DNA of 64,000 bases from Staphylococcus sp. (GTDB lineage: Bacteria > Bacteroidota > Bacteroidia > Bacteroidales > Muribaculaceae): the NCBI GenBank assembly GCA_023665865.1, contig JAMPDC010000001.1, positions 1,782,223 to 1,846,222 of the forward strand, read 5' to 3'. Shown here piece by piece: positions 1 to 64,000 of this stretch (its first letter is position 1; each line of letters begins with the position of its first letter). The position numbers and the translations under genes were made by a program. The notes beneath the pieces are model-generated. The model was given only the letters and a program-made list of their open reading frames with translations, made no database searches and was not told the origin of the DNA.

Positions 1-2
1 CC

Positions 3-686
3 GACAGTTTCCCGGTCGGGAAGCCTCTGGAGACTCCGGCCTATGTCGTGGTCGACAGTGTGGCCCTCAGCGGCGATTCGCTGGCTGTCGTGCCGGTCGA
101 CAGTGTCCCCGTCGGTCCGGCACCTCTTGTAGCTGCCGCCGATTCAGCCACCGTTAATAAAGAGAGTGGCGAGAGGGTGTTCACTTTCAATCCCGACCCG
201 ACCCGCGCGGTCTGGATGTCGGCGCTCTTCCCGGGTCTCGGTCAGCTCTACAACCGCCGTTACTGGAAGCTGCCGATTGTCGTCGGTGCTTTCATGGGTC
301 TCGGCTATGCCACAAACTGGAACAATACCATGCTCTCGGACTATACAAGGGCCTACTCCGACATAATGGACAATGACCCCACGACCAACAGCTACATGGA
401 CTTCTTTGCTCCGACAGTCAAGGAGGAGGACCTCGACAAGGCATGGCTGACGAGTCTGCTCCAGCGACGGAAGAATTATTTCAGACGTAACCGCGACCTG
501 TGTATCATCTGCATGGTCGGTGTCTATGCCATCGCTATGCTCGACGCCTATGTCGATGCCCAGCTCGCGCACTTCGATATAACCCCGGATCTTAGTGTCG
601 ACATCGCTCCAGCGATCATCCCGAGCCAGAGTTCCAAGGGACTCTCGATGCCCGGTGTCGGCTTCTATTGGGCCCTGAATTTCTGA
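3..686 (+). CDS. DUF5683 domain membrane protein (5' end outside window)
   Basis: The frame is open to the left edge, so the gene is partial at its 5' end; the first possible internal start is a GTG at 48. About 60 visible residues are low-complexity and rich in Asp, Ser, Val and Pro. They are followed by the conserved part: a motif around PDPTRAVWMSALFPGLGQLYN, a first membrane segment (PIVVGAFMGLGYATNW), a charged loop and a second membrane segment (LCIICMVGVYAIAMLDAYVDA). This is the usual arrangement of DUF5683 proteins in Bacteroidetes, whose biochemical role is not known. In this phylum the gene commonly lies between parB and a LysM lytic transglycosylase, and that transglycosylase does follow here at 726. 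The chromosome-partitioning genes therefore probably lie just left of the window (inference). Confidence 0.85.
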   Translation, partial: DSFPVGKPLETPAYVVVDSVALSGDSLAVVPVDSVPVGPAPLVAAADSATVNKESGERVFTFNPDPTRAVWMSALFPGLGQLYNRRYWKLPIVVGAFMGLGYATNWNNTMLSDYTRAYSDIMDNDPTTNSYMDFFAPTVKEEDLDKAWLTSLLQRRKNYFRRNRDLCIICMVGVYAIAMLDAYVDAQLAHFDITPDLSVDIAPAIIPSQSSKGLSMPGVGFYWALNF

Positions 687-725
687 CAAAATCGCTCTCC
701 AAATCACAAAAGATAATACCATAAG

Positions 726-2471
726 ATGAAGAAATCAATCCTTGCCACGTTGCTTGCCGTTGGACTTTCGACATTCTGCACCATCAACGCACGGTCGATT
801 CTTGACATAAAGCAGTCGATCACCGACGACAATATCATAGCTCCCGAAAGCTTCGAGACTCAGACCCGTCTGCTCGAAGAGAATTTCTATCTGAAAAATT
901 ATGTGGTCCCCGGCGTCGACCTCGGCAACGGCCAGAACGCTACACCCAGAGAATATGAGGAGCGGCTGAAAGTGCTCCCGACCGTCATCGAGATGCCATA
1001 CAATTCGATTGTCGGCAATTTCATCAACATGTATCTCAACAAGAAGCGCGGTCTGGTGGCCGATATGCTCGCGCTCCACAGCTACTATGGCCCGATTTTC
1101 GTCGAGGAGCTCATCAAGGAGGGTATGCCCACGGAGTTGCAGTATCTGCCAGTCATCGAGTCGGCCATCGACCCCAACGCCATCTCGCGCGCCGGTGCCG
1201 CAGGCCTCTGGCAGTTCATGCCCGCCACCGCCAAGGGACTCGGCATGGAGGTCAACTCGCTCGTCGACGAGCGCAGGGATCCACGCCTCTCGTCGCGCAA
1301 CGCTGCCCGCTATCTCAAGCAGCTCTATGAGATCTACAATGACTGGTCGCTCGCCATCGCTGCCTACAACTGCGGTCCCGGCAACGTCAACAAGGCTCTG
1401 CGTCGTGCAGGCGAGGGTAAGAAGGATTTCTGGGAGATCTATGAATATCTTCCGGCAGAGACACGCGGCTATGTACCGGTGTTTATTGCTGCCAACTATG
1501 TGATGAACTACTATCCCAAACATGGCATCTCGCCGACCATCATCAAGCGCCATCTGACAACGGATACTGTCGTCGTCGACAAATATGTCCACTTCAACCA
1601 GATCGCCGCTGTGCTCAATATTCCTGTCGATGAGATCCGTATGCTCAACCCGCAGTATCTCAAGGATATCATCCCCGGTGACTACCGTCCCTACACCCTT
1701 ACGCTCCCCACGCAGCAGTGTCTGAGCTACGTCATGAGCGAGAAGCGCATCGTCGACTACGATGCCGAGCTTTATGCCCGCCGCAGTCATGTAGAGCCGG
1801 GAGCCAATGATGCGCCTGTGCTCCCCGTGAGCGACAATGGCGCCGCCAATCTTGCACAAGCGAGCCAGCAGACGCTCAATGCCGAGGCTAATCAGGAGAT
1901 TGCCCAGGCACAGGTGACGGAACGCATGACAGTCAAGACCCACGTGGTGAGTCGCGGTGAGAACATCCGCGACATTGCCCGTCACTATGGAGTCTCAGCC
2001 ACCGATATCAAGCGCTGGAATCAGCTCAGACGCGGCAAGGTGAAGGAAGGCGACAAATTGAAGATCGAGGTGTTTGAGCGCGTGAGTCCCGAAGAAGTAA
2101 AAGTTGTCGCCGCTCCTGAGGTGGCTCAGGTCAGCCCGCAGGAACTTCGTGAGGCCGTGACCTCTGAGTCTCAGACTTCCGGCTCAACAGCATCAGCCGC
2201 TACCACAAAGGCTGCTGCAGCGCCTGCAAAAACAGCCGCTCCTGCCAAGAAAGCGACAACTACAGCTAAAAAGAACACTCAGTCCGCCGCTCCCCGTAGC
2301 CACAAGGTGAAATCGGGCGACACTCTCGGTGCCCTCGCAAGAAAATATGGCACAACTGTCGCTGCTATCCAGGCTGCAAACGGGATGGGTAAGAGCACCA
2401 GTCTCCGTGCCGGCCAGACGATCAAGATTCCTGCCAAGAAGGCTACATCCAGCCGTCGGCGCCGCAGATAA
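726..2471 (+). CDS. MltD-like membrane-bound lytic murein transglycosylase with two LysM domains
   Basis: 581 aa. A signal peptide (residues 1-22) sends it to the envelope, where the family cleaves the MurNAc-GlcNAc bond of peptidoglycan. The SLT domain spans about residues 105-250. It contains LPVIESAIDP, with E145 as the expected catalytic acid, then the family signature AGLWQFMPATAKGLGM and a later AAYNCGPGNVNKAL. Two peptidoglycan-binding LysM domains lie at about 408-452 and 525-572 (SHKVKSGDTLGALARKYG), separated by an Ala/Lys/Thr-rich linker. The C-terminus ends in a run of basic residues (SSRRRRR). The gene starts 39 bp after the DUF5683 gene and probably shares its transcript. A strong hairpin follows the stop. 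In related genomes relA/spoT often comes next; here the next gene is convergent and unrelated. Confidence 0.95.
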   Translation: MKKSILATLLAVGLSTFCTINARSILDIKQSITDDNIIAPESFETQTRLLEENFYLKNYVVPGVDLGNGQNATPREYEERLKVLPTVIEMPYNSIVGNFINMYLNKKRGLVADMLALHSYYGPIFVEELIKEGMPTELQYLPVIESAIDPNAISRAGAAGLWQFMPATAKGLGMEVNSLVDERRDPRLSSRNAARYLKQLYEIYNDWSLAIAAYNCGPGNVNKALRRAGEGKKDFWEIYEYLPAETRGYVPVFIAANYVMNYYPKHGISPTIIKRHLTTDTVVVDKYVHFNQIAAVLNIPVDEIRMLNPQYLKDIIPGDYRPYTLTLPTQQCLSYVMSEKRIVDYDAELYARRSHVEPGANDAPVLPVSDNGAANLAQASQQTLNAEANQEIAQAQVTERMTVKTHVVSRGENIRDIARHYGVSATDIKRWNQLRRGKVKEGDKLKIEVFERVSPEEVKVVAAPEVAQVSPQELREAVTSESQTSGSTASAATTKAAAAPAKTAAPAKKATTTAKKNTQSAAPRSHKVKSGDTLGALARKYGTTVAAIQAANGMGKSTSLRAGQTIKIPAKKATSSRRRRR

Positions 2472-2494
2472 GCGGATAGATTGATCAGGATATT

Positions 2495-2540
2495 AACGCA
2501 CACAGCCCCGCGATTTGTTTGTCGCGGGGCTGTGTGCGTT
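2495..2540. terminator. Bidirectional terminator hairpin between convergent genes
   Basis: A perfect 19-bp inverted repeat (2495-2513 paired with 2522-2540) closes an 8-nt loop, tttgtttg. It lies between the transglycosylase stop (2471) and the minus-strand ATPase stop (2555), so it can serve both transcripts. Confidence 0.85.
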
Positions 2541-2554
2541 GATATGATTTCTGT

Positions 2555-4153
2555 CTAATCGAGGCCGAAGGTGTTGCGGATAGCCTTGCGGATCGAGAGG
2601 GCCGGTGCGCGGTCATCCTTGAGGATCGTGAGGATCGCGCGGATATATGAATCCTTGTCGTCGCGCTTGAGGCCGCATGCACGGGCCACGTGGCTTTCAG
2701 AGATCATAGTCTTGCGGTTGTAGACACGCAGAATCTCCGCGTAGTTCTCCTCATGTACGTAGCGGCGGAAATCACGGCAATATTGCTCGTATATGCCGCG
2801 GGGGTTGATCGACTGGGAGAGGTCGTTGATGTGTTCCTCAAGCTTGTTGATGTTTGCGAAGCGTCCGTCGATGCGGTGTTCGACGGTTTTCTTGACGATG
2901 TGGCGCGTGTGCATCAGTGCCTGCTGCCTCAGATCAGTCTCGAATAGACGGATGATCGATTTCTTGACTTTCATGAATACGGTGTTCTCGTCGCGGTGAT
3001 AGTGGCGTGCGACTGAACGGATCACTTCCTCGATCATGAAAATGTTTTCAATCTCAGCCACGTCGGGCACGAAAATCTTTTTCCCCCGCAGATAGTTGAC
3101 TTCTCCTGCATCGCGCCTGTCGCGGTCGACTATGCCGCGGGCGTCGAGGTTGTGGAAATTGCGGAGACTGTTGAAAGTCCTCGTGGACTCGATGACGCGG
3201 TCGCAGCCGCCGAGCGATTTGACAGTGTATTCGGGAAAGATGAGGGGGTAGAGCTTGGCGTCGATTGAATTGACACCGTCGCCCTCGATGAAGAGCACCG
3301 GTTTGCGTGCGCCGACAATGGCGAGAAAGACCTCGTCGTTGATGCCGTCGGCCGATGTCATGAAATCATAGTCCCACTCTCCGGCGGCAGGATCGCAGCC
3401 TTTGACCCATACCGTCACGCCATCTCCGCGTGTGGAAGCGAAGGAGAGATCGTGGGTGATGTAGATGAAGGTGCAGTCCCGGCGCAGTTGCTCGATGCTG
3501 TCCCAGAGTGAGCGTATGGAAGAGGGGTGGAGTAGAAGATCGGGCGACTCAACGAAGACCACTCCGTTTTCGGGCGCAAACATGGAGGCGCCGATATAGT
3601 AGAGCACCGCTTTCTCGCCGGCCGACAGTTTGGCGGAGGAATAAGTGTCGTCGGAGCGCTCGCTTCCGAAGATCATATTGCCGCTTTCGATGAGCACCTT
3701 ATTGTCGGGGAATACTTTTTGCCAAAGACTGATCAGGCGGTCGAGGCGTGTGGTCGGGAGCTTGTCGCGTGTGGCTTGGCGTGGCTTGCGGCGCTGTGTC
3801 TCTACACTGTGATATTTAAAGTCAATGAGGTTGAGCATCTCCTCGTGGAGCAGCAGGGCCAGCAGGCGCTCGAACTCTCCTTTGATGTCGCCGCGGATGA
3901 TGCCGTTGTTGCCACCGGTGGCCTCATGATAGAGCATGTCTATAGAGCCCGGCATACGGCTCTCGTCGTCTTTGCCATAGATGGCTTTGATTGCCGACAT
4001 TTTGAACGACAGAGGGCCGAGATCCTCCATCATCCTGTTGGCAAAACGGGTTTTGCCGGAGCCGTTGGCTCCGATGATTATCATCTGGTGATTGTCGGCG
4101 GTGTCGATCGACAGGGGAGCCGAGTTTGTGCGGGGAGGAAGAGTGATTCTCAT
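2555..4153 (-). CDS. Fused ABC-type ATPase / DUF4435 (TOPRIM-like) protein, PARIS- or OLD-like
   Basis: 532 aa in one chain. The N-terminal half is an AAA_21/ABC-type ATPase: Walker A GANGSGKT (residues 28-35), signature LSAGE (176-180), Walker B GVVFVESPDLLLHP (197-210, E202) and H-loop THD (233-235). From about 280 a DUF4435 domain begins: FIEGDG (288-293) and GIVDRDRRD (340-348) give the Glu and Asp-x-Asp expected of a TOPRIM-like nuclease site, and VAEIENIFM follows at 365-373. In PARIS anti-phage systems AriA (ATPase) and AriB (DUF4435) are separate or fused; this chain has the fused layout. Whether it defends against phage is inference. It starts 9 bp after the stop of the AraC-type gene at 4163-5074 on the same strand, so the two are probably co-transcribed. 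No other defence gene is adjacent. A housekeeping OLD-like ATPase role remains possible. Confidence 0.8.
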   Translation of the reverse strand: MRITLPPRTNSAPLSIDTADNHQMIIIGANGSGKTRFANRMMEDLGPLSFKMSAIKAIYGKDDESRMPGSIDMLYHEATGGNNGIIRGDIKGEFERLLALLLHEEMLNLIDFKYHSVETQRRKPRQATRDKLPTTRLDRLISLWQKVFPDNKVLIESGNMIFGSERSDDTYSSAKLSAGEKAVLYYIGASMFAPENGVVFVESPDLLLHPSSIRSLWDSIEQLRRDCTFIYITHDLSFASTRGDGVTVWVKGCDPAAGEWDYDFMTSADGINDEVFLAIVGARKPVLFIEGDGVNSIDAKLYPLIFPEYTVKSLGGCDRVIESTRTFNSLRNFHNLDARGIVDRDRRDAGEVNYLRGKKIFVPDVAEIENIFMIEEVIRSVARHYHRDENTVFMKVKKSIIRLFETDLRQQALMHTRHIVKKTVEHRIDGRFANINKLEEHINDLSQSINPRGIYEQYCRDFRRYVHEENYAEILRVYNRKTMISESHVARACGLKRDDKDSYIRAILTILKDDRAPALSIRKAIRNTFGLD

Positions 4154-4162
4154 AGGGGATTG

Positions 4163-5074
4163 TCAGTTGGAGCGTTGGTATTCAGATGGCGACATGCCGA
4201 CAAGGTGTTTGAAATACTTACCAAACGATGACTGGTTGGGAAAGTTCAGTTCGTAGCTGACTTGCTGGATGTTTTTCCCGGAGAAACGCAGCATGTTTTT
4301 CGCCTCGAGTATCACGTAGTCGTCAATGATCTCGGCTGCGGACCGGCCGATCGATTCCTTGATGATGAGCGACAGATATTTCGGGGATATGAAGAGCTTT
4401 TCGGCATAGAAGGATACCGAGCGCTCCTTGCGGTGGAATTCATGGACGAGCTTGATGAAGTCGTTGACATAGATTGATCTGCGCGAGCGCTGGCGGCCGG
4501 AGTCTTCCGCCGGGAGTTTCCTCGCCACCATCTGCAGGAGCTGGTAGGTGAGCGCTGCTATGATGCTGCGTGCGATCGACTTTGAGTAGACCGGATCGGA
4601 GTGCAGTGTGTTGTGGTGGAGAATCTCATAGTAAGCCTTGAGCAGATTAGCTTCCGCCGGCTCTATCTTGATGACCGGTTTACGGTCGATGTCGGATGCC
4701 GAAGGGGGGATGGCGCCGAGGACGTTCAGGTCGTAGTTGACATCATGGAGGAAATTGCTCGAGATGAACAGCAGATAGCAGTCGAGCCCTTCCCAGTCGA
4801 TTGATTTCAGCTCGATGAAAGAACCGGCTTTGGTTACGGTGATGGAGTTTGGGACGAGGGTCGCCGGTTTGAGATTGATCTCTATGTCCATGCTTCCGGA
4901 GAAGCACAGGATCCACACCATGCTGTCGAAACGTACCGGGCCGCGGTTATAGTTGTCGGAGCCGCGGTCTGCTTCCGTGATGCGCGCAAAGACGTAGTCA
5001 TCATTGAGTGTTGAAAACTCAGTGGTGAAATATTTGAGCGCTGTCAGATGCGAGAGGTCGATAGTATTTCCCAT
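4163..5074 (-). CDS. AraC-family transcriptional regulator
   Basis: 303 aa. The N-terminal part (about 1-190) is a sensor region of predicted beta strands, as in Bacteroidetes AraC proteins with a cupin-like domain. The C-terminal double helix-turn-helix (about 205-302) ends in the family signature NFPNQSSFGKYFKHLVGMSP. It is the first gene of a two-gene minus-strand unit with the ATPase/DUF4435 gene 9 bp downstream, and is divergent from the gene at 5328. Autoregulation through the 5075-5327 region is a reasonable inference. The inducer is not apparent. Confidence 0.92.
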   Translation of the reverse strand: MGNTIDLSHLTALKYFTTEFSTLNDDYVFARITEADRGSDNYNRGPVRFDSMVWILCFSGSMDIEINLKPATLVPNSITVTKAGSFIELKSIDWEGLDCYLLFISSNFLHDVNYDLNVLGAIPPSASDIDRKPVIKIEPAEANLLKAYYEILHHNTLHSDPVYSKSIARSIIAALTYQLLQMVARKLPAEDSGRQRSRRSIYVNDFIKLVHEFHRKERSVSFYAEKLFISPKYLSLIIKESIGRSAAEIIDDYVILEAKNMLRFSGKNIQQVSYELNFPNQSSFGKYFKHLVGMSPSEYQRSN

Positions 5075-5131
5075 AGGAATGATTGAGTGGGGGGAATGGA
5101 GAGCTGTTGTCGGTAATGTTATGTTGCAGTG

Positions 5132-5165
5132 GCAAAATTAGTGTATTTATGGTTATAATGCCAAA
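5132..5165 (-). promoter_or_regulatory. Probable promoter of the AraC/ATPase unit
   Basis: On the minus strand TAATTTTG (5139-5132) matches the Bacteroidetes -7 element TAnnTTTG. A TTTG lies upstream at 5165-5162 with a 22-bp spacer, slightly longer than the usual 19-20. The start codon at 5074 leaves a leader of about 50 nt. Confidence 0.5.
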
Positions 5166-5206
5166 ATATGGAGCGAAATTTGGTTGTTTAGTTGATAAAA
5201 GTTCCA

Positions 5207-5220
5207 ATTTTGGCCAAAAT
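5207..5220. promoter_or_regulatory. 14-bp perfect palindrome, possible operator
   Basis: ATTTTGGCCAAAAT is self-complementary and sits in the divergent region between the AraC gene and the gene at 5328. Further CCAAAAT/ATTTGG half-sites occur at 5161-5182. It could be an operator for the adjacent AraC-type regulator or another factor. No protein can be assigned from sequence. Confidence 0.35.
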
Positions 5221-5270
5221 GTGCAAAGTGAGGTCTGTCTGAGGGATAATCACGGTGAATTGCCGGATGA

Positions 5271-5302
5271 TTTGGATAATTTCACGATAGTTAGTAATTT
5301 TG
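5271..5302 (+). promoter_or_regulatory. Bacteroidetes-type promoter for the 5328 gene
   Basis: TTTG (5271-5274), a 20-bp spacer and TAATTTTG (5295-5302) match the -33/-7 consensus. The predicted start of transcription lies about 20 nt before the ATG at 5328. Confidence 0.75.
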
Positions 5303-5327
5303 CGGACTAATTTTCCACACGTTCACT

Positions 5328-5705
5328 ATGGAACAAGAACTTAAGAAAACCCTTTCACAGGATCCCGACGGACTGCTGACATACGAGTATATCGCCAATC
5401 ATATCGGAGAGTGTGATGATATAATGGAAGAGCTTGTCGACAATATGATCCTGGTCGATCCCACCGGCCAGTTCATGGTGTCAGCGGCCCGCTATCTCTA
5501 TGCCATCAATCCGGAGACCTATGCCGGTTCGATCTCACGTCTGATAGCCAATGCTATCGAGAAGGACCGAGAGCGCCGCTATCTTCCTGACCTCATTACC
5601 GCCATCTGGGGCAATGACTATGAGGAGCGCGCAGCCGAGCTTGCGGCTACCGACGATAACTTCCGCCGCATCTACAAGCGCATCACTCCTGCTTCCGGCA
5701 TCTGA
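5328..5705 (+). CDS. Small acidic conserved-type hypothetical protein
   Basis: 125 aa, not recognised. It is acidic, has no signal peptide or membrane segment and is predicted mostly helical. Features include an N-terminal ELKKTLSQDPDGLLTYEYIA and a centre around QFMVSAARYLYAINPETYA. A good promoter and a start codon that fits it support a real gene. It lies 32 bp upstream of the glycosyltransferase at 5738 and is probably co-transcribed with it. No function is proposed. Confidence 0.75.
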   Translation: MEQELKKTLSQDPDGLLTYEYIANHIGECDDIMEELVDNMILVDPTGQFMVSAARYLYAINPETYAGSISRLIANAIEKDRERRYLPDLITAIWGNDYEERAAELAATDDNFRRIYKRITPASGI

Positions 5706-5737
5706 GGCGCCAATAATTCAACCTCCACATCTCTGAC

Positions 5738-6820
5738 ATGAATATTGTTCAAGTCTTTCCCGGTAAAATATGGGGAGGAGCGGAGCAATATATTGACGAT
5801 CTTGGCAGCGAGCTGAGTGCGCGCGGCCATAACGTCATATATGTATCCCGGTTCTCCCGTCCCGTCATCACTCATCTTGAAAAGGAGGGGAAGGCCTGTA
5901 CTCCGATCCGATTCAGCTGGTCGCTCGACAGCCGCGCTGTCAGAGAGCTGTCAGAGATAGTGAGGGATGCCGATGTAGTCAACATCCATAGCACGAAGTT
6001 TGTGCCGCTTGCCATTCTCGCCTGTCGCAGGAGCGGCAGCCGGGCGCGTGTCATCCTGACGCGCCATGAGGCTCACCGCACTCCGGTCAATCCGCTGTTG
6101 CGCGGCTTTTTCAGGCGGCTCGACAAGATTGTTTTCGTCTCGGCACTTGCCAAAAAGACCTGGATTGGGTCAAACCGTTGGTTTCCGGACGATAAATGTA
6201 CCGTGGTCCACAACAGTATCCCTCCATATTCCGACCGACCGGTCGAATCGCTGCGGGAGAAATATGGCATATCGCCGTTGACGCCGTTGATTGTCTTCTC
6301 CGGGCGTGTCAGGGAGTCAAAAGGATGTTCGGATATCATACGCGCGCTGTCGACGATTGCACAGCGCGACTTTGCGGCTGTCTTTCTCGGCAGCTGTCAT
6401 CCCGCAGGCTATGAGCGCCAACTCATGAAGCTCGCCGGAAAGGGTAGGATCGCTGACAGGGTCCACATCTACGGTTTCACGTCCGATGCGCGCCAACTTA
6501 TGAGCCAGGCCGATATCGGGGTGTCGCCATCGATAGTGCGCGATTCGTTTCTGCTGTCAAACATCGAGTTCATGCAAAACGGAGTGCCCGTCATCACGAC
6601 CGACAATGGAGGCCAGCCTGAATATATCACCTCGGGCGTCAACGGGATGCTCGTGCCTCCTAAGGATTACCAAAAGCTGGCAGCGGTCATCGCAGACATG
6701 CTGGACGACGAGAAGCTGCGCCGCCGTATAGGGGAGACGGGCCGGGAGTATTTCAACGCACACTTGTCCTATGACCGCTTTGTCGACCGTATTCTCGAAG
6801 TCTATGAGGATAAGGCTTGA
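5738..6820 (+). CDS. GT4-family glycosyltransferase
   Basis: 360 aa with the two Rossmann halves of GT-B enzymes. The N-terminal half starts MNIVQVFPGKIWGGAEQYI; the GGAE loop is typical of acceptor-side GT4 sequences. The C-terminal half has VVFSGRVRESKGCSDIIRAL-type donor-site sequence, then YGFTSDARQLMSQADIGVSPS and NIEFMQNGVPVITTDNGGQPE. The second Glu of the usual E-x7-E motif is present (IEFM), but the first position is Asp/Ser (RDSFLL). It has no signal peptide and probably works at the cytoplasmic face of the inner membrane on a lipid-linked or LPS-type glycan. Donor and acceptor cannot be read from sequence. No other glycan-assembly gene is adjacent. Confidence 0.9.
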   Translation: MNIVQVFPGKIWGGAEQYIDDLGSELSARGHNVIYVSRFSRPVITHLEKEGKACTPIRFSWSLDSRAVRELSEIVRDADVVNIHSTKFVPLAILACRRSGSRARVILTRHEAHRTPVNPLLRGFFRRLDKIVFVSALAKKTWIGSNRWFPDDKCTVVHNSIPPYSDRPVESLREKYGISPLTPLIVFSGRVRESKGCSDIIRALSTIAQRDFAAVFLGSCHPAGYERQLMKLAGKGRIADRVHIYGFTSDARQLMSQADIGVSPSIVRDSFLLSNIEFMQNGVPVITTDNGGQPEYITSGVNGMLVPPKDYQKLAAVIADMLDDEKLRRRIGETGREYFNAHLSYDRFVDRILEVYEDKA

Positions 6821-6892
6821 CAGATGGATTCCAAGCCCGGCCGCTTAACGAAGTTTTAGACAGACGGTTGGTGGAAGTCGGCGGAAATGTAG

Positions 6893-6900
6893 TATTTTTG
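6893..6900 (+). promoter_or_regulatory. -7 element (TATTTTTG) upstream of the cyclophilin gene
   Basis: A full TAnnTTTG match ends 14 bp before the ATG at 6915. A partial -33 (GTTG at 6867-6870) has a long 22-bp spacer. The leader would be very short. Confidence 0.5.
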
Positions 6901-6914
6901 TCAAAATTTGAATC

Positions 6915-7760
6915 ATGAAATATATAATCTCAATTTTATTGGTGCTTGCTGCCGTCATCGGCATTAAAGCGCATAACACCACACCCGAAATGGATACGAC
7001 AACCACTAACCCCGGCGATGTGAAAGTGCTCCTGAAGACAACCATGGGCGACATCACCATCCTTCTCTACGGCGACACTCCACGCCACACCGAAAACTTT
7101 GTCAAACTTGTGAAATCAGGTTTCTACGACGGCCTGCTGTTCCACCGTGTCATCAACGACTTCATGATCCAGGGCGGCGACCCCGACTCGCGCGAGGCCG
7201 GCAAGGGCAAGATGCTCGGCGAGGGGGATACGGACTATCAGATCGAGGCCGAGATAGATTTTCCCAAGCATTTCCATCATCGCGGAGCCATTGCGGCAGC
7301 CCGTCAGGGAGATGCAGTCAATCCCGGGAAGAAATCGTCGGGCTCGCAGTTCTACATTGTCACCGGCCGTAAGTTTTCGCCCGGTCAGCTCGATGCTATG
7401 GAGCAGAAGGCTGTGATGAAGAAAAAGCAGGAGGTTTTCGACCGTCTGTCTGTTGAATACCGCGACAGCATCATGGCCATGCGCCGAAACCGCGACCAGG
7501 CCGGCCTCGACGCGCTCCGCGACAAACTCGCCGAGGAGACAATGCGTCTGACCGCCAACGACTCGACCTTCTTCACTCCCGAACAGCGCGACATGTATGT
7601 GCGCGAGGGTGGCACTCCGCATCTCGACGGCTCCTACACTGTCTATGGCCGTGTTATCTCAGGGATGGACGTGGTCGATAAGATCCAGCAGGTCGAGACA
7701 GATGGAAATGACCGTCCGACAGAGGATGTGCGCATCATCTCGGCCACTGTGCTTCCTTGA
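6915..7760 (+). CDS. Exported cyclophilin-type peptidyl-prolyl isomerase
   Basis: 281 aa with a signal peptide (MKYIISILLVLAAVIGIKA). The cyclophilin fold starts near residue 36 (VLLKTTMGDITILLYGDTP). It carries FHRVI with the catalytic-type Arg78, then MIQGGDPDSREAG and GSQFYIVTGRKFSPGQL. A charged helical insertion of about 50 residues (roughly 160-205) interrupts the domain before it ends in SYTVYGRVISGMDVVDKI. This layout, with the helical insertion, is common in Bacteroidales exported isomerases. The likely role is prolyl cis-trans isomerisation of envelope proteins during folding. It is monocistronic by its surroundings. Confidence 0.93.
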   Translation: MKYIISILLVLAAVIGIKAHNTTPEMDTTTTNPGDVKVLLKTTMGDITILLYGDTPRHTENFVKLVKSGFYDGLLFHRVINDFMIQGGDPDSREAGKGKMLGEGDTDYQIEAEIDFPKHFHHRGAIAAARQGDAVNPGKKSSGSQFYIVTGRKFSPGQLDAMEQKAVMKKKQEVFDRLSVEYRDSIMAMRRNRDQAGLDALRDKLAEETMRLTANDSTFFTPEQRDMYVREGGTPHLDGSYTVYGRVISGMDVVDKIQQVETDGNDRPTEDVRIISATVLP

Positions 7761-7774
7761 CATTTTTTTACTTT

Positions 7775-7812
7775 AAGGTAGGGTGGATTCTCATAATTTA
7801 ACCCTACCTTTG
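7775..7812 (+). promoter_or_regulatory. pfkA promoter -7 element overlapped by a 10-bp inverted repeat
   Basis: TACCTTTG (7805-7812) matches TAnnTTTG. The perfect arms aaggtagggt (7775-7784) and accctacctt (7801-7810), 16 nt apart, overlap it, so the repeat is either an operator covering the promoter or a weak terminator of the preceding gene. A T-run lies upstream of it and none directly after, which favours an operator. The remaining leader to the ATG at 7990 is about 170 nt and shows nothing else clear. Confidence 0.45.
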
Positions 7813-7989
7813 CATTTGACAAGCCGTGGCTCTTCAGCAAAGATTTTCTCTGCCCGTATATTCCAATAGGTTAAAGACAACACGTTCAGTCAACAGGACT
7901 GTCAATATGAACCGTCGCTTGTCAAAATGGTTAAAATAATAAAAGGAGTGTCTCACCCATTCACCCACTCCAACTAAAAGATTAACGTT

Positions 7990-8970
7990 ATGGCAGAAAT
8001 CAAATGTGTAGGCATCCTGACCTCCGGAGGTGACGCCCCGGGCATGAATGCCGCTATCCGTGCCGTGACACGTTCGGCCATCTATGGCGGTCTCCGTGTC
8101 AAAGGCATCTATCGAGGGTATAAAGGATTGATTACCGATGAAATCCAGGAGTTCAAGACGCAGAATGTATCAAACATCATCCAGGCAGGCGGTACGATTC
8201 TGAAGACTGCACGTTGCAAGGAGTTTACCACTCCCGAGGGACGTCAGCTCGCGTTCGACAACCTTAAGCGTCATGAGATCGACGCGCTTGTAGTCATCGG
8301 CGGTGACGGCTCGCTCACCGGTGCCCGCATCTTCGCAAATGAATACAATTTCCCGATCATCGGTCTGCCCGGTACGATCGACAACGACCTCTATGGCACA
8401 GACTCGACCATCGGCTACGATACGGCACTCAACACCATCATGGAGTGTGTCGACAAAATCCGCGACACCGCCACCAGCCATGAGCGTCTCTTCTTCATTG
8501 AAGTCATGGGCCGCGATGCAGGCTTCCTTGCTCTCAACGGTGCGATAGCATCGGGCGCTGAGGCTGCGATCATCCCTGAGATTTCGACCGAGGTCGACCA
8601 GTTGGCCGAGCTTATCGAAAACGGCTTCCGTAAGAGCAAAAACTCGTCGATCGTGCTTGTGGCCGAAAGCCCTGTCACCGGTGGTGCCATGGGGCTCGCA
8701 CAGCGCGTGAAGGATGAATATCCCGGCTATGATGTGCGCGTCTCGATTCTCGGACATCTCCAGCGCGGCGGTTCGCCTACGGCCCATGACCGTATCCTCG
8801 CTTCGCGCATGGGTGCGGCAGCTATTGACGCTCTCCTCGAGGAGCAGCGCAATGTGATGATCGGCATCCGCAACGACGAGATTGTCTACGTGCCCTTCTC
8901 CAAGGCTATCAAAAATGACAAGCCGATCAACAGAGAGCTCCTGGAGACTCTGCGTCGCCTGTCAATCTAA
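7990..8970 (+). CDS. pfkA: ATP-dependent 6-phosphofructokinase
   Basis: 326 aa, the usual length of bacterial PfkA. It phosphorylates fructose 6-phosphate to the 1,6-bisphosphate, the committed step of glycolysis, in the cytosol. Visible motifs are the N-terminal [16 protein letters not shown], the ATP-site GGDGS (104-108) with Gly after Asp as in ATP-dependent rather than PPi-dependent enzymes, and GLPGTIDND (125-133) with the catalytic-type D131. A substrate loop ([12 protein letters not shown]) and [14 protein letters not shown] follow. It has its own promoter region and a leader of about 170 nt. The ABC ATPase gene starts 64 bp after its stop. Confidence 0.97.
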
Positions 8971-9034
8971 AAAAACACCGGGCATAGCCCGACCCATTCA
9001 CAATATCACTCAACCACACAGTCAGCATCCGCCA

Positions 9035-9685
9035 ATGATAGAGGTAACAGACATCCATAAGAGTTTCGACAAACTCCAGGTAATAAAAGGGGTCTCTCTG
9101 ACCATATCAGACGGCGAGATGCTCACGATTGTGGGGCCGAGCGGGGCAGGGAAGACCACACTGCTGCAAATCATCGGGAGCCTTGAGCGCCCCGACAGCG
9201 GCAGCGTGAAGTTTGACGGTGAGGATATCACCAAGATGAAAGACTCCAAGCTTGCGCGCTTCCGCAACCGCAACATGGGCTTCGTCTTCCAGTTCCACCG
9301 TCTGCTTCCTGAGTTCACGCTTGAGGAAAACGTGGCTCTACCGGCACTCATCGCCGGCAAGAAGCGCTCCGAGGCCTTCAGCCGTGCAGGGCGATTGCTG
9401 ACAGAGCTTGGTCTTGGTGCGCGTTTCGACCATCGTCCGGCACAGTTGTCGGGAGGAGAGCGGCAGCGTGCGGCAGTGGCGCGTGCGCTTATCAATGATC
9501 CGAAAGTGATTCTTGCCGACGAGCCTACCGGCAGTCTCGACAGCCGCAACAGAGCCGAGCTCTACAAGCTGTTTTTCGATCTGCGGGTGGCGACAGGCAA
9601 GACTTTTATCATCGTGACCCACGACGATACGCTCGCTCTGAATTCCGACCGTGTCATCCGTATGCAGGACGGACTTATATTGTAA
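9035..9685 (+). CDS. LolD/MacB-type ABC transporter ATP-binding protein
   Basis: 216 aa from the ATG at 9035; earlier in-frame starts fall inside pfkA and do not encode ABC sequence. Motifs are Walker A GPSGAGKT (34-41), Q-loop VFQFHRLLPEFT (84-95), signature LSGGERQR (138-145) and Walker B VILADEPTGSLD (158-169), with H-loop VTHDD near the end. The short length and the FHRLLPEFTLEENV sequence are characteristic of the LolD branch, which drives LolCE release of lipoproteins from the inner membrane. In Bacteroidetes the permease is usually encoded elsewhere, and none is seen here. Confidence 0.88.
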   Translation: MIEVTDIHKSFDKLQVIKGVSLTISDGEMLTIVGPSGAGKTTLLQIIGSLERPDSGSVKFDGEDITKMKDSKLARFRNRNMGFVFQFHRLLPEFTLEENVALPALIAGKKRSEAFSRAGRLLTELGLGARFDHRPAQLSGGERQRAAVARALINDPKVILADEPTGSLDSRNRAELYKLFFDLRVATGKTFIIVTHDDTLALNSDRVIRMQDGLIL

Positions 9686-9704
9686 CAACACTCATCTCAT
9701 CACT

Positions 9705-10418
9705 ATGCGCCTCACGATCCCACGCACGATTCATCATGTTTCCACCCTCCTCTTCCTCCGCTTCGTTATGCTGATAGCGATACCGTTGGCGCTGGGCTCA
9801 TGCTCGGATGATGATGGCGTCGACGGCCCGGTCGACATGGCTCTGTGGGATATCGTGACCTATACCGGCCCGGCTGTAGGTGGAGGAAGCGTGTTTGAGT
9901 TCCGGCAGGTTGACGACAGCCCGCTCGTCACTCTCACGTCCACCCGCGTCATGCCCTCTGAGCTTGAGGCCGGAGCGAGAGTGATGATCTGCTATATCCC
10001 TGAAAATGGTAAGGCCTATACCTCCGGCCCGATTGACCTGCGGAGCGTGGCACGCGTCAACAGCGCAGATGCCGAGTTGGAGTGGAAGAGTGACTATGAT
10101 GTCTGGAACCGCGACAAGGTGTATGTCTACAGTGCCTGGCGCAGTGGAAACTATATCAATTTCCATCTGCGTCTGACCTATTCGACCGAGCCGCGCATCT
10201 TTTCGCTTGTCCTCGATCCGTCGACGGCCGACAGTGATGTGCCTGAATTCTATCTCGTCCATATCATGGCTCAGGAGACCGACAATCACGACCGTGCATA
10301 TTTCGCATCGTTTGACATAGAGTCGGTTTGGTCACGCCGGGAGGTGAAAGGAGTGAGAATCCATGTCGCAGACACCAACCTCGCTAAAGATATTTTTACA
10401 TTCAGCAAGGCGAATTAA
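9705..10418 (+). CDS. NigD-like lipoprotein
   Basis: 237 aa from the ATG at 9705. A hydrophobic signal ends in a lipobox (LALGSC) followed by Ser-Asp-Asp-Asp, which in Bacteroidetes lipoproteins is compatible with surface export. The remainder is predicted beta: an N-terminal OB-like part (TLTSTRVMPSELEAGARVMI, YIPENGKAYTSGPIDL) and a C-terminal beta-sandwich (LRLTYSTEPRIFSLVLDP, YLVHIMAQETDNHDRAYFAS). This matches NigD-like proteins, a widespread Bacteroidales family named after a bacteriocin-locus gene, with no established biochemical function. It follows the ABC gene by 19 bp and could be co-transcribed, but no functional link is evident. Confidence 0.8.
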   Translation: MRLTIPRTIHHVSTLLFLRFVMLIAIPLALGSCSDDDGVDGPVDMALWDIVTYTGPAVGGGSVFEFRQVDDSPLVTLTSTRVMPSELEAGARVMICYIPENGKAYTSGPIDLRSVARVNSADAELEWKSDYDVWNRDKVYVYSAWRSGNYINFHLRLTYSTEPRIFSLVLDPSTADSDVPEFYLVHIMAQETDNHDRAYFASFDIESVWSRREVKGVRIHVADTNLAKDIFTFSKAN

Positions 10419-10536
10419 CAGAAAATAGCAGTTAAACCTTTATCCTATGGTAGATTATGAATATTACACAACTTTTTACCAAGTGTGCCAATGGTTAAAG
10501 TTTTATTAAAATCGTCGCCATGCAAATATTTATCTC

Positions 10537-10544
10537 TAAATTTG
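10537..10544 (+). promoter_or_regulatory. -7 element (TAAATTTG) of the 2-oxoacid oxidoreductase operon
   Basis: A full TAnnTTTG match stands 79 bp before the first gene; no TTTG stands at -33. A small hairpin with 5-bp arms (10568-10572 with 10590-10594) followed by seven Ts lies in the leader and could act as a weak attenuator. Confidence 0.45.
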
Positions 10545-10622
10545 TGTTGAAAAAGTATATTTTCAACGAGGCTTCCATATCCCTCCCCGGCCTCATTTTT
10601 TTCAACTAACCGCTGATTTTAT

Positions 10623-10853
10623 ATGGCAAAAATCATAGGAGCTGTCGACATCAATCAAGAGCGCTGTAAAGGGTGCGACCTCTGTGTGGTGGCATGTCCT
10701 TGTGACGTTCTCCAGCTCCAGCCCAAGGAAGTGAATGACAGGGGATACCATTTCGTATCTGATGTAAATCCCGGCCAGTGTATCGGCTGTGCCGCATGTG
10801 CCACGGTTTGCCCCGACGGCTGTATCACCGTCTACCGTGTGGTCGACAAATGA
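10623..10853 (+). CDS. 2-oxoacid:ferredoxin oxidoreductase delta subunit (2[4Fe-4S] ferredoxin)
   Basis: 76 aa with two four-cysteine clusters, CKGCDLCVVACPCDV and CIGCAACATVCPDG, the pattern of the small ferredoxin-like subunit of Kor/Vor enzymes. It passes electrons from the TPP-bearing catalytic subunits to ferredoxin in the cytosol. It is the first gene of a four-gene unit with the alpha, beta and gamma subunits, which identifies it as the delta subunit rather than a free ferredoxin. Confidence 0.93.
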   Translation: MAKIIGAVDINQERCKGCDLCVVACPCDVLQLQPKEVNDRGYHFVSDVNPGQCIGCAACATVCPDGCITVYRVVDK

Positions 10854-10932
10854 TGTCAGCTTCCGCCTAACAACACTCATTCATAACTCACTAAAACTAA
10901 AGGCGCGAGCCCGCGCTGACACACACATATAT

Positions 10933-12015
10933 ATGGAAGAAGAAGTCAGACTGATGAAAGGCAATGAGGCCGTGGCCCATGCAGCCATCCGCTATGGAGT
11001 GGACGGCTACTTCGGTTATCCCATCACACCTCAGAGCGAGATCCTCGAGACTCTTGAGGAGCTGATGCCTTGGGAAACGACCGGCATGGTAGTGCTTCAG
11101 GCTGAAAGTGAAATAGCAGCCATCAATATGGTCTATGGTGGCGCTGCCACCGGCAAAGCCTGCATGACTTCCTCATCGAGTCCAGGCATAAGCCTCAAAC
11201 AGGAAGGTATATCATATATAGCCGCCGGCGAACTTCCGGCGCTCATAGTCAACTGTATGCGCGGAGGTCCCGGTCTTGGCACCATCCAGCCCTCGCAGGC
11301 CGACTATTTTCAGGCCACAAAGGGTGGAGGTCACGGTGACTATCATCTGATAGTCCTTGCCCCCGCATCCGTGCAGGAGATGGCCGATTTCGTCGGCCTC
11401 GGCTTTGATCTCGCGTTCAAATACCGCAACCCCGTCATGATGCTTGCCGACGGTATCGTCGGACAGATGATGGAGCGCGTAGTCCTGCCTCCCCAGCGCC
11501 AGCGCCGTACCGATGAGGAGATAGCCGCCCAGTGTCCCTGGGCTGTCACCGGACGTCCGGCCTCGCGCAAACCGAACATCATGACTACTCTCGAGCTTGA
11601 TCCTGTCATGATGGAGCGAAACAATCTCCGCTTGCAGGAGACATATCGGCGCATCACTGAAAATGAGGTGCGTTTCGAGGAGCACTGCACGGAGGATTGC
11701 GACTATCTCATCGTTGCCTTCGGTTCTGTGGCCCGCATCTGTCAGAAAGCCATGGAGGAGGCTCGCGCCGAAGGAATCAAGGTCGGCATCCTGCGCCCGA
11801 TCACACTCTGGCCTTTCCCCTCGGACGAAGTGAAGCGCCTGAGCAAGCAGGTGAAGTCAATCCTCGTGGTCGAGCTCAATGCAGGGCAGATGATCGAGGA
11901 TGTCCGCCTCAGTCTTGAAGACAACGTCCCCGTCCACCACTATGGCCGCATGGGCGGTATAGTCATGGATCCCTCCGACGTGCTCGAATCACTCAAAAAA
12001 CTCACTGAAAAGTAA
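10933..12015 (+). CDS. vorB: 2-oxoacid:ferredoxin oxidoreductase alpha subunit (VorB/KorA-like)
   Basis: 360 aa from the ATG at 10933; upstream in-frame codons overlap the ferredoxin gene's end. The start MKGNEAVAHAAIRYGVDGYF and GYPITPQSEILETLEELMP is the conserved pyrimidine-binding fold I region. QAESEIAAINMVYGGAATGKA and a C-terminal domain II (GSVARICQKAMEEARAEGIKVG, LRPITLWPFP) follow. The enzyme oxidatively decarboxylates a 2-oxoacid to its acyl-CoA and reduces ferredoxin. Close relatives in Bacteroides are annotated as 3-methyl-2-oxobutanoate (VorB) or 2-oxoglutarate (KorA) enzymes, and sequence alone does not settle the substrate. It supports branched-chain acid or reductive TCA metabolism in an anaerobe. 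Confidence 0.9.
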   Translation: MEEEVRLMKGNEAVAHAAIRYGVDGYFGYPITPQSEILETLEELMPWETTGMVVLQAESEIAAINMVYGGAATGKACMTSSSSPGISLKQEGISYIAAGELPALIVNCMRGGPGLGTIQPSQADYFQATKGGGHGDYHLIVLAPASVQEMADFVGLGFDLAFKYRNPVMMLADGIVGQMMERVVLPPQRQRRTDEEIAAQCPWAVTGRPASRKPNIMTTLELDPVMMERNNLRLQETYRRITENEVRFEEHCTEDCDYLIVAFGSVARICQKAMEEARAEGIKVGILRPITLWPFPSDEVKRLSKQVKSILVVELNAGQMIEDVRLSLEDNVPVHHYGRMGGIVMDPSDVLESLKKLTEK

Positions 12016-12020
12016 ACGTC

Positions 12021-12791
12021 ATGACCACTGAAGAAATCAAACAGGCCTGCAATATCGTCGAGACAAAGCCCCGTCTGCTCAACGATGCGACAATGCACTA
12101 TTGTCCGGGCTGCTCACACGGTGTGGCCCACAAACTCGTGGCAGAAGTCATCGAGGAGATGGGGGCCGAGCATATAGCCATCGGTATCGCACCGGTAGGA
12201 TGTGCTGTCATGGCCTATAATTATATCGACATCGACTGGATCGAGGCTGCCCACGGACGTGCTCCCGCGATAGCGACCGCTGTCAAGCGCCTCAATCCCT
12301 CGCGCCTTGTGTTCACCTATCAGGGCGACGGTGATCTCGCTGCCATTGGCACCGCCGAGACCATACATGCGGCAAACCGTGGCGAGAATATCGCTATTAT
12401 TTTTATCAACAATGGCATCTATGGAATGACCGGTGGCCAGATGGCCCCGACCACTCTCGAAGGACAGGTGACTTCGACCACTCCCTATGGCCGCCGTGTG
12501 GATCTCAACGGCTATCCGCTGAGGATCACCGACATCATGGCGATGCTCGACGGCACGTGTTACGTCACCCGCCAGAGTGTCCACACCGCTCCCGCCGTGC
12601 GCAAGGCCAAGAAGGCTATCCGGAAGGCCTTCGAGAACTCCATGCAGGGCAAGGGGACATCGATAGTTGAAATAGTCTCCACTTGCAACTCCGGATGGAA
12701 AATGTCGCCTGAAAAGTCCAACGAATGGATGGTCGAGCACATGTTTGAGAAATATCCTATCGGCGACCTGAAAGATACGACACTCTCTTAA
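12021..12791 (+). CDS. 2-oxoacid:ferredoxin oxidoreductase beta subunit (TPP-binding)
   Basis: 256 aa, starting 5 bp after the alpha subunit stop. MHYCPGCSHGVAHKL gives the conserved Cys-Pro-x-Cys. The TPP/Mg site is YQGDGDLAAIGTAETIHAAN followed by FINNGIYGMTGGQMAPT. This subunit carries the thiamine diphosphate cofactor for decarboxylation and works in complex with the neighbours. The tight spacing shows translational coupling in the operon. The substrate, branched-chain 2-oxoacid or 2-oxoglutarate, is undetermined. Confidence 0.93.
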   Translation: MTTEEIKQACNIVETKPRLLNDATMHYCPGCSHGVAHKLVAEVIEEMGAEHIAIGIAPVGCAVMAYNYIDIDWIEAAHGRAPAIATAVKRLNPSRLVFTYQGDGDLAAIGTAETIHAANRGENIAIIFINNGIYGMTGGQMAPTTLEGQVTSTTPYGRRVDLNGYPLRITDIMAMLDGTCYVTRQSVHTAPAVRKAKKAIRKAFENSMQGKGTSIVEIVSTCNSGWKMSPEKSNEWMVEHMFEKYPIGDLKDTTLS

Positions 12792-12803
12792 AACAGATAG
12801 ATT

Positions 12804-13349
12804 ATGAAAGAAGAAATCATCATAGCAGGCTTCGGCGGACAGGGAGTGCTCTCAATGGGTAAGATTCTTGCCTATGCGGGTCTCATGGACGGCCTTGAGG
12901 TCACATGGATGCCGGCTTACGGGCCTGAGCAGCGTGGAGGCACGGCCAATGTGACCGTTATCCTCTCGGATTCGCCGATCAGTAGCCCTGTGCTCAACAC
13001 TTATGATACAGCCGTCATCCTGAACCAGCAGAGTCTCGACAAATTCGAGTCGGAGGTGAAGCCGGGCGGTACGCTCATATATGATCCCTATAGCATCCAC
13101 CATGCGCCTACACGCACGGATATCAATGTCGTTTCAGTTGAGGCGATGGAGGCTACGTTTGAGCTCCCATCGAGCAAGGCCTACAATATGGTGCTTCTCG
13201 GAGCGCTCCTCAAGGTCCGGAATCTCGTGCCGGTCGAGGCCGTCATGAAAGGTCTCAAGAAGACGTTGCCTGAGCGTCACCACCATCTCCTGCCGATCAA
13301 CAAGGAGGCTATCCTCAAGGGGATGGAACTGGTGAAAAATCAAGAGTAA
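12804..13349 (+). CDS. 2-oxoacid:ferredoxin oxidoreductase gamma subunit
   Basis: 181 aa. The start MKEEIIIAGFGGQGVLSMGK is the family's Gly-rich signature. PAYGPEQRGGTANVTVILSD and SKAYNMVLLGALL are also typical of the CoA-domain gamma subunit. It completes the delta-alpha-beta-gamma complex and lies 12 bp behind the beta subunit. A strong hairpin at 13375 ends the operon. Confidence 0.94.
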   Translation: MKEEIIIAGFGGQGVLSMGKILAYAGLMDGLEVTWMPAYGPEQRGGTANVTVILSDSPISSPVLNTYDTAVILNQQSLDKFESEVKPGGTLIYDPYSIHHAPTRTDINVVSVEAMEATFELPSSKAYNMVLLGALLKVRNLVPVEAVMKGLKKTLPERHHHLLPINKEAILKGMELVKNQE

Positions 13350-13374
13350 AACTTCAGATTGATTATAAAGTCAT

Positions 13375-13416
13375 GATGGTGCGGCTCACACGCGTGTGGA
13401 CCGCACCATCAAGATT
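13375..13416. terminator. Terminator between the oxidoreductase operon and the LytTR gene
   Basis: Arms 13375-13384 and 13401-13410 pair perfectly over 10 bp, with an inner cacac/gtgtg stem, and the plus strand continues into a T-run (13414-13418). Convergent transcription from the regulator (stop at 13435) can use the same hairpin. Confidence 0.85.
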
Positions 13417-13434
13417 TTTGTATGGTGGTGACAT

Positions 13435-14139
13435 TCATTTCCTGCCGTCGTTGAGCAGTGTCAGTGAGTCGCTGTATTGCCGGCCTATGGGGAGAGTTAC
13501 GCCTGAGATAAGTGTGACATCTTTGCGTGTGAAGCTCTTGATCTTGTCGGCCGCGATTATGTATGAGCGGTGGATGCGTATGAAATCCTTCTCCGGGAGC
13601 ATTGAGCCGATGGCTTTGAGAATGACGCGGGAAACGGTGCAGACACCATCTGTGCGGAAGATTTTCGAATAGCCTTCCATCGCTTCGATATAGATGATCT
13701 CGTTGAGGGGAATGGTGATATTATTGTATTCCTGCTTGACAACTATGCTCTTGTTTGCCGGGGTTGCGTGGCGGGTGTAGTCGATGCGGCGGATAGCCTT
13801 GCTGATTGCTGTGGCGAAGCGGTCGTAGGAGAAAGGTTTGTGGAGATAGTCGATGGCATCAAGGTTGAACCCAGCGAGCGCATAGTCGAGATAGGCGGTG
13901 GTGAAGATGAAGCAGGTGTCGCCGCCGAGCTCACCGGCGATTGTGAGGCCGTTTAAGCCCTCCATTTCGATGTCGAGGAGGGCGAGGTCATAGTTTCCCT
14001 GTCTGATGGCTTCGAGGCCGCTACGCGGGTCGGAAAAGGTCGTGAGCTCGATCCCTCCGTGGCGTTGGGAGAACTTGCGTATGACTTCGAGCGCGAGAGG
14101 CTCGTCGTCGATGGCGATACAGCGGATGTTTTGTATCAT
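13435..14139 (-). CDS. LytTR-family response regulator
   Basis: 234 aa. A receiver domain (1-120) has the acidic pair in IAIDDEP (D11, D12) and the phospho-acceptor D56 in LALLDIEMEGLNG. The C-terminal LytTR DNA-binding domain (about 130-232) contains NEIIYIEAMEGYSKIF, ILKAIGSMLPEKDFIRIHRS and a final VTLPIGRQYSDSLT. Its start overlaps the end of the upstream histidine kinase gene by 4 bp (ATGA), so the two are translationally coupled. The pair is divergent from the SusC/SusD genes at 15302, which are plausible targets (inference). Confidence 0.95.
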   Translation of the reverse strand: MIQNIRCIAIDDEPLALEVIRKFSQRHGGIELTTFSDPRSGLEAIRQGNYDLALLDIEMEGLNGLTIAGELGGDTCFIFTTAYLDYALAGFNLDAIDYLHKPFSYDRFATAISKAIRRIDYTRHATPANKSIVVKQEYNNITIPLNEIIYIEAMEGYSKIFRTDGVCTVSRVILKAIGSMLPEKDFIRIHRSYIIAADKIKSFTRKDVTLISGVTLPIGRQYSDSLTLLNDGRK

Positions 14140-15164
14140 GCGAGTTGGATTTTAAGGTCAACGATAAACTCGTCGTCCTTCTCGGTGACATCGAGCGAGT
14201 GTGTGGCCGGGAAGAGACTGTTGAGGCGTGCGCGGCAGTTTGTGAGACCGACGGGAGGAGACTGGCGCACGGCTTCCGCACGTTTCATGATGCGGTTTCT
14301 GGTGTGGAATCCGAGGATGCCCCCGTTGAGAGTGAGACTTATGTCGATGGTGCAGTCGGTGTGTGACGATGTCCCGTATTTGAAGACGTTTTCAAGGAAG
14401 GTGATCATGATCATCGGAGGGATCATAGCCGTGTCGTCGTCGACTTCGTGTGACCATCTGACCGTCGTGTGGTCGTTGAGACGCATGGACTGGAGATCGA
14501 TGTAGTTGGTGATGTATTTGATCTCCTCCTTCAGAGGCACTTTCTCGGTGTCGACGCTCGTGTAGGTGTATTTTACTATGTCGATAAACTTGATGAAGGC
14601 GTCTTCCGCTTTGTCTGAGGTTCCGATGATGAGACTGTAGATCGAATTGAGGGTATTGAAGAGAAAATGAGGGTTGATCTGCGCTTTGTAGACTGCCAGT
14701 TCGGCATTGTTTTTCTGAAATTCAAACTCCCGTTTCAATATGAGCTGGTGATACAGTTCCTGGATGAATGACATGGATAGCGCATAACCTATGACGAGCG
14801 AGCTTGTGAGCCATACGATGTTTGTGAGGCTGCGCGTCTGGATGTCGTGATAGAGCTCAGTGAGCGCGTTGGCATTGAATGTGACTTCGGGGATAGGGTA
14901 GAGGGTGAGGAGGTAGGTGCAGATTATGTAGCTGGAAATGACGGCTGTCAGAGCGAGATATTTTTTCTCGATGAAGAGTTTCGGAAGATTGAGGAAACGC
15001 ACGATAAAATATGCCGCATAGAGCCATCCTATCATCAGGTAGGTGAACTCCGGATAGTAGCGCAACCATGAAGTGACCGGCGCGAGCACAAGGATGAGCG
15101 GCATGAAGACCAGGCAGAATATCAGATTGATTACCAGGCCGATTTTTTTCTCTAAGATTTTCAC
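14136..15164 (-). CDS. LytS/YpdA-type sensor histidine kinase
   Basis: 342 aa. Four predicted membrane helices fill residues 8-135. The PF06580-type kinase domain follows with AQINPHFLFNTLNSIYSLI (H166 as phospho-acceptor). An ATPase domain has IPPMIMITFLENVFKYG as the N-box-like region. The start codon is GTG, and it lies almost at the predicted transcription start, so the message may be leaderless. The next in-frame ATG, 20 codons in, would cut the first membrane helix. It partners the overlapping LytTR regulator. The sensed signal is unknown. Confidence 0.93.
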   Translation of the reverse strand: MKILEKKIGLVINLIFCLVFMPLILVLAPVTSWLRYYPEFTYLMIGWLYAAYFIVRFLNLPKLFIEKKYLALTAVISSYIICTYLLTLYPIPEVTFNANALTELYHDIQTRSLTNIVWLTSSLVIGYALSMSFIQELYHQLILKREFEFQKNNAELAVYKAQINPHFLFNTLNSIYSLIIGTSDKAEDAFIKFIDIVKYTYTSVDTEKVPLKEEIKYITNYIDLQSMRLNDHTTVRWSHEVDDDTAMIPPMIMITFLENVFKYGTSSHTDCTIDISLTLNGGILGFHTRNRIMKRAEAVRQSPPVGLTNCRARLNSLFPATHSLDVTEKDDEFIVDLKIQLA

Positions 15165-15168
15165 ATTG

Positions 15169-15200
15169 CAAAGTTACCGTTATACGGTGAACGTTGCAAG
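15169..15200 (-). promoter_or_regulatory. Promoter of the LytS/LytTR pair
   Basis: On the minus strand TAACTTTG (15176-15169) is a full -7 element, and CTTG (15200-15197), 20 bp upstream, is a one-mismatch -33. The GTG start at 15164 is only 4 bp past the -7 element. Confidence 0.6.
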
Positions 15201-15250
15201 ATATGACCATGTTGTTTATTTGCAAATTTCAGCTGTTCGTTTACACATCC

Positions 15251-15281
15251 TTTGACGGTTGATTGCCCGGATGTAATTTTG
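15251..15281 (+). promoter_or_regulatory. Consensus promoter of the first susC gene
   Basis: TTTG (15251-15254), exactly 19 bp, then TAATTTTG (15274-15281). This fixes the start codon at the ATG 15302 with a leader of about 15 nt; an earlier in-frame ATG at 15263 lies inside the promoter. Confidence 0.85.
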
Positions 15282-15301
15282 TGGCCATACATTACAAACA
15301 G

Positions 15302-18300
15302 ATGAAACATTTATCACTTATAGTTGCTTTTCTTCTCATCACGTGCCATAGCTTGCTTGCCGAGACTCCGGCTCTGCCTGTCGATGAGTCTGCAACCGGG
15401 CCTGCTTTGTCGGGACGCAATGTCTCGGGTATAGTGCGCGACGAGAGCGGTATCCCGATCATCGGGGCTACCGTGGCTCTTGACGGGCACCCCTCGGTCG
15501 GCACCATCACAGATATCGACGGCCGTTTCAGGCTCAATTTTGACCTTCCGGAGACGGACAGTCTGAAGCTTGAGGTTTCCTACATTGGTTATGAGACTGT
15601 CACCATGTCTCTTAAGCCTGGTCAGCGCCATTATGCCATCACCATGCAGGTCGTTAAGACCGAGCTTGATGAGGTGGTCGTGGTGGGCTACGGTTCGCAG
15701 CGCAAGGTTGATCTGACTGGGTCTGTGGCCTCTGTCTCCAGCGGTGCGCTTGCCGATCGTCCCATCACCAATGTCACCACCGCTCTCGCCGGTTTGGCAT
15801 CGGGCCTGACCGTCAGCAATACCGGGGGCAATACTCCGGGCTACGAGTCGCAGAGCATCAGAGTGCGCGGGCAGGGTACTCTCAATGATGCCGCTCCGCT
15901 CGTTGTGGTCGACGGCATGACCGGCATAGCACTCAGCGATATCAATCCTCAGGACATTGAGAATATCTCGATATTGAAAGATGCGGCATCGTCGGCCATC
16001 TACGGCTCGCGTGCGGCCAACGGAGTGATCCTTGTCACCACCCGCCACGGTCTCGAATCGGCCCCGCGTCTGACCTATAGCGGCAATGTCTCGTTTGAGA
16101 CCGTGGCCAAACGTCTCAATCTCGTCACCGACTATGCTGACTTCATGGAGATCCAGAACGCTGCCCTCGTCATCAACGGCCAGGCTGCACGCTTCTCGCA
16201 GGGGAAGATTGACGAGTGGCGCAACGATGCCGGCCGCAATCCGACCATCTATCCCAACACTGACTGGCAGGATCACATCTACCGCAATCCATCGGTTGTG
16301 CAGAATCACAACTTTGCTGTGACAGGCGGAGGGCGGCGTGTGCGCTATAACATGTCGTTCGGCTACGTCGACAATCCCGGCATGATCTACTACACCGACT
16401 ATTCCCGCTATCAGCTGCGGGCCAATCTTGATGTCAATATCAAGCCTTGGCTGAGTGTCGGCACAAATCTGTTCGGATATATTGACAGCAATAATCCCTC
16501 GTCGGAGAATGCGGCTGCCGGTGGCGATGTCATCTTCGGCTCCGGAGCTTTCAACACAGTCCCCGGCATGACCCTCTACGATCCTGTCACCGGACTCTAC
16601 GGTGGCATCCAGAATCCTGAGGAGGAAAACGTCAGCAATTTCAATCCCTATCGCCGCCAGTGGTTCTACAAGTCGGAATTCCCGACCAAGACGCGCCGTA
16701 CTGTGGCCAAACTCTATGGCAGCCTGAAGCCGATCAAGGGTCTGACACTCCGCGCATCGTTTTCCTACAACTACTGGACCCGCCGTGTGGAGCAGCATCT
16801 GACCGACCGCGACCTCTACCGCTTCACGGCCGAAGGGCCTGTGCTCATCAGGGAGGGAGTCGTCCGCACATATATCCGCCGCTACAACTATGCCAACACC
16901 TACCGCTCCTCGGAGCTCACCGCGAGCTATGATTTCCGCATCTCGGGACTGAGCGGTTCGGTGCTCGCCGGCGCGAGCCAGGAGTATGACAAGAATGAGA
17001 AAGAGAGTTTCCTGCGCTATGATCTCATCGACGATTCGCTGACATCTATCGACGCCGCCACCACCAACGGTCCGATCAGCGGCAACTATACGGAGTGGGC
17101 CATGCGCTCATATTTCGGACGCATCAATCTTTCGTGGGAAGACAGATATCTCCTCGAGGCCAATATCCGCTCCGATGGCTCGTCGAAATTCGCACCTGGC
17201 AAGCGCTGGGGCTATTTCCCCTCCGTCTCCGCCGGTTGGCGCATCTCCGAAGAGAGTTTCATGGATCATACAAACGACTGGCTCAACCAACTGAAGTTGC
17301 GTGCGTCCTACGGTTCGCTGGGCAACAACGCCACGACGAGCTACTATATGTATCAGTCGCTCTTTGCCACGGCCAACTATGTGCTCAACGGCAATATCGC
17401 CGGCGGTTTCGCCCAGACAATCCTCTCGGATCCCAATCTCACGTGGGAGAAAACCTACATGACCAATGTCGGTGTCGACTTCGCCTTCCTCAACAGCCGC
17501 CTCTCGGGTAGCTTTGATATCTACAACAAAGATACCAAGGGTATCCTCATCTCGCTCCCCGCTCCGCTCGAGCATGGCACGAGTGTGGTCCCCAACCAAA
17601 ATGCCGGCGAGGTCAACAACAAGGGTCTCGAGCTCGACATCCACTGGAACGACCGCATAGGCAAGGTGGGCTACAGTGTGGGCTTCAACATGAGCTACGT
17701 CCGCAACCGCGTCACCAAGTTTCAGGGCGATGTCTCGTCGATCGATGATGTCTATAAGACTCAGGAGGGGCGGCCGATCCGTCAGCTCTATGTGCTGAAA
17801 GTGGACCGCATCGTGCGCGATGAGGCCGATCTCGCCTATGTCGACGGCCTCGTTGATGCCAATCCCGACTATTTCGCCACCTATCAGCGTCCGGAGCTGG
17901 GCGATTTCCTATATGCCGACACCAACGGTGATGGAAAGCTCGACAGCAACGACCGTGTGGAGATCGGCGGTGGAAGCCTGCCCAATTTCACCTACGGTAT
18001 CAGCCTCGGACTCAACTGGAACAATTTTGATTTCAGTGCGCTCTTCCAGGGGGTGGGGGACTACAAGGTCTACTACAACAACCAGGCCTTCCGCTTCGTG
18101 ACCGTCATGGGGCAGTCGCTCAACAAGGACATCACCGACAACGCCTGGACTCCCGAGAATCCGTATGGCTCGAAGTATCCCGTCCTGCGCAACAGTTCTA
18201 ACGGGAAGAACAACATTGCGAGCGATGCCTTCGTCCACAATGCCGCCTATTTCCGCTGCAAGAACATCCAGTTGGGCTACACGGTGCCTCAGACCCTCAC

Positions 18301-18454
18301 CCGCAAGTTTTTTGTCGAGAATCTGAAGGTCTATGCCAGCGTCGACAATCTTTTCACCATCACAAGTTTCCCCGGCCTTGATCCCGAAGTCGGAGCGACA
18401 GTGGGCTATCCTACCGTCCGTCAGTATTCCGTCGGTCTCAACGTCACATTCTGA
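15302..18454 (+). CDS. SusC/RagA-family TonB-linked outer membrane protein
   Basis: 1050 aa from the ATG at 15302, giving a proper signal peptide (MKHLSLIVAFLLITCHSLLA). In order: a carboxypeptidase-regulatory-like domain (about 40-125, VSGIVRDESGIPIIGATVAL), the TonB-box region LDEVVVVGYGSQRK, a plug domain with SIRVRGQGTLNDAAPLVVVDG and ILKDAASSAIYGSRAANGVI, and a 22-strand-type barrel ending in a terminal Phe (SVGLNVTF). It forms the TonB-driven outer membrane channel for a glycan or peptide captured by the SusD partner encoded 18 bp downstream. No degradative enzyme is adjacent, so the substrate cannot be inferred. The divergent LytS/LytTR pair is the likely regulator. Confidence 0.95.
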   Translation: MKHLSLIVAFLLITCHSLLAETPALPVDESATGPALSGRNVSGIVRDESGIPIIGATVALDGHPSVGTITDIDGRFRLNFDLPETDSLKLEVSYIGYETVTMSLKPGQRHYAITMQVVKTELDEVVVVGYGSQRKVDLTGSVASVSSGALADRPITNVTTALAGLASGLTVSNTGGNTPGYESQSIRVRGQGTLNDAAPLVVVDGMTGIALSDINPQDIENISILKDAASSAIYGSRAANGVILVTTRHGLESAPRLTYSGNVSFETVAKRLNLVTDYADFMEIQNAALVINGQAARFSQGKIDEWRNDAGRNPTIYPNTDWQDHIYRNPSVVQNHNFAVTGGGRRVRYNMSFGYVDNPGMIYYTDYSRYQLRANLDVNIKPWLSVGTNLFGYIDSNNPSSENAAAGGDVIFGSGAFNTVPGMTLYDPVTGLYGGIQNPEEENVSNFNPYRRQWFYKSEFPTKTRRTVAKLYGSLKPIKGLTLRASFSYNYWTRRVEQHLTDRDLYRFTAEGPVLIREGVVRTYIRRYNYANTYRSSELTASYDFRISGLSGSVLAGASQEYDKNEKESFLRYDLIDDSLTSIDAATTNGPISGNYTEWAMRSYFGRINLSWEDRYLLEANIRSDGSSKFAPGKRWGYFPSVSAGWRISEESFMDHTNDWLNQLKLRASYGSLGNNATTSYYMYQSLFATANYVLNGNIAGGFAQTILSDPNLTWEKTYMTNVGVDFAFLNSRLSGSFDIYNKDTKGILISLPAPLEHGTSVVPNQNAGEVNNKGLELDIHWNDRIGKVGYSVGFNMSYVRNRVTKFQGDVSSIDDVYKTQEGRPIRQLYVLKVDRIVRDEADLAYVDGLVDANPDYFATYQRPELGDFLYADTNGDGKLDSNDRVEIGGGSLPNFTYGISLGLNWNNFDFSALFQGVGDYKVYYNNQAFRFVTVMGQSLNKDITDNAWTPENPYGSKYPVLRNSSNGKNNIASDAFVHNAAYFRCKNIQLGYTVPQTLTRKFFVENLKVYASVDNLFTITSFPGLDPEVGATVGYPTVRQYSVGLNVTF

Positions 18455-18472
18455 TAAATCGTCACATCATAC

Positions 18473-20242
18473 ATGGAATCAGCTATTACTATAAAAAAGA
18501 CACTCATTCACTCTATCCTCAGCGCAGTGGGTCTGGCCACACTGTTGGGTCTTTCGGCTTGTGAGAGCCTTGACTACACACCCGCTGACCAGATGTCGGG
18601 ACAGACATTCTGGCAGACGGAAGCCCACGCGCGTCAGGCAGCCGTCGGCATGTATGCCGCTATGAAAGCTCCCTGGTGTTTCGGTATGGAATTCACCTTC
18701 GACATGTGTAGCGACATCGCCGACGGCACCTCCCCCTGGGCCGATGTCTCGCGCGGCACCTCATTCACCTCCGGCAGCGGCGGTGTCCAGAATCATTGGC
18801 AGCATCTCTACGAGCTCGTCCATCGCGCCAACACCGTCATCCGCAACGTTGCCAAGATGCCAATCAGCCGCGAGACGATCGACCGAGTGACCGGCGAGGC
18901 GAGGTTTCTCCGCGCCATGGCCTATTTCCGCATGCTCAACTGCTGGGGTGGGGTCCCGTACTACGACGAGAGTTGCGATGTCAACCTCGAGTTTGCCAAT
19001 CTCAAAGCTCCACGCTGTCCGGCCGAGGAGCTCCGTGGCCATATACTCGCCGATCTTACCGAGGCGATCGAAAAGCTCCCCGTAGCCTGGGGCGACAGTG
19101 ATCTCGGGCGTGCCACCAGAGGCGCGGCCTATGCTCTCCGAGGCAAGGTCTATCTCTTCAACCGTCAGTGGGAGGAGGCTGCCGCCGATTTCGAGGAGAT
19201 CGTCAACAACCGCAACGCTGACTACGGCTACAGTCTCCATCCCGACTACAACCAGCTCTTCCGCCTCTACAACGGCCTCCACAGTCCGGAGATGATCTTC
19301 TCCATCCAGTCGATCGACGGCAACACTTCGGGCTATGCGCTCGACATCGTGTCGTATTTCGGCAACAAATCCACCATGCGCCTCATAGCCGGCAACGCCA
19401 TCGTGCCCTCGACGCGCCTCGTCGACATGTATGAGAATCTCGACGGTACCCCCTTTGACTGGGACGCCATCTTCCCCGGCTTCAACGCCGCTGACCCCGA
19501 CACTCGTCGCAGCCGGCTGAGTGTGGCCATCGACCAGGGCAGCACCTGTGTCACCGACCTCCTTGACTGCGACACCACAGCTGTCATGGATGCCTACCGC
19601 AAGCGCGACCCGCGCCTCTGTCTCAACGTCATCACTCCCTATTCCCACTATCTCGGTACCGATGCCGGCTCTAATCCGAGAGACAAGCAGTTTGTCATCG
19701 CCGATCCCTCAAAGGGTGGAGCACCCATGGAAGCCATGGCATTTATCCGCAACTCCGAAGGCTGGACGTCATACTTCTGGCGTAAATGGATCCCCACCGG
19801 TAACCTCGACGGCTATTGGGGCGAATATAACCGCACACCCTACGAATTTCCCCTCATCCGCCTCGCCGATGTCATCCTCATGCTCGCCGAAGCCTACAAC
19901 GAGACCGGTCGCGTCGACGATGCCGTGGCTGAGGTCAACAAAGTCCGCGCACGCGCAGGCATGCCGCTGCTCAATTCAGGTCCCGGATGGCTCGCCGTCG
20001 CCGACGCTGCCTCGATGGCCGAACGCATCCGCCGCGAGCGTGCCTGCGAACTCGCCGGAGAGGGTCAGCGCTACTGGGACCTCCGCCGCTGGGGACTCCT
20101 CCAGGCCTCTGTCACCGATGCACGCGACATCCTCGGCAACCTCATGTACACCCGCACCTACCAGCCGCGCCACGAGCTCTGGCCCATACCCCTCGTCGAA
20201 CTCGAACGCAACACCAACCTCACCCAAAACCCCGGTTGGTAA
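18473..20242 (+). CDS. SusD/RagB-family surface lipoprotein
   Basis: 589 aa. The signal ends in a lipobox LGLSAC; the next residues are Glu-Ser-Leu. The SusD fold is visible from LDYTPADQMSGQTFWQTEAHA through a TPR-like core (RFLRAMAYFRMLNCWGGVPY, ALRGKVYLFNRQWEEAAADF) to the typical C-terminal region RLADVILMLAEAYNETG, VNKVRARAGMP, RERACELAGEGQRYWDLRRW and LWPIPLVELERNTNLTQNPG. It caps the SusC channel encoded just upstream and captures its substrate. Third codon positions become strongly C-rich towards the 3' end, a trend that continues into the next gene. Confidence 0.95.
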   Translation: MESAITIKKTLIHSILSAVGLATLLGLSACESLDYTPADQMSGQTFWQTEAHARQAAVGMYAAMKAPWCFGMEFTFDMCSDIADGTSPWADVSRGTSFTSGSGGVQNHWQHLYELVHRANTVIRNVAKMPISRETIDRVTGEARFLRAMAYFRMLNCWGGVPYYDESCDVNLEFANLKAPRCPAEELRGHILADLTEAIEKLPVAWGDSDLGRATRGAAYALRGKVYLFNRQWEEAAADFEEIVNNRNADYGYSLHPDYNQLFRLYNGLHSPEMIFSIQSIDGNTSGYALDIVSYFGNKSTMRLIAGNAIVPSTRLVDMYENLDGTPFDWDAIFPGFNAADPDTRRSRLSVAIDQGSTCVTDLLDCDTTAVMDAYRKRDPRLCLNVITPYSHYLGTDAGSNPRDKQFVIADPSKGGAPMEAMAFIRNSEGWTSYFWRKWIPTGNLDGYWGEYNRTPYEFPLIRLADVILMLAEAYNETGRVDDAVAEVNKVRARAGMPLLNSGPGWLAVADAASMAERIRRERACELAGEGQRYWDLRRWGLLQASVTDARDILGNLMYTRTYQPRHELWPIPLVELERNTNLTQNPGW

Positions 20243-20279
20243 TTCATCCGCAGCGTTGCTTACACATCCATAAATCCCC

Positions 20280-20335
20280 GGCTTCCCGACCCCACAGTCT
20301 AAACTCACTTGGGCGGGAAGCCTTTATTTTTTAAC
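20280..20335 (+). terminator. Terminator of the susC-susD unit
   Basis: Arms ggcttcccg (20280-20288) and cgggaagcc (20314-20322) pair perfectly and are followed by tttattttttaac. Confidence 0.85.
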
Positions 20336-20390
20336 AGAATACCGAAAACCCTCACCCCCTCCAATCCGTTATTCATATACAAACCGAGAT

Positions 20391-20426
20391 GTTACAAAAC
20401 GGTTACAAAACTAAGACGTAACAAAC
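20391..20426. repeat. Helically phased gttacaaaac repeats
   Basis: gttacaaaac occurs at 20391-20400 and 20402-20411, 11 bp apart, with a third degenerate gtaacaaac at 20418-20426. They lie 37-72 bp before the adenylation-domain gene, where no clear TAnnTTTG element is seen. They could bind a regulator, but this is not demonstrated. Confidence 0.4.
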
Positions 20427-20462
20427 TCACAATCTCTCACACACTATAAAGGATGTAAAACT

Positions 20463-21944
20463 ATGGAACAGACGATCTACTCACGCTTCAAGCGACTCGT
20501 CAACAATGACCCGGACCATCCTGCAGTCATCGACGAGCGCACCTGCGTCACCTACGCAGGCCTCGACACTCTTGTCGACACCCTAATCTCACGCTTCCCC
20601 TCCTTCATACCCGCACGCGTCGGCATAGTCATGGACCACAGCGTCGAAATGATAGCCTCACTTCTCGCCGTCATCAAGGCCGGCGCAGCCTTTGTCGCAG
20701 TCGAGCCCGACTTCCCCCCGGGACGACTCGTCACCTTCCTCGTCGAAAACGGCATCGACTTCGTCATCACCCAGGAGCAACACGCCCACCTCCTCAACGA
20801 CTTCAACCGCCTCATCATCCGGCCCGACGTCTACGTCGACCCAGCGCTCCACCCGCTCCCCGACCGTTCACGCCCCGACCGACCCGCCTACATACTCTAC
20901 TCCTCCACCCCCGACGGCTACCCGCTCGGAGTCGCCGTAGGCAACTCGCAGGTCATCCACTTCACCGACTCATTCGGCAAGACATTCAACATCAGCCCCG
21001 ACGACATCCTCCTCCAATTCTCAGCCTGCATCAACAACATCTTCATCCAGGAAGTCTTCGGCGCGCTCCTCAACGGCGCAGCCATCGCAATACCCTCCGT
21101 CGCCACACGCAACGACCCACAGCGACTCATCCGCTTCATCGACGACCAATATGTCACCATCGTCAGCGGATTCCCCTTCCTCATGACCGAACTCAACGCC
21201 GTCGAAGCCCTCCCCGTCACACTCCGTCTGCTCATCAGCAGCGGAGACACCCTCCACGCCCACGCTGTCAGCCACCTCCTCCCCCAGATCACCCTCTACA
21301 ACACCTACGGCCCGCCCGAAGCGACAGTCTCGGCCACAGCCTACTGCGCAAACAACGGCAACATACTCCCCGACGGCACATACCCCATCGGCCGCCCAAT
21401 CAACGGAACCGACATTCTCATCCTCGACGACGACCTTCGCCCCGTGGCCCCCGGACAGCCCGGCGAAATATGCCTCACAGGCGACGGACTCGCCGACTAC
21501 TACACCGGCGACCACCGAGCCGACATACAACCCTTCGACACCCTCCCCGACGGACAGCGCATATTCCACACAGGCGACATCGGCCGCCAGCTCCCCGACG
21601 GAAACTTCGCCTACCTCCATCGCAAAGAGACCGAAGTCAACATCCTCGGCCGAAAAATAGTCACCGGCGAAATCGAACGCGCACTCCGCACATCCGACGA
21701 AGTCAAAGACTGCACAGTCCTCCACTACACCGACGAACAAGGCTCAGCCTACCTCGTGGCCTACGTAGTCCCCGCCACCCGCAACTTCCGCCTATCATGG
21801 GTCAAAAACCGCATGGCACAATACCTCCCCGCCTACATGATCCCCGAATTCTTCGTCCTCATCCCCTCCCTCCCCACCGACTCAGCCGGAGCCGTCAACC
21901 CCCACGCCCTCCCCGTAGTCCTCAAAGACACCAAAGTCAGCTGA
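20463..21944 (+). CDS. Stand-alone NRPS-like adenylation domain protein, degenerate at catalytic motifs
   Basis: 493 aa, the length of a free adenylation domain, with no carrier or condensation domain. Recognisable core motifs are A5 NTYGPPEATV (280-289), A7 FHTGDIGRQLPDG (368-380), A8 ILGRKIVTGEIE (394-405) and LPAYMIPEFF (455-464). Two motifs deviate. The A3 P-loop reads LYSSTPDGYPLGV (145-157) instead of the Ser/Thr/Gly-rich loop with Lys, so Leu stands in the Lys place. The A10 loop reads LPTDSAGAVN (470-479), with Ala where the adenylation-catalysing Lys is expected. Activity as an amino- or fatty-acid AMP ligase is therefore doubtful; it may bind rather than activate its ligand. Its codons are extremely C-rich compared with neighbours. 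It stands alone between a terminator and a noncoding mosaic. Confidence 0.85.
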   Translation: MEQTIYSRFKRLVNNDPDHPAVIDERTCVTYAGLDTLVDTLISRFPSFIPARVGIVMDHSVEMIASLLAVIKAGAAFVAVEPDFPPGRLVTFLVENGIDFVITQEQHAHLLNDFNRLIIRPDVYVDPALHPLPDRSRPDRPAYILYSSTPDGYPLGVAVGNSQVIHFTDSFGKTFNISPDDILLQFSACINNIFIQEVFGALLNGAAIAIPSVATRNDPQRLIRFIDDQYVTIVSGFPFLMTELNAVEALPVTLRLLISSGDTLHAHAVSHLLPQITLYNTYGPPEATVSATAYCANNGNILPDGTYPIGRPINGTDILILDDDLRPVAPGQPGEICLTGDGLADYYTGDHRADIQPFDTLPDGQRIFHTGDIGRQLPDGNFAYLHRKETEVNILGRKIVTGEIERALRTSDEVKDCTVLHYTDEQGSAYLVAYVVPATRNFRLSWVKNRMAQYLPAYMIPEFFVLIPSLPTDSAGAVNPHALPVVLKDTKVS

Positions 21945-21984
21945 CACACCTTAATATATATTAACCTCTCCCTCTGCTGAAATA

Positions 21985-22080
21985 GGTACAGGAATTCAGA
22001 AAAGACAAAAACTACAGAATAGATTATCCTGAAAAGATTATAATCATCTGTAATTTTTGTCTTTTCTGAATTTTTGTACC
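21985..22080. repeat. Long imperfect inverted repeat (34-bp arms)
   Basis: Arms 21985-22018 and 22047-22080 are complementary except for three positions and enclose a 28-nt AT-rich loop. The core of the right arm is ttttgtcttttctgaat. It begins 41 bp after the adenylation gene stop. It could be a terminator-like hairpin, the ends of a very small mobile element or a regulatory RNA; no flanking target duplication was recognised. Confidence 0.7.
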
Positions 22081-22090
22081 CATTCCCGCC

Positions 22091-22139
22091 TCCCGATTCT
22101 CGACTCTTGACTCTTGACTTTCGACTCTCGACTCCCGTC
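22091..22139. repeat. Tandem heptamer array, consensus TCTCGAC
   Basis: Seven consecutive 7-bp units run from tcccgat (22091-22097) through tctcgac, tcttgac, tcttgac, tttcgac, tctcgac to tcccgtc (22133-22139). Degenerate units continue sporadically to about 22185 (gactcccgactcccc). The array is noncoding. Confidence 0.75.
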
Positions 22140-22141
22140 AT

Positions 22142-22278
22142 CGGCTTGCCGCTTTCGAGCTTGCCGAGAAAGACTCCCGACTCCCCATTCCCCCTGTCGG
22201 AGACAGGGACATCATGCAGAAACCCCGGGCTTCAGACCGGGGGAGAACCCATCCCCCATCACACAGCCTCGGAGAGGC
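22142..22278. repeat. Row of small extragenic palindromes
   Basis: Successive short hairpins: CGGC-TT-GCCG (22142-22151), ctttc...gaaag (22152-22172), CCCTGTC-GGA-GACAGGG (22192-22208), ccccgg...ccgggg (22223-22242) and GCCTC-GGA-GAGGC (22266-22278). Two of them share the unusual GGA triloop. They are REP-like in style; whether they recur elsewhere in the genome cannot be seen here. From 22279 to about 22560 the sequence is AT- and C-rich with no gene. Confidence 0.55.
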
Positions 22279-22561
22279 GTCTCACCATCCAACTCAAAAA
22301 AACACATCTGTTAATATAATAAACCACACCCCACCACCGTATAATATACGTTGCAACCCCCAAAATCCACCTATCCGATCCCCGCAGAAGCCCCGGAAAC
22401 CCCCACTTCCGCCTTCTGTTCCCTCCCAATCGGCCATTCATCCCGATTTTCACAAATTTTAGCTCACAACTTATCCACCCATTAACCTTTATTTTCTAAT
22501 TTTACAGATAATTTGTTAAATAACCCGTTGCAGATCCCTACATTTCGCACATTTTTCACGA

Positions 22562-22628
22562 TTAACGTTCTACTTAACGTTATTTAACGCTTGGGGGGGG
22601 GTAATTTGTGAACTTTTATTTACTTTTG
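22562..22628 (+). promoter_or_regulatory. Promoter region of the giant secreted protein: ttaacgtt repeats, G9 tract, -7 element
   Basis: TACTTTTG (22621-22628) is a full -7 element. About 20 bp upstream, where the -33 element should lie, is a run of nine Gs (22593-22601). Upstream of this are ttaacgtt at 22562-22569 and 22574-22581 and ttaacgct at 22584-22591, spaced 10-12 bp. The leader to the ATG at 22787 would be about 150 nt. A homopolymer at this place could make the promoter phase-variable. Confidence 0.5.
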
Positions 22629-22786
22629 TGCTGACTATAGTTGATTGGAATTAATGTGTCGCGACATCAACACACCCATATCTTAGTCCCCGCGGAGACG
22701 TCACGAACGTCCATAACAAATTGAAACCCAGTTTATCGCAAACTAAACAACAAGTGCAAAACAAATATTAATTTAAACTTTAAATC

Positions 22787-25700
22787 ATGAAAAAAGAAGT
22801 TTTACTTTCTTTATTGATGACCACACCAGTGGCTTTCCCGGCCCTTGCTGACATTAATCTTCCCGACTTGACTAAGCCCGGCGAAAATGGTTCAGCATGG
22901 AAATCTGAAGCCAGCAGCTTCATTGACGGCTATGGCGTCCATGATGGTACTGGTATGTACTGTCCGGTTGGCATTAAGAGCATTTCTCGTACTCTCACTC
23001 TCCCCCAGGGCGAATATGCTATCGAACTCAACGGTACAAACTGCAAGCTTATCGTAAACGAGGCAGGTGATGCAAATGTTACTGTCATAACTAACCGTCA
23101 GAAAGTAGTTACAGGTTTCAAAGTATTATCCGGTAAAAAGCAGTCGGTAACTGTTAAAATCGTTCCTGTAAACGCTAATAAAGACGACAAGGGTAACGTT
23201 GTTGAGGAGGATTTCTATTTCAGCAGCCTTGACCTTACTCTCAAGTTCAATTTCTGGACTGAGTATAACGATACTTACAAGTCTTCTTTCGAGAAACTCA
23301 GCTATCCCGAAAATATCTGGGGTAATGTTAATACCTCTGAGACAGCTATCGCTCTGCGCGCAGCGCGCGAACAGCTTGTTAAAGAATATCAAGCAGCTTG
23401 GGATAATCTCAACGCAATCGGAGATAATCAGACTCTTGATACTTACACCAAGTTTGAACTTTGGGCTAATCCCAATGCTCTTGAGGTTTCTACCAAGGCT
23501 CTTGCTGCTAAGATTGACGAGCATAATGCTAAAGTTAAAGCAGAGAATACTCGCTTTGAGAACTTCACAACCAACACTGGCAACAAATCATATTATACTT
23601 GGGTGCAGGAAGACCTCGTGCGTAAGGCCGAGTCTCTGTCTAATGATATCAAAGCTGTCCTCGCAGACAAGAATCACAAGGACTACCAGTATGTGAAGGA
23701 TCAGAAGTTTGATGAGCGTTGCGCTGCTCTTCTTGAGGCTCTCCCCGGACTCAAGACTCTCATCAACGAGACCTTCCCCGCTGATCTCATGGAGACTGAG
23801 ATTGATATCAAGAATCTCCAGGATAAAGTTACTGCACTCGACAACGAGTATCAGGAACTCAACTCATTCCTCAACGGTGCGTCAGAGGATATGCTCGCTT
23901 ACAATAGCTTCAACTCAAACAATAATTATCTTGAGGTCCTCAAAGCATATCAGCAGGCGCTTATCGATCTTTCTGAGGATCCCGCTACTCCCAAGAAGGG
24001 TTATCCTACCAATGCTTTCGCAGAGAAGATGGTCGAGCTCTCCATTCCTATGGATAAGGCTATGGATGCTGCAAAAGCGTTTGTTACCGTTAAGGTTGTT
24101 AACGGCGTAGAATCTGCAGTCCTCAATAATATTTCAGGTGCTGCTACTCAGGGTAAGGCTCAGGCTGCTCTCGAGGCTATCGCTGAAGCTTCTGACCTTA
24201 TCACTGCTAATATGCAGGAATGGGCTGACTTCACAGCTGCTCAGAATGCAGAAATGGCTACCGCTTACGCAGACGTTGCTGCTGCAAACACTACCCTCAA
24301 GGATGTCACTGACAATCTTGCTGTTCCTTCTCAGTTCCAGAGCCAGTATGACAAGCTCGTCAACAATGTCAAGGCCGCTATCGAAACAATGAAGGGCGTA
24401 ATTGACGCAGCTTACGGTAAGGATCTCGCAGCTCCTGCTACTTACGCTGACCAGAAAGCTGAGGTTGTCGAGCAGCAGGGAATTCTTGACGACTTCAATA
24501 TTAAGGCTGGAAACCTTAATGACGTTTACGGTTCATACAATGACCTCAAGGCAGATGTCAAGAAAGTTGACGTTGATGGCTTCCTCGAAGGTCTCTATGC
24601 CAACGACTATGCTGAGATCGACGCTCTCTTTGCCGCTCTCACCAAGATCGACGACAAGACCAAGATTGACGCTATCAAGGATCGCATCGAAACTCTCAAG
24701 AGCGCTTCCGGTGATCTCGTGGAGGCATTTGGTAATGCAAACGTCATGACTGACTACAATAGCTTCGTTACCTACGCAACCACTAAGAAGACTATCCTTG
24801 ACCCCGCATCCAAGCTTTGGACCAACACTCTCAAGCAGATGACCGATGCTAAGGTCGTGAAAGGCGTTAATGATATCAATGACAAGATCAATGCTATCAT
24901 CAAGGCTCACACTCCGACTTCAGTCATGGATACCTACAACTCGATTGTAGCTCTCAACGTAAAAGCCGGCGAGCTCAAGGATCAGATCAATGATTACCGC
25001 AAAGACTTCACCAAGAAGGCTTCTGCTGAGAACCTTGCATACGCTCAGGCTAAAGTTAACTACATCAACGAAGTCCTCGCTAATGCAGTATTTGCTAAGT
25101 CAGAGGCCGGTGATGCTAACAAAGCTGCTGTTGAGGAGAAGGTTGCTGCCCTCCAGACCAAGATTAATGATCAGGAAAGCAAAATCAACGGTGGTGACGG
25201 CTCTGTAGAAAAGACTTACAATGAGATCGATGCCAAGATCAAGGGCTTCGTCAATACAGATGTTCCTGCTATCGAGAAGCTCATCAAGAAGACTATCGAT
25301 AACTACGCTGCCTACAATACCCTCCTCGCAGAACAGACTAACCTTGTCAAGGAAATTGACAATGTCAAGACCACTGCGATGAATGTAGCCAAGAGCCCGG
25401 CCCAGGAATACTACCTCGGTCTTATCAACCGCAACGCTAAGAAGACCGGTTACTATGACAAAGCCGATGCTATCGCAACTGATATCAATAATGCTTACGC
25501 TGCTATCAAGACCGATGAGTCTAAGAGCGCAGCCGCTCTCAAGAGCAGCCTCTCTCAGACCATTAAGGACTTCCTCAATGGTACTGTAACTCCTCTCAAG
25601 GGCGCTATCGCACTCAACGAGCAGTCACACGACGAGCAGCTCCAGGCTTCTACCAGCGTACGTACTGTCCTCTCAAATATCGAGGCTCAGCTCAAGGCTA

Positions 25701-28700
25701 CTGCTGACCAGGGTAACTTCAACCCCTTCGAGGCTCAGCTCAAGAAACTTTCCGAGGATCTCCTCGCTCTCGACCGTCAGGTTACTACCGAATATGGCAA
25801 GGGCGCTTCAAATGCTCTCTCTCTCGGTGGTATCGTAGCTAAGTATGACGCGATCGCTGACGCAGCCAAGGCTATCCTCGATGAGTTCACTCCAAACTAC
25901 AACAAAGCAGTTGCAGAGGAGAACGAACGCCTCCTCGGCGAATTCGGTTGGACCAAGCTCAGCAAGGAACTCAACGATACTTACTACAACTCTGTCCAGA
26001 CATTCATCGACTTCGCTTACAATGTGACCAACCTTGGCTACAAGGCTCACATCGAGGCTAATGGCGGTTTCCACGATATCAGCGCTCTCTTCACCTATCA
26101 GCCTGAAATCGGCGAGATACAGAACGCAGTTCTCAAATATGTCCTCGAATGTAACTCTGTAGTTGATGAGAACGGTAAGCCTCACGACCCCGAACTCATC
26201 ACTGAAGAGGGCCTTGCTGATTGGATGCGTGATGCTACTGCTCTCAAGGCAGACATGAAGGCTGTCGGCGACAACGCTCTCGCTCAGGCTAACGCTTTTG
26301 CTGAGTCTTACTGGCAGAAGATCTGGGAAGATGCAACCAATGGCGCTCCCGCTATCTACGCTGCTAACGAGGCTACTCTCAAGGCCGGTGGCGTTGATGA
26401 CAAGTTTGTCATGGTTCCCGATCCCAAGGACAACAAGAAAGAAGTTAAGAAATATGTTGTCACCGTCCTCCGCGATGCTCTCGCAACCGGTACAACCGCT
26501 ATCGCAAATGCCAAGAACCTTGCTTATGTCAAGACCGACAAGGGTGAACTCACTGATACCCGCAAGGAAGCTCTCGGCAGCGTGATGAACGAGATCGCCA
26601 ACGAGCTTGACAAGGTTAAGGCCTTCACTCCGGCTGAACTCCAGACCATTGCGATGAACATGTGGGTTGCTTCTCACAAGGCAACTACCGATCGTCTCAC
26701 TGAGATGAACGCTGACTTCGCAAAATTTGACTTCGTTTCTGCTGACGCCATGAAGACTCCGAAGGAGAACTTCGATAAGGCTGTCAAGGCTATCGGCACT
26801 CTCAATACCAAGGCAGTCAAGGTTAATGAAGGTCTCCTCGGCGAGAAACTCAATGACTTCATGACTGATCTTGAGACTGAATGGAATAAGGCTAATGACG
26901 AATACACTGCAATTAAGAAGATCAACGATACCAACTCTGCCAACAAGGCTCTCTTCGATGCCTATACCGCAGATATCGCTGACCTCCGTGCAGACTTCAA
27001 GGTCCTCTGTGACTTCGGTGGCACTCTCGCAGCTGATAACGCTTGCCTCGCTCAGATTGCAAACGCTATCGCTAACCTTGAGAATATTGTCAACGGCAAC
27101 AAGGCTGACTACACAGAGGCAGTGAAGACTACTATCGTCAATGCTGTCAAGTCTATCAAGGAGAATACCATTCCTTCAGGCTACGGTGAAGTTGCTAAGG
27201 CTGAGGTCAAGGCTCTCCAGGGAATGGTTCTTGAGCTCCGCAGCTCATGGGCTGAGGATTCAAAGGACGGCAAGGATATCGATCTCGATGCATACCGCAC
27301 TCAGATTGACGACTTCGAGAAGACCTACATTGTTGGTACTCCCGAAACTCCCAGCCTCCTCCAGCAGGTTAACGATATCATCAACGATCCCGAAATCGAG
27401 TCTGTTGAGGAAACTATCGAACCCCTCGTTGCCCTCGGCGCTGAAATGCGTGCTCTTGAGGCAGAACTTTCTGACATCCAGATCGCTCTCAAGAAGAGCT
27501 GGGGCAATGACATCCTCGGTGATCTCATCAAGGATCTCTCTGCTACTTACATCGCAATCGACAACAATATTTCTTCTCTCACCAACTACGATGAGACACT
27601 TCAGGAGAAATATGGTGAAGAGTTCGAAGGCTTCAAGACTCGCCTCGATGCCATCAAGGATGCTTGGGAAGCTGCCGGCAACAATGCCATCATGCAGGAA
27701 AACAACTACACTGACGGCATGAACGCTCTCGCCGCTGAGGTTAACGATGCTCTCGCCGCTGTCAAGGCTGACCAGAAGGTTATCGATACCCACCGCGCTG
27801 CTTACGCTGACCTCAACGCTAAGTATGAGGCTCAGGTTGCCGCTCTCGATGCTATCAAGAACCGTCTTGCTGACGACGATATCTTCTTCGTCAAGGATAC
27901 TGAAAAGGTTGACGAAAAGGGCAATGTCGTTAAGGATTCAGAAGGCAAGCCCGTGATGATCAACGAGCAGCAGGAAGAATTCCGCGCCGATATCGCAGCT
28001 ATCGAGAAGTCTCTCGCCGAGACCCTCAAGGATCTCAACGAGCAGAACGCCAAGGGCAAGATGAACGAGGATTCAGTTCTCAAGAACTGGGACGGCGACA
28101 ATGCTATCCCCGCTGCCGTTACCGCTCTCAATGGCGAAGTTATCGCAGCTATCCACAATGCACTCAAGCCCGTGATGACTGACGAGCTCACAGCTCTCTA
28201 CGAGGGTATCAAGAAGGCTAACATCCTTCCTGCTGCCAAGAAGGAGATCCTCGCTCAGTATGCTGCTCTCGGCGAAGACGCTGCTAAGGCTGTCAAGGAT
28301 CTCGAGGACAAGGATGGCAATGCTCTCACCGGTGACAAGCTCATCGATGCTCAGATTGCAAACATTGCTGCTGTTCACGCTATCCTCGACCGTGCTGAAG
28401 CTCTCGTTGCCGCAGGCGCTGAGAAGACCTTCATGATCGGTGACCTCGACAGCAACGGTGACGTTGACATCCTCGACGTTCAGGAAATTATCACTCTCGT
28501 CGGTGAAGGCGCTGCATACGAAGACCTCGATGAGGTTAAGGCTGCCGCAGCTGATACCAACGGTGACGGTATCCTCGGTGTCGGTGACGTCGCAGGCGTT
28601 ATCAATGCTTCGCTTGTCCTCCCCGAAAAGGCCAAGGCTCCCCGCTTCGCACCCCGCGCAGTTGTTGACGGTGCCAACATCGTTGCCGCTGAGTTTGTCA

Positions 28701-29182
28701 GCGAAGAGGCCGGTGTTCGCCGCTATGCAATCAACATCCAGAACGCAGCTTCAGTTGTCGCTGGTCAGATTGACCTCGTACTTGCTGAGGGCATGACTCT
28801 CGTTGATGTTGTAGCTGCCCAGCGTGCCGCTAACCACGATGTTGCTCTCTTCCACAATGGCATCGCCAACAAGCGTGTCATCCTCAGCAACCTCGAGAAC
28901 GCTGCAATCGAAGGCGCTGCCGGTGCTGTCATCTATGTTGATGTCATCGGTGAAGGTCAGGTTAACGTTGACAATGTTGTCTTCGCTGACAAGTCATCTG
29001 TTGAATATCGCTTCGCTAAGCCCGAAGGCACTACCGGTATCGAAGATACAGTTATCGACGGTAACGGCAGCATGAAGCAGCGCATCTACAACGCTGCCGG
29101 TCAGATGCTCCGCGGTATCCAGCGTGGTGTCAACATCATCCGCAACGCTGACGGTTCTGTAACTAAAGAGTACCACAAGTAA
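22787..29182 (+). CDS. Giant secreted helical protein with dockerin-like and cohesin-like C-terminal domains
   Basis: 2131 aa. A signal peptide (about 1-21) precedes a beta-rich domain (about 30-155; LPQGEYAIELNGTNCKLIVN). Residues about 165-1880 are almost entirely predicted alpha helix and coiled coil, rich in Ala, Lys, Asp, Glu, Asn and Leu, without a recognised enzyme motif. A dockerin-like pair of calcium loops follows: DLDSNGDVDILD (1886-1897) and DTNGDGILGVGD (1923-1934). Then comes a cohesin-like beta domain (about 1955-2080; INIQNAASVVAGQIDLVLAE) and a short tail (IYNAAGQMLRGIQRGVNII ... VTKEYHK) like C-terminal sorting tails of Bacteroidales secreted proteins. Restricted codon choice (CTC, AAG, GCT, GAC, ATC) suggests high expression. 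It is followed by a terminator and a related 866-aa gene. A structural surface fibre or adhesin is inferred; no enzyme activity is claimed. Confidence 0.85.
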   Translation: MKKEVLLSLLMTTPVAFPALADINLPDLTKPGENGSAWKSEASSFIDGYGVHDGTGMYCPVGIKSISRTLTLPQGEYAIELNGTNCKLIVNEAGDANVTVITNRQKVVTGFKVLSGKKQSVTVKIVPVNANKDDKGNVVEEDFYFSSLDLTLKFNFWTEYNDTYKSSFEKLSYPENIWGNVNTSETAIALRAAREQLVKEYQAAWDNLNAIGDNQTLDTYTKFELWANPNALEVSTKALAAKIDEHNAKVKAENTRFENFTTNTGNKSYYTWVQEDLVRKAESLSNDIKAVLADKNHKDYQYVKDQKFDERCAALLEALPGLKTLINETFPADLMETEIDIKNLQDKVTALDNEYQELNSFLNGASEDMLAYNSFNSNNNYLEVLKAYQQALIDLSEDPATPKKGYPTNAFAEKMVELSIPMDKAMDAAKAFVTVKVVNGVESAVLNNISGAATQGKAQAALEAIAEASDLITANMQEWADFTAAQNAEMATAYADVAAANTTLKDVTDNLAVPSQFQSQYDKLVNNVKAAIETMKGVIDAAYGKDLAAPATYADQKAEVVEQQGILDDFNIKAGNLNDVYGSYNDLKADVKKVDVDGFLEGLYANDYAEIDALFAALTKIDDKTKIDAIKDRIETLKSASGDLVEAFGNANVMTDYNSFVTYATTKKTILDPASKLWTNTLKQMTDAKVVKGVNDINDKINAIIKAHTPTSVMDTYNSIVALNVKAGELKDQINDYRKDFTKKASAENLAYAQAKVNYINEVLANAVFAKSEAGDANKAAVEEKVAALQTKINDQESKINGGDGSVEKTYNEIDAKIKGFVNTDVPAIEKLIKKTIDNYAAYNTLLAEQTNLVKEIDNVKTTAMNVAKSPAQEYYLGLINRNAKKTGYYDKADAIATDINNAYAAIKTDESKSAAALKSSLSQTIKDFLNGTVTPLKGAIALNEQSHDEQLQASTSVRTVLSNIEAQLKATADQGNFNPFEAQLKKLSEDLLALDRQVTTEYGKGASNALSLGGIVAKYDAIADAAKAILDEFTPNYNKAVAEENERLLGEFGWTKLSKELNDTYYNSVQTFIDFAYNVTNLGYKAHIEANGGFHDISALFTYQPEIGEIQNAVLKYVLECNSVVDENGKPHDPELITEEGLADWMRDATALKADMKAVGDNALAQANAFAESYWQKIWEDATNGAPAIYAANEATLKAGGVDDKFVMVPDPKDNKKEVKKYVVTVLRDALATGTTAIANAKNLAYVKTDKGELTDTRKEALGSVMNEIANELDKVKAFTPAELQTIAMNMWVASHKATTDRLTEMNADFAKFDFVSADAMKTPKENFDKAVKAIGTLNTKAVKVNEGLLGEKLNDFMTDLETEWNKANDEYTAIKKINDTNSANKALFDAYTADIADLRADFKVLCDFGGTLAADNACLAQIANAIANLENIVNGNKADYTEAVKTTIVNAVKSIKENTIPSGYGEVAKAEVKALQGMVLELRSSWAEDSKDGKDIDLDAYRTQIDDFEKTYIVGTPETPSLLQQVNDIINDPEIESVEETIEPLVALGAEMRALEAELSDIQIALKKSWGNDILGDLIKDLSATYIAIDNNISSLTNYDETLQEKYGEEFEGFKTRLDAIKDAWEAAGNNAIMQENNYTDGMNALAAEVNDALAAVKADQKVIDTHRAAYADLNAKYEAQVAALDAIKNRLADDDIFFVKDTEKVDEKGNVVKDSEGKPVMINEQQEEFRADIAAIEKSLAETLKDLNEQNAKGKMNEDSVLKNWDGDNAIPAAVTALNGEVIAAIHNALKPVMTDELTALYEGIKKANILPAAKKEILAQYAALGEDAAKAVKDLEDKDGNALTGDKLIDAQIANIAAVHAILDRAEALVAAGAEKTFMIGDLDSNGDVDILDVQEIITLVGEGAAYEDLDEVKAAAADTNGDGILGVGDVAGVINASLVLPEKAKAPRFAPRAVVDGANIVAAEFVSEEAGVRRYAINIQNAASVVAGQIDLVLAEGMTLVDVVAAQRAANHDVALFHNGIANKRVILSNLENAAIEGAAGAVIYVDVIGEGQVNVDNVVFADKSSVEYRFAKPEGTTGIEDTVIDGNGSMKQRIYNAAGQMLRGIQRGVNIIRNADGSVTKEYHK

Positions 29183-29209
29183 TCTTTGACAGATAATATC
29201 CTATAAGCA

Positions 29210-29258
29210 AGCTGTGCCGCCGGCTATATCAAGGGCGGCGGCACAGCTCTCTTTTTTC
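29210..29258 (+). terminator. Terminator after the giant gene
   Basis: A perfect 13-bp stem (29210-29222 with 29236-29248) is followed by ctcttttttctcc. No TAnnTTTG promoter is seen between it and the ATG at 29298, so the next gene may depend on read-through, giving a set ratio of the two products (inference). Confidence 0.85.
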
Positions 29259-29297
29259 TCCTGCCAATCTTATAGTAAAATAAAAATCATTATCGCA

Positions 29298-31898
29298 ATG
29301 AATTTACTCAAAAACTCGCTTGTGTCAAAGCTGATGCTTGTCGCTCTCATGCTTGTGGGTGCAAAAGCTATGTCGGCCGAGTCCAAGTTATATATCGAGC
29401 CTGTTGTCGTTGATGACTACAAGGTAAGATCTATCCCTGTTGTCCTCGAACATGATGGCACCATGGGTGCGCTCAACTTTGATATTGAGCTCTCGAAATC
29501 TCTCGAATTCGTTTCTTCAGATTTCGATAAAGCAATTACCCGTAACCCTGACTTCGTAGTTATTGCCAATGGTCAGCAGATGACCGGTACCGTGAAAGTT
29601 GATGCCGGTTACCAAGATTCTCAGACTGCCCGTGTGATGGTCGTTTCACGTCGCAATATGCCTTTCCCCACCGAAAAGGGTATTGTAGCTTATGTCAATG
29701 TGAAGGCTAAGGCTAATTCACTTGACAAGACTATCGAGGCTAACCCCGAGTTGGCTATCACTGTTAAGCGTGTCACTGTCACTACTCCTGACAACTCAGC
29801 TCACGAGACACTTGCTGACAAGACTTATGACCTCTCTCAGATTTCAGAAATCAAGCTTGCTGTCACTGACGGCGACGTGACTATGAAACCCGGCGAGACT
29901 GCAAAGGTTATGCTTAATCTTGTCAACAACGTGGATGTTGCCGCCTTTACATTCGATGTTGAGCTTCCCGAAGGTTTCTCAATCGACGTAAATGACTGCG
30001 GTTTCACTTCTCGTGCGAGCAACGGCGCTTGGCTTGATGCTTTCCCCAACAAGACCAACCCCAACATGACCCGCTTCATCGTCACTGATATCGCTACCAA
30101 CCACGCTTTCACCGGCAAGTCTGGTGATATCATGTGGCTCGGCATCAAGGCTCCCGAGTCTTTTGATGACAAAGTGACTGTCAAGGTTACTAAAGTAGAA
30201 GTTGGTACTAAGGAGTCTAAGACTTTCTATGGCCCCGATTTCAATTTCAATATCATCAACGCCGGTCCTATCGAGGAAAACCGCGTAGCTGCTAACGCTG
30301 CTGCTCTCCAGGCTGACAAGGACGCAATCGCTGCTCTCCAGGCTGCTCTCGAGGCTGCCAAGACTGCCGCTGCTGAGAAATATGCCGCTTTCGACGCTAC
30401 TGCCGCCGTTGCTGCTATCAACACCGCTATCGCAGCCCTCGACAAGAAGGCTGACGACGAAGCTGCCCGCGTAGAAAAGGAAGGCAACTATGTTCCCCAG
30501 GTAACTGAAGAAGCTGTTGCTCCCGTCAACGCTGAGATCGCCGCTCTCGTAACTAAGGCTAACGAAGCCCGCGTAGCTGCCAACAAGGCCGCTTACGATG
30601 CTGACATCGCCAAGATCACTCCCTTCGAAACCCAGCTCGCCATGGCAATCGCCCAGGTAGCCGGCAACGAAAACTACGACGTGACTGCCGACAAGGAAGC
30701 TGCTGAGAAGGCTATCGCCGACGCTAAGGAAGCTGCCGCTGCCAACCTCGCCAAGGTTGCTGAAGAAGGCGTCTACGCTTCTACCCTCGACACAACTCCC
30801 ATTGCAACTGCTATCGCAGCCATCGCCAAGAACGCCGACGCTGCAACTGCTGAAGCTGCCCGCGTAGCTGCCAACAAGGCTGCCAACGAGGCTGAACTCG
30901 CTGCCATCGCTGCTGTTGAGACCAAACTCAACGAAACTCTCGCATCTGTAGCCGAGACTTATCCCGACTATGACGCCGCTGCTGAAAAGGCTGCTATCGA
31001 GAAGACCATCGCTGACGCTAAGGAAGCTGCCGCTGCCAACCTCGCCAAGGTTGAGAAAGAAGGCACTTACGCCGCTACCTTCGAAGCTGCTCCCGTTGAA
31101 GAAGCCATCGCCGCTATCGTAGCCAACGCCAAGGCTGCTGCCGACAAGGCTGCTGCTGAAGCCCTCAAGGCTGCCAACGACGAGGCTAAGGCTAAGGCTG
31201 ACGCTGAAGTCGCTGCTCTCAACGATGCCCTCAAGGCTGCTGTTGCTGAGATCGCCGAATCTTGCCCCCTCGTAGCTGAGCTCTACAATGGTGAAGCTGA
31301 GGCTGCCGCTATCGCAAGCCTCGAAAGCGCTATCAACGCTGCTTACGAGAGCCTCACCCTCGCTGCTGACTACGACAACGTGATCGCTCCCGCTGCTGAC
31401 GTCAAGGCTGCTATCGCAAGCCTCGTTGAAGAAGCTAAGGCTGCTCAGGCTGCCGAAGAAGCAGAGATCGCCCGCGTTGAAGCTAACAAGAAGGCTTACG
31501 AAGCTGAACTCGCCGCTATCCAGCAGCTCCTCGACGAGCTCCAGGCTGAGGTTGACAAGTTTGACAAAGAATGGACTAACCTCCAGTTCGAAACCCGTCT
31601 CGGCGTTGAGAACTACATCAACAGCCTCGGCACCAAGGTTGAGAACGAAAACAACCGCGTCGCTTCTGAAGGCACTTACAACAACCAGATCAAGGATTCT
31701 GACCTCGCAATGGCACGCGGCCTCATCGCCGAGTACGTTCAGAAGGTACAGACCTCTGGCATCGACTCAATCGTAGCTGACGAAAACGGTGCAGTACGCA
31801 TCTACACCATCGACGGTGTTCGTCATGACCGTCTCGTTCCCGGTGTTAACATCATCGTTAAGGAAGACGGAACTACTACCAAGGTTTACGTTAAATAA
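29298..31898 (+). CDS. Secreted protein with two cohesin-like domains and five Ala-rich helical repeats
   Basis: 866 aa from the ATG at 29298; an upstream in-frame ATG lies inside the terminator. The signal peptide ends near residue 27. Two cohesin-like beta domains follow: about 28-190 (SIPVVLEHDGTMGALNFDIE) and about 195-325 (GETAKVMLNLVNNVDVAAF, FDVELPEGFSIDVN). Five tandem helical repeats of 96-103 residues begin at about 329, 425, 522, 623 and 726, each opening with a motif like ARVAANKAA and containing segments such as IADAKEAAAANLAKV. The tail (VRIYTIDGVRHDRLVPGVNI ... TTKVYVK) resembles the tail of the upstream giant protein. Codon choice is as restricted as there. The pair probably act together at the cell surface; partner binding between dockerin-like and cohesin-like modules is a testable inference, not shown. 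Confidence 0.85.
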   Translation: MNLLKNSLVSKLMLVALMLVGAKAMSAESKLYIEPVVVDDYKVRSIPVVLEHDGTMGALNFDIELSKSLEFVSSDFDKAITRNPDFVVIANGQQMTGTVKVDAGYQDSQTARVMVVSRRNMPFPTEKGIVAYVNVKAKANSLDKTIEANPELAITVKRVTVTTPDNSAHETLADKTYDLSQISEIKLAVTDGDVTMKPGETAKVMLNLVNNVDVAAFTFDVELPEGFSIDVNDCGFTSRASNGAWLDAFPNKTNPNMTRFIVTDIATNHAFTGKSGDIMWLGIKAPESFDDKVTVKVTKVEVGTKESKTFYGPDFNFNIINAGPIEENRVAANAAALQADKDAIAALQAALEAAKTAAAEKYAAFDATAAVAAINTAIAALDKKADDEAARVEKEGNYVPQVTEEAVAPVNAEIAALVTKANEARVAANKAAYDADIAKITPFETQLAMAIAQVAGNENYDVTADKEAAEKAIADAKEAAAANLAKVAEEGVYASTLDTTPIATAIAAIAKNADAATAEAARVAANKAANEAELAAIAAVETKLNETLASVAETYPDYDAAAEKAAIEKTIADAKEAAAANLAKVEKEGTYAATFEAAPVEEAIAAIVANAKAAADKAAAEALKAANDEAKAKADAEVAALNDALKAAVAEIAESCPLVAELYNGEAEAAAIASLESAINAAYESLTLAADYDNVIAPAADVKAAIASLVEEAKAAQAAEEAEIARVEANKKAYEAELAAIQQLLDELQAEVDKFDKEWTNLQFETRLGVENYINSLGTKVENENNRVASEGTYNNQIKDSDLAMARGLIAEYVQKVQTSGIDSIVADENGAVRIYTIDGVRHDRLVPGVNIIVKEDGTTTKVYVK
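30282..31770 (+). repeat. Five in-frame tandem repeats of 288-309 bp inside the 866-aa gene
   Basis: Aligned repeat starts are 30282, 30570, 30861, 31164 and 31473 (offsets 288, 291, 303 and 309 bp, all multiples of three). Repeats two and three share long identical nucleotide stretches, for example gctgccgctgccaacctcgc near 30733 and 31027, so unequal recombination could change the copy number. The end is approximate. Confidence 0.8.
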
Positions 31899-31921
31899 GT
31901 AGTTGAACCTACCCCTATAGG

Positions 31922-31948
31922 CGGGCCGCGCCTGATAAGCGCGGCCCG
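31922..31948. terminator. GC-rich hairpin after the 866-aa gene
   Basis: Arms cgggccgcgc (31922-31931) and gcgcggcccg (31939-31948) close a 7-nt loop. No T-run follows directly, so it may stabilise the 3' end rather than terminate alone. Confidence 0.6.
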
Positions 31949-32030
31949 TCACTATTCAAGACAACCGGGAAAATTTGTATTTATTGCACATTTGGTTATT
32001 TCCGATAACCGAACAAACTTTTTACCGGAG

Positions 32031-32078
32031 GCCGTCCATCATCGGGAGATGCTGGACGGCTTGTTTTTTATATTTTTT
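32031..32078 (+). terminator. Second hairpin with T-run upstream of lrgA-like gene
   Basis: gccgtcca (32031-32038) pairs with tggacggc (32053-32060), followed by ttgttttttatatttttt. It likely completes termination of the preceding transcript. Confidence 0.75.
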
Positions 32079-32100
32079 CTCAAGGTATGCTCTTTTTTCG

Positions 32101-32108
32101 TATCTTTG
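32101..32108 (+). promoter_or_regulatory. -7 element (TATCTTTG) of the lrgA/lrgB-like pair
   Basis: A full TAnnTTTG match lies 24 bp before the ATG at 32132. No clear -33 element; that position is occupied by the T-run of the preceding terminator. Confidence 0.5.
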
Positions 32109-32131
32109 CGCGGTAAAAAAGATTGTTTGAT

Positions 32132-32497
32132 ATGATACTTCAATGCGCCGTTCTCTTCGCATTTCTTGCGTTGGGAGAACTTGTGGTATATCTGACCGGC
32201 ATACCCATCCCGTCGAGCATCATCGGCATGCTCCTTCTCGCCGCCTCGCTCAAACTGAGGCTTGTCCGCCTGATGTGGGTCGACAAAATCTCCGACTTCC
32301 TTGTCAAGAATCTCGGTTTCTTCTTTGTCCCCGCAGGCGTCGGGCTCATGCGTTGCCTCGGCCTCATCGCCGATCAATGGCTGCCGATTGTCTGCGCCTC
32401 CGTCCTAAGCACCTTCATCATCATTGCTGTCACCGGGTGGGTCCATCAAATCACCCGCCGCACTTTCTCGTCGCATCATCACCGCCGTGTAGCATAG
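32132..32497 (+). CDS. LrgA/CidA-family holin-like membrane protein
   Basis: 121 aa from the ATG at 32132; a TTG nine bases earlier is possible but close to the predicted transcription start. Four hydrophobic segments are visible, and the family motif GIPIPSSIIGMLLL is followed by GFFFVPAGVGLM. LrgA/CidA proteins sit in the inner membrane and are linked to control of murein hydrolase export, overflow-metabolite transport or lysis. The partner gene starts 12 bp downstream. Confidence 0.9.
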   Translation: MILQCAVLFAFLALGELVVYLTGIPIPSSIIGMLLLAASLKLRLVRLMWVDKISDFLVKNLGFFFVPAGVGLMRCLGLIADQWLPIVCASVLSTFIIIAVTGWVHQITRRTFSSHHHRRVA

Positions 32498-32509
32498 CTT
32501 TAACGTCAC

Positions 32510-33208
32510 ATGGAATTTCTGCAAAACAAATTTTTTCTCATTGCGCTGACCTTTGTCGTCTTTCTCGCATCGAAACTCTTTCAGCGCCGCACGGGCATCG
32601 CGCTCCTCAATCCTATCCTTGTCTCGATCATCGTCCTAATACTGATCCTCAGTGCTACCGGTGTCGACTATGAGACATATGCCGCCGGGGGAGAATATAT
32701 TGATTTCTGGTTGAAGCCGGCTGTCGTGGCCCTTGGTGTCCCTCTCTACCGTCAGCTCGAAAGTATCCGTAAGCAGATGCTGCCGCTCCTCCTCGCGGAG
32801 GTGGCCGGCTGCGTGGCCGGAGTAGTGTCGGTTGTGCTCATAGCCGAACTCCTCGGTGCGAGCAAAGAGGTAGTGGTCTCGCTCGCACCAAAGGCGGTGA
32901 CGACACCTATAGCCATGGAAATATCGGCGGCTGTAGGGGGCATACCCTCGCTGACAGCAGCTGTCGTAGTGTGTACCGGAATTTTCGGGGGGATGGCGGG
33001 TTTCCGCATGGTCAAGATGAGCCGCATCAAGAGTCCGATCGCAGGTGGTCTGTCAATCGGCACTGCATCCCATGCCGTCGGGACAGCCTCGGCTATGGAG
33101 CGCGGGGAGCGCTACGGAGCCTTCTCGTCGCTTGGTCTGACGATCAACGGACTCCTGACAGCGCTCCTCGCTCCGATGATACTTGCTATGTTGGGCTACG
33201 GCGTGTAG
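32510..33208 (+). CDS. LrgB/CidB/YohK-family membrane protein
   Basis: 232 aa with about six to seven membrane segments and the family motifs LAPKAVTTPIAMEISAAVGG and GTASHAVGTASAMERGE. It functions with the LrgA-like protein encoded 12 bp upstream. In Bacteroidetes the pair is usually without the LytSR regulator known from Staphylococcus. A LytS/LytTR-type pair does occur in this window at 13435-15164, but next to susC and 17 kb away, so no link is claimed. Confidence 0.93.
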   Translation: MEFLQNKFFLIALTFVVFLASKLFQRRTGIALLNPILVSIIVLILILSATGVDYETYAAGGEYIDFWLKPAVVALGVPLYRQLESIRKQMLPLLLAEVAGCVAGVVSVVLIAELLGASKEVVVSLAPKAVTTPIAMEISAAVGGIPSLTAAVVVCTGIFGGMAGFRMVKMSRIKSPIAGGLSIGTASHAVGTASAMERGERYGAFSSLGLTINGLLTALLAPMILAMLGYGV

Positions 33209-33218
33209 CTGGTCGAGA

Positions 33219-34571
33219 CTATTTGGCGGGTTGTGTCGGTTGTGCCGGTTGTGTTGGTTGCGCAGGCTTCGACTGAGGCTGCGCTTGCGCCGAACCATTG
33301 AGAAGGTTGACGGTGGTGACGTCGGTACCCGACGGGTCGTTGAACAGGCGCAGGCCGAAGGCTTGTGCAGTGACAGCCACATGCTCCATCACCGCGCTCT
33401 GGATGGCTTCGTATGCAGTCCATTTCGTTGTGTCGGTGAAACACCACACCTGCAAGGGCAGGCCCTCGCCGCTCGGCTCCATCAGCCGCACGAGTATCTG
33501 TTCGTCGTTGCGGATGGCGGGATTGTTGAGCAGCCATTGGCAGAGATAGATGCGGAATAGGCCGAGATTTGTCCGGTCGGAACCATTGACAGCGGCCAGT
33601 CCGGGATCGTAAATGAGATGTCCTTCTGTCTGCAACTTCTCGACATAGGCCTTCATTATCGGGAATTTCCCGCAGAGGTCGGAGATCATTTCCGGTGTCG
33701 AGGAGACAACAGTGTCCGAGTCTATGATAAATGAGCGCATGATGCGTCGGCAACCGCTCGCCGTCATGCCGCGCCAGTTCTGGAAAGATGTGGATATAAG
33801 TGTGTAGGGCGGTAATGTCACTATGGTGTTGTCAAAATTCTGTACCTTGACCGCTGTCAGCGAGACGTCGATCACTATACCGTTGGCAATCGTCGACGGC
33901 ACGACAATCCAGTCGCCGACGCGCAGCATATCGTTCTGCGACAGTTGCAGCCCTGCAACCAGACCGAGAATACTGTCCTTGAATACCAGCATCAGCACCG
34001 CAGCGAAGGCGCCGAGTCCTGTCAGCAGCTTCACCGGCGATTTGTTGACGAGGATGGAGATGCAGATGATGATGGCGATAAACCATAGGATGCCGAGAAT
34101 AGTGTCGAGTATGCCGCGCAATGGCAGATTTTTGCTGTTGCGGGTCTCGTCGAAGCGCAGCCATACGAACGATGTGACCGAGCAGATGGCCTTGCAGACC
34201 ACAAAGGTAGTGTAGATAAGCATCGCACGGTAGAGCACGATGTTGAGCGTCGATTCGGAAGTAAACGCGAAGGGGAGAAGCCCCAGGAGGACGAGCGGGG
34301 GGATGATGTGGCTGCAATGGTTGAGCACCTTGTGCTGTATGAGCTCTTTGCCGAGGTCGCTGTGGCGTATGAGCATGAATTTGCGAACACCGAAGAGGAT
34401 TACTGTCCTTGCGAGCCACCCGAGGAAGAGCGCCAGACAGAGTATGATCGCGGCATAGATGACTTCTTCGAGAAGGCTATGGTCAGAGAGTCCGATGACG
34501 TGCAGCCAGCGCTGTATGTGTCCCAGTAACCATGCGGCCACCTGATTTGAGGGTATTAATGCGAGTTTCAT
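33219..34571 (-). CDS. Mechanosensitive ion channel, YbdG-like MscS family
   Basis: 450 aa. Several membrane helices fill the N-terminal 190 residues. The pore-lining TM3 and beta domain follow: LTGLGAFAAVLMLVFKDSIL, GLVAGLQLSQNDMLRVGDWI and VQNFDNTIVTLPPYTLI. The long C-terminal cytoplasmic part (WRGMTASGCRRIMRSFII and after) is as in E. coli YbdG rather than short MscS. It opens under hypo-osmotic stress to release solutes. An odd C-terminal tail of Gln, Pro, Thr and Ala repeats (QPTQPAQPTQPAK) is encoded by a short tandem array at 33219-33280. It ends 10 bp from the convergent lrgB-like gene, with no hairpin between them. Confidence 0.92.
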   Translation of the reverse strand: MKLALIPSNQVAAWLLGHIQRWLHVIGLSDHSLLEEVIYAAIILCLALFLGWLARTVILFGVRKFMLIRHSDLGKELIQHKVLNHCSHIIPPLVLLGLLPFAFTSESTLNIVLYRAMLIYTTFVVCKAICSVTSFVWLRFDETRNSKNLPLRGILDTILGILWFIAIIICISILVNKSPVKLLTGLGAFAAVLMLVFKDSILGLVAGLQLSQNDMLRVGDWIVVPSTIANGIVIDVSLTAVKVQNFDNTIVTLPPYTLISTSFQNWRGMTASGCRRIMRSFIIDSDTVVSSTPEMISDLCGKFPIMKAYVEKLQTEGHLIYDPGLAAVNGSDRTNLGLFRIYLCQWLLNNPAIRNDEQILVRLMEPSGEGLPLQVWCFTDTTKWTAYEAIQSAVMEHVAVTAQAFGLRLFNDPSGTDVTTVNLLNGSAQAQPQSKPAQPTQPAQPTQPAK

Positions 34572-34677
34572 AAAAAAACAATAGTTGAAGTTTTGTGAGT
34601 GAGAGTTTAGCGTATGTGATGAGCCCCTGCTGATAGCGGTTGCTTGTATTATCTTAACACATAATTGTCGGCCGCTG

Positions 34678-34709
34678 TTTGCTCGTCACGCGAAAGCTTG
34701 CTAAATTTG
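34678..34709 (+). promoter_or_regulatory. Consensus promoter directly before the 34715 gene
   Basis: TTTG (34678-34681), 20 bp, TAAATTTG (34702-34709). The ATG at 34715 lies at the expected transcription start, suggesting a leaderless message. Confidence 0.7.
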
Positions 34710-34714
34710 TTGTC

Positions 34715-35206
34715 ATGAATCCAGCTATACCACTGACCCTGCTTCCTCTCTCGATACTTGGAAGCGTAGAGTTTTATGTCATCGCCGCCGTCATCGCTGC
34801 CGCGATCCTTGCGTTTACGGCTCGCGGTGGGGCTAAGGGGCCGGTGCGGCAGTATCTGTTGCCGGGAGTGTTGAGCAAAGCCATTGAGCCGCGTGAGGCC
34901 TCCATAGAGCTTCTCTGCTGCGATGACGGGAGTGTCGTGCTCCATCGTCATGGTGTGGCCGGTATCACCCTCAGCGGCGCTGTGAGCCTTGCTGTGGAGG
35001 TCAGTGGTTTTGATGTGCGTATCAAGGAGCGCACGGTCGCCGGTAAGCGAGGCGACACGGACGGAATCGACACAGCCAGTTTCGTGCTCGACTTCATGGC
35101 TCCGGAACGCTATTTTATCAGCTACACAGCCGAAGATGCAGGCCTGTTTGCCGCTCTGACACTCCACAACCGTCCCGGAATCCATGTCGAGAAGCGGATG
35201 CAGTGA
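34715..35206 (+). CDS. Hypothetical membrane-anchored protein
   Basis: 163 aa, not recognised. One N-terminal membrane segment (SVEFYVIAAVIAAAILAFTA, about residues 18-37) is followed by a predicted beta-rich soluble part of about 120 residues (EASIELLCCDDGSVVLHRHG, GAVSLAVEVSGFDVRI). The soluble part would be cytoplasmic or periplasmic depending on orientation, which cannot be decided here. The ATG at 34715 is the only ATG compatible with the promoter; an in-frame TTG at 34679 lies inside the -33 element. Confidence 0.7.
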   Translation: MNPAIPLTLLPLSILGSVEFYVIAAVIAAAILAFTARGGAKGPVRQYLLPGVLSKAIEPREASIELLCCDDGSVVLHRHGVAGITLSGAVSLAVEVSGFDVRIKERTVAGKRGDTDGIDTASFVLDFMAPERYFISYTAEDAGLFAALTLHNRPGIHVEKRMQ

Positions 35207-35231
35207 GTCTGTGAACTTAACCACACATAAA

Positions 35232-35275
35232 GCAGCCCCCGGAACTGAGTCTGAATCTCAGTATCCTGGGGCTGC
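35232..35275. terminator. Bidirectional hairpin between convergent genes
   Basis: gcagcccc (35232-35239) pairs with ggggctgc (35268-35275), with an inner actgag/ctcagt stem. It lies between the 34715 gene and the GH3 gene stop at 35302. Confidence 0.8.
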
Positions 35276-35301
35276 CGGCGTTATTAGACTATAATCAAAC
35301 G

Positions 35302-37521
35302 TTATTTCAGTTCGAAGGGCACGATGGCGCGGATATCGGTCGACGATGAGCCGATGTAGGCTCGGAATTTTCCCGGTTCGGCAATCCATGAGGCTGTCTG
35401 CGGGTCATAGAATTTGAGAGCGTCGGGGCTGACGGTGAAACTGACCGTCTTCTCCTCGCCGGGAGCGAGGTCAATCTTCTCGAAGCCTTTCAGCTCCTTG
35501 AGCGGACGGAGCACCGAAGCTTTGTCGTCGCCGATGTAGAGCTGCACGGTCTCCATTCCCTCTCTGTCACCTGTGTTCCTGACAGGGATGGAGATGGAGA
35601 GCGATTCTCCCGGGGCTATTGTCTTGGCCGAGGCTACGGGCTTGCCATATTCAAAGGTCGTGTAGCTGAGACCGTGGCCGAACGAGAAGCTCGGAGCAAT
35701 CTTCTTAGTGTCGTGCCAGCGGTAGCCGACAAGAATATCGTCGAGATACTTCTCGCGGATAGAGTCGCCGGGATAGGAGATGGCGCCGAAGTGGTGGGCC
35801 GAATTGTCCTCAAGTCTGACAGGGAACGAGAAGGGAAGTTTGCCTGAAGGGTTGACCTTGCCTGAGATGACATTGGCGATAGACTTTCCGGCCATAGAGC
35901 CGAGATACCAGCCTTCGACAATAGCGGGCACATCTTTGGCCCATGAGGTCTCCACGGCATTGCCCGAGAGGAGCACAACCACGATGTCGGGGTTGGCCTC
36001 GGCGAGAGCCTCGATGAGTTCGGGCTGTCCGAAGGGGAGCTCGTAGCTCTGGCGGTCATCGCCTTCGCAATCCTGTCCGTGGTTTTTGTTGAGACCACCG
36101 ATGAAAATCACGACATCGGCTTCGCGGGCCATGGCCACAGCCTCGGTGCGGAGCGAATCCTGGATGGCAGCCGGAATCTCCTCGACGTGGCCATACATCG
36201 GACGGCCTGCGCGGTAGCCCTGGGCATATTTCACCTTGTCGCCATAGATCTCGCGGAGACCCATGAGGGGAGTGACATTGTCTTTCACCTTCAGCTCGCT
36301 TGAGCCGCCACCTTTCATTAGGTCGCGTGTCGCGTTGTCGCCGACAACGAGGATTGATTTCACATCCTTTGACAGCGGTAGCAGACGGGGACCGTTTTTG
36401 CCGACGGGATCATTTTTCAGAAGCACGATGCCCTGGTTGCCGATCTCCTCAGCCACGGCATAGTGTTCGGGAGAGGCGATTGATCCGAAGGGCTTGTCGC
36501 GGCGCATTGCTGTGCGGAAATTCAGGCGCAGCAGACGGCGGGCTTTGTCATCGAGGGTCGACATCGGCACCTCTCCCTTCTCAAGCATGGCAAGATATGG
36601 TTTGGCAAGGTAATAGTCGTCGGTTGTGAACTCTGATTCAGAGGTCAGACCATTGGTGTAGGAACCCATCTCGAGGTCGAGTCCGTTGAGGGCTGCTTCC
36701 TTGGTGTCGTGGGCACCGCCCCAGTCAGTGACTACCACACCGTCGTAGTTCCAGTCACCTTTGAGAATCTTGTTGAGTAGCATGTCATTGTGACAGGCGT
36801 GCTGGCCGCGGATTTTGTTGTAGGCGCCCATGATGCTCCAGCTGTTGGCATCGACGATCGCGCTCTTGAAGGCCGGGAGATAGATCTCGTTGAGAGCACG
36901 GTCGGAGAGCTCGACGTCGATGTGGCCGCGCCAATGCTCCTGATTGTTGAGAGCAAAATGCTTGACACAGGCTGCGACACCGTTCTGCTGCATGCCGGTG
37001 ATATAGGGGACAACCATGATTGAGGCAAGATAAGGATCCTCGCCCATATATTCGAAGTTGCGGCCGTTGAGAGGAGTGCGGTAGATGTTGATACCCGGGC
37101 CGAGCATCACATCCTTCTCACGGTAGAGAGCCTCCTCGCCAAGAGCATTGCCATAGTCGTGGGAGAGGGTGGGGTTCCATGTCGCAGCAAGAGCCGTGAG
37201 CGCCGGGAAGGCAGTGATCGAGTCATTGGTCCGGTTGGAGTGTCCCCAGTCATTCCAGTTGATCTCCATGCGGACACCGTGGGGGCCGTCACTCAGCCAG
37301 AGATCAGGGATACCCAGACGGGCCACGCCGGGTGATGAAAATTTACCCTGTGCATGGATCATGTTGATTTTCTCCTGTGTCGTCATTCTTGAGAGGGCGT
37401 CCTCCACGCGCTGGTCGAGCGGGAGGCTCTCATTCTGATAGACCGGGATATCTTTGGCCGCAAACAGGCTCAGACCTGTGAAAAACAGCGGCAGAGACAG
37501 AAATTGACGTAATGGATTCAT
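35302..37521 (-). CDS. Glycoside hydrolase family 3, probable beta-glucosidase
   Basis: 739 aa with a signal peptide (about 1-21). The (beta/alpha)8 domain contains LWLSDGPHGVRMEI and CVKHFALNNQEHWRG, with the nucleophile D266 in GVVVTDWGG. The second domain has ILVVGDNATRDLMKGGGSSE and VVIFIGGLNKNHGQDCEGDD. A C-terminal fibronectin-III-like domain (about 650-738) follows. It probably removes glucose from the non-reducing end of oligosaccharides in the periplasm. It is the last gene of a GH31-GH2-GH3 operon (8 bp after the GH2 gene). In xyloglucan loci a GH3 finishes the oligosaccharides after alpha-xylosidase and beta-galactosidase action. Confidence 0.93.
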   Translation of the reverse strand: MNPLRQFLSLPLFFTGLSLFAAKDIPVYQNESLPLDQRVEDALSRMTTQEKINMIHAQGKFSSPGVARLGIPDLWLSDGPHGVRMEINWNDWGHSNRTNDSITAFPALTALAATWNPTLSHDYGNALGEEALYREKDVMLGPGINIYRTPLNGRNFEYMGEDPYLASIMVVPYITGMQQNGVAACVKHFALNNQEHWRGHIDVELSDRALNEIYLPAFKSAIVDANSWSIMGAYNKIRGQHACHNDMLLNKILKGDWNYDGVVVTDWGGAHDTKEAALNGLDLEMGSYTNGLTSESEFTTDDYYLAKPYLAMLEKGEVPMSTLDDKARRLLRLNFRTAMRRDKPFGSIASPEHYAVAEEIGNQGIVLLKNDPVGKNGPRLLPLSKDVKSILVVGDNATRDLMKGGGSSELKVKDNVTPLMGLREIYGDKVKYAQGYRAGRPMYGHVEEIPAAIQDSLRTEAVAMAREADVVIFIGGLNKNHGQDCEGDDRQSYELPFGQPELIEALAEANPDIVVVLLSGNAVETSWAKDVPAIVEGWYLGSMAGKSIANVISGKVNPSGKLPFSFPVRLEDNSAHHFGAISYPGDSIREKYLDDILVGYRWHDTKKIAPSFSFGHGLSYTTFEYGKPVASAKTIAPGESLSISIPVRNTGDREGMETVQLYIGDDKASVLRPLKELKGFEKIDLAPGEEKTVSFTVSPDALKFYDPQTASWIAEPGKFRAYIGSSSTDIRAIVPFELK

Positions 37522-37529
37522 AGGTATGG

Positions 37530-40064
37530 TTAGTTGCTGATTGAGTTTATCACGGTTGTGAACGGTTGGAGCCCGTCGGAAGTGGCGGTGACAGTCACGG
37601 GGCCGGCGGTGCCGTTGTTGCGGACAATAAGCATCGCTTTGCCATAGAAAGCCTTGCGCTTGTCATCCTTGAAGCGCTCGAGAGAGATGGGTGAGCCGTT
37701 GTCGACTCCCTCATTGCGCCCTGAGCCTTCGACAGTGAAGTTGACGAGATTGTCGGCCCAGGGGCAGAGGTTGCCATCTTTGTCGAGGATTTCCACGAGC
37801 ACATAGCTGAGATCGCTTCCGTCAGCCTTGATCGTGTTGCGATCGGGTGTAAGGCGGATGTGGTGGGGAGCTCCGGCGGTACGGATCTCGTCGGTGGCCA
37901 CAATGCGTCCGTCCTTACGGCTGACAGCCTTGACTGTGCCCGGCGTGTAGTTTACGCGCCAGGAGGCGTGATATTTACCGGGTTCCGGATGACGCACGCC
38001 CTGCGACTCTCCGTTTATGAAGAGTTCTATCTCATCGGCGTTGTTGTAGTAGGCCCACATGTCTATTTCCTGCCCATCTTCCCAATTCCAATGGGGGAAG
38101 AGGTGGAGCACATTCTTGTCGGGGCGCCACTGCGACTGATACATGTAGTAGACATCCTTCGGAATACCGGCGAGGTCTACGATGCCGAAGTAGGAACTGC
38201 GCGCGGGCCACCCGAAGGGGGTGGGCTCGCCGAGGTAGTCGAATCCGGTCCAGATGAATTGTCCAGCTATGTAGTCCTTCTCATCGACATGACGGAGAGT
38301 GCCTTCATGGGTATTGCCCCAGGGCACGTGGCAGTTGTCGTAGGATGAACAGGAGAATGACGGATCTTCAAATGGTATGTCCCAGCGTTTTGGCCAGATG
38401 AACATAGAGTCTGACGGCATACGGTAGTAGCCGCGTGTCATGAGAGCTGAAACACTCTCCGTGATGATGAATGGATCGTCGGGAAACCATTTCGGGACTG
38501 AGTCAAACCAGTCGTCATGGTAGTTGTAGCCGATGATGTCGAGCGCGCCGGAGCGGAAGAGGTGGTTGCCGGGATCAGGCTCGTTGCATCCGGCCGTCAC
38601 GGGACGCGAGGGATCAAGCCCGCGCACCATGTCGGCAAGTTTTCTGGTGAGGAGCGAATTGACACTCATACTGTCGCTCTCGGAGGCCAGCATGTCTTTG
38701 CTGTGTCCGAAATTTAGTATGAGGTTGGCCTGTTCGAGCGAGAGAGTGTCGGCTTTTGCGTCGCTCCACTGCTCAAGCACCTCGTTGCCGATGCTCCACA
38801 TGATGACCGATGGATGGTTGCGGTCACGGACGACGAGATCACTGAGATCTCTCTCGTGCCATTCGGGGAAGTAGCGGGCATAATCGTGTGAGGTCTTCTT
38901 TTTGCGCCACATGTCGAAAGTCTCATCCATGACGAGGATACCCATGCGGTCACAGAGGTCAAGGACTTCGGGTGCGGGAGGATTGTGGGAAGCACGGTAG
39001 GCATTGGCTCCCATTTCCTTCAGGATCTCAAGCTGGCGTTCGATGCCGCGGGTGTTGACGGCAGCTCCGAGCGCTCCCAGATCGTGGTGCATGCAGACTC
39101 CGTTGATTTTCATGGGCTTGCCGTTGAGCGAGAAGCCAGTCTTGGCGTCAAAGCTGAAATAGCGCAGACCTGTAGTGGTCATGTAGGTATCGAGCAGCTC
39201 GCCGGTCTTCGCGTCGGCTACGAAAGTGGCCAGAGTGTAGAGATAAGGGTCGTCAGTGCTCCACAGATGAGGATTTTTGATTTTTATATCCGCATTGACG
39301 AGCGCGGTCGGATGCTTTTTGTCAAGTTTGACCGTCTTGTCGACACTCCTCGCTATCATCTTGCCGTTGGCGTCGATGAGCGAGCTGTAGACGCTGACAG
39401 ATGTGGCTTTTGAAGTCTTGCTGACAAGATCTGTCGAGATATTGATGGTGGCATCGCTGTCGGTGACGACGGGGGTGGTCACGTGCTGACCCCAGAGTGG
39501 GATATGGATGTCGCTCAATGTGCGAAGCCAAACGTTGCGGTAGATGCCGCAACCGCTATACCAGCGCGAGTTTGGCTGCTCGGCGTTATCGACCCGCACG
39601 GCAATGACATTCTCGCCATCCTTGTCGAGCCACGGGGTCAGGTCGTAGCTGAACGAGGCATAACCGTAGGGACGTGTGCCGAGTTCGTGCCCATTGATGA
39701 AGACTGTGGAGTTCATATAGGCGCCGTCAAAGTCGACCGATATATGCTTGTCGCGTTGCTCAGGAGTGAGGGTGAAGGTCTTGCGATACCATCCGACACC
39801 ACCCGGCAGAGCGCCTCCGCCCGTGCCCGAAGGATTGTGCTTGTCGAAGTCTCCTTCGATCGCCCAGTCGTGGGGGAGTGAGAGGGAACGCCAGGATGAA
39901 TCGTCGAAATCTTTTGTCGCCATTTCAGGTGCATCGCCGAGGTTGAAGCGCCAGCCGTCGTTGAAGGAAACGGCCCGCGGATCAGCTGCGGATGCGGAAA
40001 AAATGGCCGCCCCGCCGATGAAGACGAGGCAAGCCACTAGAAAAGAATTTACCTTAGAGAACAT
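37530..40064 (-). CDS. Glycoside hydrolase family 2, probable beta-galactosidase
   Basis: 844 aa with a signal peptide. The order is sugar-binding domain (FNDGWRFNLGDAPEMATKDF; YNSTVFINGHELGTRPYGY-type sequence), immunoglobulin-like domain, then the TIM barrel from about 305 (INGVCMHHDLGALGAAVNTR). E428 in WSIGNEV is the acid/base and E536 in FIITESVSA the nucleophile. C-terminal DUF4982 and further beta domains follow (INGESQGVRHPEPGKYHASW). In this locus it would remove beta-galactosyl caps from xyloglucan side chains in the periplasm. GH2 also includes beta-mannosidases and glucuronidases, so the sugar is inferred from context. It sits 44 bp after the GH31 gene and 8 bp before the GH3 gene. 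Confidence 0.9.
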   Translation of the reverse strand: MFSKVNSFLVACLVFIGGAAIFSASAADPRAVSFNDGWRFNLGDAPEMATKDFDDSSWRSLSLPHDWAIEGDFDKHNPSGTGGGALPGGVGWYRKTFTLTPEQRDKHISVDFDGAYMNSTVFINGHELGTRPYGYASFSYDLTPWLDKDGENVIAVRVDNAEQPNSRWYSGCGIYRNVWLRTLSDIHIPLWGQHVTTPVVTDSDATINISTDLVSKTSKATSVSVYSSLIDANGKMIARSVDKTVKLDKKHPTALVNADIKIKNPHLWSTDDPYLYTLATFVADAKTGELLDTYMTTTGLRYFSFDAKTGFSLNGKPMKINGVCMHHDLGALGAAVNTRGIERQLEILKEMGANAYRASHNPPAPEVLDLCDRMGILVMDETFDMWRKKKTSHDYARYFPEWHERDLSDLVVRDRNHPSVIMWSIGNEVLEQWSDAKADTLSLEQANLILNFGHSKDMLASESDSMSVNSLLTRKLADMVRGLDPSRPVTAGCNEPDPGNHLFRSGALDIIGYNYHDDWFDSVPKWFPDDPFIITESVSALMTRGYYRMPSDSMFIWPKRWDIPFEDPSFSCSSYDNCHVPWGNTHEGTLRHVDEKDYIAGQFIWTGFDYLGEPTPFGWPARSSYFGIVDLAGIPKDVYYMYQSQWRPDKNVLHLFPHWNWEDGQEIDMWAYYNNADEIELFINGESQGVRHPEPGKYHASWRVNYTPGTVKAVSRKDGRIVATDEIRTAGAPHHIRLTPDRNTIKADGSDLSYVLVEILDKDGNLCPWADNLVNFTVEGSGRNEGVDNGSPISLERFKDDKRKAFYGKAMLIVRNNGTAGPVTVTATSDGLQPFTTVINSISN

Positions 40065-40108
40065 TGGATCTATTGTGTATCAGATTGGATTGTCAAATAT
40101 GCCGGTTG

Positions 40109-42985
40109 TTAGAGTTTGACATTTTTAGCTGCACCGTTGTAAGCAACTTCTACACCCTTGTTGTCGCGGTTGTAGCCTACGGGATGATCCTTGGAGACAA
40201 GGATGATGTTGAAGCGGCGTGTCTGGATCATGCCGGGATATCTGCCGACGCGCTCGCCGATGGTAAGGGTTGAAGTCTCGTTGTTCCAGGTGAAGGGGAT
40301 CATGGCAAAGTTGCCTTTCTCGTAGTTGTAGTTCACGTTTTCGTCCTCATAGAGAGTGAACTCACCGTTTTCGCCTGCGTAGACATAGAGGTTTATGACG
40401 TCAGCCGGTTTCTCGTCGCTCCACTGCATAGCGGGACCGAAGGGGATGATAGAGCCTGAGCGGACGAAGAGAGGTATGCGCTCGTAGGGAGCGGGGACAT
40501 TGAGGGTCTGACCGCCGTTGATCTCCTTGCCTGTGTAGAAATCATACCATTCAGAGCCTGCCGGGAAGTAGACCTCGCGCGATTTTGCACCGTAGGTGTA
40601 GACGGGAGCCACGAGGAAGGCCGGGCCAAACATATACTGGTCGCCGATGTTGCGTGTGGCTTTGTCGGAGGTGAAGTCCATCACCATGGGACGCATGATG
40701 GTGTAGTCCTTGAAGTGGGTCATGCCGGCGAGAGAGTAGAGATAGGGCATGAGGTCGTAGCGGAGATTTGTATAGTAGACAACCGATTTGTAGGCAGGGT
40801 GATTGTCGGAGGCAATGTTGAAGATCTCACGGTAGGGCCACTGACCGTGGGCGCGGAACATCGGTGCAAAGGCTCCGAACTGATACCAGCGGGTGTTGAG
40901 CTCGCGCCACTCCTTGAGGTCGGGGTTCTCCTTGCCTGTCTTGAGATATTCCTTCTCAGCTGCTACGTAGCGGTCTTCGACGCAGAAGCCGCCGATGTCC
41001 ATGCTCCACCAGGGTATGCCTGAGGCCGCGAAGTTGAGACCAGCTGAGATCTGGGCTTTCATGTCCTCCCAGCGGGTGGCGATGTCTCCGCTCCATGTTG
41101 CGGTCGAGTAGCGCTGCTGTCCGGCGAAACCTGAGCGGGTCAGCAGGAAGACGCGGTCATCGTTGGTCTCACGCTGTCCGTTATAGATAGCCTCGGCGTT
41201 CATGAGGCCATAGGCGTTGAAATATTTTGTCGAGGGACCGAGAGCGGTCGGGGTGATGAGATCCTTGCGATACTGGAGGTCGGTGCAGTCGCGGATGTTG
41301 GGCTCGGAGGCGTCCATCCACCATGCGTCGATGCCAAGAGGCACGTAGTGGTCTTTCATCTGGTTCCAGAAAAGTTTGCGGGCGTCGGCGCTGTAGGCGT
41401 CATAGAATGAGCCGAGATAGCCGGGGCCTACCCAATCCCTGATGCTGTCGGTGACGGGGAGTTTGTACATCCAGCCGTTTTTGTCAAATTCCTTGTAGTG
41501 TTCGGTAGTCACGTAGAATTTGGGCCATACCGAGATCATCACGCGACCGTTCATCTTGTGGATTGAATCAACCATGCCTTTCGGGTCGGGGAAGCGTTCG
41601 GGATCAAACTCATGGCTGCCCCAAGAGTCCTGACGCCAGTGGAGCCAGTCGATGACGATGTTGTCGATGGGGATGTTGCGTTTGCGGAACTCGGCGAGGG
41701 TAGAGAGCACCTCTTCCTGAGTGTTGTATTTCTCGCGGCTCTGCCAGTAGCCCATGACCCATTTGGCCATGATGGGAGCTTTGCCGGTGAGGGTGCGGTA
41801 GCCACTGATGACATCGTCCATGTCTTCACCATAGACGAAGTAGTAGTCGATCTGGTCCTGCATCTCGCCCCACCAGCTCATGTTGAGCTGCTCTTTGTCA
41901 TCGACAGGAGAGTAGACTCGCAGACCGCAGTATGCGACTGCTCCGTTGGGCTCCCATTCGATTTTGATGGGAACGCGCTTGTCTTTTTCAAGATCGACAG
42001 AGAATTTGTAGGAGTTGGGGTTCCAGGCAGTGCGCCAACGCTCGGGGACCACTTCCTTGCCGTCGATATAGACCGACATGTAGCCCGAATAGTAGAGGAT
42101 GAATTTGAATTCGCCGGATTCCGAGGGTTCGATCTCACCTTCGTAGGTGACATGTGAGCCGTAGTAGTTGAAATCCTGCGGTAGATTCACGACATGTTTC
42201 AGTTCCTTACGGATAAGGTGTTCGAAATAGATAGAGTCTTCGCGCTGGACGAGGGTTTCTTCCTCAGGTTTGGCAGGGACATAGGTGCCGGTTAGCGCAC
42301 CCTCTTTGCCCTCCTTGTCGTAGAGTTTGAACACTTGTCCAAGCTGCTTGTAAGGAGCCGGGTTGCCGAAACGGCAGAGTGAATAGCTGTCCCAGAGGAT
42401 GCCGTAGTTGTCAGTGGAGATTACGAAAGGCACAGAGACCTTTGTATTGTATTGGAAGAGCTCTTCGTTGAGGCCCTTGTAGTTGAATTCGTCGCTCTGG
42501 TGCTGCCCGAGACCGTAGATGCCTTCCTCGTCATCAAGCGATTCGAAGACCTGACGGACGGTATAGCCTTTGGTGCCCTCCACTTCGATGGGTGAGAATT
42601 CGCGTCCACCCTCAGCTTCGGCCACGATGAGTTTGCCGTTCTTGTCGTAGAACTTCACGTCGCCGGTCGACAGAGAGACGGTGGCATGGACTTCAGAAGT
42701 GATCACTGAAACGGTGGAATCAGTCTCGGCGATAGTATATTCTACTTTCTTGTCCTGTGGGATCACGACAAGGCTGTTGTCTTCGGCAAATTTTTTGTCG
42801 GGGGTTGCCGATACTCGGATGATCTTGTCGCCGAGCACCTGGAGACGGACTTTGCGGACTGAATTGTCGCCGGTCGAGGCTACGTTGACAATGACACCAT
42901 GTTCCGATTTCTCATATTTACCCGTCGCACACGACACCGCAAGGAGTCCGGCGAGCAGGGAGGCAGATAGAGTTGTTAGTTTCAT
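40109..42985 (-). CDS. GH31 alpha-xylosidase with inserted PA14 domain
   Basis: 958 aa. The lipoprotein signal ends in LLAVSCATG. An N-terminal beta domain is interrupted by a PA14 module at about 265-370 (YYGSHVTYEGEIEPSESG, YSGYMSVYIDGKEVVPERW). The barrel has MGYWQSREKYNTQEEVLSTL, IDWLHWRQDSWGSHEFDPER, nucleophile D558 in WWMDASEPN and acid/base D634 in TWSGDIATRW, then IPWWSMDIGGF. The YicI-like sequence plus a PA14 insert is the layout of characterised xyloglucan alpha-xylosidases such as CjXyl31A, in which the insert favours longer oligosaccharides. It likely removes alpha-1,6-xylose from xyloglucan oligosaccharides at the periplasm-facing or outer membrane. It is the first gene of the minus-strand enzyme operon. 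Confidence 0.93.
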   Translation of the reverse strand: MKLTTLSASLLAGLLAVSCATGKYEKSEHGVIVNVASTGDNSVRKVRLQVLGDKIIRVSATPDKKFAEDNSLVVIPQDKKVEYTIAETDSTVSVITSEVHATVSLSTGDVKFYDKNGKLIVAEAEGGREFSPIEVEGTKGYTVRQVFESLDDEEGIYGLGQHQSDEFNYKGLNEELFQYNTKVSVPFVISTDNYGILWDSYSLCRFGNPAPYKQLGQVFKLYDKEGKEGALTGTYVPAKPEEETLVQREDSIYFEHLIRKELKHVVNLPQDFNYYGSHVTYEGEIEPSESGEFKFILYYSGYMSVYIDGKEVVPERWRTAWNPNSYKFSVDLEKDKRVPIKIEWEPNGAVAYCGLRVYSPVDDKEQLNMSWWGEMQDQIDYYFVYGEDMDDVISGYRTLTGKAPIMAKWVMGYWQSREKYNTQEEVLSTLAEFRKRNIPIDNIVIDWLHWRQDSWGSHEFDPERFPDPKGMVDSIHKMNGRVMISVWPKFYVTTEHYKEFDKNGWMYKLPVTDSIRDWVGPGYLGSFYDAYSADARKLFWNQMKDHYVPLGIDAWWMDASEPNIRDCTDLQYRKDLITPTALGPSTKYFNAYGLMNAEAIYNGQRETNDDRVFLLTRSGFAGQQRYSTATWSGDIATRWEDMKAQISAGLNFAASGIPWWSMDIGGFCVEDRYVAAEKEYLKTGKENPDLKEWRELNTRWYQFGAFAPMFRAHGQWPYREIFNIASDNHPAYKSVVYYTNLRYDLMPYLYSLAGMTHFKDYTIMRPMVMDFTSDKATRNIGDQYMFGPAFLVAPVYTYGAKSREVYFPAGSEWYDFYTGKEINGGQTLNVPAPYERIPLFVRSGSIIPFGPAMQWSDEKPADVINLYVYAGENGEFTLYEDENVNYNYEKGNFAMIPFTWNNETSTLTIGERVGRYPGMIQTRRFNIILVSKDHPVGYNRDNKGVEVAYNGAAKNVKL

Positions 42986-43084
42986 AGGGAGATTGGGTCG
43001 GTATGTTTGGTTGTAAAAGTGTTTTGAAAATTCTGTGTTCCCGGAAGGTGATGATTATACAGTTTTCACGGACGATTGTGAATA

Positions 43085-43092
43085 CAAAGTTA
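43085..43092 (-). promoter_or_regulatory. -7 element (TAACTTTG) of the GH31-GH2-GH3 operon
   Basis: A full TAnnTTTG match on the minus strand, giving a leader of about 95 nt to the ATG at 42985. No TTTG stands at -33; that position falls in the preceding hairpin arm (43100-43113). Confidence 0.5.
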
Positions 43093-43099
43093 AGAAATA

Positions 43100-43141
43100 C
43101 ATCCCATAGGGCCGGTAAATGAATGTTGGCCCTATGGGATG
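43100..43141 (-). terminator. Hairpin after the hybrid sensor gene
   Basis: A perfect 14-bp stem (43100-43113 with 43128-43141) with a 14-nt loop lies 33 bp past the hybrid two-component stop. On the minus strand it is followed by tatttcttaactttg, so it would separate the sensor transcript from the enzyme operon while also covering the operon's -33 region. Confidence 0.7.
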
Positions 43142-43173
43142 CAAATGATTTTTGGAGAGGTTGAAATGTTAAC

Positions 43174-46100
43174 TTATACGGGACAATTTGTTTCCTTGCC
43201 CTCCTTATCCTGATAGACGGAGGGGAGTACACCGAACTCTTCTTTGAAATACTTGCTGAAGTATTTAGGGTTGTTATATCCCAGCTGGAATGCGATTTCA
43301 GATACGTTGAGCTGGCTCTCACGCAACATTTGCGCCCCGCGTTTCAGGCGTATGAGGCGGATGAACTCGACCGGGGTCTTGCCCGTGGTGGCTTTGAGTT
43401 TCTTGTAGAGATGGACGCGGCTCATCCCGAGGTGGCTGCTGAGCTCTTCGACCGAGAGATCCGGACGCTTGATGTTGCTGACGACATATTTGACTGCTTT
43501 CTCCACCATTTTCTCGTCGAGCGGTGTGATCTTGATGTCGTCAGGCTCGGGGTCGATGAGCGAGCGTCCCGTCTTGCGCGAGAGCGAGATCAGTTTTTTC
43601 ATCTTTATGATGAGGAGTTCGACGTTGAACGGTTTTGTGACATAATCGTCGGCTCCGAGTGTCAGACTCTCGACACGGGTCGACATATCGTGTTTGGCCG
43701 TGAGGATGATGACCGGTGTCGATGAGTGGGCCGGGTCGGCTTTTAGGCGGCGGCAAAGCTCGGCACCGTCTATGCCTGGCATCATCAGATCGGTGAGGAT
43801 GATGGCCGGGCGGATTGAGGCCAGGAGTTTGAGGGCGGCTTCGCCATCGTTGGCGGTGATGACGTGGAAGTCGTGGCTAAGTCCGTCACGGAGAAACTCG
43901 ATCATGTCGCGGCTGTCGTCGACGACGAGCACTGTCGGTTTGTCGGACCCGGTCCCAGCCGGTGATCCCTCTTTGATATCGATCTCATTGTCGGTCAGCC
44001 CGGAGAGGGATATTGGATTGTCTGAGCCGGGAAGATGGACTGTCTCTGCGACGGCCGGGGACTGAGTGCGGGAACCGGAGCTCTTGATGAGGGGAAGGGT
44101 GATGGAAAACTTTGTACCTCCGCCGGGATTGTCCTCTACGGTGATGGTGCCGTTGTGGAGCTGGATATATTCGCTTGCCATGCTGAGGCCGATGCCGTTG
44201 CCGGTCATGGTGGAGTCGGTCGGGGTGTTTGATGTCTGGTAGAAGCGTTCGAAAATGTGGGTTTTGTCAGAGTCAGAGATGCCAATACCGGTGTCGGTGA
44301 CGTCAATAGTGACATTTGTGGCGCTTGCTGAAAGGGCGACAGTGACCTCGCCTCCTTCAGGAGTGAATTTGAAGGCGTTGCCCAGTAGGTTGATGATGGC
44401 TTTGTAGAGCTTGTCTTCGTCAAACATGACGTAGAGCTCGGTCGTAGAAGAGGTGAAATTGAGCTTGATGTTTTTCTTCTCCGATAGATTGGCGAATGAG
44501 TGGCAGACGTTTCTGACGAAGTCCACAAGCTCACCCTCGGCCAGATGGAGCGAGAGACCTGTCACCTCGTTCTTGCGGAAGTCGAGGAGCTGGTTGACGA
44601 GAGTCAGCAGTCTCAGAGCGTTGTTGCGCATGAGGGTGAGCCGGCGCAGCTGCGCGGGGTCAGATGTCTCCTTTATCATGCTCTCGAGCGGAGACACGAT
44701 GAGGGTGAGAGGGGTACGGAGCTCGTGGCTGACGTTGGTGTAGAATTTGAATTTCAGCTGATTGACCTCCTCTTGTTTCAAGATGGCATCCTCGCGCCGC
44801 TTTTCGTTGAAACGATGGCGCTCACGTCGGCGTATCAGGCGATAGACGGCGTAGATGAGCAGTATGAGCAGGATTGTATAGATGATTTTAGCCCAGGTGG
44901 TGAGCCAGAATGTCGGATGGATTTTAATCTTCAGTTCTGCGGCCGATGAGCTCTCGTAGCCGTCATTGTTGCGGGCTTTGACAAGCAGACGGTAGCTTCC
45001 GGCCGGGAGGTTGGCGTAGTAGGCCCGGTTGACGCCCGGTTCTGTCGTGGTCCAGTCTTTGTCAAAACCCTCGAGTTTGTATTGATACGTGGTTTTCTCC
45101 GGAAGTATATGATTGTCGGTGCCGAAAGTTACGGTAAAAGAGGTCTGTCCGGGCCACAATTCGAGTGTGCTTCCGCGGTTGGGGGATGATTTGAGGACTA
45201 TATGTCCGTCTATCTTCTCGCCGATCCTTACTTTCTGGCTGCCGATGTAGATGTCGGAAAACATCACGCGCGGAAGACTGCGGTTGTAGACGATGTTGTC
45301 GGGTATGAAAGAATTGATGCCGTAGAGGCCGCCAACGAGCATCTCGCCGTTGGGCAGAAGGGCAAATGAACGCTGATTGAAATCGCTGTTTTGCAGGCCG
45401 TCGTCGCCATCGTAGCGATGCATCGTGTAGGCGAGTTTGCCTGTCTTGTCGTCAAACTGCACTTCGACCGCTATCAGTTTGCCTCCCTCAGCCACCCAGA
45501 TCTTTCCGTTGCGGTCCTCTTTGAGTCCGAGGATGAGGTTAGGGTGGGGGTTGGCGCTCGCAAGATTGAGCGACACGAGGTGGGAGCGCTTGGGGTCGTA
45601 GAGCTTCAGCCCGTGGGTCGATGCTATCCAGAGGAGCCCGCGGGAGTCGAGGATGATGTCGTTGATGCTGGTGTTTTCAAGCCCGGGAATCGAGGTGAAG
45701 GTGCCGTCGGATGTGTTGAGGATCGAGACTCCGTGGGATGTGGCTATGTATGTCTGTCCGTTTTCCCCTGATGCAAATTTGATGATATAGTCGGCTGAGA
45801 GTCCGGAGTTGGCAGTGGTATATTGTCGGGCCGACATGTCGGCGGGGTTGAGGTGGAAGAGTCCGCCACCGAGTGTGCCGACCCATAGAGTCCCGTTTTT
45901 GCCTTGTGAAAGTGCCCAGGTATATTGTTTGTCAAGATCTGTCCCTGTCAAGAGGATTTCTATGTTTCCGTTGCGGAGCCGTTTGAGCCCGCTTGTGTAT
46001 GATCCGACGTATAGCGAGCCGTCAGGGGTCTCGAGGAGCGATGTTATCGCGCCAATCTTTGCGGAGGGGCCTATGACAGTCGACACAGCGTCGGTCTCCG

Positions 46101-47214
46101 GTCGCCATCTTAGGAGCCCGTCGCCGTCGGTGCCGAGCCAGACTTCCCCTTTGTCGGCTGATGAGGGGAGGATGCAGTTGACATCCGGGAAATTGCGCAG
46201 GGCAAACTTGCGCACACTGGGATTGTAGCAATATAGACCTTTCTTATATGTCCCGATCCAGAGAGTGCCACCGTTGTCCTCATAGAGGGCGGTGACGGTG
46301 TTGATCATGTCGGGTTCCGAGGAGTTGGCTATGTTGACAAAGCTGAATCGACCATCTTTCTTCACCACCTGTTCGAGCCCGCAATGATCGCGTCCGATCC
46401 AGAGAGTGCCGGAGTGGTCCTGTGTTAGAATCTTGACGGGGGCGCTGCCGCGGTCGGGTGGCAGGAGGTCGTTTAGCCATTTGGTGTGGGCAATGTCGTA
46501 GACCCACAGCTGCTCGTTGTTGAAGACCCAGCAGAGACCATCCCGGTCATATTTCAGGAGGAAGACGAAGTGGCGCCCGTTCATCTCCTTGGTTATCAAT
46601 GAGTCGGTGCGTGTGACCTCACGCGTGGCCGGTGCGAGTATGCGCATGGTACCTTTATTGTCGATGGTGACGGTGCCGTAGGGGGTAGAGGATATGTCGG
46701 TGATCTCGCAGTTGAGGAAGGCTTTGTGACTGATCGGTTGTGGCTTGGCTGTACCCGGTTCGAGATAGAAGAGTCCATTGGCAGGTGAGTGTAGCCACAT
46801 GCCCTTGCGCTCGTCGATTGTGATGTGGGATGGGATGAAACCTATGCCGGATTTTTCAAGGAATGGTTTGATGTCGGAGGTGATACGGTCGGTCACGGGA
46901 TCGTAGATCGAATATTTCTGGCCGGAGTAGATCCACAGATGGCCGTCGGCATCCTCCTGGATTTCCTCGATGTAGTATTCGAATGTATCGAGCATCGAGG
47001 TGTCGGCCGGCGCGTAGTTCTTATACGTGTAACCGTCGTAGCGGTAAAGGCCGGCTGAGGTGCCGATCCAAAGAAAACCGTCTGAATCGCTGTGGAGGAC
47101 GTTGATTTTGTTGTTTGATAACCGATTGACCGTATCAAGATGTTTCAGGGGGATTTCGCGTCCTGAAAATGCGAGCGGTATTAAAGCGGTGAATATTAGA
47201 ATGAGAAGACGCAT
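43174..47214 (-). CDS. Hybrid two-component system sensor/regulator (HTCS)
   Basis: 1346 aa, the full HTCS architecture. A signal peptide (1-17) precedes a periplasmic sensor of two seven-bladed propellers made of repeats like SDGFLWIGTSAGLYRYDG (about 25-690). A Y_Y_Y domain (about 695-760) and a membrane helix (IIYTILLILLIYAVYRL) follow. The kinase has H830 in FYTNVSHELRTPLTL and an ATPase domain (NLLGNAFKFTPEGGEV, DTGIGISDSD, GNGIGLSMASEY). The receiver has D1142 in ILTDLMMPGIDG, and the AraC-type DNA-binding domain spans about 1240-1340 (ELSSHLGMSRVHLYKKLK, AFQLGYNNPKYFSKYFKEEF). It binds an oligosaccharide in the periplasm and activates the locus. Position between the enzyme operon and divergent susC makes both likely targets. 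Confidence 0.96.
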   Translation of the reverse strand: MRLLILIFTALIPLAFSGREIPLKHLDTVNRLSNNKINVLHSDSDGFLWIGTSAGLYRYDGYTYKNYAPADTSMLDTFEYYIEEIQEDADGHLWIYSGQKYSIYDPVTDRITSDIKPFLEKSGIGFIPSHITIDERKGMWLHSPANGLFYLEPGTAKPQPISHKAFLNCEITDISSTPYGTVTIDNKGTMRILAPATREVTRTDSLITKEMNGRHFVFLLKYDRDGLCWVFNNEQLWVYDIAHTKWLNDLLPPDRGSAPVKILTQDHSGTLWIGRDHCGLEQVVKKDGRFSFVNIANSSEPDMINTVTALYEDNGGTLWIGTYKKGLYCYNPSVRKFALRNFPDVNCILPSSADKGEVWLGTDGDGLLRWRPETDAVSTVIGPSAKIGAITSLLETPDGSLYVGSYTSGLKRLRNGNIEILLTGTDLDKQYTWALSQGKNGTLWVGTLGGGLFHLNPADMSARQYTTANSGLSADYIIKFASGENGQTYIATSHGVSILNTSDGTFTSIPGLENTSINDIILDSRGLLWIASTHGLKLYDPKRSHLVSLNLASANPHPNLILGLKEDRNGKIWVAEGGKLIAVEVQFDDKTGKLAYTMHRYDGDDGLQNSDFNQRSFALLPNGEMLVGGLYGINSFIPDNIVYNRSLPRVMFSDIYIGSQKVRIGEKIDGHIVLKSSPNRGSTLELWPGQTSFTVTFGTDNHILPEKTTYQYKLEGFDKDWTTTEPGVNRAYYANLPAGSYRLLVKARNNDGYESSSAAELKIKIHPTFWLTTWAKIIYTILLILLIYAVYRLIRRRERHRFNEKRREDAILKQEEVNQLKFKFYTNVSHELRTPLTLIVSPLESMIKETSDPAQLRRLTLMRNNALRLLTLVNQLLDFRKNEVTGLSLHLAEGELVDFVRNVCHSFANLSEKKNIKLNFTSSTTELYVMFDEDKLYKAIINLLGNAFKFTPEGGEVTVALSASATNVTIDVTDTGIGISDSDKTHIFERFYQTSNTPTDSTMTGNGIGLSMASEYIQLHNGTITVEDNPGGGTKFSITLPLIKSSGSRTQSPAVAETVHLPGSDNPISLSGLTDNEIDIKEGSPAGTGSDKPTVLVVDDSRDMIEFLRDGLSHDFHVITANDGEAALKLLASIRPAIILTDLMMPGIDGAELCRRLKADPAHSSTPVIILTAKHDMSTRVESLTLGADDYVTKPFNVELLIIKMKKLISLSRKTGRSLIDPEPDDIKITPLDEKMVEKAVKYVVSNIKRPDLSVEELSSHLGMSRVHLYKKLKATTGKTPVEFIRLIRLKRGAQMLRESQLNVSEIAFQLGYNNPKYFSKYFKEEFGVLPSVYQDKEGKETNCPV

Positions 47215-47247
47215 GGAGTTAACATTTAAGGCTGTGTTTTGTATTCA

Positions 47248-47279
47248 CAAAGTAAATCAATGTTCGGAAAATATGCAAC
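47248..47279 (-). promoter_or_regulatory. Possible promoter of the hybrid sensor gene
   Basis: On the minus strand TTACTTTG (47255-47248) has one mismatch to TAnnTTTG, and GTTG (47279-47276) stands 20 bp upstream. The start codon is at 47214. Confidence 0.4.
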
Positions 47280-47435
47280 TTTTGGCGGGAATTATTGTCT
47301 ATTAACATTTTGTTATATTACGTAACATAATGATTGTCAACGCGTAGTTGGCTTATTTGGAACATTTAAACCCTATAAATATAACATTTCAGGCTATTGT
47401 GTGTCAAAAAGCAACATATATATTAAGACGAAAAA

Positions 47436-47467
47436 TTTGGCTGATAGAAAACGTCTCGTTACATTTG
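47436..47467 (+). promoter_or_regulatory. Promoter of the xyloglucan-type susC operon
   Basis: TTTG (47436-47439), 20 bp, TACATTTG (47460-47467). It leaves a leader of about 255 nt before the ATG at 47729, with short hairpins such as ccga-tatt-tcgg (47567-47578). The 47215-47728 interval contains no gene; it holds the divergent promoters and presumably the sensor's binding sites, which are not identified. Confidence 0.65.
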
Positions 47468-47728
47468 TTCACGTTTATTTGGGAAATACCCTAAAAGGGT
47501 AGCCCGGATTGACGATAATTGAAAAGTACCTATAGCCTGATCCGTAGCTGAGTCTACGATGAAAAACCGATATTTCGGCACAAGCCGGATTTCCCTTGTT
47601 CTAAGACAAACCTAAGAAAAATTACTTACGACGACTATCATATCAGAAAAACGAATTTCAAAACTTCACTTGACAACAACAATAAACAATCAAAATTAAT
47701 TAACCTGTAAAACTAAATCTATTCATCA

Positions 47729-50700
47729 ATGGGAAAAAATCTAATGGAACGGTGCACCCCGCTGCATCTTTTCCGGGTTGCCCTTTTGTCACTGTGCCTT
47801 CTGGCAGGAATGACACTCTCGGCAGCTCCCCTGACCGTCTCCGGTACGGTCACCCAGGCCTCGGACGGAGAGCCGTTGATCGGCGTGAGTATCCTCATCA
47901 AAGGGACCAGCCAGGGTACAATGACCGACATCGACGGTAACTACACTCTGAAAGCCGACGAAGGCGCAACGCTCGTCTTCTCCTATGTCGGTTTCACCAC
48001 CCGTGAGATCACAGTCAACTCCAGCCGCATGGATGTCGCTCTCGTTGAGGACACCGAGATTCTCGACGAAGTGGTAGTAGTCGGCTATGGTGTTCAGAAA
48101 AAGAAACTCGTGACCGGTGCAACAGCTCAGATCAAGGGTGACGACATTGCAAAACTCAACACCACCTCGCCCCTCCAGGCAATGCAGGGCCAGCTCGCCG
48201 GTGTCAGCATCGCAAGTGAGTCAGGACAGCCCGGTTCGGGCATGAAGGTGACCATCCGTGGTCTCGGTACCATCGGCAACGCCTCGCCTCTCTATCTCAT
48301 CGACGGTATCGGCGGTGACATCTCAACCCTCAACCCCGCCGACATCGAGAGCATCGACGTGCTCAAGGATGCCGCCTCTGCCGCTATCTACGGTGCGCAG
48401 GCTGCCAACGGCGTTGTGCTCATCACCACCAAGCAGGGTAAGGAAGGCAAAGCCAAAGTGACATTTGACGGCTACTATGGCTGGCAGAGCGCTGCCCGCA
48501 AAATGGAGATGCTCAATTCTCGGGAGTATATGACCATCATGGACGAAGCGCAGCTCAACAGCGGTCTCGCTCCCTACGACTGGGCTTCGATGAACTCAAT
48601 CTGGCGCACTAATGCCAACGGCGAATCCACTCTGATCGATACAGACTGGGTCGACTCGATGTTTAAGGACAATGCCACCACCCAGAGCTACACTCTCGGT
48701 GTCACAGGCGGCTCGGCCACCTCAACCTACGCTATCTCTCTCGGCTATCTGAACCAGGAGGGTATCGTCGGAGGTCCGGACGTGTCAAACTACTCCCGCT
48801 ACAATTTCCGTGTCAACTCTGACCACAAGCTTCTCGGCAATGTCCTCACTGTAGGCGAGCAGGTCAGCTTCGTGTATCTCAAGAGCAGAGGTATCGGCGT
48901 CGGCAACCAGTATAACAATACTCTCCGTGGCGCATTCTCCGCAACTCCTCTCTCTCCTATATATAATGAAGAGGGAAAATTCAATGACACTACCGGCAGC
49001 GATTGGTATCAGAATGACGGTAACCCTTATGGAAGCATGATGGTCAACACCAACAATCAAACCAAAACCGCTACCTTCAACGGCAATGTCTATGCTCAGC
49101 TTGAGCCGATCAAGAATCTGCGTGTGCGCACCGTCTTCGGCGCCGTCTATAATTCAAGTGAATATCGCAGCTACACTCCGATCTATCAATTCTCACCCTA
49201 TGTCTACAGCACGGAAACCCGTGTGTCGCAGAACATGAACCACTCTCTCTGCCTCACCTGGACCAATACCGCTACCTATGATTTCAGCATCGCTGACCAT
49301 GATTTCAATGTGCTCGTCGGTATGGAAAGCTCACGCTACAGCGGCACATATCTCGGCGGAGGTCAGGGTAAGCTCAAGGAAGGCTTCGATGACTGGGTTC
49401 ACGGATGGATCAGCAACGGTACCGGTTCGACTCTCGGCGAGAACGGCGTCAGCGTGGCCGGCAATCCCCACGATGAATCCCGTACTGTCAGCTATTTCGG
49501 CCGTATCGGTTGGAACTGGCAGGAGAAATATATGGTCAATGCCACAGTGCGCCGCGACGGTTCATCGAACTTTGCCAGTGGACACCGCTTCGGTACCTTC
49601 CCCTCAGTTTCAGCAGGCTGGAACATCTCGAACGAAAACTTCATGGAGTCAACCCGCACATGGCTCGACTTCCTCAAGATCCGTGCGAGCTGGGGTCGCG
49701 TAGGTAACCAGAACATCGACGCTTACCAGTATCTCGCTCCTATCAAGAACCAGAACACCCACTACTACTTCGGCCAGTATCTCGGCCCCAACGGTCAGTT
49801 GATGGACTATTCTACCATCCTCGCCAACAACTGGGGTGCCTATCCCTCACGTCTCGGTAATCTCGACGTCACTTGGGAAACCTCTGAGCAGACCAACGTC
49901 GGTTTTGACGCCCGTCTTTTCAACAGCCGCCTCGGTGTCAACTTTGACTACTATATCAAGAAGAACAAAGATTGGCTTGTCGTAGCTCCGATCCTTGCCA
50001 CCGCCGGTACTGACGCTCCCTTTATCAACGGTGGTGATGTCAAGAACCACGGTGTCGAACTCGCCCTCAGCTGGACTGACGTGATCGGCCGCGATTTCTC
50101 CTATAGCTTGAGCCTTAACGGTGCCTATAACAAGAATAAGGTAGGTTCAATCCCCAGCGAGGATGGCATCATCCATGGTGAGACCAACCAGCTCTATGAA
50201 AACGCACTCGAATTCTACCGCGCTGAAAACGGTATGCCAATCGGTTATTTCTGGGGCTACAAGACAGCAGGTATCTTCCAGAACCAGCAGCAGATCAACG
50301 ACTGGATCGCAGCAGGCAACGGTGTGCTCCAGGGCAGCACTGTGCAGCCTGGTGATGTCATCTATGTGGACGTCAACCATGACGGTGTCATCAACGACGA
50401 CGACAAGGTAGACCTCGGCAACGGTATGCCCAAGTTTACCTACGGTTTCAACATCAACCTCTACTACAAGAACTTCGATCTCGGCATCACAGCCAACGGT
50501 GCAGCCGGCTACCAGATCGTCCAGAGCTACCGTAACCCCAACGTCAAGCAGGCCAACTACACCACCGCTATCCTTGACCGCTGGACAGGCGAAGGCACTT
50601 CAAACCGCATGCCCCGTGTGACCAACGAAAACATCAACTGGCAGTTCTCTGACCTCTACACCCAGGACGGCGACTATCTCCGTATCTCAAATCTTACCTT

Positions 50701-50908
50701 CGGCTACAACTTCGCTCCCCTCATGAACCAGAAGTGGTGTAGCCAGTGCCGTCTCTATTTCCAGGCCCAGAACCTCCTGACATTTACCAAATATGACGGT
50801 ATGGATCCTGAAATCGGCTATGGTACACAGACTTGGGTTTCCGGTGTGGATCTCGGATACTATCCCCGTCCCCGCACCTTCCTCGTAGGTGTCAACCTGG
50901 CTTTCTAA
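47729..50908 (+). CDS. SusC-family TonB-linked outer membrane transporter of the xyloglucan-type locus
   Basis: 1059 aa. A signal peptide (RVALLSLCLLAGMTLSAAP) is preceded by an unusually long charged start; an in-frame ATG at 47744 is an alternative. Then a carboxypeptidase-regulatory-like domain (VSGTVTQASDGEPLIGVSIL), the TonB-box region LDEVVVVGYGVQKKK, a plug (VTIRGLGTIGNASPLYLIDG, VLKDAASAAIYGAQAANGVV) and a barrel ending GVNLAF. It imports large oligosaccharides captured by the SusD partner encoded 36 bp downstream. It is the first gene of the plus-strand arm of the locus. Confidence 0.95.
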   Translation: MGKNLMERCTPLHLFRVALLSLCLLAGMTLSAAPLTVSGTVTQASDGEPLIGVSILIKGTSQGTMTDIDGNYTLKADEGATLVFSYVGFTTREITVNSSRMDVALVEDTEILDEVVVVGYGVQKKKLVTGATAQIKGDDIAKLNTTSPLQAMQGQLAGVSIASESGQPGSGMKVTIRGLGTIGNASPLYLIDGIGGDISTLNPADIESIDVLKDAASAAIYGAQAANGVVLITTKQGKEGKAKVTFDGYYGWQSAARKMEMLNSREYMTIMDEAQLNSGLAPYDWASMNSIWRTNANGESTLIDTDWVDSMFKDNATTQSYTLGVTGGSATSTYAISLGYLNQEGIVGGPDVSNYSRYNFRVNSDHKLLGNVLTVGEQVSFVYLKSRGIGVGNQYNNTLRGAFSATPLSPIYNEEGKFNDTTGSDWYQNDGNPYGSMMVNTNNQTKTATFNGNVYAQLEPIKNLRVRTVFGAVYNSSEYRSYTPIYQFSPYVYSTETRVSQNMNHSLCLTWTNTATYDFSIADHDFNVLVGMESSRYSGTYLGGGQGKLKEGFDDWVHGWISNGTGSTLGENGVSVAGNPHDESRTVSYFGRIGWNWQEKYMVNATVRRDGSSNFASGHRFGTFPSVSAGWNISNENFMESTRTWLDFLKIRASWGRVGNQNIDAYQYLAPIKNQNTHYYFGQYLGPNGQLMDYSTILANNWGAYPSRLGNLDVTWETSEQTNVGFDARLFNSRLGVNFDYYIKKNKDWLVVAPILATAGTDAPFINGGDVKNHGVELALSWTDVIGRDFSYSLSLNGAYNKNKVGSIPSEDGIIHGETNQLYENALEFYRAENGMPIGYFWGYKTAGIFQNQQQINDWIAAGNGVLQGSTVQPGDVIYVDVNHDGVINDDDKVDLGNGMPKFTYGFNINLYYKNFDLGITANGAAGYQIVQSYRNPNVKQANYTTAILDRWTGEGTSNRMPRVTNENINWQFSDLYTQDGDYLRISNLTFGYNFAPLMNQKWCSQCRLYFQAQNLLTFTKYDGMDPEIGYGTQTWVSGVDLGYYPRPRTFLVGVNLAF

Positions 50909-50944
50909 ATCCCGTTATTAATTCCAACGTCCAGATTTACAACA

Positions 50945-52618
50945 ATGAATAAAATTAAATATAATGTTTTGACTCTCGGTCTTGTGGCTGGTCTCGGGCT
51001 TTCGTCGTGTGGCGACAGTTTCCTCGATGTATCGTCAAAGGTAGAGTCCAATACTGAAAACTTCTATAAAACCGAGACCGACGCCATGCGTGCCCTCATC
51101 GGTTGCTACGACGGTTGGCGCCAGATTTCGTCCAACCCGGGCATCAACTTCTATGTTGCATCAACTATCATGTCTGACGAGACCTATGGCGGCACCGGCA
51201 ACGGTGACGGCTTCGGCTATCAGGTCATCGATGGTTTCAACACCTCAAAGTCGCCGAGCGACATGACTCTCTACACAACTGACTGGAAGGTTTACTATTC
51301 CGGAGTCTACCGTTGCAACGAGCTCATCACCCGTGAGGAGCAGATCGCATGGACGAGCGAGAACACACGCGGCCTCTACATGGGTCAGTGCCGTGCGCTC
51401 CGTGCCATCCTCTACTTCGACATGGTGCGCCTGTGGGGCAATATCCCTCTCTTCCTCGAACCCGTCAACGACAACCGCGAGCAGGCTGATCCCGCTGAGG
51501 TATATGCCGCTATTTTCGAGGATCTGAAATATGCTATCGCAAATATTCCGGAGAACGCTAAGTTTGCCGATGGCGACAGTGGCTACATCACCAAATATGC
51601 AGCCGAGGCCATCCTTGCCCGCGCATATCTCTACTACACTGGTTACTATGGTAAGGAACCCGGCTTCACAAATGCCGAAGGTGTCACCACCGGTACAGTC
51701 ACCAAGGCTGAGGCCCTCGCAGCGGTCGAGGATATCATCTCCTCAGGCAACTACGGTCTCGTGAAGGACTTCAAGAACCTTTGGCCAGCCTCTTCGCTCG
51801 TTCCCATTCCCGGCAATGTAGGCTGGGACACCAGCAAATCTACCTATGCAGGCGACCAGAACGAGGAAATCATTCTCGCTCAGCGTTTCACTCCGACTCA
51901 GGACTATGACGGCAACAACGATTCAAACCGCTGGCTCGTCATGATGGGTATGCGTTCGCTCAACGCTTCGCCCTACGGCAAGGGCTGGGGTGCATGCACC
52001 GTCTGCCCCTCCTTTCTTGAGAAATTTGAGGACAACGATCCGCGCCTCTCAGCATCAGTCATCGACATGGATGGTGAAGGCATCGCCCAGGGTAATGATT
52101 TCAACAGTTCTTTCCTTGACTGGCGCGAATATACAGGCTACACAGTCAAGAAATATTCTCCCCTCGTCTATGGCAACGGTCTCCCCGGAACTAACTCAGA
52201 CGGTACTGCCGGTTTCCAGGAGTGTAACGCCAACCAGTGGGTGATCGTGCGCTATGCCGACGTCCTCCTCATGGCAGCCGAGCTCGGTTCGTCTAACGCT
52301 TCGACCTATATGCACATGGTACGCGCCCGTGCAGGTCTCGATGATATCGCGGTCAACAAGCAGAACATCATGGACGAACGTGCACGTGAGCTCGCGTTTG
52401 AGGGTCACCGCTATTGGGATCTTCTCCGTCAGGGTGTCAACGTTGCCGCCGATGCCATCGCCGCTTCAGCCGGTACAGTGTTTAATGGTGGTGTAGAGGC
52501 CCGCGTCAGCTACGACAAGAGTCTCATCATCGCTACCAATGGTCTCAGCCAGATTCCCGAGGATCAGATCACACTCTCAAGCGGAGTGCTGAAGCAGAAC
52601 CCGGGATGGAGCAGATGA
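50945..52618 (+). CDS. SusD-family glycan-binding lipoprotein (SGBP-A type)
   Basis: 557 aa with lipobox GLGLSSC and then Gly-Asp. SusD features are SFLDVSSKVESNTENFYKTE, QCRALRAILYFDMVRLWGNI, AAEAILARAYLYYTGYYGKE, RYADVLLMAAELGSS, MVRARAGLDD, ARELAFEGHRYWDLLRQG and a final LKQNPGW. In xyloglucan loci this position is held by the surface glycan-binding protein that is essential for uptake. The 229 bp after it contain no gene and no clear promoter, so downstream genes probably share its transcript. Confidence 0.95.
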   Translation: MNKIKYNVLTLGLVAGLGLSSCGDSFLDVSSKVESNTENFYKTETDAMRALIGCYDGWRQISSNPGINFYVASTIMSDETYGGTGNGDGFGYQVIDGFNTSKSPSDMTLYTTDWKVYYSGVYRCNELITREEQIAWTSENTRGLYMGQCRALRAILYFDMVRLWGNIPLFLEPVNDNREQADPAEVYAAIFEDLKYAIANIPENAKFADGDSGYITKYAAEAILARAYLYYTGYYGKEPGFTNAEGVTTGTVTKAEALAAVEDIISSGNYGLVKDFKNLWPASSLVPIPGNVGWDTSKSTYAGDQNEEIILAQRFTPTQDYDGNNDSNRWLVMMGMRSLNASPYGKGWGACTVCPSFLEKFEDNDPRLSASVIDMDGEGIAQGNDFNSSFLDWREYTGYTVKKYSPLVYGNGLPGTNSDGTAGFQECNANQWVIVRYADVLLMAAELGSSNASTYMHMVRARAGLDDIAVNKQNIMDERARELAFEGHRYWDLLRQGVNVAADAIAASAGTVFNGGVEARVSYDKSLIIATNGLSQIPEDQITLSSGVLKQNPGWSR

Positions 52619-52847
52619 TAATGTGAAGGCATTGACTTTGCATGACTAAGTATTATAAAAACTTAAAAGTTAGAGTCTAAGATAATTTTCTGAAGAATCC
52701 TGCGTTTCATTATGGCACACAACTCACACATGGTCATACGAAAACGCACCCTCAGGCCCGACCTGCGACTCTACAACCTGTCTTGCAATGGCAAACCTTC
52801 AATCCAATAACCTAATTATCGAAATCTCTCTTATTAGATTTTAAACA

Positions 52848-54782
52848 ATGAAAAAACAGTTGAAATATCTATTTTCGTTGTCGCTGAGCGCAGTGGTAAT
52901 GCTTATGGGCACCACCTCATGTTCGCCTGACGATCACGAACTTTCGGGCCCGGTAGTTTCGCCCGAAGAACTTGTCGAGGGTATCGCTTTCTCCGTGACT
53001 CCCGACGCCTCCGACCCCAACACCATCCATCTGAAATCTCTCGTCAAGGGTGCTACTCCCGTTTGGCAGACTCCCAACGGCATTTCGCAGAATCCGGAGC
53101 TTGATCTCCAGTTCCCCTTTGCCGGTGACTATGAGATGACTTTCGGTGTGATGACTCAGGCTGGAACCGTCTGGGGCGAACCCTACACGATTTCCGTGAC
53201 CTCAAACAACTTCGGTCTTCTTTCCGATGCTATCTGGACCAATCTTGCCGGTGGTGTCGATGAGAATGGCCAGGGTAATCCCAAAAAGTGGGTGCCGTGC
53301 AACAATAACTACGGCATCGGCGGCTGCTCGTCTCCCGTCATGTATATGAGCCCCGACGACTATCCCGAGCCCGTCTTCGGCTATGGTAACTGGATGCCTA
53401 ACTGGGATCCCGGATTCCAGTCATGGCTTATCCCTGCCGATGACCCCTACATGGATTCTTCGATGACCTTCTCGCTTGACCCCGTGAATGGTTGCGTGGT
53501 TGAGATCGTGCGCAACTCTGCCGCCGGAGCCGAGACAGTGAAGGGAAAGTTCAATCTCAACATCTCTGATCCCAAGCATCCGCTGATCACTTTCCTCAAC
53601 GGTGCCTATTCGCTCCACAATGTCGCTATGGATGGAACTTGCTCCAACTACACCAACGACATCCGTATCATCGAATGTACTCCCTACCTCCTTCAGATCG
53701 CAACAATGCGTACCAATGACGAAGGTCCCTGGTGGCTCGTGTGGAACTTCATCTCTGAAGATCTCAAAAACGATCCCTCGATTCTTCCGTCAGATGGCCC
53801 GGAGCTCATCGAAGGTACTCCCGTAAAGGAACCCGAATATACTGACCTCGCCACAGATCTCTTCACCATCTCAGGCGACAACGCATCGTATCTCGCTACC
53901 CAGACCACATTCCTTCTTGACGAAGAGACTCCCTACGACCTCATGTGGTGGAACGAAGCCTCTGCAGCATGGGAATGGATCAACGGCTACGGCTCGACAT
54001 GGGCTCCCGCCTATGAGGCAGCCGATGAGTTTGCCCTTACCATCAACAAAAACGGCAAGGCTGAACTTGAGAACGCAGAAGGCGGTGCATCGACCACATT
54101 CACCATCGAGGGCAACAAGATTGTGTTTGCCGATGAAGTGACTCTTCTTACTTCCGGCAATGTAAGCATCAAGGGTAATGAATTCACCGTGATGAAATGT
54201 TCTGCTGACGACAATGAGGTTGTCTTCGGTATTCCTGTCGAGTACAATAACTCAGGTGTTGCCAGCAAGTATCTCTGCGCTAAGATGACCATCAAACCCA
54301 TCTCCGGAGGTCAGACCGGCCCGACAGTCCTTAAGGTAAACAATGATAACATTCCTGCCAATGACCTCTTCTATCTCAATGATGACAAGTATATCCGCGT
54401 CATGCTCTACAATCCCTGGGCCGGCAAGGATGACAGCGCGTTTGCCATCGATCCCACGATGCTCAAGCTGAAGAAGAATCAGACTCTCACCGTCAAGTTT
54501 ACCATTAGCGGTATCGACTGGACTGCTACTCCCAAGGCTGTCATTTGTGCTCAGAATGCCAATACCTACGGTTGGGATGCCGCGGCTTACGCAGCCTCAC
54601 CTTTCGTGAAGGATTTGAACACTTCAGGCGAGACAGAGCTGACTTTCACCAACGAGACCGGCTCGACCTACAACTTCTATGGCAACGATGCGATTGAAAT
54701 TTCAATCAATCTTGATGGCACAGCCTCAAGCACCGATCTCACCAATGCGGTTGTCAATATCACATCTGTCACCATCGAGTAA
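52848..54782 (+). CDS. Surface glycan-binding lipoprotein candidate (SusE/SGBP-B position)
   Basis: 644 aa with lipobox GTTSC. Residues about 45-125 form a PKD/Ig-like domain (PVWQTPNGISQNPELDLQFP, GDYEMTFGVMTQAGTVWGEP). The rest is predicted beta and aromatic-rich: GYGNWMPNWDPGFQSWL, GPWWLVWNFISEDL and YDLMWWNEASAAWEWINGYG look like carbohydrate-contact surfaces. The last 150 residues resemble the last modules of the next protein. No catalytic motif was recognised. The position after SusD in the locus and the exposed Trp/Tyr content suggest a surface binding protein; the exact ligand is inferred from the neighbouring enzymes. Confidence 0.75.
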   Translation: MKKQLKYLFSLSLSAVVMLMGTTSCSPDDHELSGPVVSPEELVEGIAFSVTPDASDPNTIHLKSLVKGATPVWQTPNGISQNPELDLQFPFAGDYEMTFGVMTQAGTVWGEPYTISVTSNNFGLLSDAIWTNLAGGVDENGQGNPKKWVPCNNNYGIGGCSSPVMYMSPDDYPEPVFGYGNWMPNWDPGFQSWLIPADDPYMDSSMTFSLDPVNGCVVEIVRNSAAGAETVKGKFNLNISDPKHPLITFLNGAYSLHNVAMDGTCSNYTNDIRIIECTPYLLQIATMRTNDEGPWWLVWNFISEDLKNDPSILPSDGPELIEGTPVKEPEYTDLATDLFTISGDNASYLATQTTFLLDEETPYDLMWWNEASAAWEWINGYGSTWAPAYEAADEFALTINKNGKAELENAEGGASTTFTIEGNKIVFADEVTLLTSGNVSIKGNEFTVMKCSADDNEVVFGIPVEYNNSGVASKYLCAKMTIKPISGGQTGPTVLKVNNDNIPANDLFYLNDDKYIRVMLYNPWAGKDDSAFAIDPTMLKLKKNQTLTVKFTISGIDWTATPKAVICAQNANTYGWDAAAYAASPFVKDLNTSGETELTFTNETGSTYNFYGNDAIEISINLDGTASSTDLTNAVVNITSVTIE

Positions 54783-54808
54783 TCACCACTCCAACCTTAT
54801 CACAAAAA

Positions 54809-57379
54809 ATGAAGACAAAAATATTTTTATTCATGTCGTTGTTCATGGGGCTGATTCTCGCTTCGTGTAACGATGATGATGACTACACAATCAACACCAC
54901 TCCGATCCTCACCGAGGACTCTGTAGTCACCGGTTCGGCCGACGTTACGGCTACCACCGCGACGCTCCACGGCACTGTCGATGGCATCCAGAATTCATCG
55001 TCTGCCTCCTATGCCATTGGCTTCCGCTACGGCTTCACTGAAAATGCTCTCACCGAGACCATCGCAGCTACTGTCGACGACAAAGTTATGACAGCTGAGC
55101 TTTCAGGTCTTACTGAAAACACAGTGGTCTACTATCAGGCTTACGTGACTCTCCAGGGCAAGGTGACCTTTGCCGGCGATGTCAAGAGCCTCATCACGAC
55201 CAATACCCGAGTTGTCACTTCGGCTCCGACCGGTGTGACTGCCAACGCCGCCACTATGGACGGTAGCGCTACCGGCGCCCCTGCCGATGCAACCTATGGT
55301 TTTGTTGTAGCCGCTACTCCCGAGGAGGAGGCTGTCCGCGCAGGTCTCATCATTGCTGCTGACGGAGGTCCCTCATTCTCGCTTGCCTTCTCAGGTCTCG
55401 CGCCCAACACCACCTACTATTATGCCGCATACGCTGATCTCGGCACCGGTGTAGTCTATGGCAACATTGAGTCGTTCACTACTTCAGGCGTGAAGGTTGA
55501 CCTTGACAACGATCTCGTTGACCTCGGTCTTTCCGTCAAGTGGGCCCGCTTCAATGTCGGCGCTGAGAAGGAAAATGATTTTGGCGGACGCTTCGGTTAT
55601 GGCGACAAAACCGGTGTCAGCAATTCTATCGACTTAGCCCAGTATGCGTCAGCTGACATCTATAAGACTGAAAACGACATCGCCAACAGCGCATGGAGCG
55701 GATCTGTGACTCTCCCGAGTGCTGCTGACTTCGAGGAGCTCTTCAACTCCTGTCAGAAAGAGTGGACTGAGGTCGACGGTGTTGCCGGCTATAAGCTGAC
55801 AGGCCCCAACGGCAACTCAATCTTCCTTCCCGCCGCAGGTTCACGTACGATCAACGATGTTGATGGAGCAGGTGTCACCGGTCACTATGCCACCGGTTCG
55901 ATCAACGGTTCAAACAGCCAGTTTGCAATCTCCTACCGTTTTGATGCCGCAGGCTCTTCACGTACAACTTCGCCCGTATATCAGGCACTTTCCGTACGTC
56001 CCGTTTCGACAGCCCGCAATGCTGTCTTCAACAAGGAAGATCTCTTCAAGACTTGGGAAATCGACTACAATGCCGGTTCGAGCATCATGTTCAACGGTCC
56101 GGTATGGTTCTACGGCACAGCTGACTCATGGCGTACCGTCTCAAACAATGAGCCCGTCGTAGGCGACTCATGGTGTTGGGATGCCGATGCCTCAAACACC
56201 TGGGCGTTTGGCGACTGCACCGGTTACATGACCATCAACCCCGACGGTACCATCATCGTCAAGAACCAGAACGGCGACGAGCAGAGCGGTACCTATACTA
56301 TCGACGAGGCCAACAAGACTATCACTGCGACTGTCGACCTCCTCGCTCCCGACAACTTCGTCACTCCTATGGTTGAGAACCGCAAGACCAACATCAAGAT
56401 TCTCTCCCTCACCGCCGATAAGCTCCAGATGGGCTACTACCGCGACTCTGAGCCTGCAACACTCTCGGTCAACATGATTCCCAAGACCAAGAAGTATGGC
56501 TTCGCCGCCAATCTCCTCTGCGTGGGTGCCGACTGGAACGGAACCTGGGGCAGCGAGGTCGCTCTTCTGATGCCCGGCGAGCTTGACGGTGTCCACACCT
56601 TCAGCTACGACGGCAGCTGCAACGGCGCCATGGTCTTCAATTTTGACATCGCCGGTCTGCGTGCCGCTTATCCCAACGCTATCGTCTCTATCAAGGAGAT
56701 CCGTTGCGATGGCAATGCTATCAAGTTTGACGCCAATAAGTTCTTCTATGGCGACATCGAGGAAAACGGCAATTTCCGTGTCGAACTCTTCAACATTTGG
56801 GGCAAGGGCTCAAACGGCGGTGTGGTTTCATCGCCCTTCAGCGCCACTACCGGTGACTCTGATCCCGCCTTCACCTTCGCTTCCAAGCTTGAGTTTGACT
56901 ATGTGATCATTACCGAGCCTCACTTCACACCGACCTGGATCAACATCAATCCCAACTGGGGCGGTGACTGGGCCTACACTCAAGGCGCTTCGTTCAACAT
57001 CGTGGTTGACGAGAACAACAAGCTCGCTTTTGATTCACCCGCTTTCGACATCACTCTCAATGGTACTGATTTCGCAGCAGGTTCAATCATGACATTCGCT
57101 CAGGTCGACAATCTGTATGACTACTTCCCCCAGACACATGCCACACTTGATGCCCTCTATCTCGACGGCAATTCCGTAGCCTTTGACGCAGCCATGGTGC
57201 CCGACACTTCTGACGGCGCCGCCTACCGTCTGGAACTCTGGAACATGTATGGCACCACTGCAAATGCAGGTTGTGCGTTTGGCACACCTGTCGACGGTGT
57301 CATCACAGGTCTTGGCTTCAGCCAGTCAATGCGCGCACAGTTCACCTTCCGCAGTCTGTTCAAGACAGTGGAATGGTGA
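54809..57379 (+). CDS. Multidomain surface lipoprotein: FN3-like x2, FISUMP-like, lipocalin-like, C-terminal beta modules
   Basis: 856 aa with lipobox LILASC followed by Asn-Asp-Asp-Asp-Asp. Two fibronectin-III-like repeats (about 40-135 and 137-228; VTATTATLHGTVDGIQ, GLTENTVVYYQAYV, GLAPNTTYYYAAYAD) come first. A domain like the Fibrobacter major paralogous domain follows (about 232-395: VDLGLSVKWARFNVGAE, LPSAADFEELFNSC, GNSIFLPAAGSRTI, ALSVRPV). Next is a lipocalin-like segment (about 400-540: LFKTWEIDYNAG, GYMTINPDGTIIVKNQ, SGTYTIDEANKTITATV) and two related aromatic beta modules to the end. No catalytic motif is seen. It is encoded 26 bp after the previous lipoprotein and probably serves as an extended surface glycan-binding protein. 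The domain order is unusual. Confidence 0.75.
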   Translation: MKTKIFLFMSLFMGLILASCNDDDDYTINTTPILTEDSVVTGSADVTATTATLHGTVDGIQNSSSASYAIGFRYGFTENALTETIAATVDDKVMTAELSGLTENTVVYYQAYVTLQGKVTFAGDVKSLITTNTRVVTSAPTGVTANAATMDGSATGAPADATYGFVVAATPEEEAVRAGLIIAADGGPSFSLAFSGLAPNTTYYYAAYADLGTGVVYGNIESFTTSGVKVDLDNDLVDLGLSVKWARFNVGAEKENDFGGRFGYGDKTGVSNSIDLAQYASADIYKTENDIANSAWSGSVTLPSAADFEELFNSCQKEWTEVDGVAGYKLTGPNGNSIFLPAAGSRTINDVDGAGVTGHYATGSINGSNSQFAISYRFDAAGSSRTTSPVYQALSVRPVSTARNAVFNKEDLFKTWEIDYNAGSSIMFNGPVWFYGTADSWRTVSNNEPVVGDSWCWDADASNTWAFGDCTGYMTINPDGTIIVKNQNGDEQSGTYTIDEANKTITATVDLLAPDNFVTPMVENRKTNIKILSLTADKLQMGYYRDSEPATLSVNMIPKTKKYGFAANLLCVGADWNGTWGSEVALLMPGELDGVHTFSYDGSCNGAMVFNFDIAGLRAAYPNAIVSIKEIRCDGNAIKFDANKFFYGDIEENGNFRVELFNIWGKGSNGGVVSSPFSATTGDSDPAFTFASKLEFDYVIITEPHFTPTWININPNWGGDWAYTQGASFNIVVDENNKLAFDSPAFDITLNGTDFAAGSIMTFAQVDNLYDYFPQTHATLDALYLDGNSVAFDAAMVPDTSDGAAYRLELWNMYGTTANAGCAFGTPVDGVITGLGFSQSMRAQFTFRSLFKTVEW

Positions 57380-57427
57380 TCAGGCTCCCTCTGAACAGTG
57401 ATATAAATCCAATATGAATAAGAGAGT

Positions 57428-57475
57428 GGGGGGCAGCCGTGGCTACACAGACTGTCCCCCCTCCTTTATATTTTC
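57428..57475 (+). terminator. Intra-locus terminator between the lipoprotein and GH5 genes
   Basis: GGGGGGCAG (57428-57436) pairs with CTG and CCCCCC (57452-57461) with a one-base bulge, followed by tcctttatattttccc. It may lower GH5 expression relative to the binding proteins, since no separate promoter for GH5 is visible. Confidence 0.65.
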
Positions 57476-57497
57476 CCTTCTTTTTCCTTAAAAATAA

Positions 57498-59249
57498 ATG
57501 AAAGCACTTAAAACACTTATTGCCTCAATGATGCTCTTTTGTGTCGGCGGAACCATAATTTCGTGTGACGACGACAAAGAGCCTTCAAAAGTTGAGTTTG
57601 TCACCGGTGATTTTGTAGTCAGCAAGACAGCCATTGCCCTTGCCGGAACTCAGGAGCAGACGCTGACCATCAAATCGCCTGTCGCCCCGACCGTGAAATC
57701 TGATGCAGAGTGGCTTCATGTCGGTCCGGTTGAGCGTGCGATGTCTTCAAAGATCTTTACATGTACTGTTTCGGCCGACGAGAACACGTCATACGATGTA
57801 CGTTCGGCAACTCTTACCGTAACCGCCGGCAATGATACAAAGACTGTCAGCGTAGCGCAGTTTGGAGCCGAGACCGTCGATATCCTCTCGGCAGATCCTT
57901 CAGGAGAGCTTGATCCCTATGGCGGTACACTTAATGTGTCCTTTATCGCCACCGGCGAAGTCTCTGTAGAAAAACCGGCCTGGCTCGAGCTTTCGACCAG
58001 CCGCTCATTAATAGAAAATACCTATACATTTACATATAGCGCCAACGCGGGTGGCGAGGCCCGTGGTGGTGACATCGTCATTTCACTCGTTTCCGATCCG
58101 TCGATCTCGGCGATGGTTACCGTCAGCCAGGCCGCAGCCGATTTCTCGTCCAACATGAGCAGCACCGCAACCGAGCTCGCTGCAAGAATGTTTGCCGGAG
58201 TCAACATCGGTAACACCATGGAGCCGCCTAGCGGCGAAGGAACCTGGGGTGCTGCTAAAGTTACACCCGAATATGTCAAGGGCCTGAAGCGTCTTGGCTT
58301 TAACGCTGTCCGTATTCCCTGTGCATGGGACAGCCATGTCACAGATCCTGCCAACAACACCATTGACCCCGCATGGCTCGCTCGAGTGGATGAGGTTGTC
58401 GGCTATGTCGTGGCTGAGGATATGTATGCCATTGTCAATATCCATTGGGATGGCGGCTGGCTTGAGGAATCGTGTGTCAAAGGCTATGACGCAGCTGTCG
58501 ACAAGAAGCAGCGTGACTATTGGACCCAGATTGCCTCCAAGCTCAACCACTATGACGAGCATCTGCTTTTCGCAGGCATGAATGAGCCCGGTCAGCAGGA
58601 TCAGGGAGGTGTCAACAACTCTTCGATCGACGCGATGACCACCTATCAGCAGACCTTTGTCGATGCAGTCCGTGCGACCGGCGGAAACAATGCCTCGCGT
58701 TGTCTCATCCATCAGACTCCCTACACAAATATTGACAAGGGTGTGTCGTCGGCCTACAAACTTCCCAAAGATGTGGTTGAAAACCGTATGCTCGTGGAGG
58801 TACACTTCTACGATCCTTCCGATTTCACTCTCATGAGCAAAGATGGCGAATGGGGTGCAGGTTCGAAGGTCAAGCTCTACTGGGGCGCTGACAACCATGT
58901 GGCCGGTTCAGACCGTAACTGCACCTGGGGTGAAGAATCTCATGTCGACGCTCAGTTCAAGAAGATGCAGGACACATTCGTCTCGAAGGGGATACCTGTG
59001 ATTCTCGGTGAGTATGCCGTGACCACCTCACGCTCTGTGACCGACTATCCCGATTTCAATGCCGACAAGTGGAAAGCAAGCCGTGCATGGTGGACTGAAT
59101 ATATCACACGTTCGGCCAAGAATCATGGCTGTGTGCCTTTCTATTGGGAGACCGGTGGCGATATCAACCGCACCAACGGCTCAGCGCTCAATCCATATCT
59201 GACCGATGCTCTCATGAAGGGAGCTGCTGACGGCAAGTATCCTTTCTAA
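57498..59249 (+). CDS. GH5 endo-glucanase/xyloglucanase lipoprotein with BACON domains
   Basis: 583 aa with lipobox GTIISC followed by Asp-Asp-Asp-Lys, compatible with surface display. Two BACON-type beta domains (about 30-125 and 126-212; TVKSDAEWLHVGP, VSVEKPAWLELSTS) precede the catalytic barrel from about 220 (RMFAGVNIGNTMEPPSGEG, RLGFNAVRIPCAWDSHV, VNIHWDGGWLEE). E363 in AGMNEP is the acid/base and E505 in VILGEYA the nucleophile. NIGNTME and the HWDGGW loop are typical of subfamily GH5_4, which includes the BACON-carrying xyloglucanase BoGH5A. It would cut xyloglucan outside the cell to start utilisation. It is the last gene of the plus-strand arm. Confidence 0.93.
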   Translation: MKALKTLIASMMLFCVGGTIISCDDDKEPSKVEFVTGDFVVSKTAIALAGTQEQTLTIKSPVAPTVKSDAEWLHVGPVERAMSSKIFTCTVSADENTSYDVRSATLTVTAGNDTKTVSVAQFGAETVDILSADPSGELDPYGGTLNVSFIATGEVSVEKPAWLELSTSRSLIENTYTFTYSANAGGEARGGDIVISLVSDPSISAMVTVSQAAADFSSNMSSTATELAARMFAGVNIGNTMEPPSGEGTWGAAKVTPEYVKGLKRLGFNAVRIPCAWDSHVTDPANNTIDPAWLARVDEVVGYVVAEDMYAIVNIHWDGGWLEESCVKGYDAAVDKKQRDYWTQIASKLNHYDEHLLFAGMNEPGQQDQGGVNNSSIDAMTTYQQTFVDAVRATGGNNASRCLIHQTPYTNIDKGVSSAYKLPKDVVENRMLVEVHFYDPSDFTLMSKDGEWGAGSKVKLYWGADNHVAGSDRNCTWGEESHVDAQFKKMQDTFVSKGIPVILGEYAVTTSRSVTDYPDFNADKWKASRAWWTEYITRSAKNHGCVPFYWETGGDINRTNGSALNPYLTDALMKGAADGKYPF

Positions 59250-59286
59250 ATAATTTAGACTAAGCAAATTTTCCCGTAAATACTTA

Positions 59287-59325
59287 CCGCCCCGTGCAAA
59301 CAAATGTTTGTGCGGGGCGGTTTTA
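59287..59325 (+). terminator. Terminator at the end of the utilisation locus
   Basis: ccgccccg (59287-59294) pairs with cggggcgg (59313-59320), with an inner caaac/gtttg stem, followed by ttttatatt. Confidence 0.9.
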
Positions 59326-59331
59326 TATTAT

Positions 59332-59838
59332 ATGAAGCGTTCAACTTTCAATTTATGTTTCGCGGCAGTAGCCACCCTCGGTCTTCCGGTGATTCTTGCC
59401 GCATGCGGGACTCCGTCAGGTGGCGGGGAGGAGACGACAGGTGCTGTTGCCGCGACGGATACTGTGACTGCTGTGGAGCTTTCGCTCGAATTGCCCAATG
59501 TGCCGTTGACTATTTCCGCGCCGCATGAGAAAGCCGGTTTCATCGCTATCCATTTCTGGGACAATCTCGATTTCACCGATAGCTCCAAAGCTCTCAATGT
59601 CGACTTCATGGAGCAGAATTTTGTGGACTATCTCTCGATTATGCCGGCAGTCATGGCGGCAGATCGTCTGAAAGCTTTCAGTACATTGATTGAGCAGGCG
59701 TCGGCTACTCCCGAAACCCGGGCTCTGATACTGGCTCTCGGCAAGAAATATCTCAATCATCCCGACTCGCCGATGCTCAACTCCGAGTATTATTCTGATT
59801 TCGTCAAGGTTGCCAATGCCGGGTCTCCGAATTCCTGA
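59332..59838 (+). CDS. Short DUF5106-like lipoprotein
   Basis: 168 aa from the ATG at 59332; an earlier in-frame start at 59308 lies inside the terminator. The lipobox is ILAAC followed by Gly-Thr-Pro-Ser. The mature part (FIAIHFWDNLDFTDSS, EQNFVDYLSIMP, DSPMLNSEYYSDFVKVAN) resembles DUF5106, which in Bacteroidales is usually the first half of larger lipoproteins ending in a thioredoxin-like domain. Here the thioredoxin-like half is absent and the frame stops 49 bp inside the convergent HD gene. It may be a natural short form or a truncated copy. No promoter element is obvious. Confidence 0.75.
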   Translation: MKRSTFNLCFAAVATLGLPVILAACGTPSGGGEETTGAVAATDTVTAVELSLELPNVPLTISAPHEKAGFIAIHFWDNLDFTDSSKALNVDFMEQNFVDYLSIMPAVMAADRLKAFSTLIEQASATPETRALILALGKKYLNHPDSPMLNSEYYSDFVKVANAGSPNS

Positions 59839-60362
59839 ATGAGTTCCTGAAATCTCATTGCGCTCCCCTCGGAGATGCGTTCCATGGATTTTTTCACCTT
59901 GTCGAGCGGTTTGAGTTTCATGTCGCCGCTCTTTGAGTAGAACTTGTCGGCATAGCAGACGAGGCGCTCAAGTTTTGTCGCTGGCATATAGCTGACATTG
60001 GGATCGAGCGGCAGTCGCTGTTCATTGATCTCCTCGGCCGATATACCGGCGCCGGTGTGGCGTTCGGCAACTCGTGAGTCGCGCTCAGGCATGTTTTCAT
60101 TGCGGAGCAAGGCCGCACCGAGCACACCATGACGGATGTATGGTTCTTTGCCTGTGCAGCCGATACCGGGAGCGTCCGTAAGGAAAATGCCTATGTCATG
60201 GAGCATGGCTGCTTCCTCGACTTCGTCGGACGGAAGACCGAGATGCCGTGACCGGTTTATATTGAGAGCAAGGTCTGCTACAGAACGGCAGTGGCGCATA
60301 TAAATATCCCGCAAGCGGCTGCCTGCGGGATAATATTTGTCAATAATGTCTTGATAAGTCAT
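59790..60362 (-). CDS. HD-domain phosphohydrolase
   Basis: 190 aa, cytosolic. The HD superfamily metal site is visible as H24 (MRHCRSVAD), H55-D56 (AAMLHDIGIF), H78 (YIRHGVLGA), a further HTGAGI and D in VCYADKFYS. Such small HD proteins hydrolyse phosphate esters of nucleotides or related compounds; the substrate is unknown. Its 3' end overlaps the convergent DUF5106-like gene by 49 bp. It follows the aminotransferase gene on the same strand by 20 bp and is probably co-transcribed with it. Confidence 0.9.
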   Translation of the reverse strand: MTYQDIIDKYYPAGSRLRDIYMRHCRSVADLALNINRSRHLGLPSDEVEEAAMLHDIGIFLTDAPGIGCTGKEPYIRHGVLGAALLRNENMPERDSRVAERHTGAGISAEEINEQRLPLDPNVSYMPATKLERLVCYADKFYSKSGDMKLKPLDKVKKSMERISEGSAMRFQELIQEFGDPALATLTKSE

Positions 60363-60382
60363 TTACATCTATATCGGGTATC

Positions 60383-61405
60383 TTATTCAACGATTGTACA
60401 CCAACCATGCTTATCCTCGATCTCGCCGAGCTGGATGCCGCGAAGAGTGTGGTAGAGCTCGGTAGTGATGGGGCCCGGTTCGCCGTTTTTCGAAACGATA
60501 TATTTCTCGCCGGTATCGAGGTCGTGGATCTCGCCGACGGGCGACGCTACGGCTGCTGTACCGACAGCTGCGGCCTCATCAATCTGTGCGAGTTCGTCGA
60601 CTGTGATGTGTCGGCGTTCAACTTTCACACCCATATCTTCGGCGAGCTGCATGAGGCTCTTGTTGGTGATTGAGGGAAGGATTGAGTTTGAGGCGGGGGT
60701 GATGTAGACACCATTTTTGATTGCCATGAAGTTGGCGGGCCCACACTCGTCGAGATATTTCTTTTCTTTCGGGTCGAGGTAGAGTACGGCAGAGTAGCCG
60801 AGCTCATGGGCATGCTCGCCGGCGGTAAGCGATGCAGCGTAGTTGCCGCCCACTTTCCATAGACCGGTACCGTTGGGGGCCACACGGTCATACTGGCGCA
60901 TGATGCAGATATTGGTGGGTTTGAATCCGGTCTTGAAGTAGGGGCCTACGGGGGTCACGAGGATCATGAACAGATATTCGGTAGCCGGTTTGACGCCTAC
61001 TTGTGCGGAGATACCGAGTTCGAGCGGACGGATGTAGAGCGATGCGCCTGAGCCGTAGGGGGGTACGAAACGTTCGTTGAGTTTCACGACTTTGAGCACC
61101 ATCTCCTTGAATTTTTCAAGGGGCAGAGGCTCCATGAGGATTCCTTTGGCCGACTCCTGGATGCGGCGGGCGTTTTCTTCGAGACGGAACACTCTGACTT
61201 TGCCGTCTTTGCCACGGAAGGCTTTCAATCCTTCGAAAATTTCCTGGCCATAGTGGAGACAGGTGGCGGCTATGTGGAGGTTGACTTCTTCGCTCTGCGA
61301 CACTTCTATCTCGCCCCATTTCCCGTCGCGGAAATAGCAGCGTACGTTGTAATCTGTTGGGATATAACCGAATGAGAGGTTCCCCCAGTCCAATTCGTTG
61401 TTCAT
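60383..61405 (-). CDS. ilvE: Branched-chain amino acid aminotransferase
   Basis: 340 aa from the ATG at 61405; a start 10 codons earlier would lie over the promoter -7 element. It transfers the amino group between glutamate and the 2-oxoacids of Leu, Ile and Val, using PLP. Motifs are HYGQEIFEGLKAFRGKDG, YIRPLELGISAQVGVKP and the PLP-lysine region LWKVGGNYAAS (K184 in this numbering), with LDECGPANFMAI and a C-terminal VGTAAVASPVGEI. The length and sequence match the class-II type of about 340 residues. Its 2-oxoacid products are also potential substrates of the Vor-type enzyme at 10623-13349, if that enzyme is branched-chain specific. Confidence 0.95.
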   Translation of the reverse strand: MNNELDWGNLSFGYIPTDYNVRCYFRDGKWGEIEVSQSEEVNLHIAATCLHYGQEIFEGLKAFRGKDGKVRVFRLEENARRIQESAKGILMEPLPLEKFKEMVLKVVKLNERFVPPYGSGASLYIRPLELGISAQVGVKPATEYLFMILVTPVGPYFKTGFKPTNICIMRQYDRVAPNGTGLWKVGGNYAASLTAGEHAHELGYSAVLYLDPKEKKYLDECGPANFMAIKNGVYITPASNSILPSITNKSLMQLAEDMGVKVERRHITVDELAQIDEAAAVGTAAVASPVGEIHDLDTGEKYIVSKNGEPGPITTELYHTLRGIQLGEIEDKHGWCTIVE

Positions 61406-61432
61406 TTTAGAGTGCTGTTTGTTTGTTTTCTG

Positions 61433-61440
61433 CAAAATTA
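61433..61440 (-). promoter_or_regulatory. -7 element (TAATTTTG) of ilvE
   Basis: A full TAnnTTTG match on the minus strand, 28 bp upstream of the ATG at 61405. TTTG candidates upstream are at off-consensus spacing. Confidence 0.6.
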
Positions 61441-61549
61441 CGACAAAAAGTGCAAAATCCTAAGCAAAAACGAGGGAAAATTTAAAAATTATCACGGCAG
61501 AAATTCCGTGTAGAAAATATCTGTAATATCTGTGCTATGTGTTGTGACA

Positions 61550-61963
61550 TTATTTAAAATCAGATGACTCAAGGAGTCTGATTGCATCACGGATAACATC
61601 CAATAGAGGAGGAATATCATTTTTAACAGTTTCAAAAACCACATCTGCATCAAGTTCGAAGTAACCGTGTGCGATATGATTGCGCATTCCCACTATTGCT
61701 CTCCATGGGACAGAGGGAAAATTTACTGACAAAAAATTAGGGATTATTCGATTGACTCGATTGATTCCTTCTCCGATAGCGGTAATAAGAGTGCAATCCG
61801 CAGCAAGTAACTGCATCCCGTATTGATTATTATAGAAATTCTCGGATGAAACAATCTCCTTATTCCAATCTATCAGTCGGGATATTGTTTCCGCTACGCT
61901 GTCAAGTGTCATAACAGCTCTTGATAGATCTGAATCAGAATATGGTGATGGCATCATTATCAA
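61550..61963 (-). CDS. hepT: HepT-like HEPN toxin
   Basis: 137 aa (alternative starts at 61957 and 61954). It is all-helical with the HEPN RNase motif R-x4-H-x-Y as R94-H99-Y101 (MRNHIAHGYFE). HepT proteins are RNases or tRNA-targeting toxins, neutralised by MntA-type nucleotidyltransferases that AMPylate the Tyr next to the motif. Its start overlaps the mntA gene end by 29 bp, so the two are coupled. The region is clearly more AT-rich than the flanking genes, which suggests horizontal acquisition. Confidence 0.88.
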   Translation of the reverse strand: MIMMPSPYSDSDLSRAVMTLDSVAETISRLIDWNKEIVSSENFYNNQYGMQLLAADCTLITAIGEGINRVNRIIPNFLSVNFPSVPWRAIVGMRNHIAHGYFELDADVVFETVKNDIPPLLDVIRDAIRLLESSDFK

Positions 61964-62234
61964 TTTGGGAGAGGAATTTTTTAGAGAGATGTGGATGTCG
62001 ACGGATTAAATCGACGGATGATTTCAAAATTGATTCCAGGAAATCTTTAAGAGCACTTATCAACAGTATTTTGGGTGGCATTTCAACAAGAATGTCAATG
62101 TCACTGTCTGCTTTGTTTTCATTCCGGGCAACGGAGCCGAAAATGCAAAGGCTTGTGACACCAAACTCTTCTTGAATCCGGTGCATATTTGTTTGTAGAA
62201 TTAATATGCAGTCGTTGCGGTCACACATATCCAA
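61935..62234 (-). CDS. mntA: MntA-like minimal nucleotidyltransferase antitoxin
   Basis: 99 aa. The Pol-beta-type nucleotidyltransferase motif G-S-x10-D-x-D is visible as GSVARNENKADSDIDILV (G33-S34, D45, D47). MntA antitoxins block their HEPN partner by adding AMP residues to it. The next gene, overlapping by 29 bp, encodes that HEPN partner. A consensus promoter precedes it. The start at 62234 is used; an ATG two codons later is possible. Confidence 0.9.
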   Translation of the reverse strand: MDMCDRNDCILILQTNMHRIQEEFGVTSLCIFGSVARNENKADSDIDILVEMPPKILLISALKDFLESILKSSVDLIRRHPHLSKKFLSQIDNDAITIF

Positions 62235-62272
62235 TAGATATACTGGGGCAATGAATAATAATATGCTATCTA

Positions 62273-62303
62273 CAAAATTAGTAAATTAAATTCAAGTAGC
62301 AAA
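62273..62303 (-). promoter_or_regulatory. Consensus promoter of mntA-hepT
   Basis: On the minus strand TTTG (62303-62300), exactly 19 bp, TAATTTTG (62280-62273); leader about 33 nt. Confidence 0.8.
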
Positions 62304-62308
62304 AAATT

Positions 62309-62410
62309 CTATCTGAATATGTCATGGGACTCATAATCTTTGTCAAGTGTGATAATGCCGACATCCCGCTTAGATGCAATAAATCCGAGATATGACTGGC
62401 GGGGTAGTCA
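62309..62410 (-). pseudogene. Possible remnant of a PIN-like protein C-terminus
   Basis: A minus-strand frame without a start codon encodes YLGFIASKRDVGIITLDKDY and then ESHDIFR before a stop at 62309. GIITLDKDY resembles the end of PIN-domain toxins (a variable hydrophobic strand, then Thr-x-Asp-x-Asp). It lies directly upstream of mntA-hepT and could be a relic of another toxin gene. It is short and partly overlaps a hairpin, so chance is not excluded. Confidence 0.25.
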
Positions 62411-62421
62411 TGTCTCGGATT
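62382..62421 (-). terminator. Terminator hairpin after the GH36 gene
   Basis: 16-bp arms 62382-62397 and 62406-62421 pair with one mismatch and an 8-nt loop; on the minus strand tttatt follows the arm. It ends the GH36 transcript (stop at 62450). Confidence 0.75.
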
Positions 62422-62449
62422 CAGTGCACGATTGGGGATCTGTGTGTGG

Positions 62450-64000
62450 TTATTTCGCTGTCAGGCGAAGCACTCGTGAGGAGTAGTCGGTGTTTTTGTG
62501 ATAGTCAACCTTGTGGGTGAGGGGGATTTCAAGACCGTTTGACATGAGATAGCGTCCGGTGAAGCTTTTGCCTTCGAAGCTGAGGGGCTCTTTGTCGATG
62601 CGGTTGAGTTCGGTCACTGTATATGTTTTGTCGGGGTCGAGTCCGGCCATAACCACGCGAGGAAGTTGCTGGTTCATGAAGGTCTCGGTCTTCCACCAGT
62701 AGAAGACAGCATCGTCTTTCTCCGGTGTGACATACATGAGCGAAGCAACGCCCTTGCCATCGTAGGGTGATACGAGGCGGTAGATGTCGCCAAACTGGAC
62801 TATGGGGCGGATAGTCTTGTAGTCGGCGATGGCCTGACGGCAGACAGCCTTGTCCTCATCGTTCATGTCGCGGGGCTGCATCTCGAGACCGAGGCGTCCG
62901 CTCATAGCTACGTCGGCACGGAATTTGACCGGGATGCGGCGGAATGTCTGATGGTTGGGTGAAGCAGAGATGTGTGATCCCATGGCGATGGCGGGGAAGA
63001 AGTAGCTTGTGCCCCATTGCATGTAGATGCGCTGGAGTGCGTCATTGTTATCGCTGGTCCAGAACTCATCAAACCAGGGGAGAATACCCCAGTTTGCGCG
63101 GCCGCCGCCACTGGCACAGGCCTGGATAGTCACGTCGGGGTGGGCTTTGCGGATGCGGTTGAGCACAGTCTCGAATCCCTTATGGAAGTCGATGTAGAGA
63201 TGGCTCTGGTTGTCGGCAGTGAGATATTGCGAGCCGTGATCCATGATCGGTGCGTTGGCATCCCATTTGATGTAGTCGATCTCGGGATATTTTCTCATAA
63301 GGGTGTCGACAACGGTGAAGACGATGTCCTGCACCTTTGGATTGGCGAGATCGAGGACGAGCTGGGTGCCGCCACGCCCTTCGGTAGCAGGACGGTTGGC
63401 CGCTTTGATGATATATTCGGGATGCTGCTCATAGAGTTCGCTGACAGTGTTGGTCATTTCAGGCTCGATCCATATTCCAAACTTGATGCCGTTGGCTTTT
63501 GCGGTCTCGAGGAGGCCGTTGATGCCATTGGGGAGCTTGTTGGTGTCGACTACCCAGTCGCCGAGCGATGTGCTGTCGTTGTTGCGTGGATATTTGTCGC
63601 CAAACCATCCGTCGTCCATCACGAAGAGTTCACCGCCCATGTCGGCGATGTCTTTCATCATACCGGCCATGACTGGCTCGTTGATGTCGAAGTAGACGCC
63701 TTCCCATGAGTTAAGCAGGATTTTACGCTCCTTGTTGCCGTTGTGGAGACGGTGGTTGCGTCCCCAGCGGTGGAAATTGCGGCTGACTCCCGAGAGGCCT
63801 TCGTCGGAGTAGGTGAGGGCGAGCGGCGGGGTGACGAAACTTTCACCTTTCTTGAGTCGATAGGCCGAATTCTCTTCGTTGATGCCGGCGAAGAGGTGAT
63901 GATAGTCACTGTCATCGGTGTCGATGAAGAGTTTGTAGTTGCCGGAATATTCAAGTGCGGCGCCGATGGTGCGGCCTGTGTTCTCCTGAGGCTTGCCGTC
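62450..64000 (-). CDS. GH36-family alpha-galactosidase (5' end outside window)
   Basis: The frame is open to the right edge, leaving 516 residues of the C-terminal part. An N-terminal beta-sandwich portion (ALEYSGNYKLFIDTDDSDYH, SFVTPPLALTYSDEGLSGVS) and the linker FHRWGRNHRLHNGNKERK are followed by the barrel: FVMDDGWFGDKY, GIWIEPEMTN, the nucleophile Asp in DYIKWDANAPI, CASGGGRANWGILPWF and the acid/base Asp in FWTSDNNDALQRI. These are the GH36 catalytic signatures. It would release alpha-linked galactose, for example from raffinose-type or galactomannan oligosaccharides. The usual WDxN position reads Asp-Ala-Asn instead of Asp-Met-Asn. It is separated from the xyloglucan-type locus by four genes and need not belong to it. 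Confidence 0.92.
   Translation of the reverse strand, partial: DGKPQENTGRTIGAALEYSGNYKLFIDTDDSDYHHLFAGINEENSAYRLKKGESFVTPPLALTYSDEGLSGVSRNFHRWGRNHRLHNGNKERKILLNSWEGVYFDINEPVMAGMMKDIADMGGELFVMDDGWFGDKYPRNNDSTSLGDWVVDTNKLPNGINGLLETAKANGIKFGIWIEPEMTNTVSELYEQHPEYIIKAANRPATEGRGGTQLVLDLANPKVQDIVFTVVDTLMRKYPEIDYIKWDANAPIMDHGSQYLTADNQSHLYIDFHKGFETVLNRIRKAHPDVTIQACASGGGRANWGILPWFDEFWTSDNNDALQRIYMQWGTSYFFPAIAMGSHISASPNHQTFRRIPVKFRADVAMSGRLGLEMQPRDMNDEDKAVCRQAIADYKTIRPIVQFGDIYRLVSPYDGKGVASLMYVTPEKDDAVFYWWKTETFMNQQLPRVVMAGLDPDKTYTVTELNRIDKEPLSFEGKSFTGRYLMSNGLEIPLTHKVDYHKNTDYSSRVLRLTAK

Follow-up and report, generated by a model that had tools for sequence, protein, structure and literature searches.

Adjacent dockerin and cohesin genes of a Muribaculaceae genome as the probable halves of a plug-and-socket surface unit

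Two neighbouring genes of the window (the whole stretch of 64,000 nucleotides that was analysed, from a genome of the family Muribaculaceae) probably encode the two halves of a plug-and-socket unit that depends on calcium and sits on the cell surface: gene A (22787..29182, + strand), a protein of 2131 amino acids, and gene B (29298..31898, + strand), a protein of 866 amino acids. The direct basis of this reading is one dockerin, three domains of cohesin fold, the conserved pairing of the genes and a translocon gene in the same genome; the binding of A to B and the location of both at the surface we infer from these. Because the same gene pair is present in many relatives, it appears to represent a plug-and-socket surface system that is widespread in this group and has mostly escaped notice. 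The lengths of both open reading frames, with B counted from an ATG at 29298, agree with those of an earlier sequence-only reading, which had proposed that two secreted proteins with dockerin-like and cohesin-like modules are encoded here.

Protein A consists of a signal-peptide-like start (assigned by eye), about 1700 residues that are probably helical, a dockerin, a cohesin and a short tail. Its long middle part (residues 171-1880; 23297..28426, + strand) contains 15% alanine and 6% proline plus glycine, with alanine, lysine, aspartate and leucine abundant in a composition count; its length is kept in five orthologues, and no Pfam family matched it. High alanine and low proline and glycine suggest that the middle parts of both A and B are probably helical. 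Self-BLAST of A gave no off-diagonal match, and autocorrelation of A no period. The dockerin (residues 1882-1943; 28430..28615, + strand) was assigned from a profile match, calcium loops and helices in a structure model. Its two 12-residue calcium loops, at residues 1886-1897 (28442..28477, + strand; DLDSNGDVDILD) and 1923-1934 (28553..28588, + strand; DTNGDGILGVGD), lie exactly where the sequence-only reading had placed them, and the model, of moderate confidence, puts flanking helices at 19-31, 40-46 and 56-68 of the segment, as expected of a dockerin. In some relatives, position 3 of the second loop is not occupied by a canonical residue. Behind the dockerin follow a cohesin (residues 1964-2078; 28676..29020, + strand), assigned from the cohesin profile and a fold model, and a C-terminal tail of about 50 residues (29027..29179, + strand), a probable sorting signal that is conserved in the five orthologues and matches no curated model.

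Protein B begins with a signal-peptide-like start and continues with two cohesins (residues 28-170, 29379..29807, and residues 192-316, 29871..30245, both on the + strand and both assigned from the cohesin profile and fold models), an alanine-rich stalk and a short tail; it thus carries several cohesins, as a scaffold does. The stalk (residues 331-815; 30288..31742, + strand) is 32% alanine and shows a weak periodicity near 98 residues (autocorrelation 0.15, against 0.12 for the highest of 20 shuffles); off-diagonal matches were absent from the self-BLAST of B. The C-terminal tail (31743..31895, + strand), a probable sorting signal, recurs in other secreted proteins of the family, and by eye the tails of A and B are alike, as had been claimed.

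The two genes lie head to tail with a gap of 115 bases, in which a GC-rich hairpin is followed by a T run (29205..29253, + strand) in the manner of a terminator. A strong hairpin occupies this gap in all six orthologous pairs, with sequences that are all different and with clear T runs after three. Among the 18 pairs measured, two of them from the genus g41, the gap between dockerin gene and cohesin gene ranges from -29 to 227 bases: 85 to 227 in the six orthologous pairs versus -29 to 111 in the other twelve. The likeliest reading of the sequence is that the hairpin acts as a partial terminator, which would set the ratio of A to B.

The cohesin-like modules that had been proposed, one in A and two in B, are borne out by the cohesin profile. 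With the window and its five orthologues removed from the profiles (46 of the 64 cohesins and 21 of the 27 dockerins being kept), the cohesin of A scored 41.2 bits, those of B 39.2 and 63.0 bits, and the dockerin of A a weak 19.3 bits; these scores are above the best reached when the residues of the ends of A and B were shuffled 2000 times (7.6 and 8.7 bits), so the modules are more than chance. The Pfam model Dockerin_1 gave 11.6 bits with the whole of A and 17.6 bits with the segment alone, below its cut-off of 22.9, and 50.4 bits with the orthologue in genome G195, above it. The Pfam Cohesin model had no match in the window's genome and a match over its cut-off in 7 of 20 genomes tested. 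Apart from the sub-threshold dockerin, Pfam and NCBIfam searches with the whole of A and B returned merely weak, unrelated matches. Against solved structures, the best matches of the full cohesin profile were cellulosomal cohesins (5n5p, a scaffoldin cohesin, E = 2.7e-5), and those of the dockerin profile included the known dockerins 4fl4 and 2mte (E about 1e-13).

The structure models predict the nine-stranded cohesin fold for the beta domains of the window, less clearly for the first of B; a lack of this fold had been named beforehand as an outcome that would count against the proposal. In one fold comparison the first 45 matches were cohesins, and in another the first 32. The nearest solved folds for the domains of A and B are non-cellulosomal cohesins of Clostridium perfringens and Archaeoglobus (2jh2, 2vo8 and 2xdh), which differ in that their PDB titles describe single modules from glycoside hydrolases or from an archaeal protein. 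It is very improbable, in view of these comparisons and of the scaffoldin cohesin that is the best solved match of the sequence profile, that the beta domains serve simply as stalk or adhesin modules with a cohesin-like fold, with a dockerin-like segment that stiffens the stalk by means of calcium and with no assembly. Against this also stands the occurrence of dockerins and cohesins together, in adjacent genes and in genomes: among 198 genomes of the family, dockerins were found in 53 of the 62 that have cohesins versus 29 of the 136 in which no cohesin was detected (Fisher value 6e-18, kinship ignored), which leaves 107 genomes with neither. Seven of the nine cohesin-bearing genomes that have no Dockerin_1 match do match the dockerin-cohesin profile.

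Full-length searches with A and B found few relatives, so the search had to be extended with profiles built from the module ends: among 61 genomes, A matched one other genome (G033) and B matched 12 others, eight through the tail alone and four (G033, G035, G039 and G022) through the cohesin regions. By the profiles, 55 of the 198 genomes of the family match the end of A and 52 the head of B. Of 34 loci outside g41, drawn from among the matches listed and no random sample (the g41 loci L100 to L102 are excluded, some genomes supply two or three loci, G207 and G214 are near copies, and at L154 the contig end falls within the gene), 25 have a dockerin gene with a cohesin gene immediately downstream in the same orientation, seven are one-protein fusions, one is reversed (L103) and one has no nearby partner (L152). 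Profile A10 counts loci from which it had itself been built. The sequence-only reading had made its proposal depend on conservation of the pair; it recurs across several genera, and a frequent separation of the two genes was not what these loci displayed.

Five of the loci are orthologous to the pair of the window, with A proteins of 2025 to 2091 amino acids and B proteins of 351 to 1535 amino acids; the six A proteins share 24 to 41% pairwise identity. In a cohesin tree, a quick one built from few columns, the A cohesins of the six pairs group together (99*), as do their first B cohesins (99*), and a third group holds four of their six second B cohesins (94). Each cohesin keeps its own position in the six pairs, which argues for inheritance of the pair as a whole unit. 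Since the A cohesins form a group of their own, the specificities of A and B cohesins may differ, and this weakens the proposal that A polymerises head to tail, its dockerin bound to the cohesin of the next A in a true fibre that B starts or ends. Plug and socket are indeed both present on A alone, and such a polymer is impossible in this way at loci whose first protein has no cohesin; we regard it as distinctly unlikely.

The part that precedes the constant dockerin end varies among relatives: it may consist of LRR_5 and Big_2 domains (in several proteins), of a subtilase (at L162) or of a long middle part like that of the window. The C-terminus of A in relatives is DUF6383, Por_Secre_tail (at L162) or a short tail of the window type. 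In A of nearly every pair the dockerin adjoins a cohesin, and fusions of the order cohesin-dockerin-cohesin exist, both of which would suit an end piece in which A has its dockerin and cohesin joined into a single rigid body, the dockerin sitting on its own neighbour, with no binding between A and B and with the genes paired because the stalks are made together. X modules adjoin some clostridial dockerins. An end piece of this kind is unlikely, as it would leave the cohesins of B without a partner, and the upstream proteins of L158, L159 and L162 have a dockerin with no cohesin behind it.

The genome of the window encodes a type IX translocon component (SprA_N, E = 1e-187), and SprA is also encoded in nine relatives tested alongside it. 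The sorting model TIGR04183 did not match the tail of A or of B, nor did any curated sorting model; export of both proteins by the type IX system via their tails would therefore be a matter of inference. Among the relatives, the protein of L162 passes TIGR04183 (35.8 bits), and two others score 20.8 and 19.5 bits, below the cut-off of 23. In the preferred plug-and-socket reading, A and B would leave the cell by means of a signal peptide and the type IX system, using their tails, which would then hold the secreted proteins at the cell surface. The dockerin of A would dock with calcium on one of the two cohesins of B; with two cohesins, one B could hold up to two A. The cohesin of A would stay free for another dockerin, either that of another A molecule, which would build a chain, or that of the other dockerin protein encoded in the genome. 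The dockerin end would serve as an exchangeable coupling for the part before it, which is helical here and consists of BspA-type repeats or a protease elsewhere. A and B may bind each other with a fibre as the outcome, as had been suggested from the sequence.

No Pfam enzyme domain over the cut-off was found in A or B, so a scaffold or adhesive role is preferred, and such a role is the most likely one judging from their domains. The window's genome has two dockerin proteins: A and a protein with Ig-like repeats, neither with an enzyme domain. A cellulosome in this genome was considered and rejected on that account; the system looks made to function as a cohesin-dockerin assembly, yet it is not a cellulosome here. 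The Ig-like protein (L001, 1-1731, - strand), encoded about 29 kb past the end of the window, has an N-terminal dockerin and four Big_2 repeats. It is a possible further partner for the cohesins.

The breadth of the system exceeds what the sequence-only reading had envisaged, with occurrence in other families of the order and expansion in one genus of the same family. A scan of the order with the cohesin profile (E = 1e-6) found matches in 31 of 393 genomes, which spread over 20 of 207 genera; the window's family supplies two of these genomes. At 11 loci outside the family, chosen for strong or multiple cohesin matches (L021 had been taken earlier), the dockerin gene lies directly upstream of the cohesin gene in nine and the two are fused in two. 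Cohesins number up to ten per protein outside the family. The loci L021, L169 and L170, from other families of the order, each have their cohesins directly behind a dockerin gene: L021 encodes proteins that carry eight and five cohesins, L169 ten in a protein cut by the contig end, and L170 four. On balance the Bacteroidales may well own an order-wide cohesin-dockerin system delivered by type IX secretion, with a dockerin gene followed by a cohesin gene as its unit, the window as a minimal, non-enzymatic scaffold, and g41 as a cellulosome-like form; according to this proposal, the machine of g41 would comprise anything from some dozens to clearly more than a hundred dockerin proteins, and the system would have stayed unseen because most of its cohesins are beyond the reach of the standard model.

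The Dockerin_1 model matches 36 times in G211, 89 in G177 and 97 in G107, all genomes of g41, and at least 146, 150 and 151 times in G217, G223 and G228 of the same genus, where the scoring of at most 150 candidates per genome limits the count, versus 0 to 4 matches in the fourteen other genomes of the same search; fifteen g41 genomes have at least about 30 dockerin matches. In 40 stretches of G107 that were read, 64 open reading frames carry a dockerin: C-terminal with no cohesin in 46, near the N-terminus in 12, as dockerin-cohesin in three and otherwise in three. The 46 speak further against dockerin and cohesin as one rigid end piece. Pfam domains in these 64 include BspA-type repeats (nine), C10 peptidases (seven), formylglycine-enzyme-like domains (six), CotH (five), CBM26 (four), alpha-amylase (three), GHL10 (three) and GH53 (one), counted among the 25 of 35 families listed. 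These partners suggest that the machine of g41 targets starch and protein rather than cellulose. A scaffold of G107 (at L100) with six cohesins and a C-terminal dockerin lies directly behind a dockerin-cohesin gene, which is the gene order of A and B. With its many C-terminal-dockerin proteins and this six-cohesin scaffold, g41 looks cellulosome-like.

Like the cellulosomes of Clostridia and Ruminococcus (with pairs of types I to III), the system has the cohesin fold, a dockerin with two calcium loops and several cohesins per protein. Cellulosomes are anchored through S-layer or sortase attachment. In contrast, the host of the window is gram-negative with a type IX translocon and has tails in place of such anchors, its cohesins are too distant for the Pfam cohesin model, and no enzyme or cellulose-binding domain was recognised in the window. 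To our knowledge, the non-cellulosomal cohesins of C. perfringens and Archaeoglobus are not part of a gene pair of the A-B layout. With the BspA-type leucine-rich repeat surface proteins of Bacteroidales there is a direct overlap, since A is such a protein (LRR_5, Big_2) in many relatives; A of the window lacks these repeats, and the dockerin-cohesin end and the downstream cohesin gene are new. The complex predicted for Candidatus Stygibacter (Cloacimonadota) likewise combines secreted dockerin proteins with a cohesin protein that has a C-terminal sorting domain, as outlined in part of PMC8542988, but it has one scaffold of 3755 amino acids with carbohydrate-binding domains and dockerin enzymes, whereas the system described here is a two-gene unit, repeated through an order and non-enzymatic in the window. 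An adaptor that carries both dockerin and cohesin, as A does, is a feature of the planctosome of freshwater Planctomycetes, which in the relevant part of PMC6461901 differs in its anchoring and accessory domains and is proposed for peptidases.

Earlier surveys had left the cohesins of Bacteroidetes in question. Passages of a rumen survey describe Bacteroidetes genomes that have dockerins and no recognisable cohesins, with the role of the dockerins unclear and the cohesins perhaps too distant (PMC7260996). One Bacteroidetes lineage was described, in a passage of PMC5831590, as having neither cohesins nor dockerins, consistent with other Bacteroidetes genomes; for the camel rumen, an excerpt of PMC6071333 gives dockerins in Bacteroidetes, and cohesins too in certain species. 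A 2026 study, in the excerpts cited, found cohesins and dockerins together in 78 Bacteroidetes genomes, called this surprising and in need of study, and stated that cellulosomes are undescribed outside Firmicutes (PMC12997984), a statement that is qualified by the systems predicted, in the parts cited, for Cloacimonadota (PMC8542988) and Planctomycetes (PMC6461901). The passages cited from PMC5831590, PMC12997984 and PMC7260996 agree with the view that systems of this kind have in general not been described in Bacteroidales, and no description of this gene pair appeared in the titles and abstract openings among the literature matches listed. The pair makes the question of Bacteroidetes cohesins testable, as it offers candidate cognate plugs and sockets in adjacent genes and in many divergent copies. 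Should the binding prove real, ordered surface complexes would also be built by gut bacteria that have been regarded as dependent mainly on polysaccharide utilisation loci, and a collection of new plug-socket pairs would be at hand.

Within the genus of the window the unit is patchy: none of 26 other genomes has a full-length A or B, parts of B were matched in seven of them (six through the tail and one through the cohesin region), and the module profiles, applied to 16 or more of these genomes, found one cohesin and one dockerin each in G003 and G005. A protein of G022, in the same genus, has a cohesin-like region and such a tail (L022, 44-2605, - strand), with no dockerin noticed; B weakly matches its cohesin part. 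Genome G027, of the genus g2, yielded 43 dockerin candidates and at least 30 matches but does not figure among the cohesin-matching genomes; its system may have still other cohesins, or none.

No Rfam family was found in positions 14000-40000 of the window. A lone AMP-binding (adenylation) enzyme is encoded at 20463-21944, flanked by a SusC/SusD pair (15263-20242) on one side and by gene A on the other. Behind the adenylation gene, at 21976-22089, lies a 43-nucleotide inverted repeat with 86% complementarity; an invertible promoter was considered here and rejected, as the element folds as one long hairpin behind the preceding gene.
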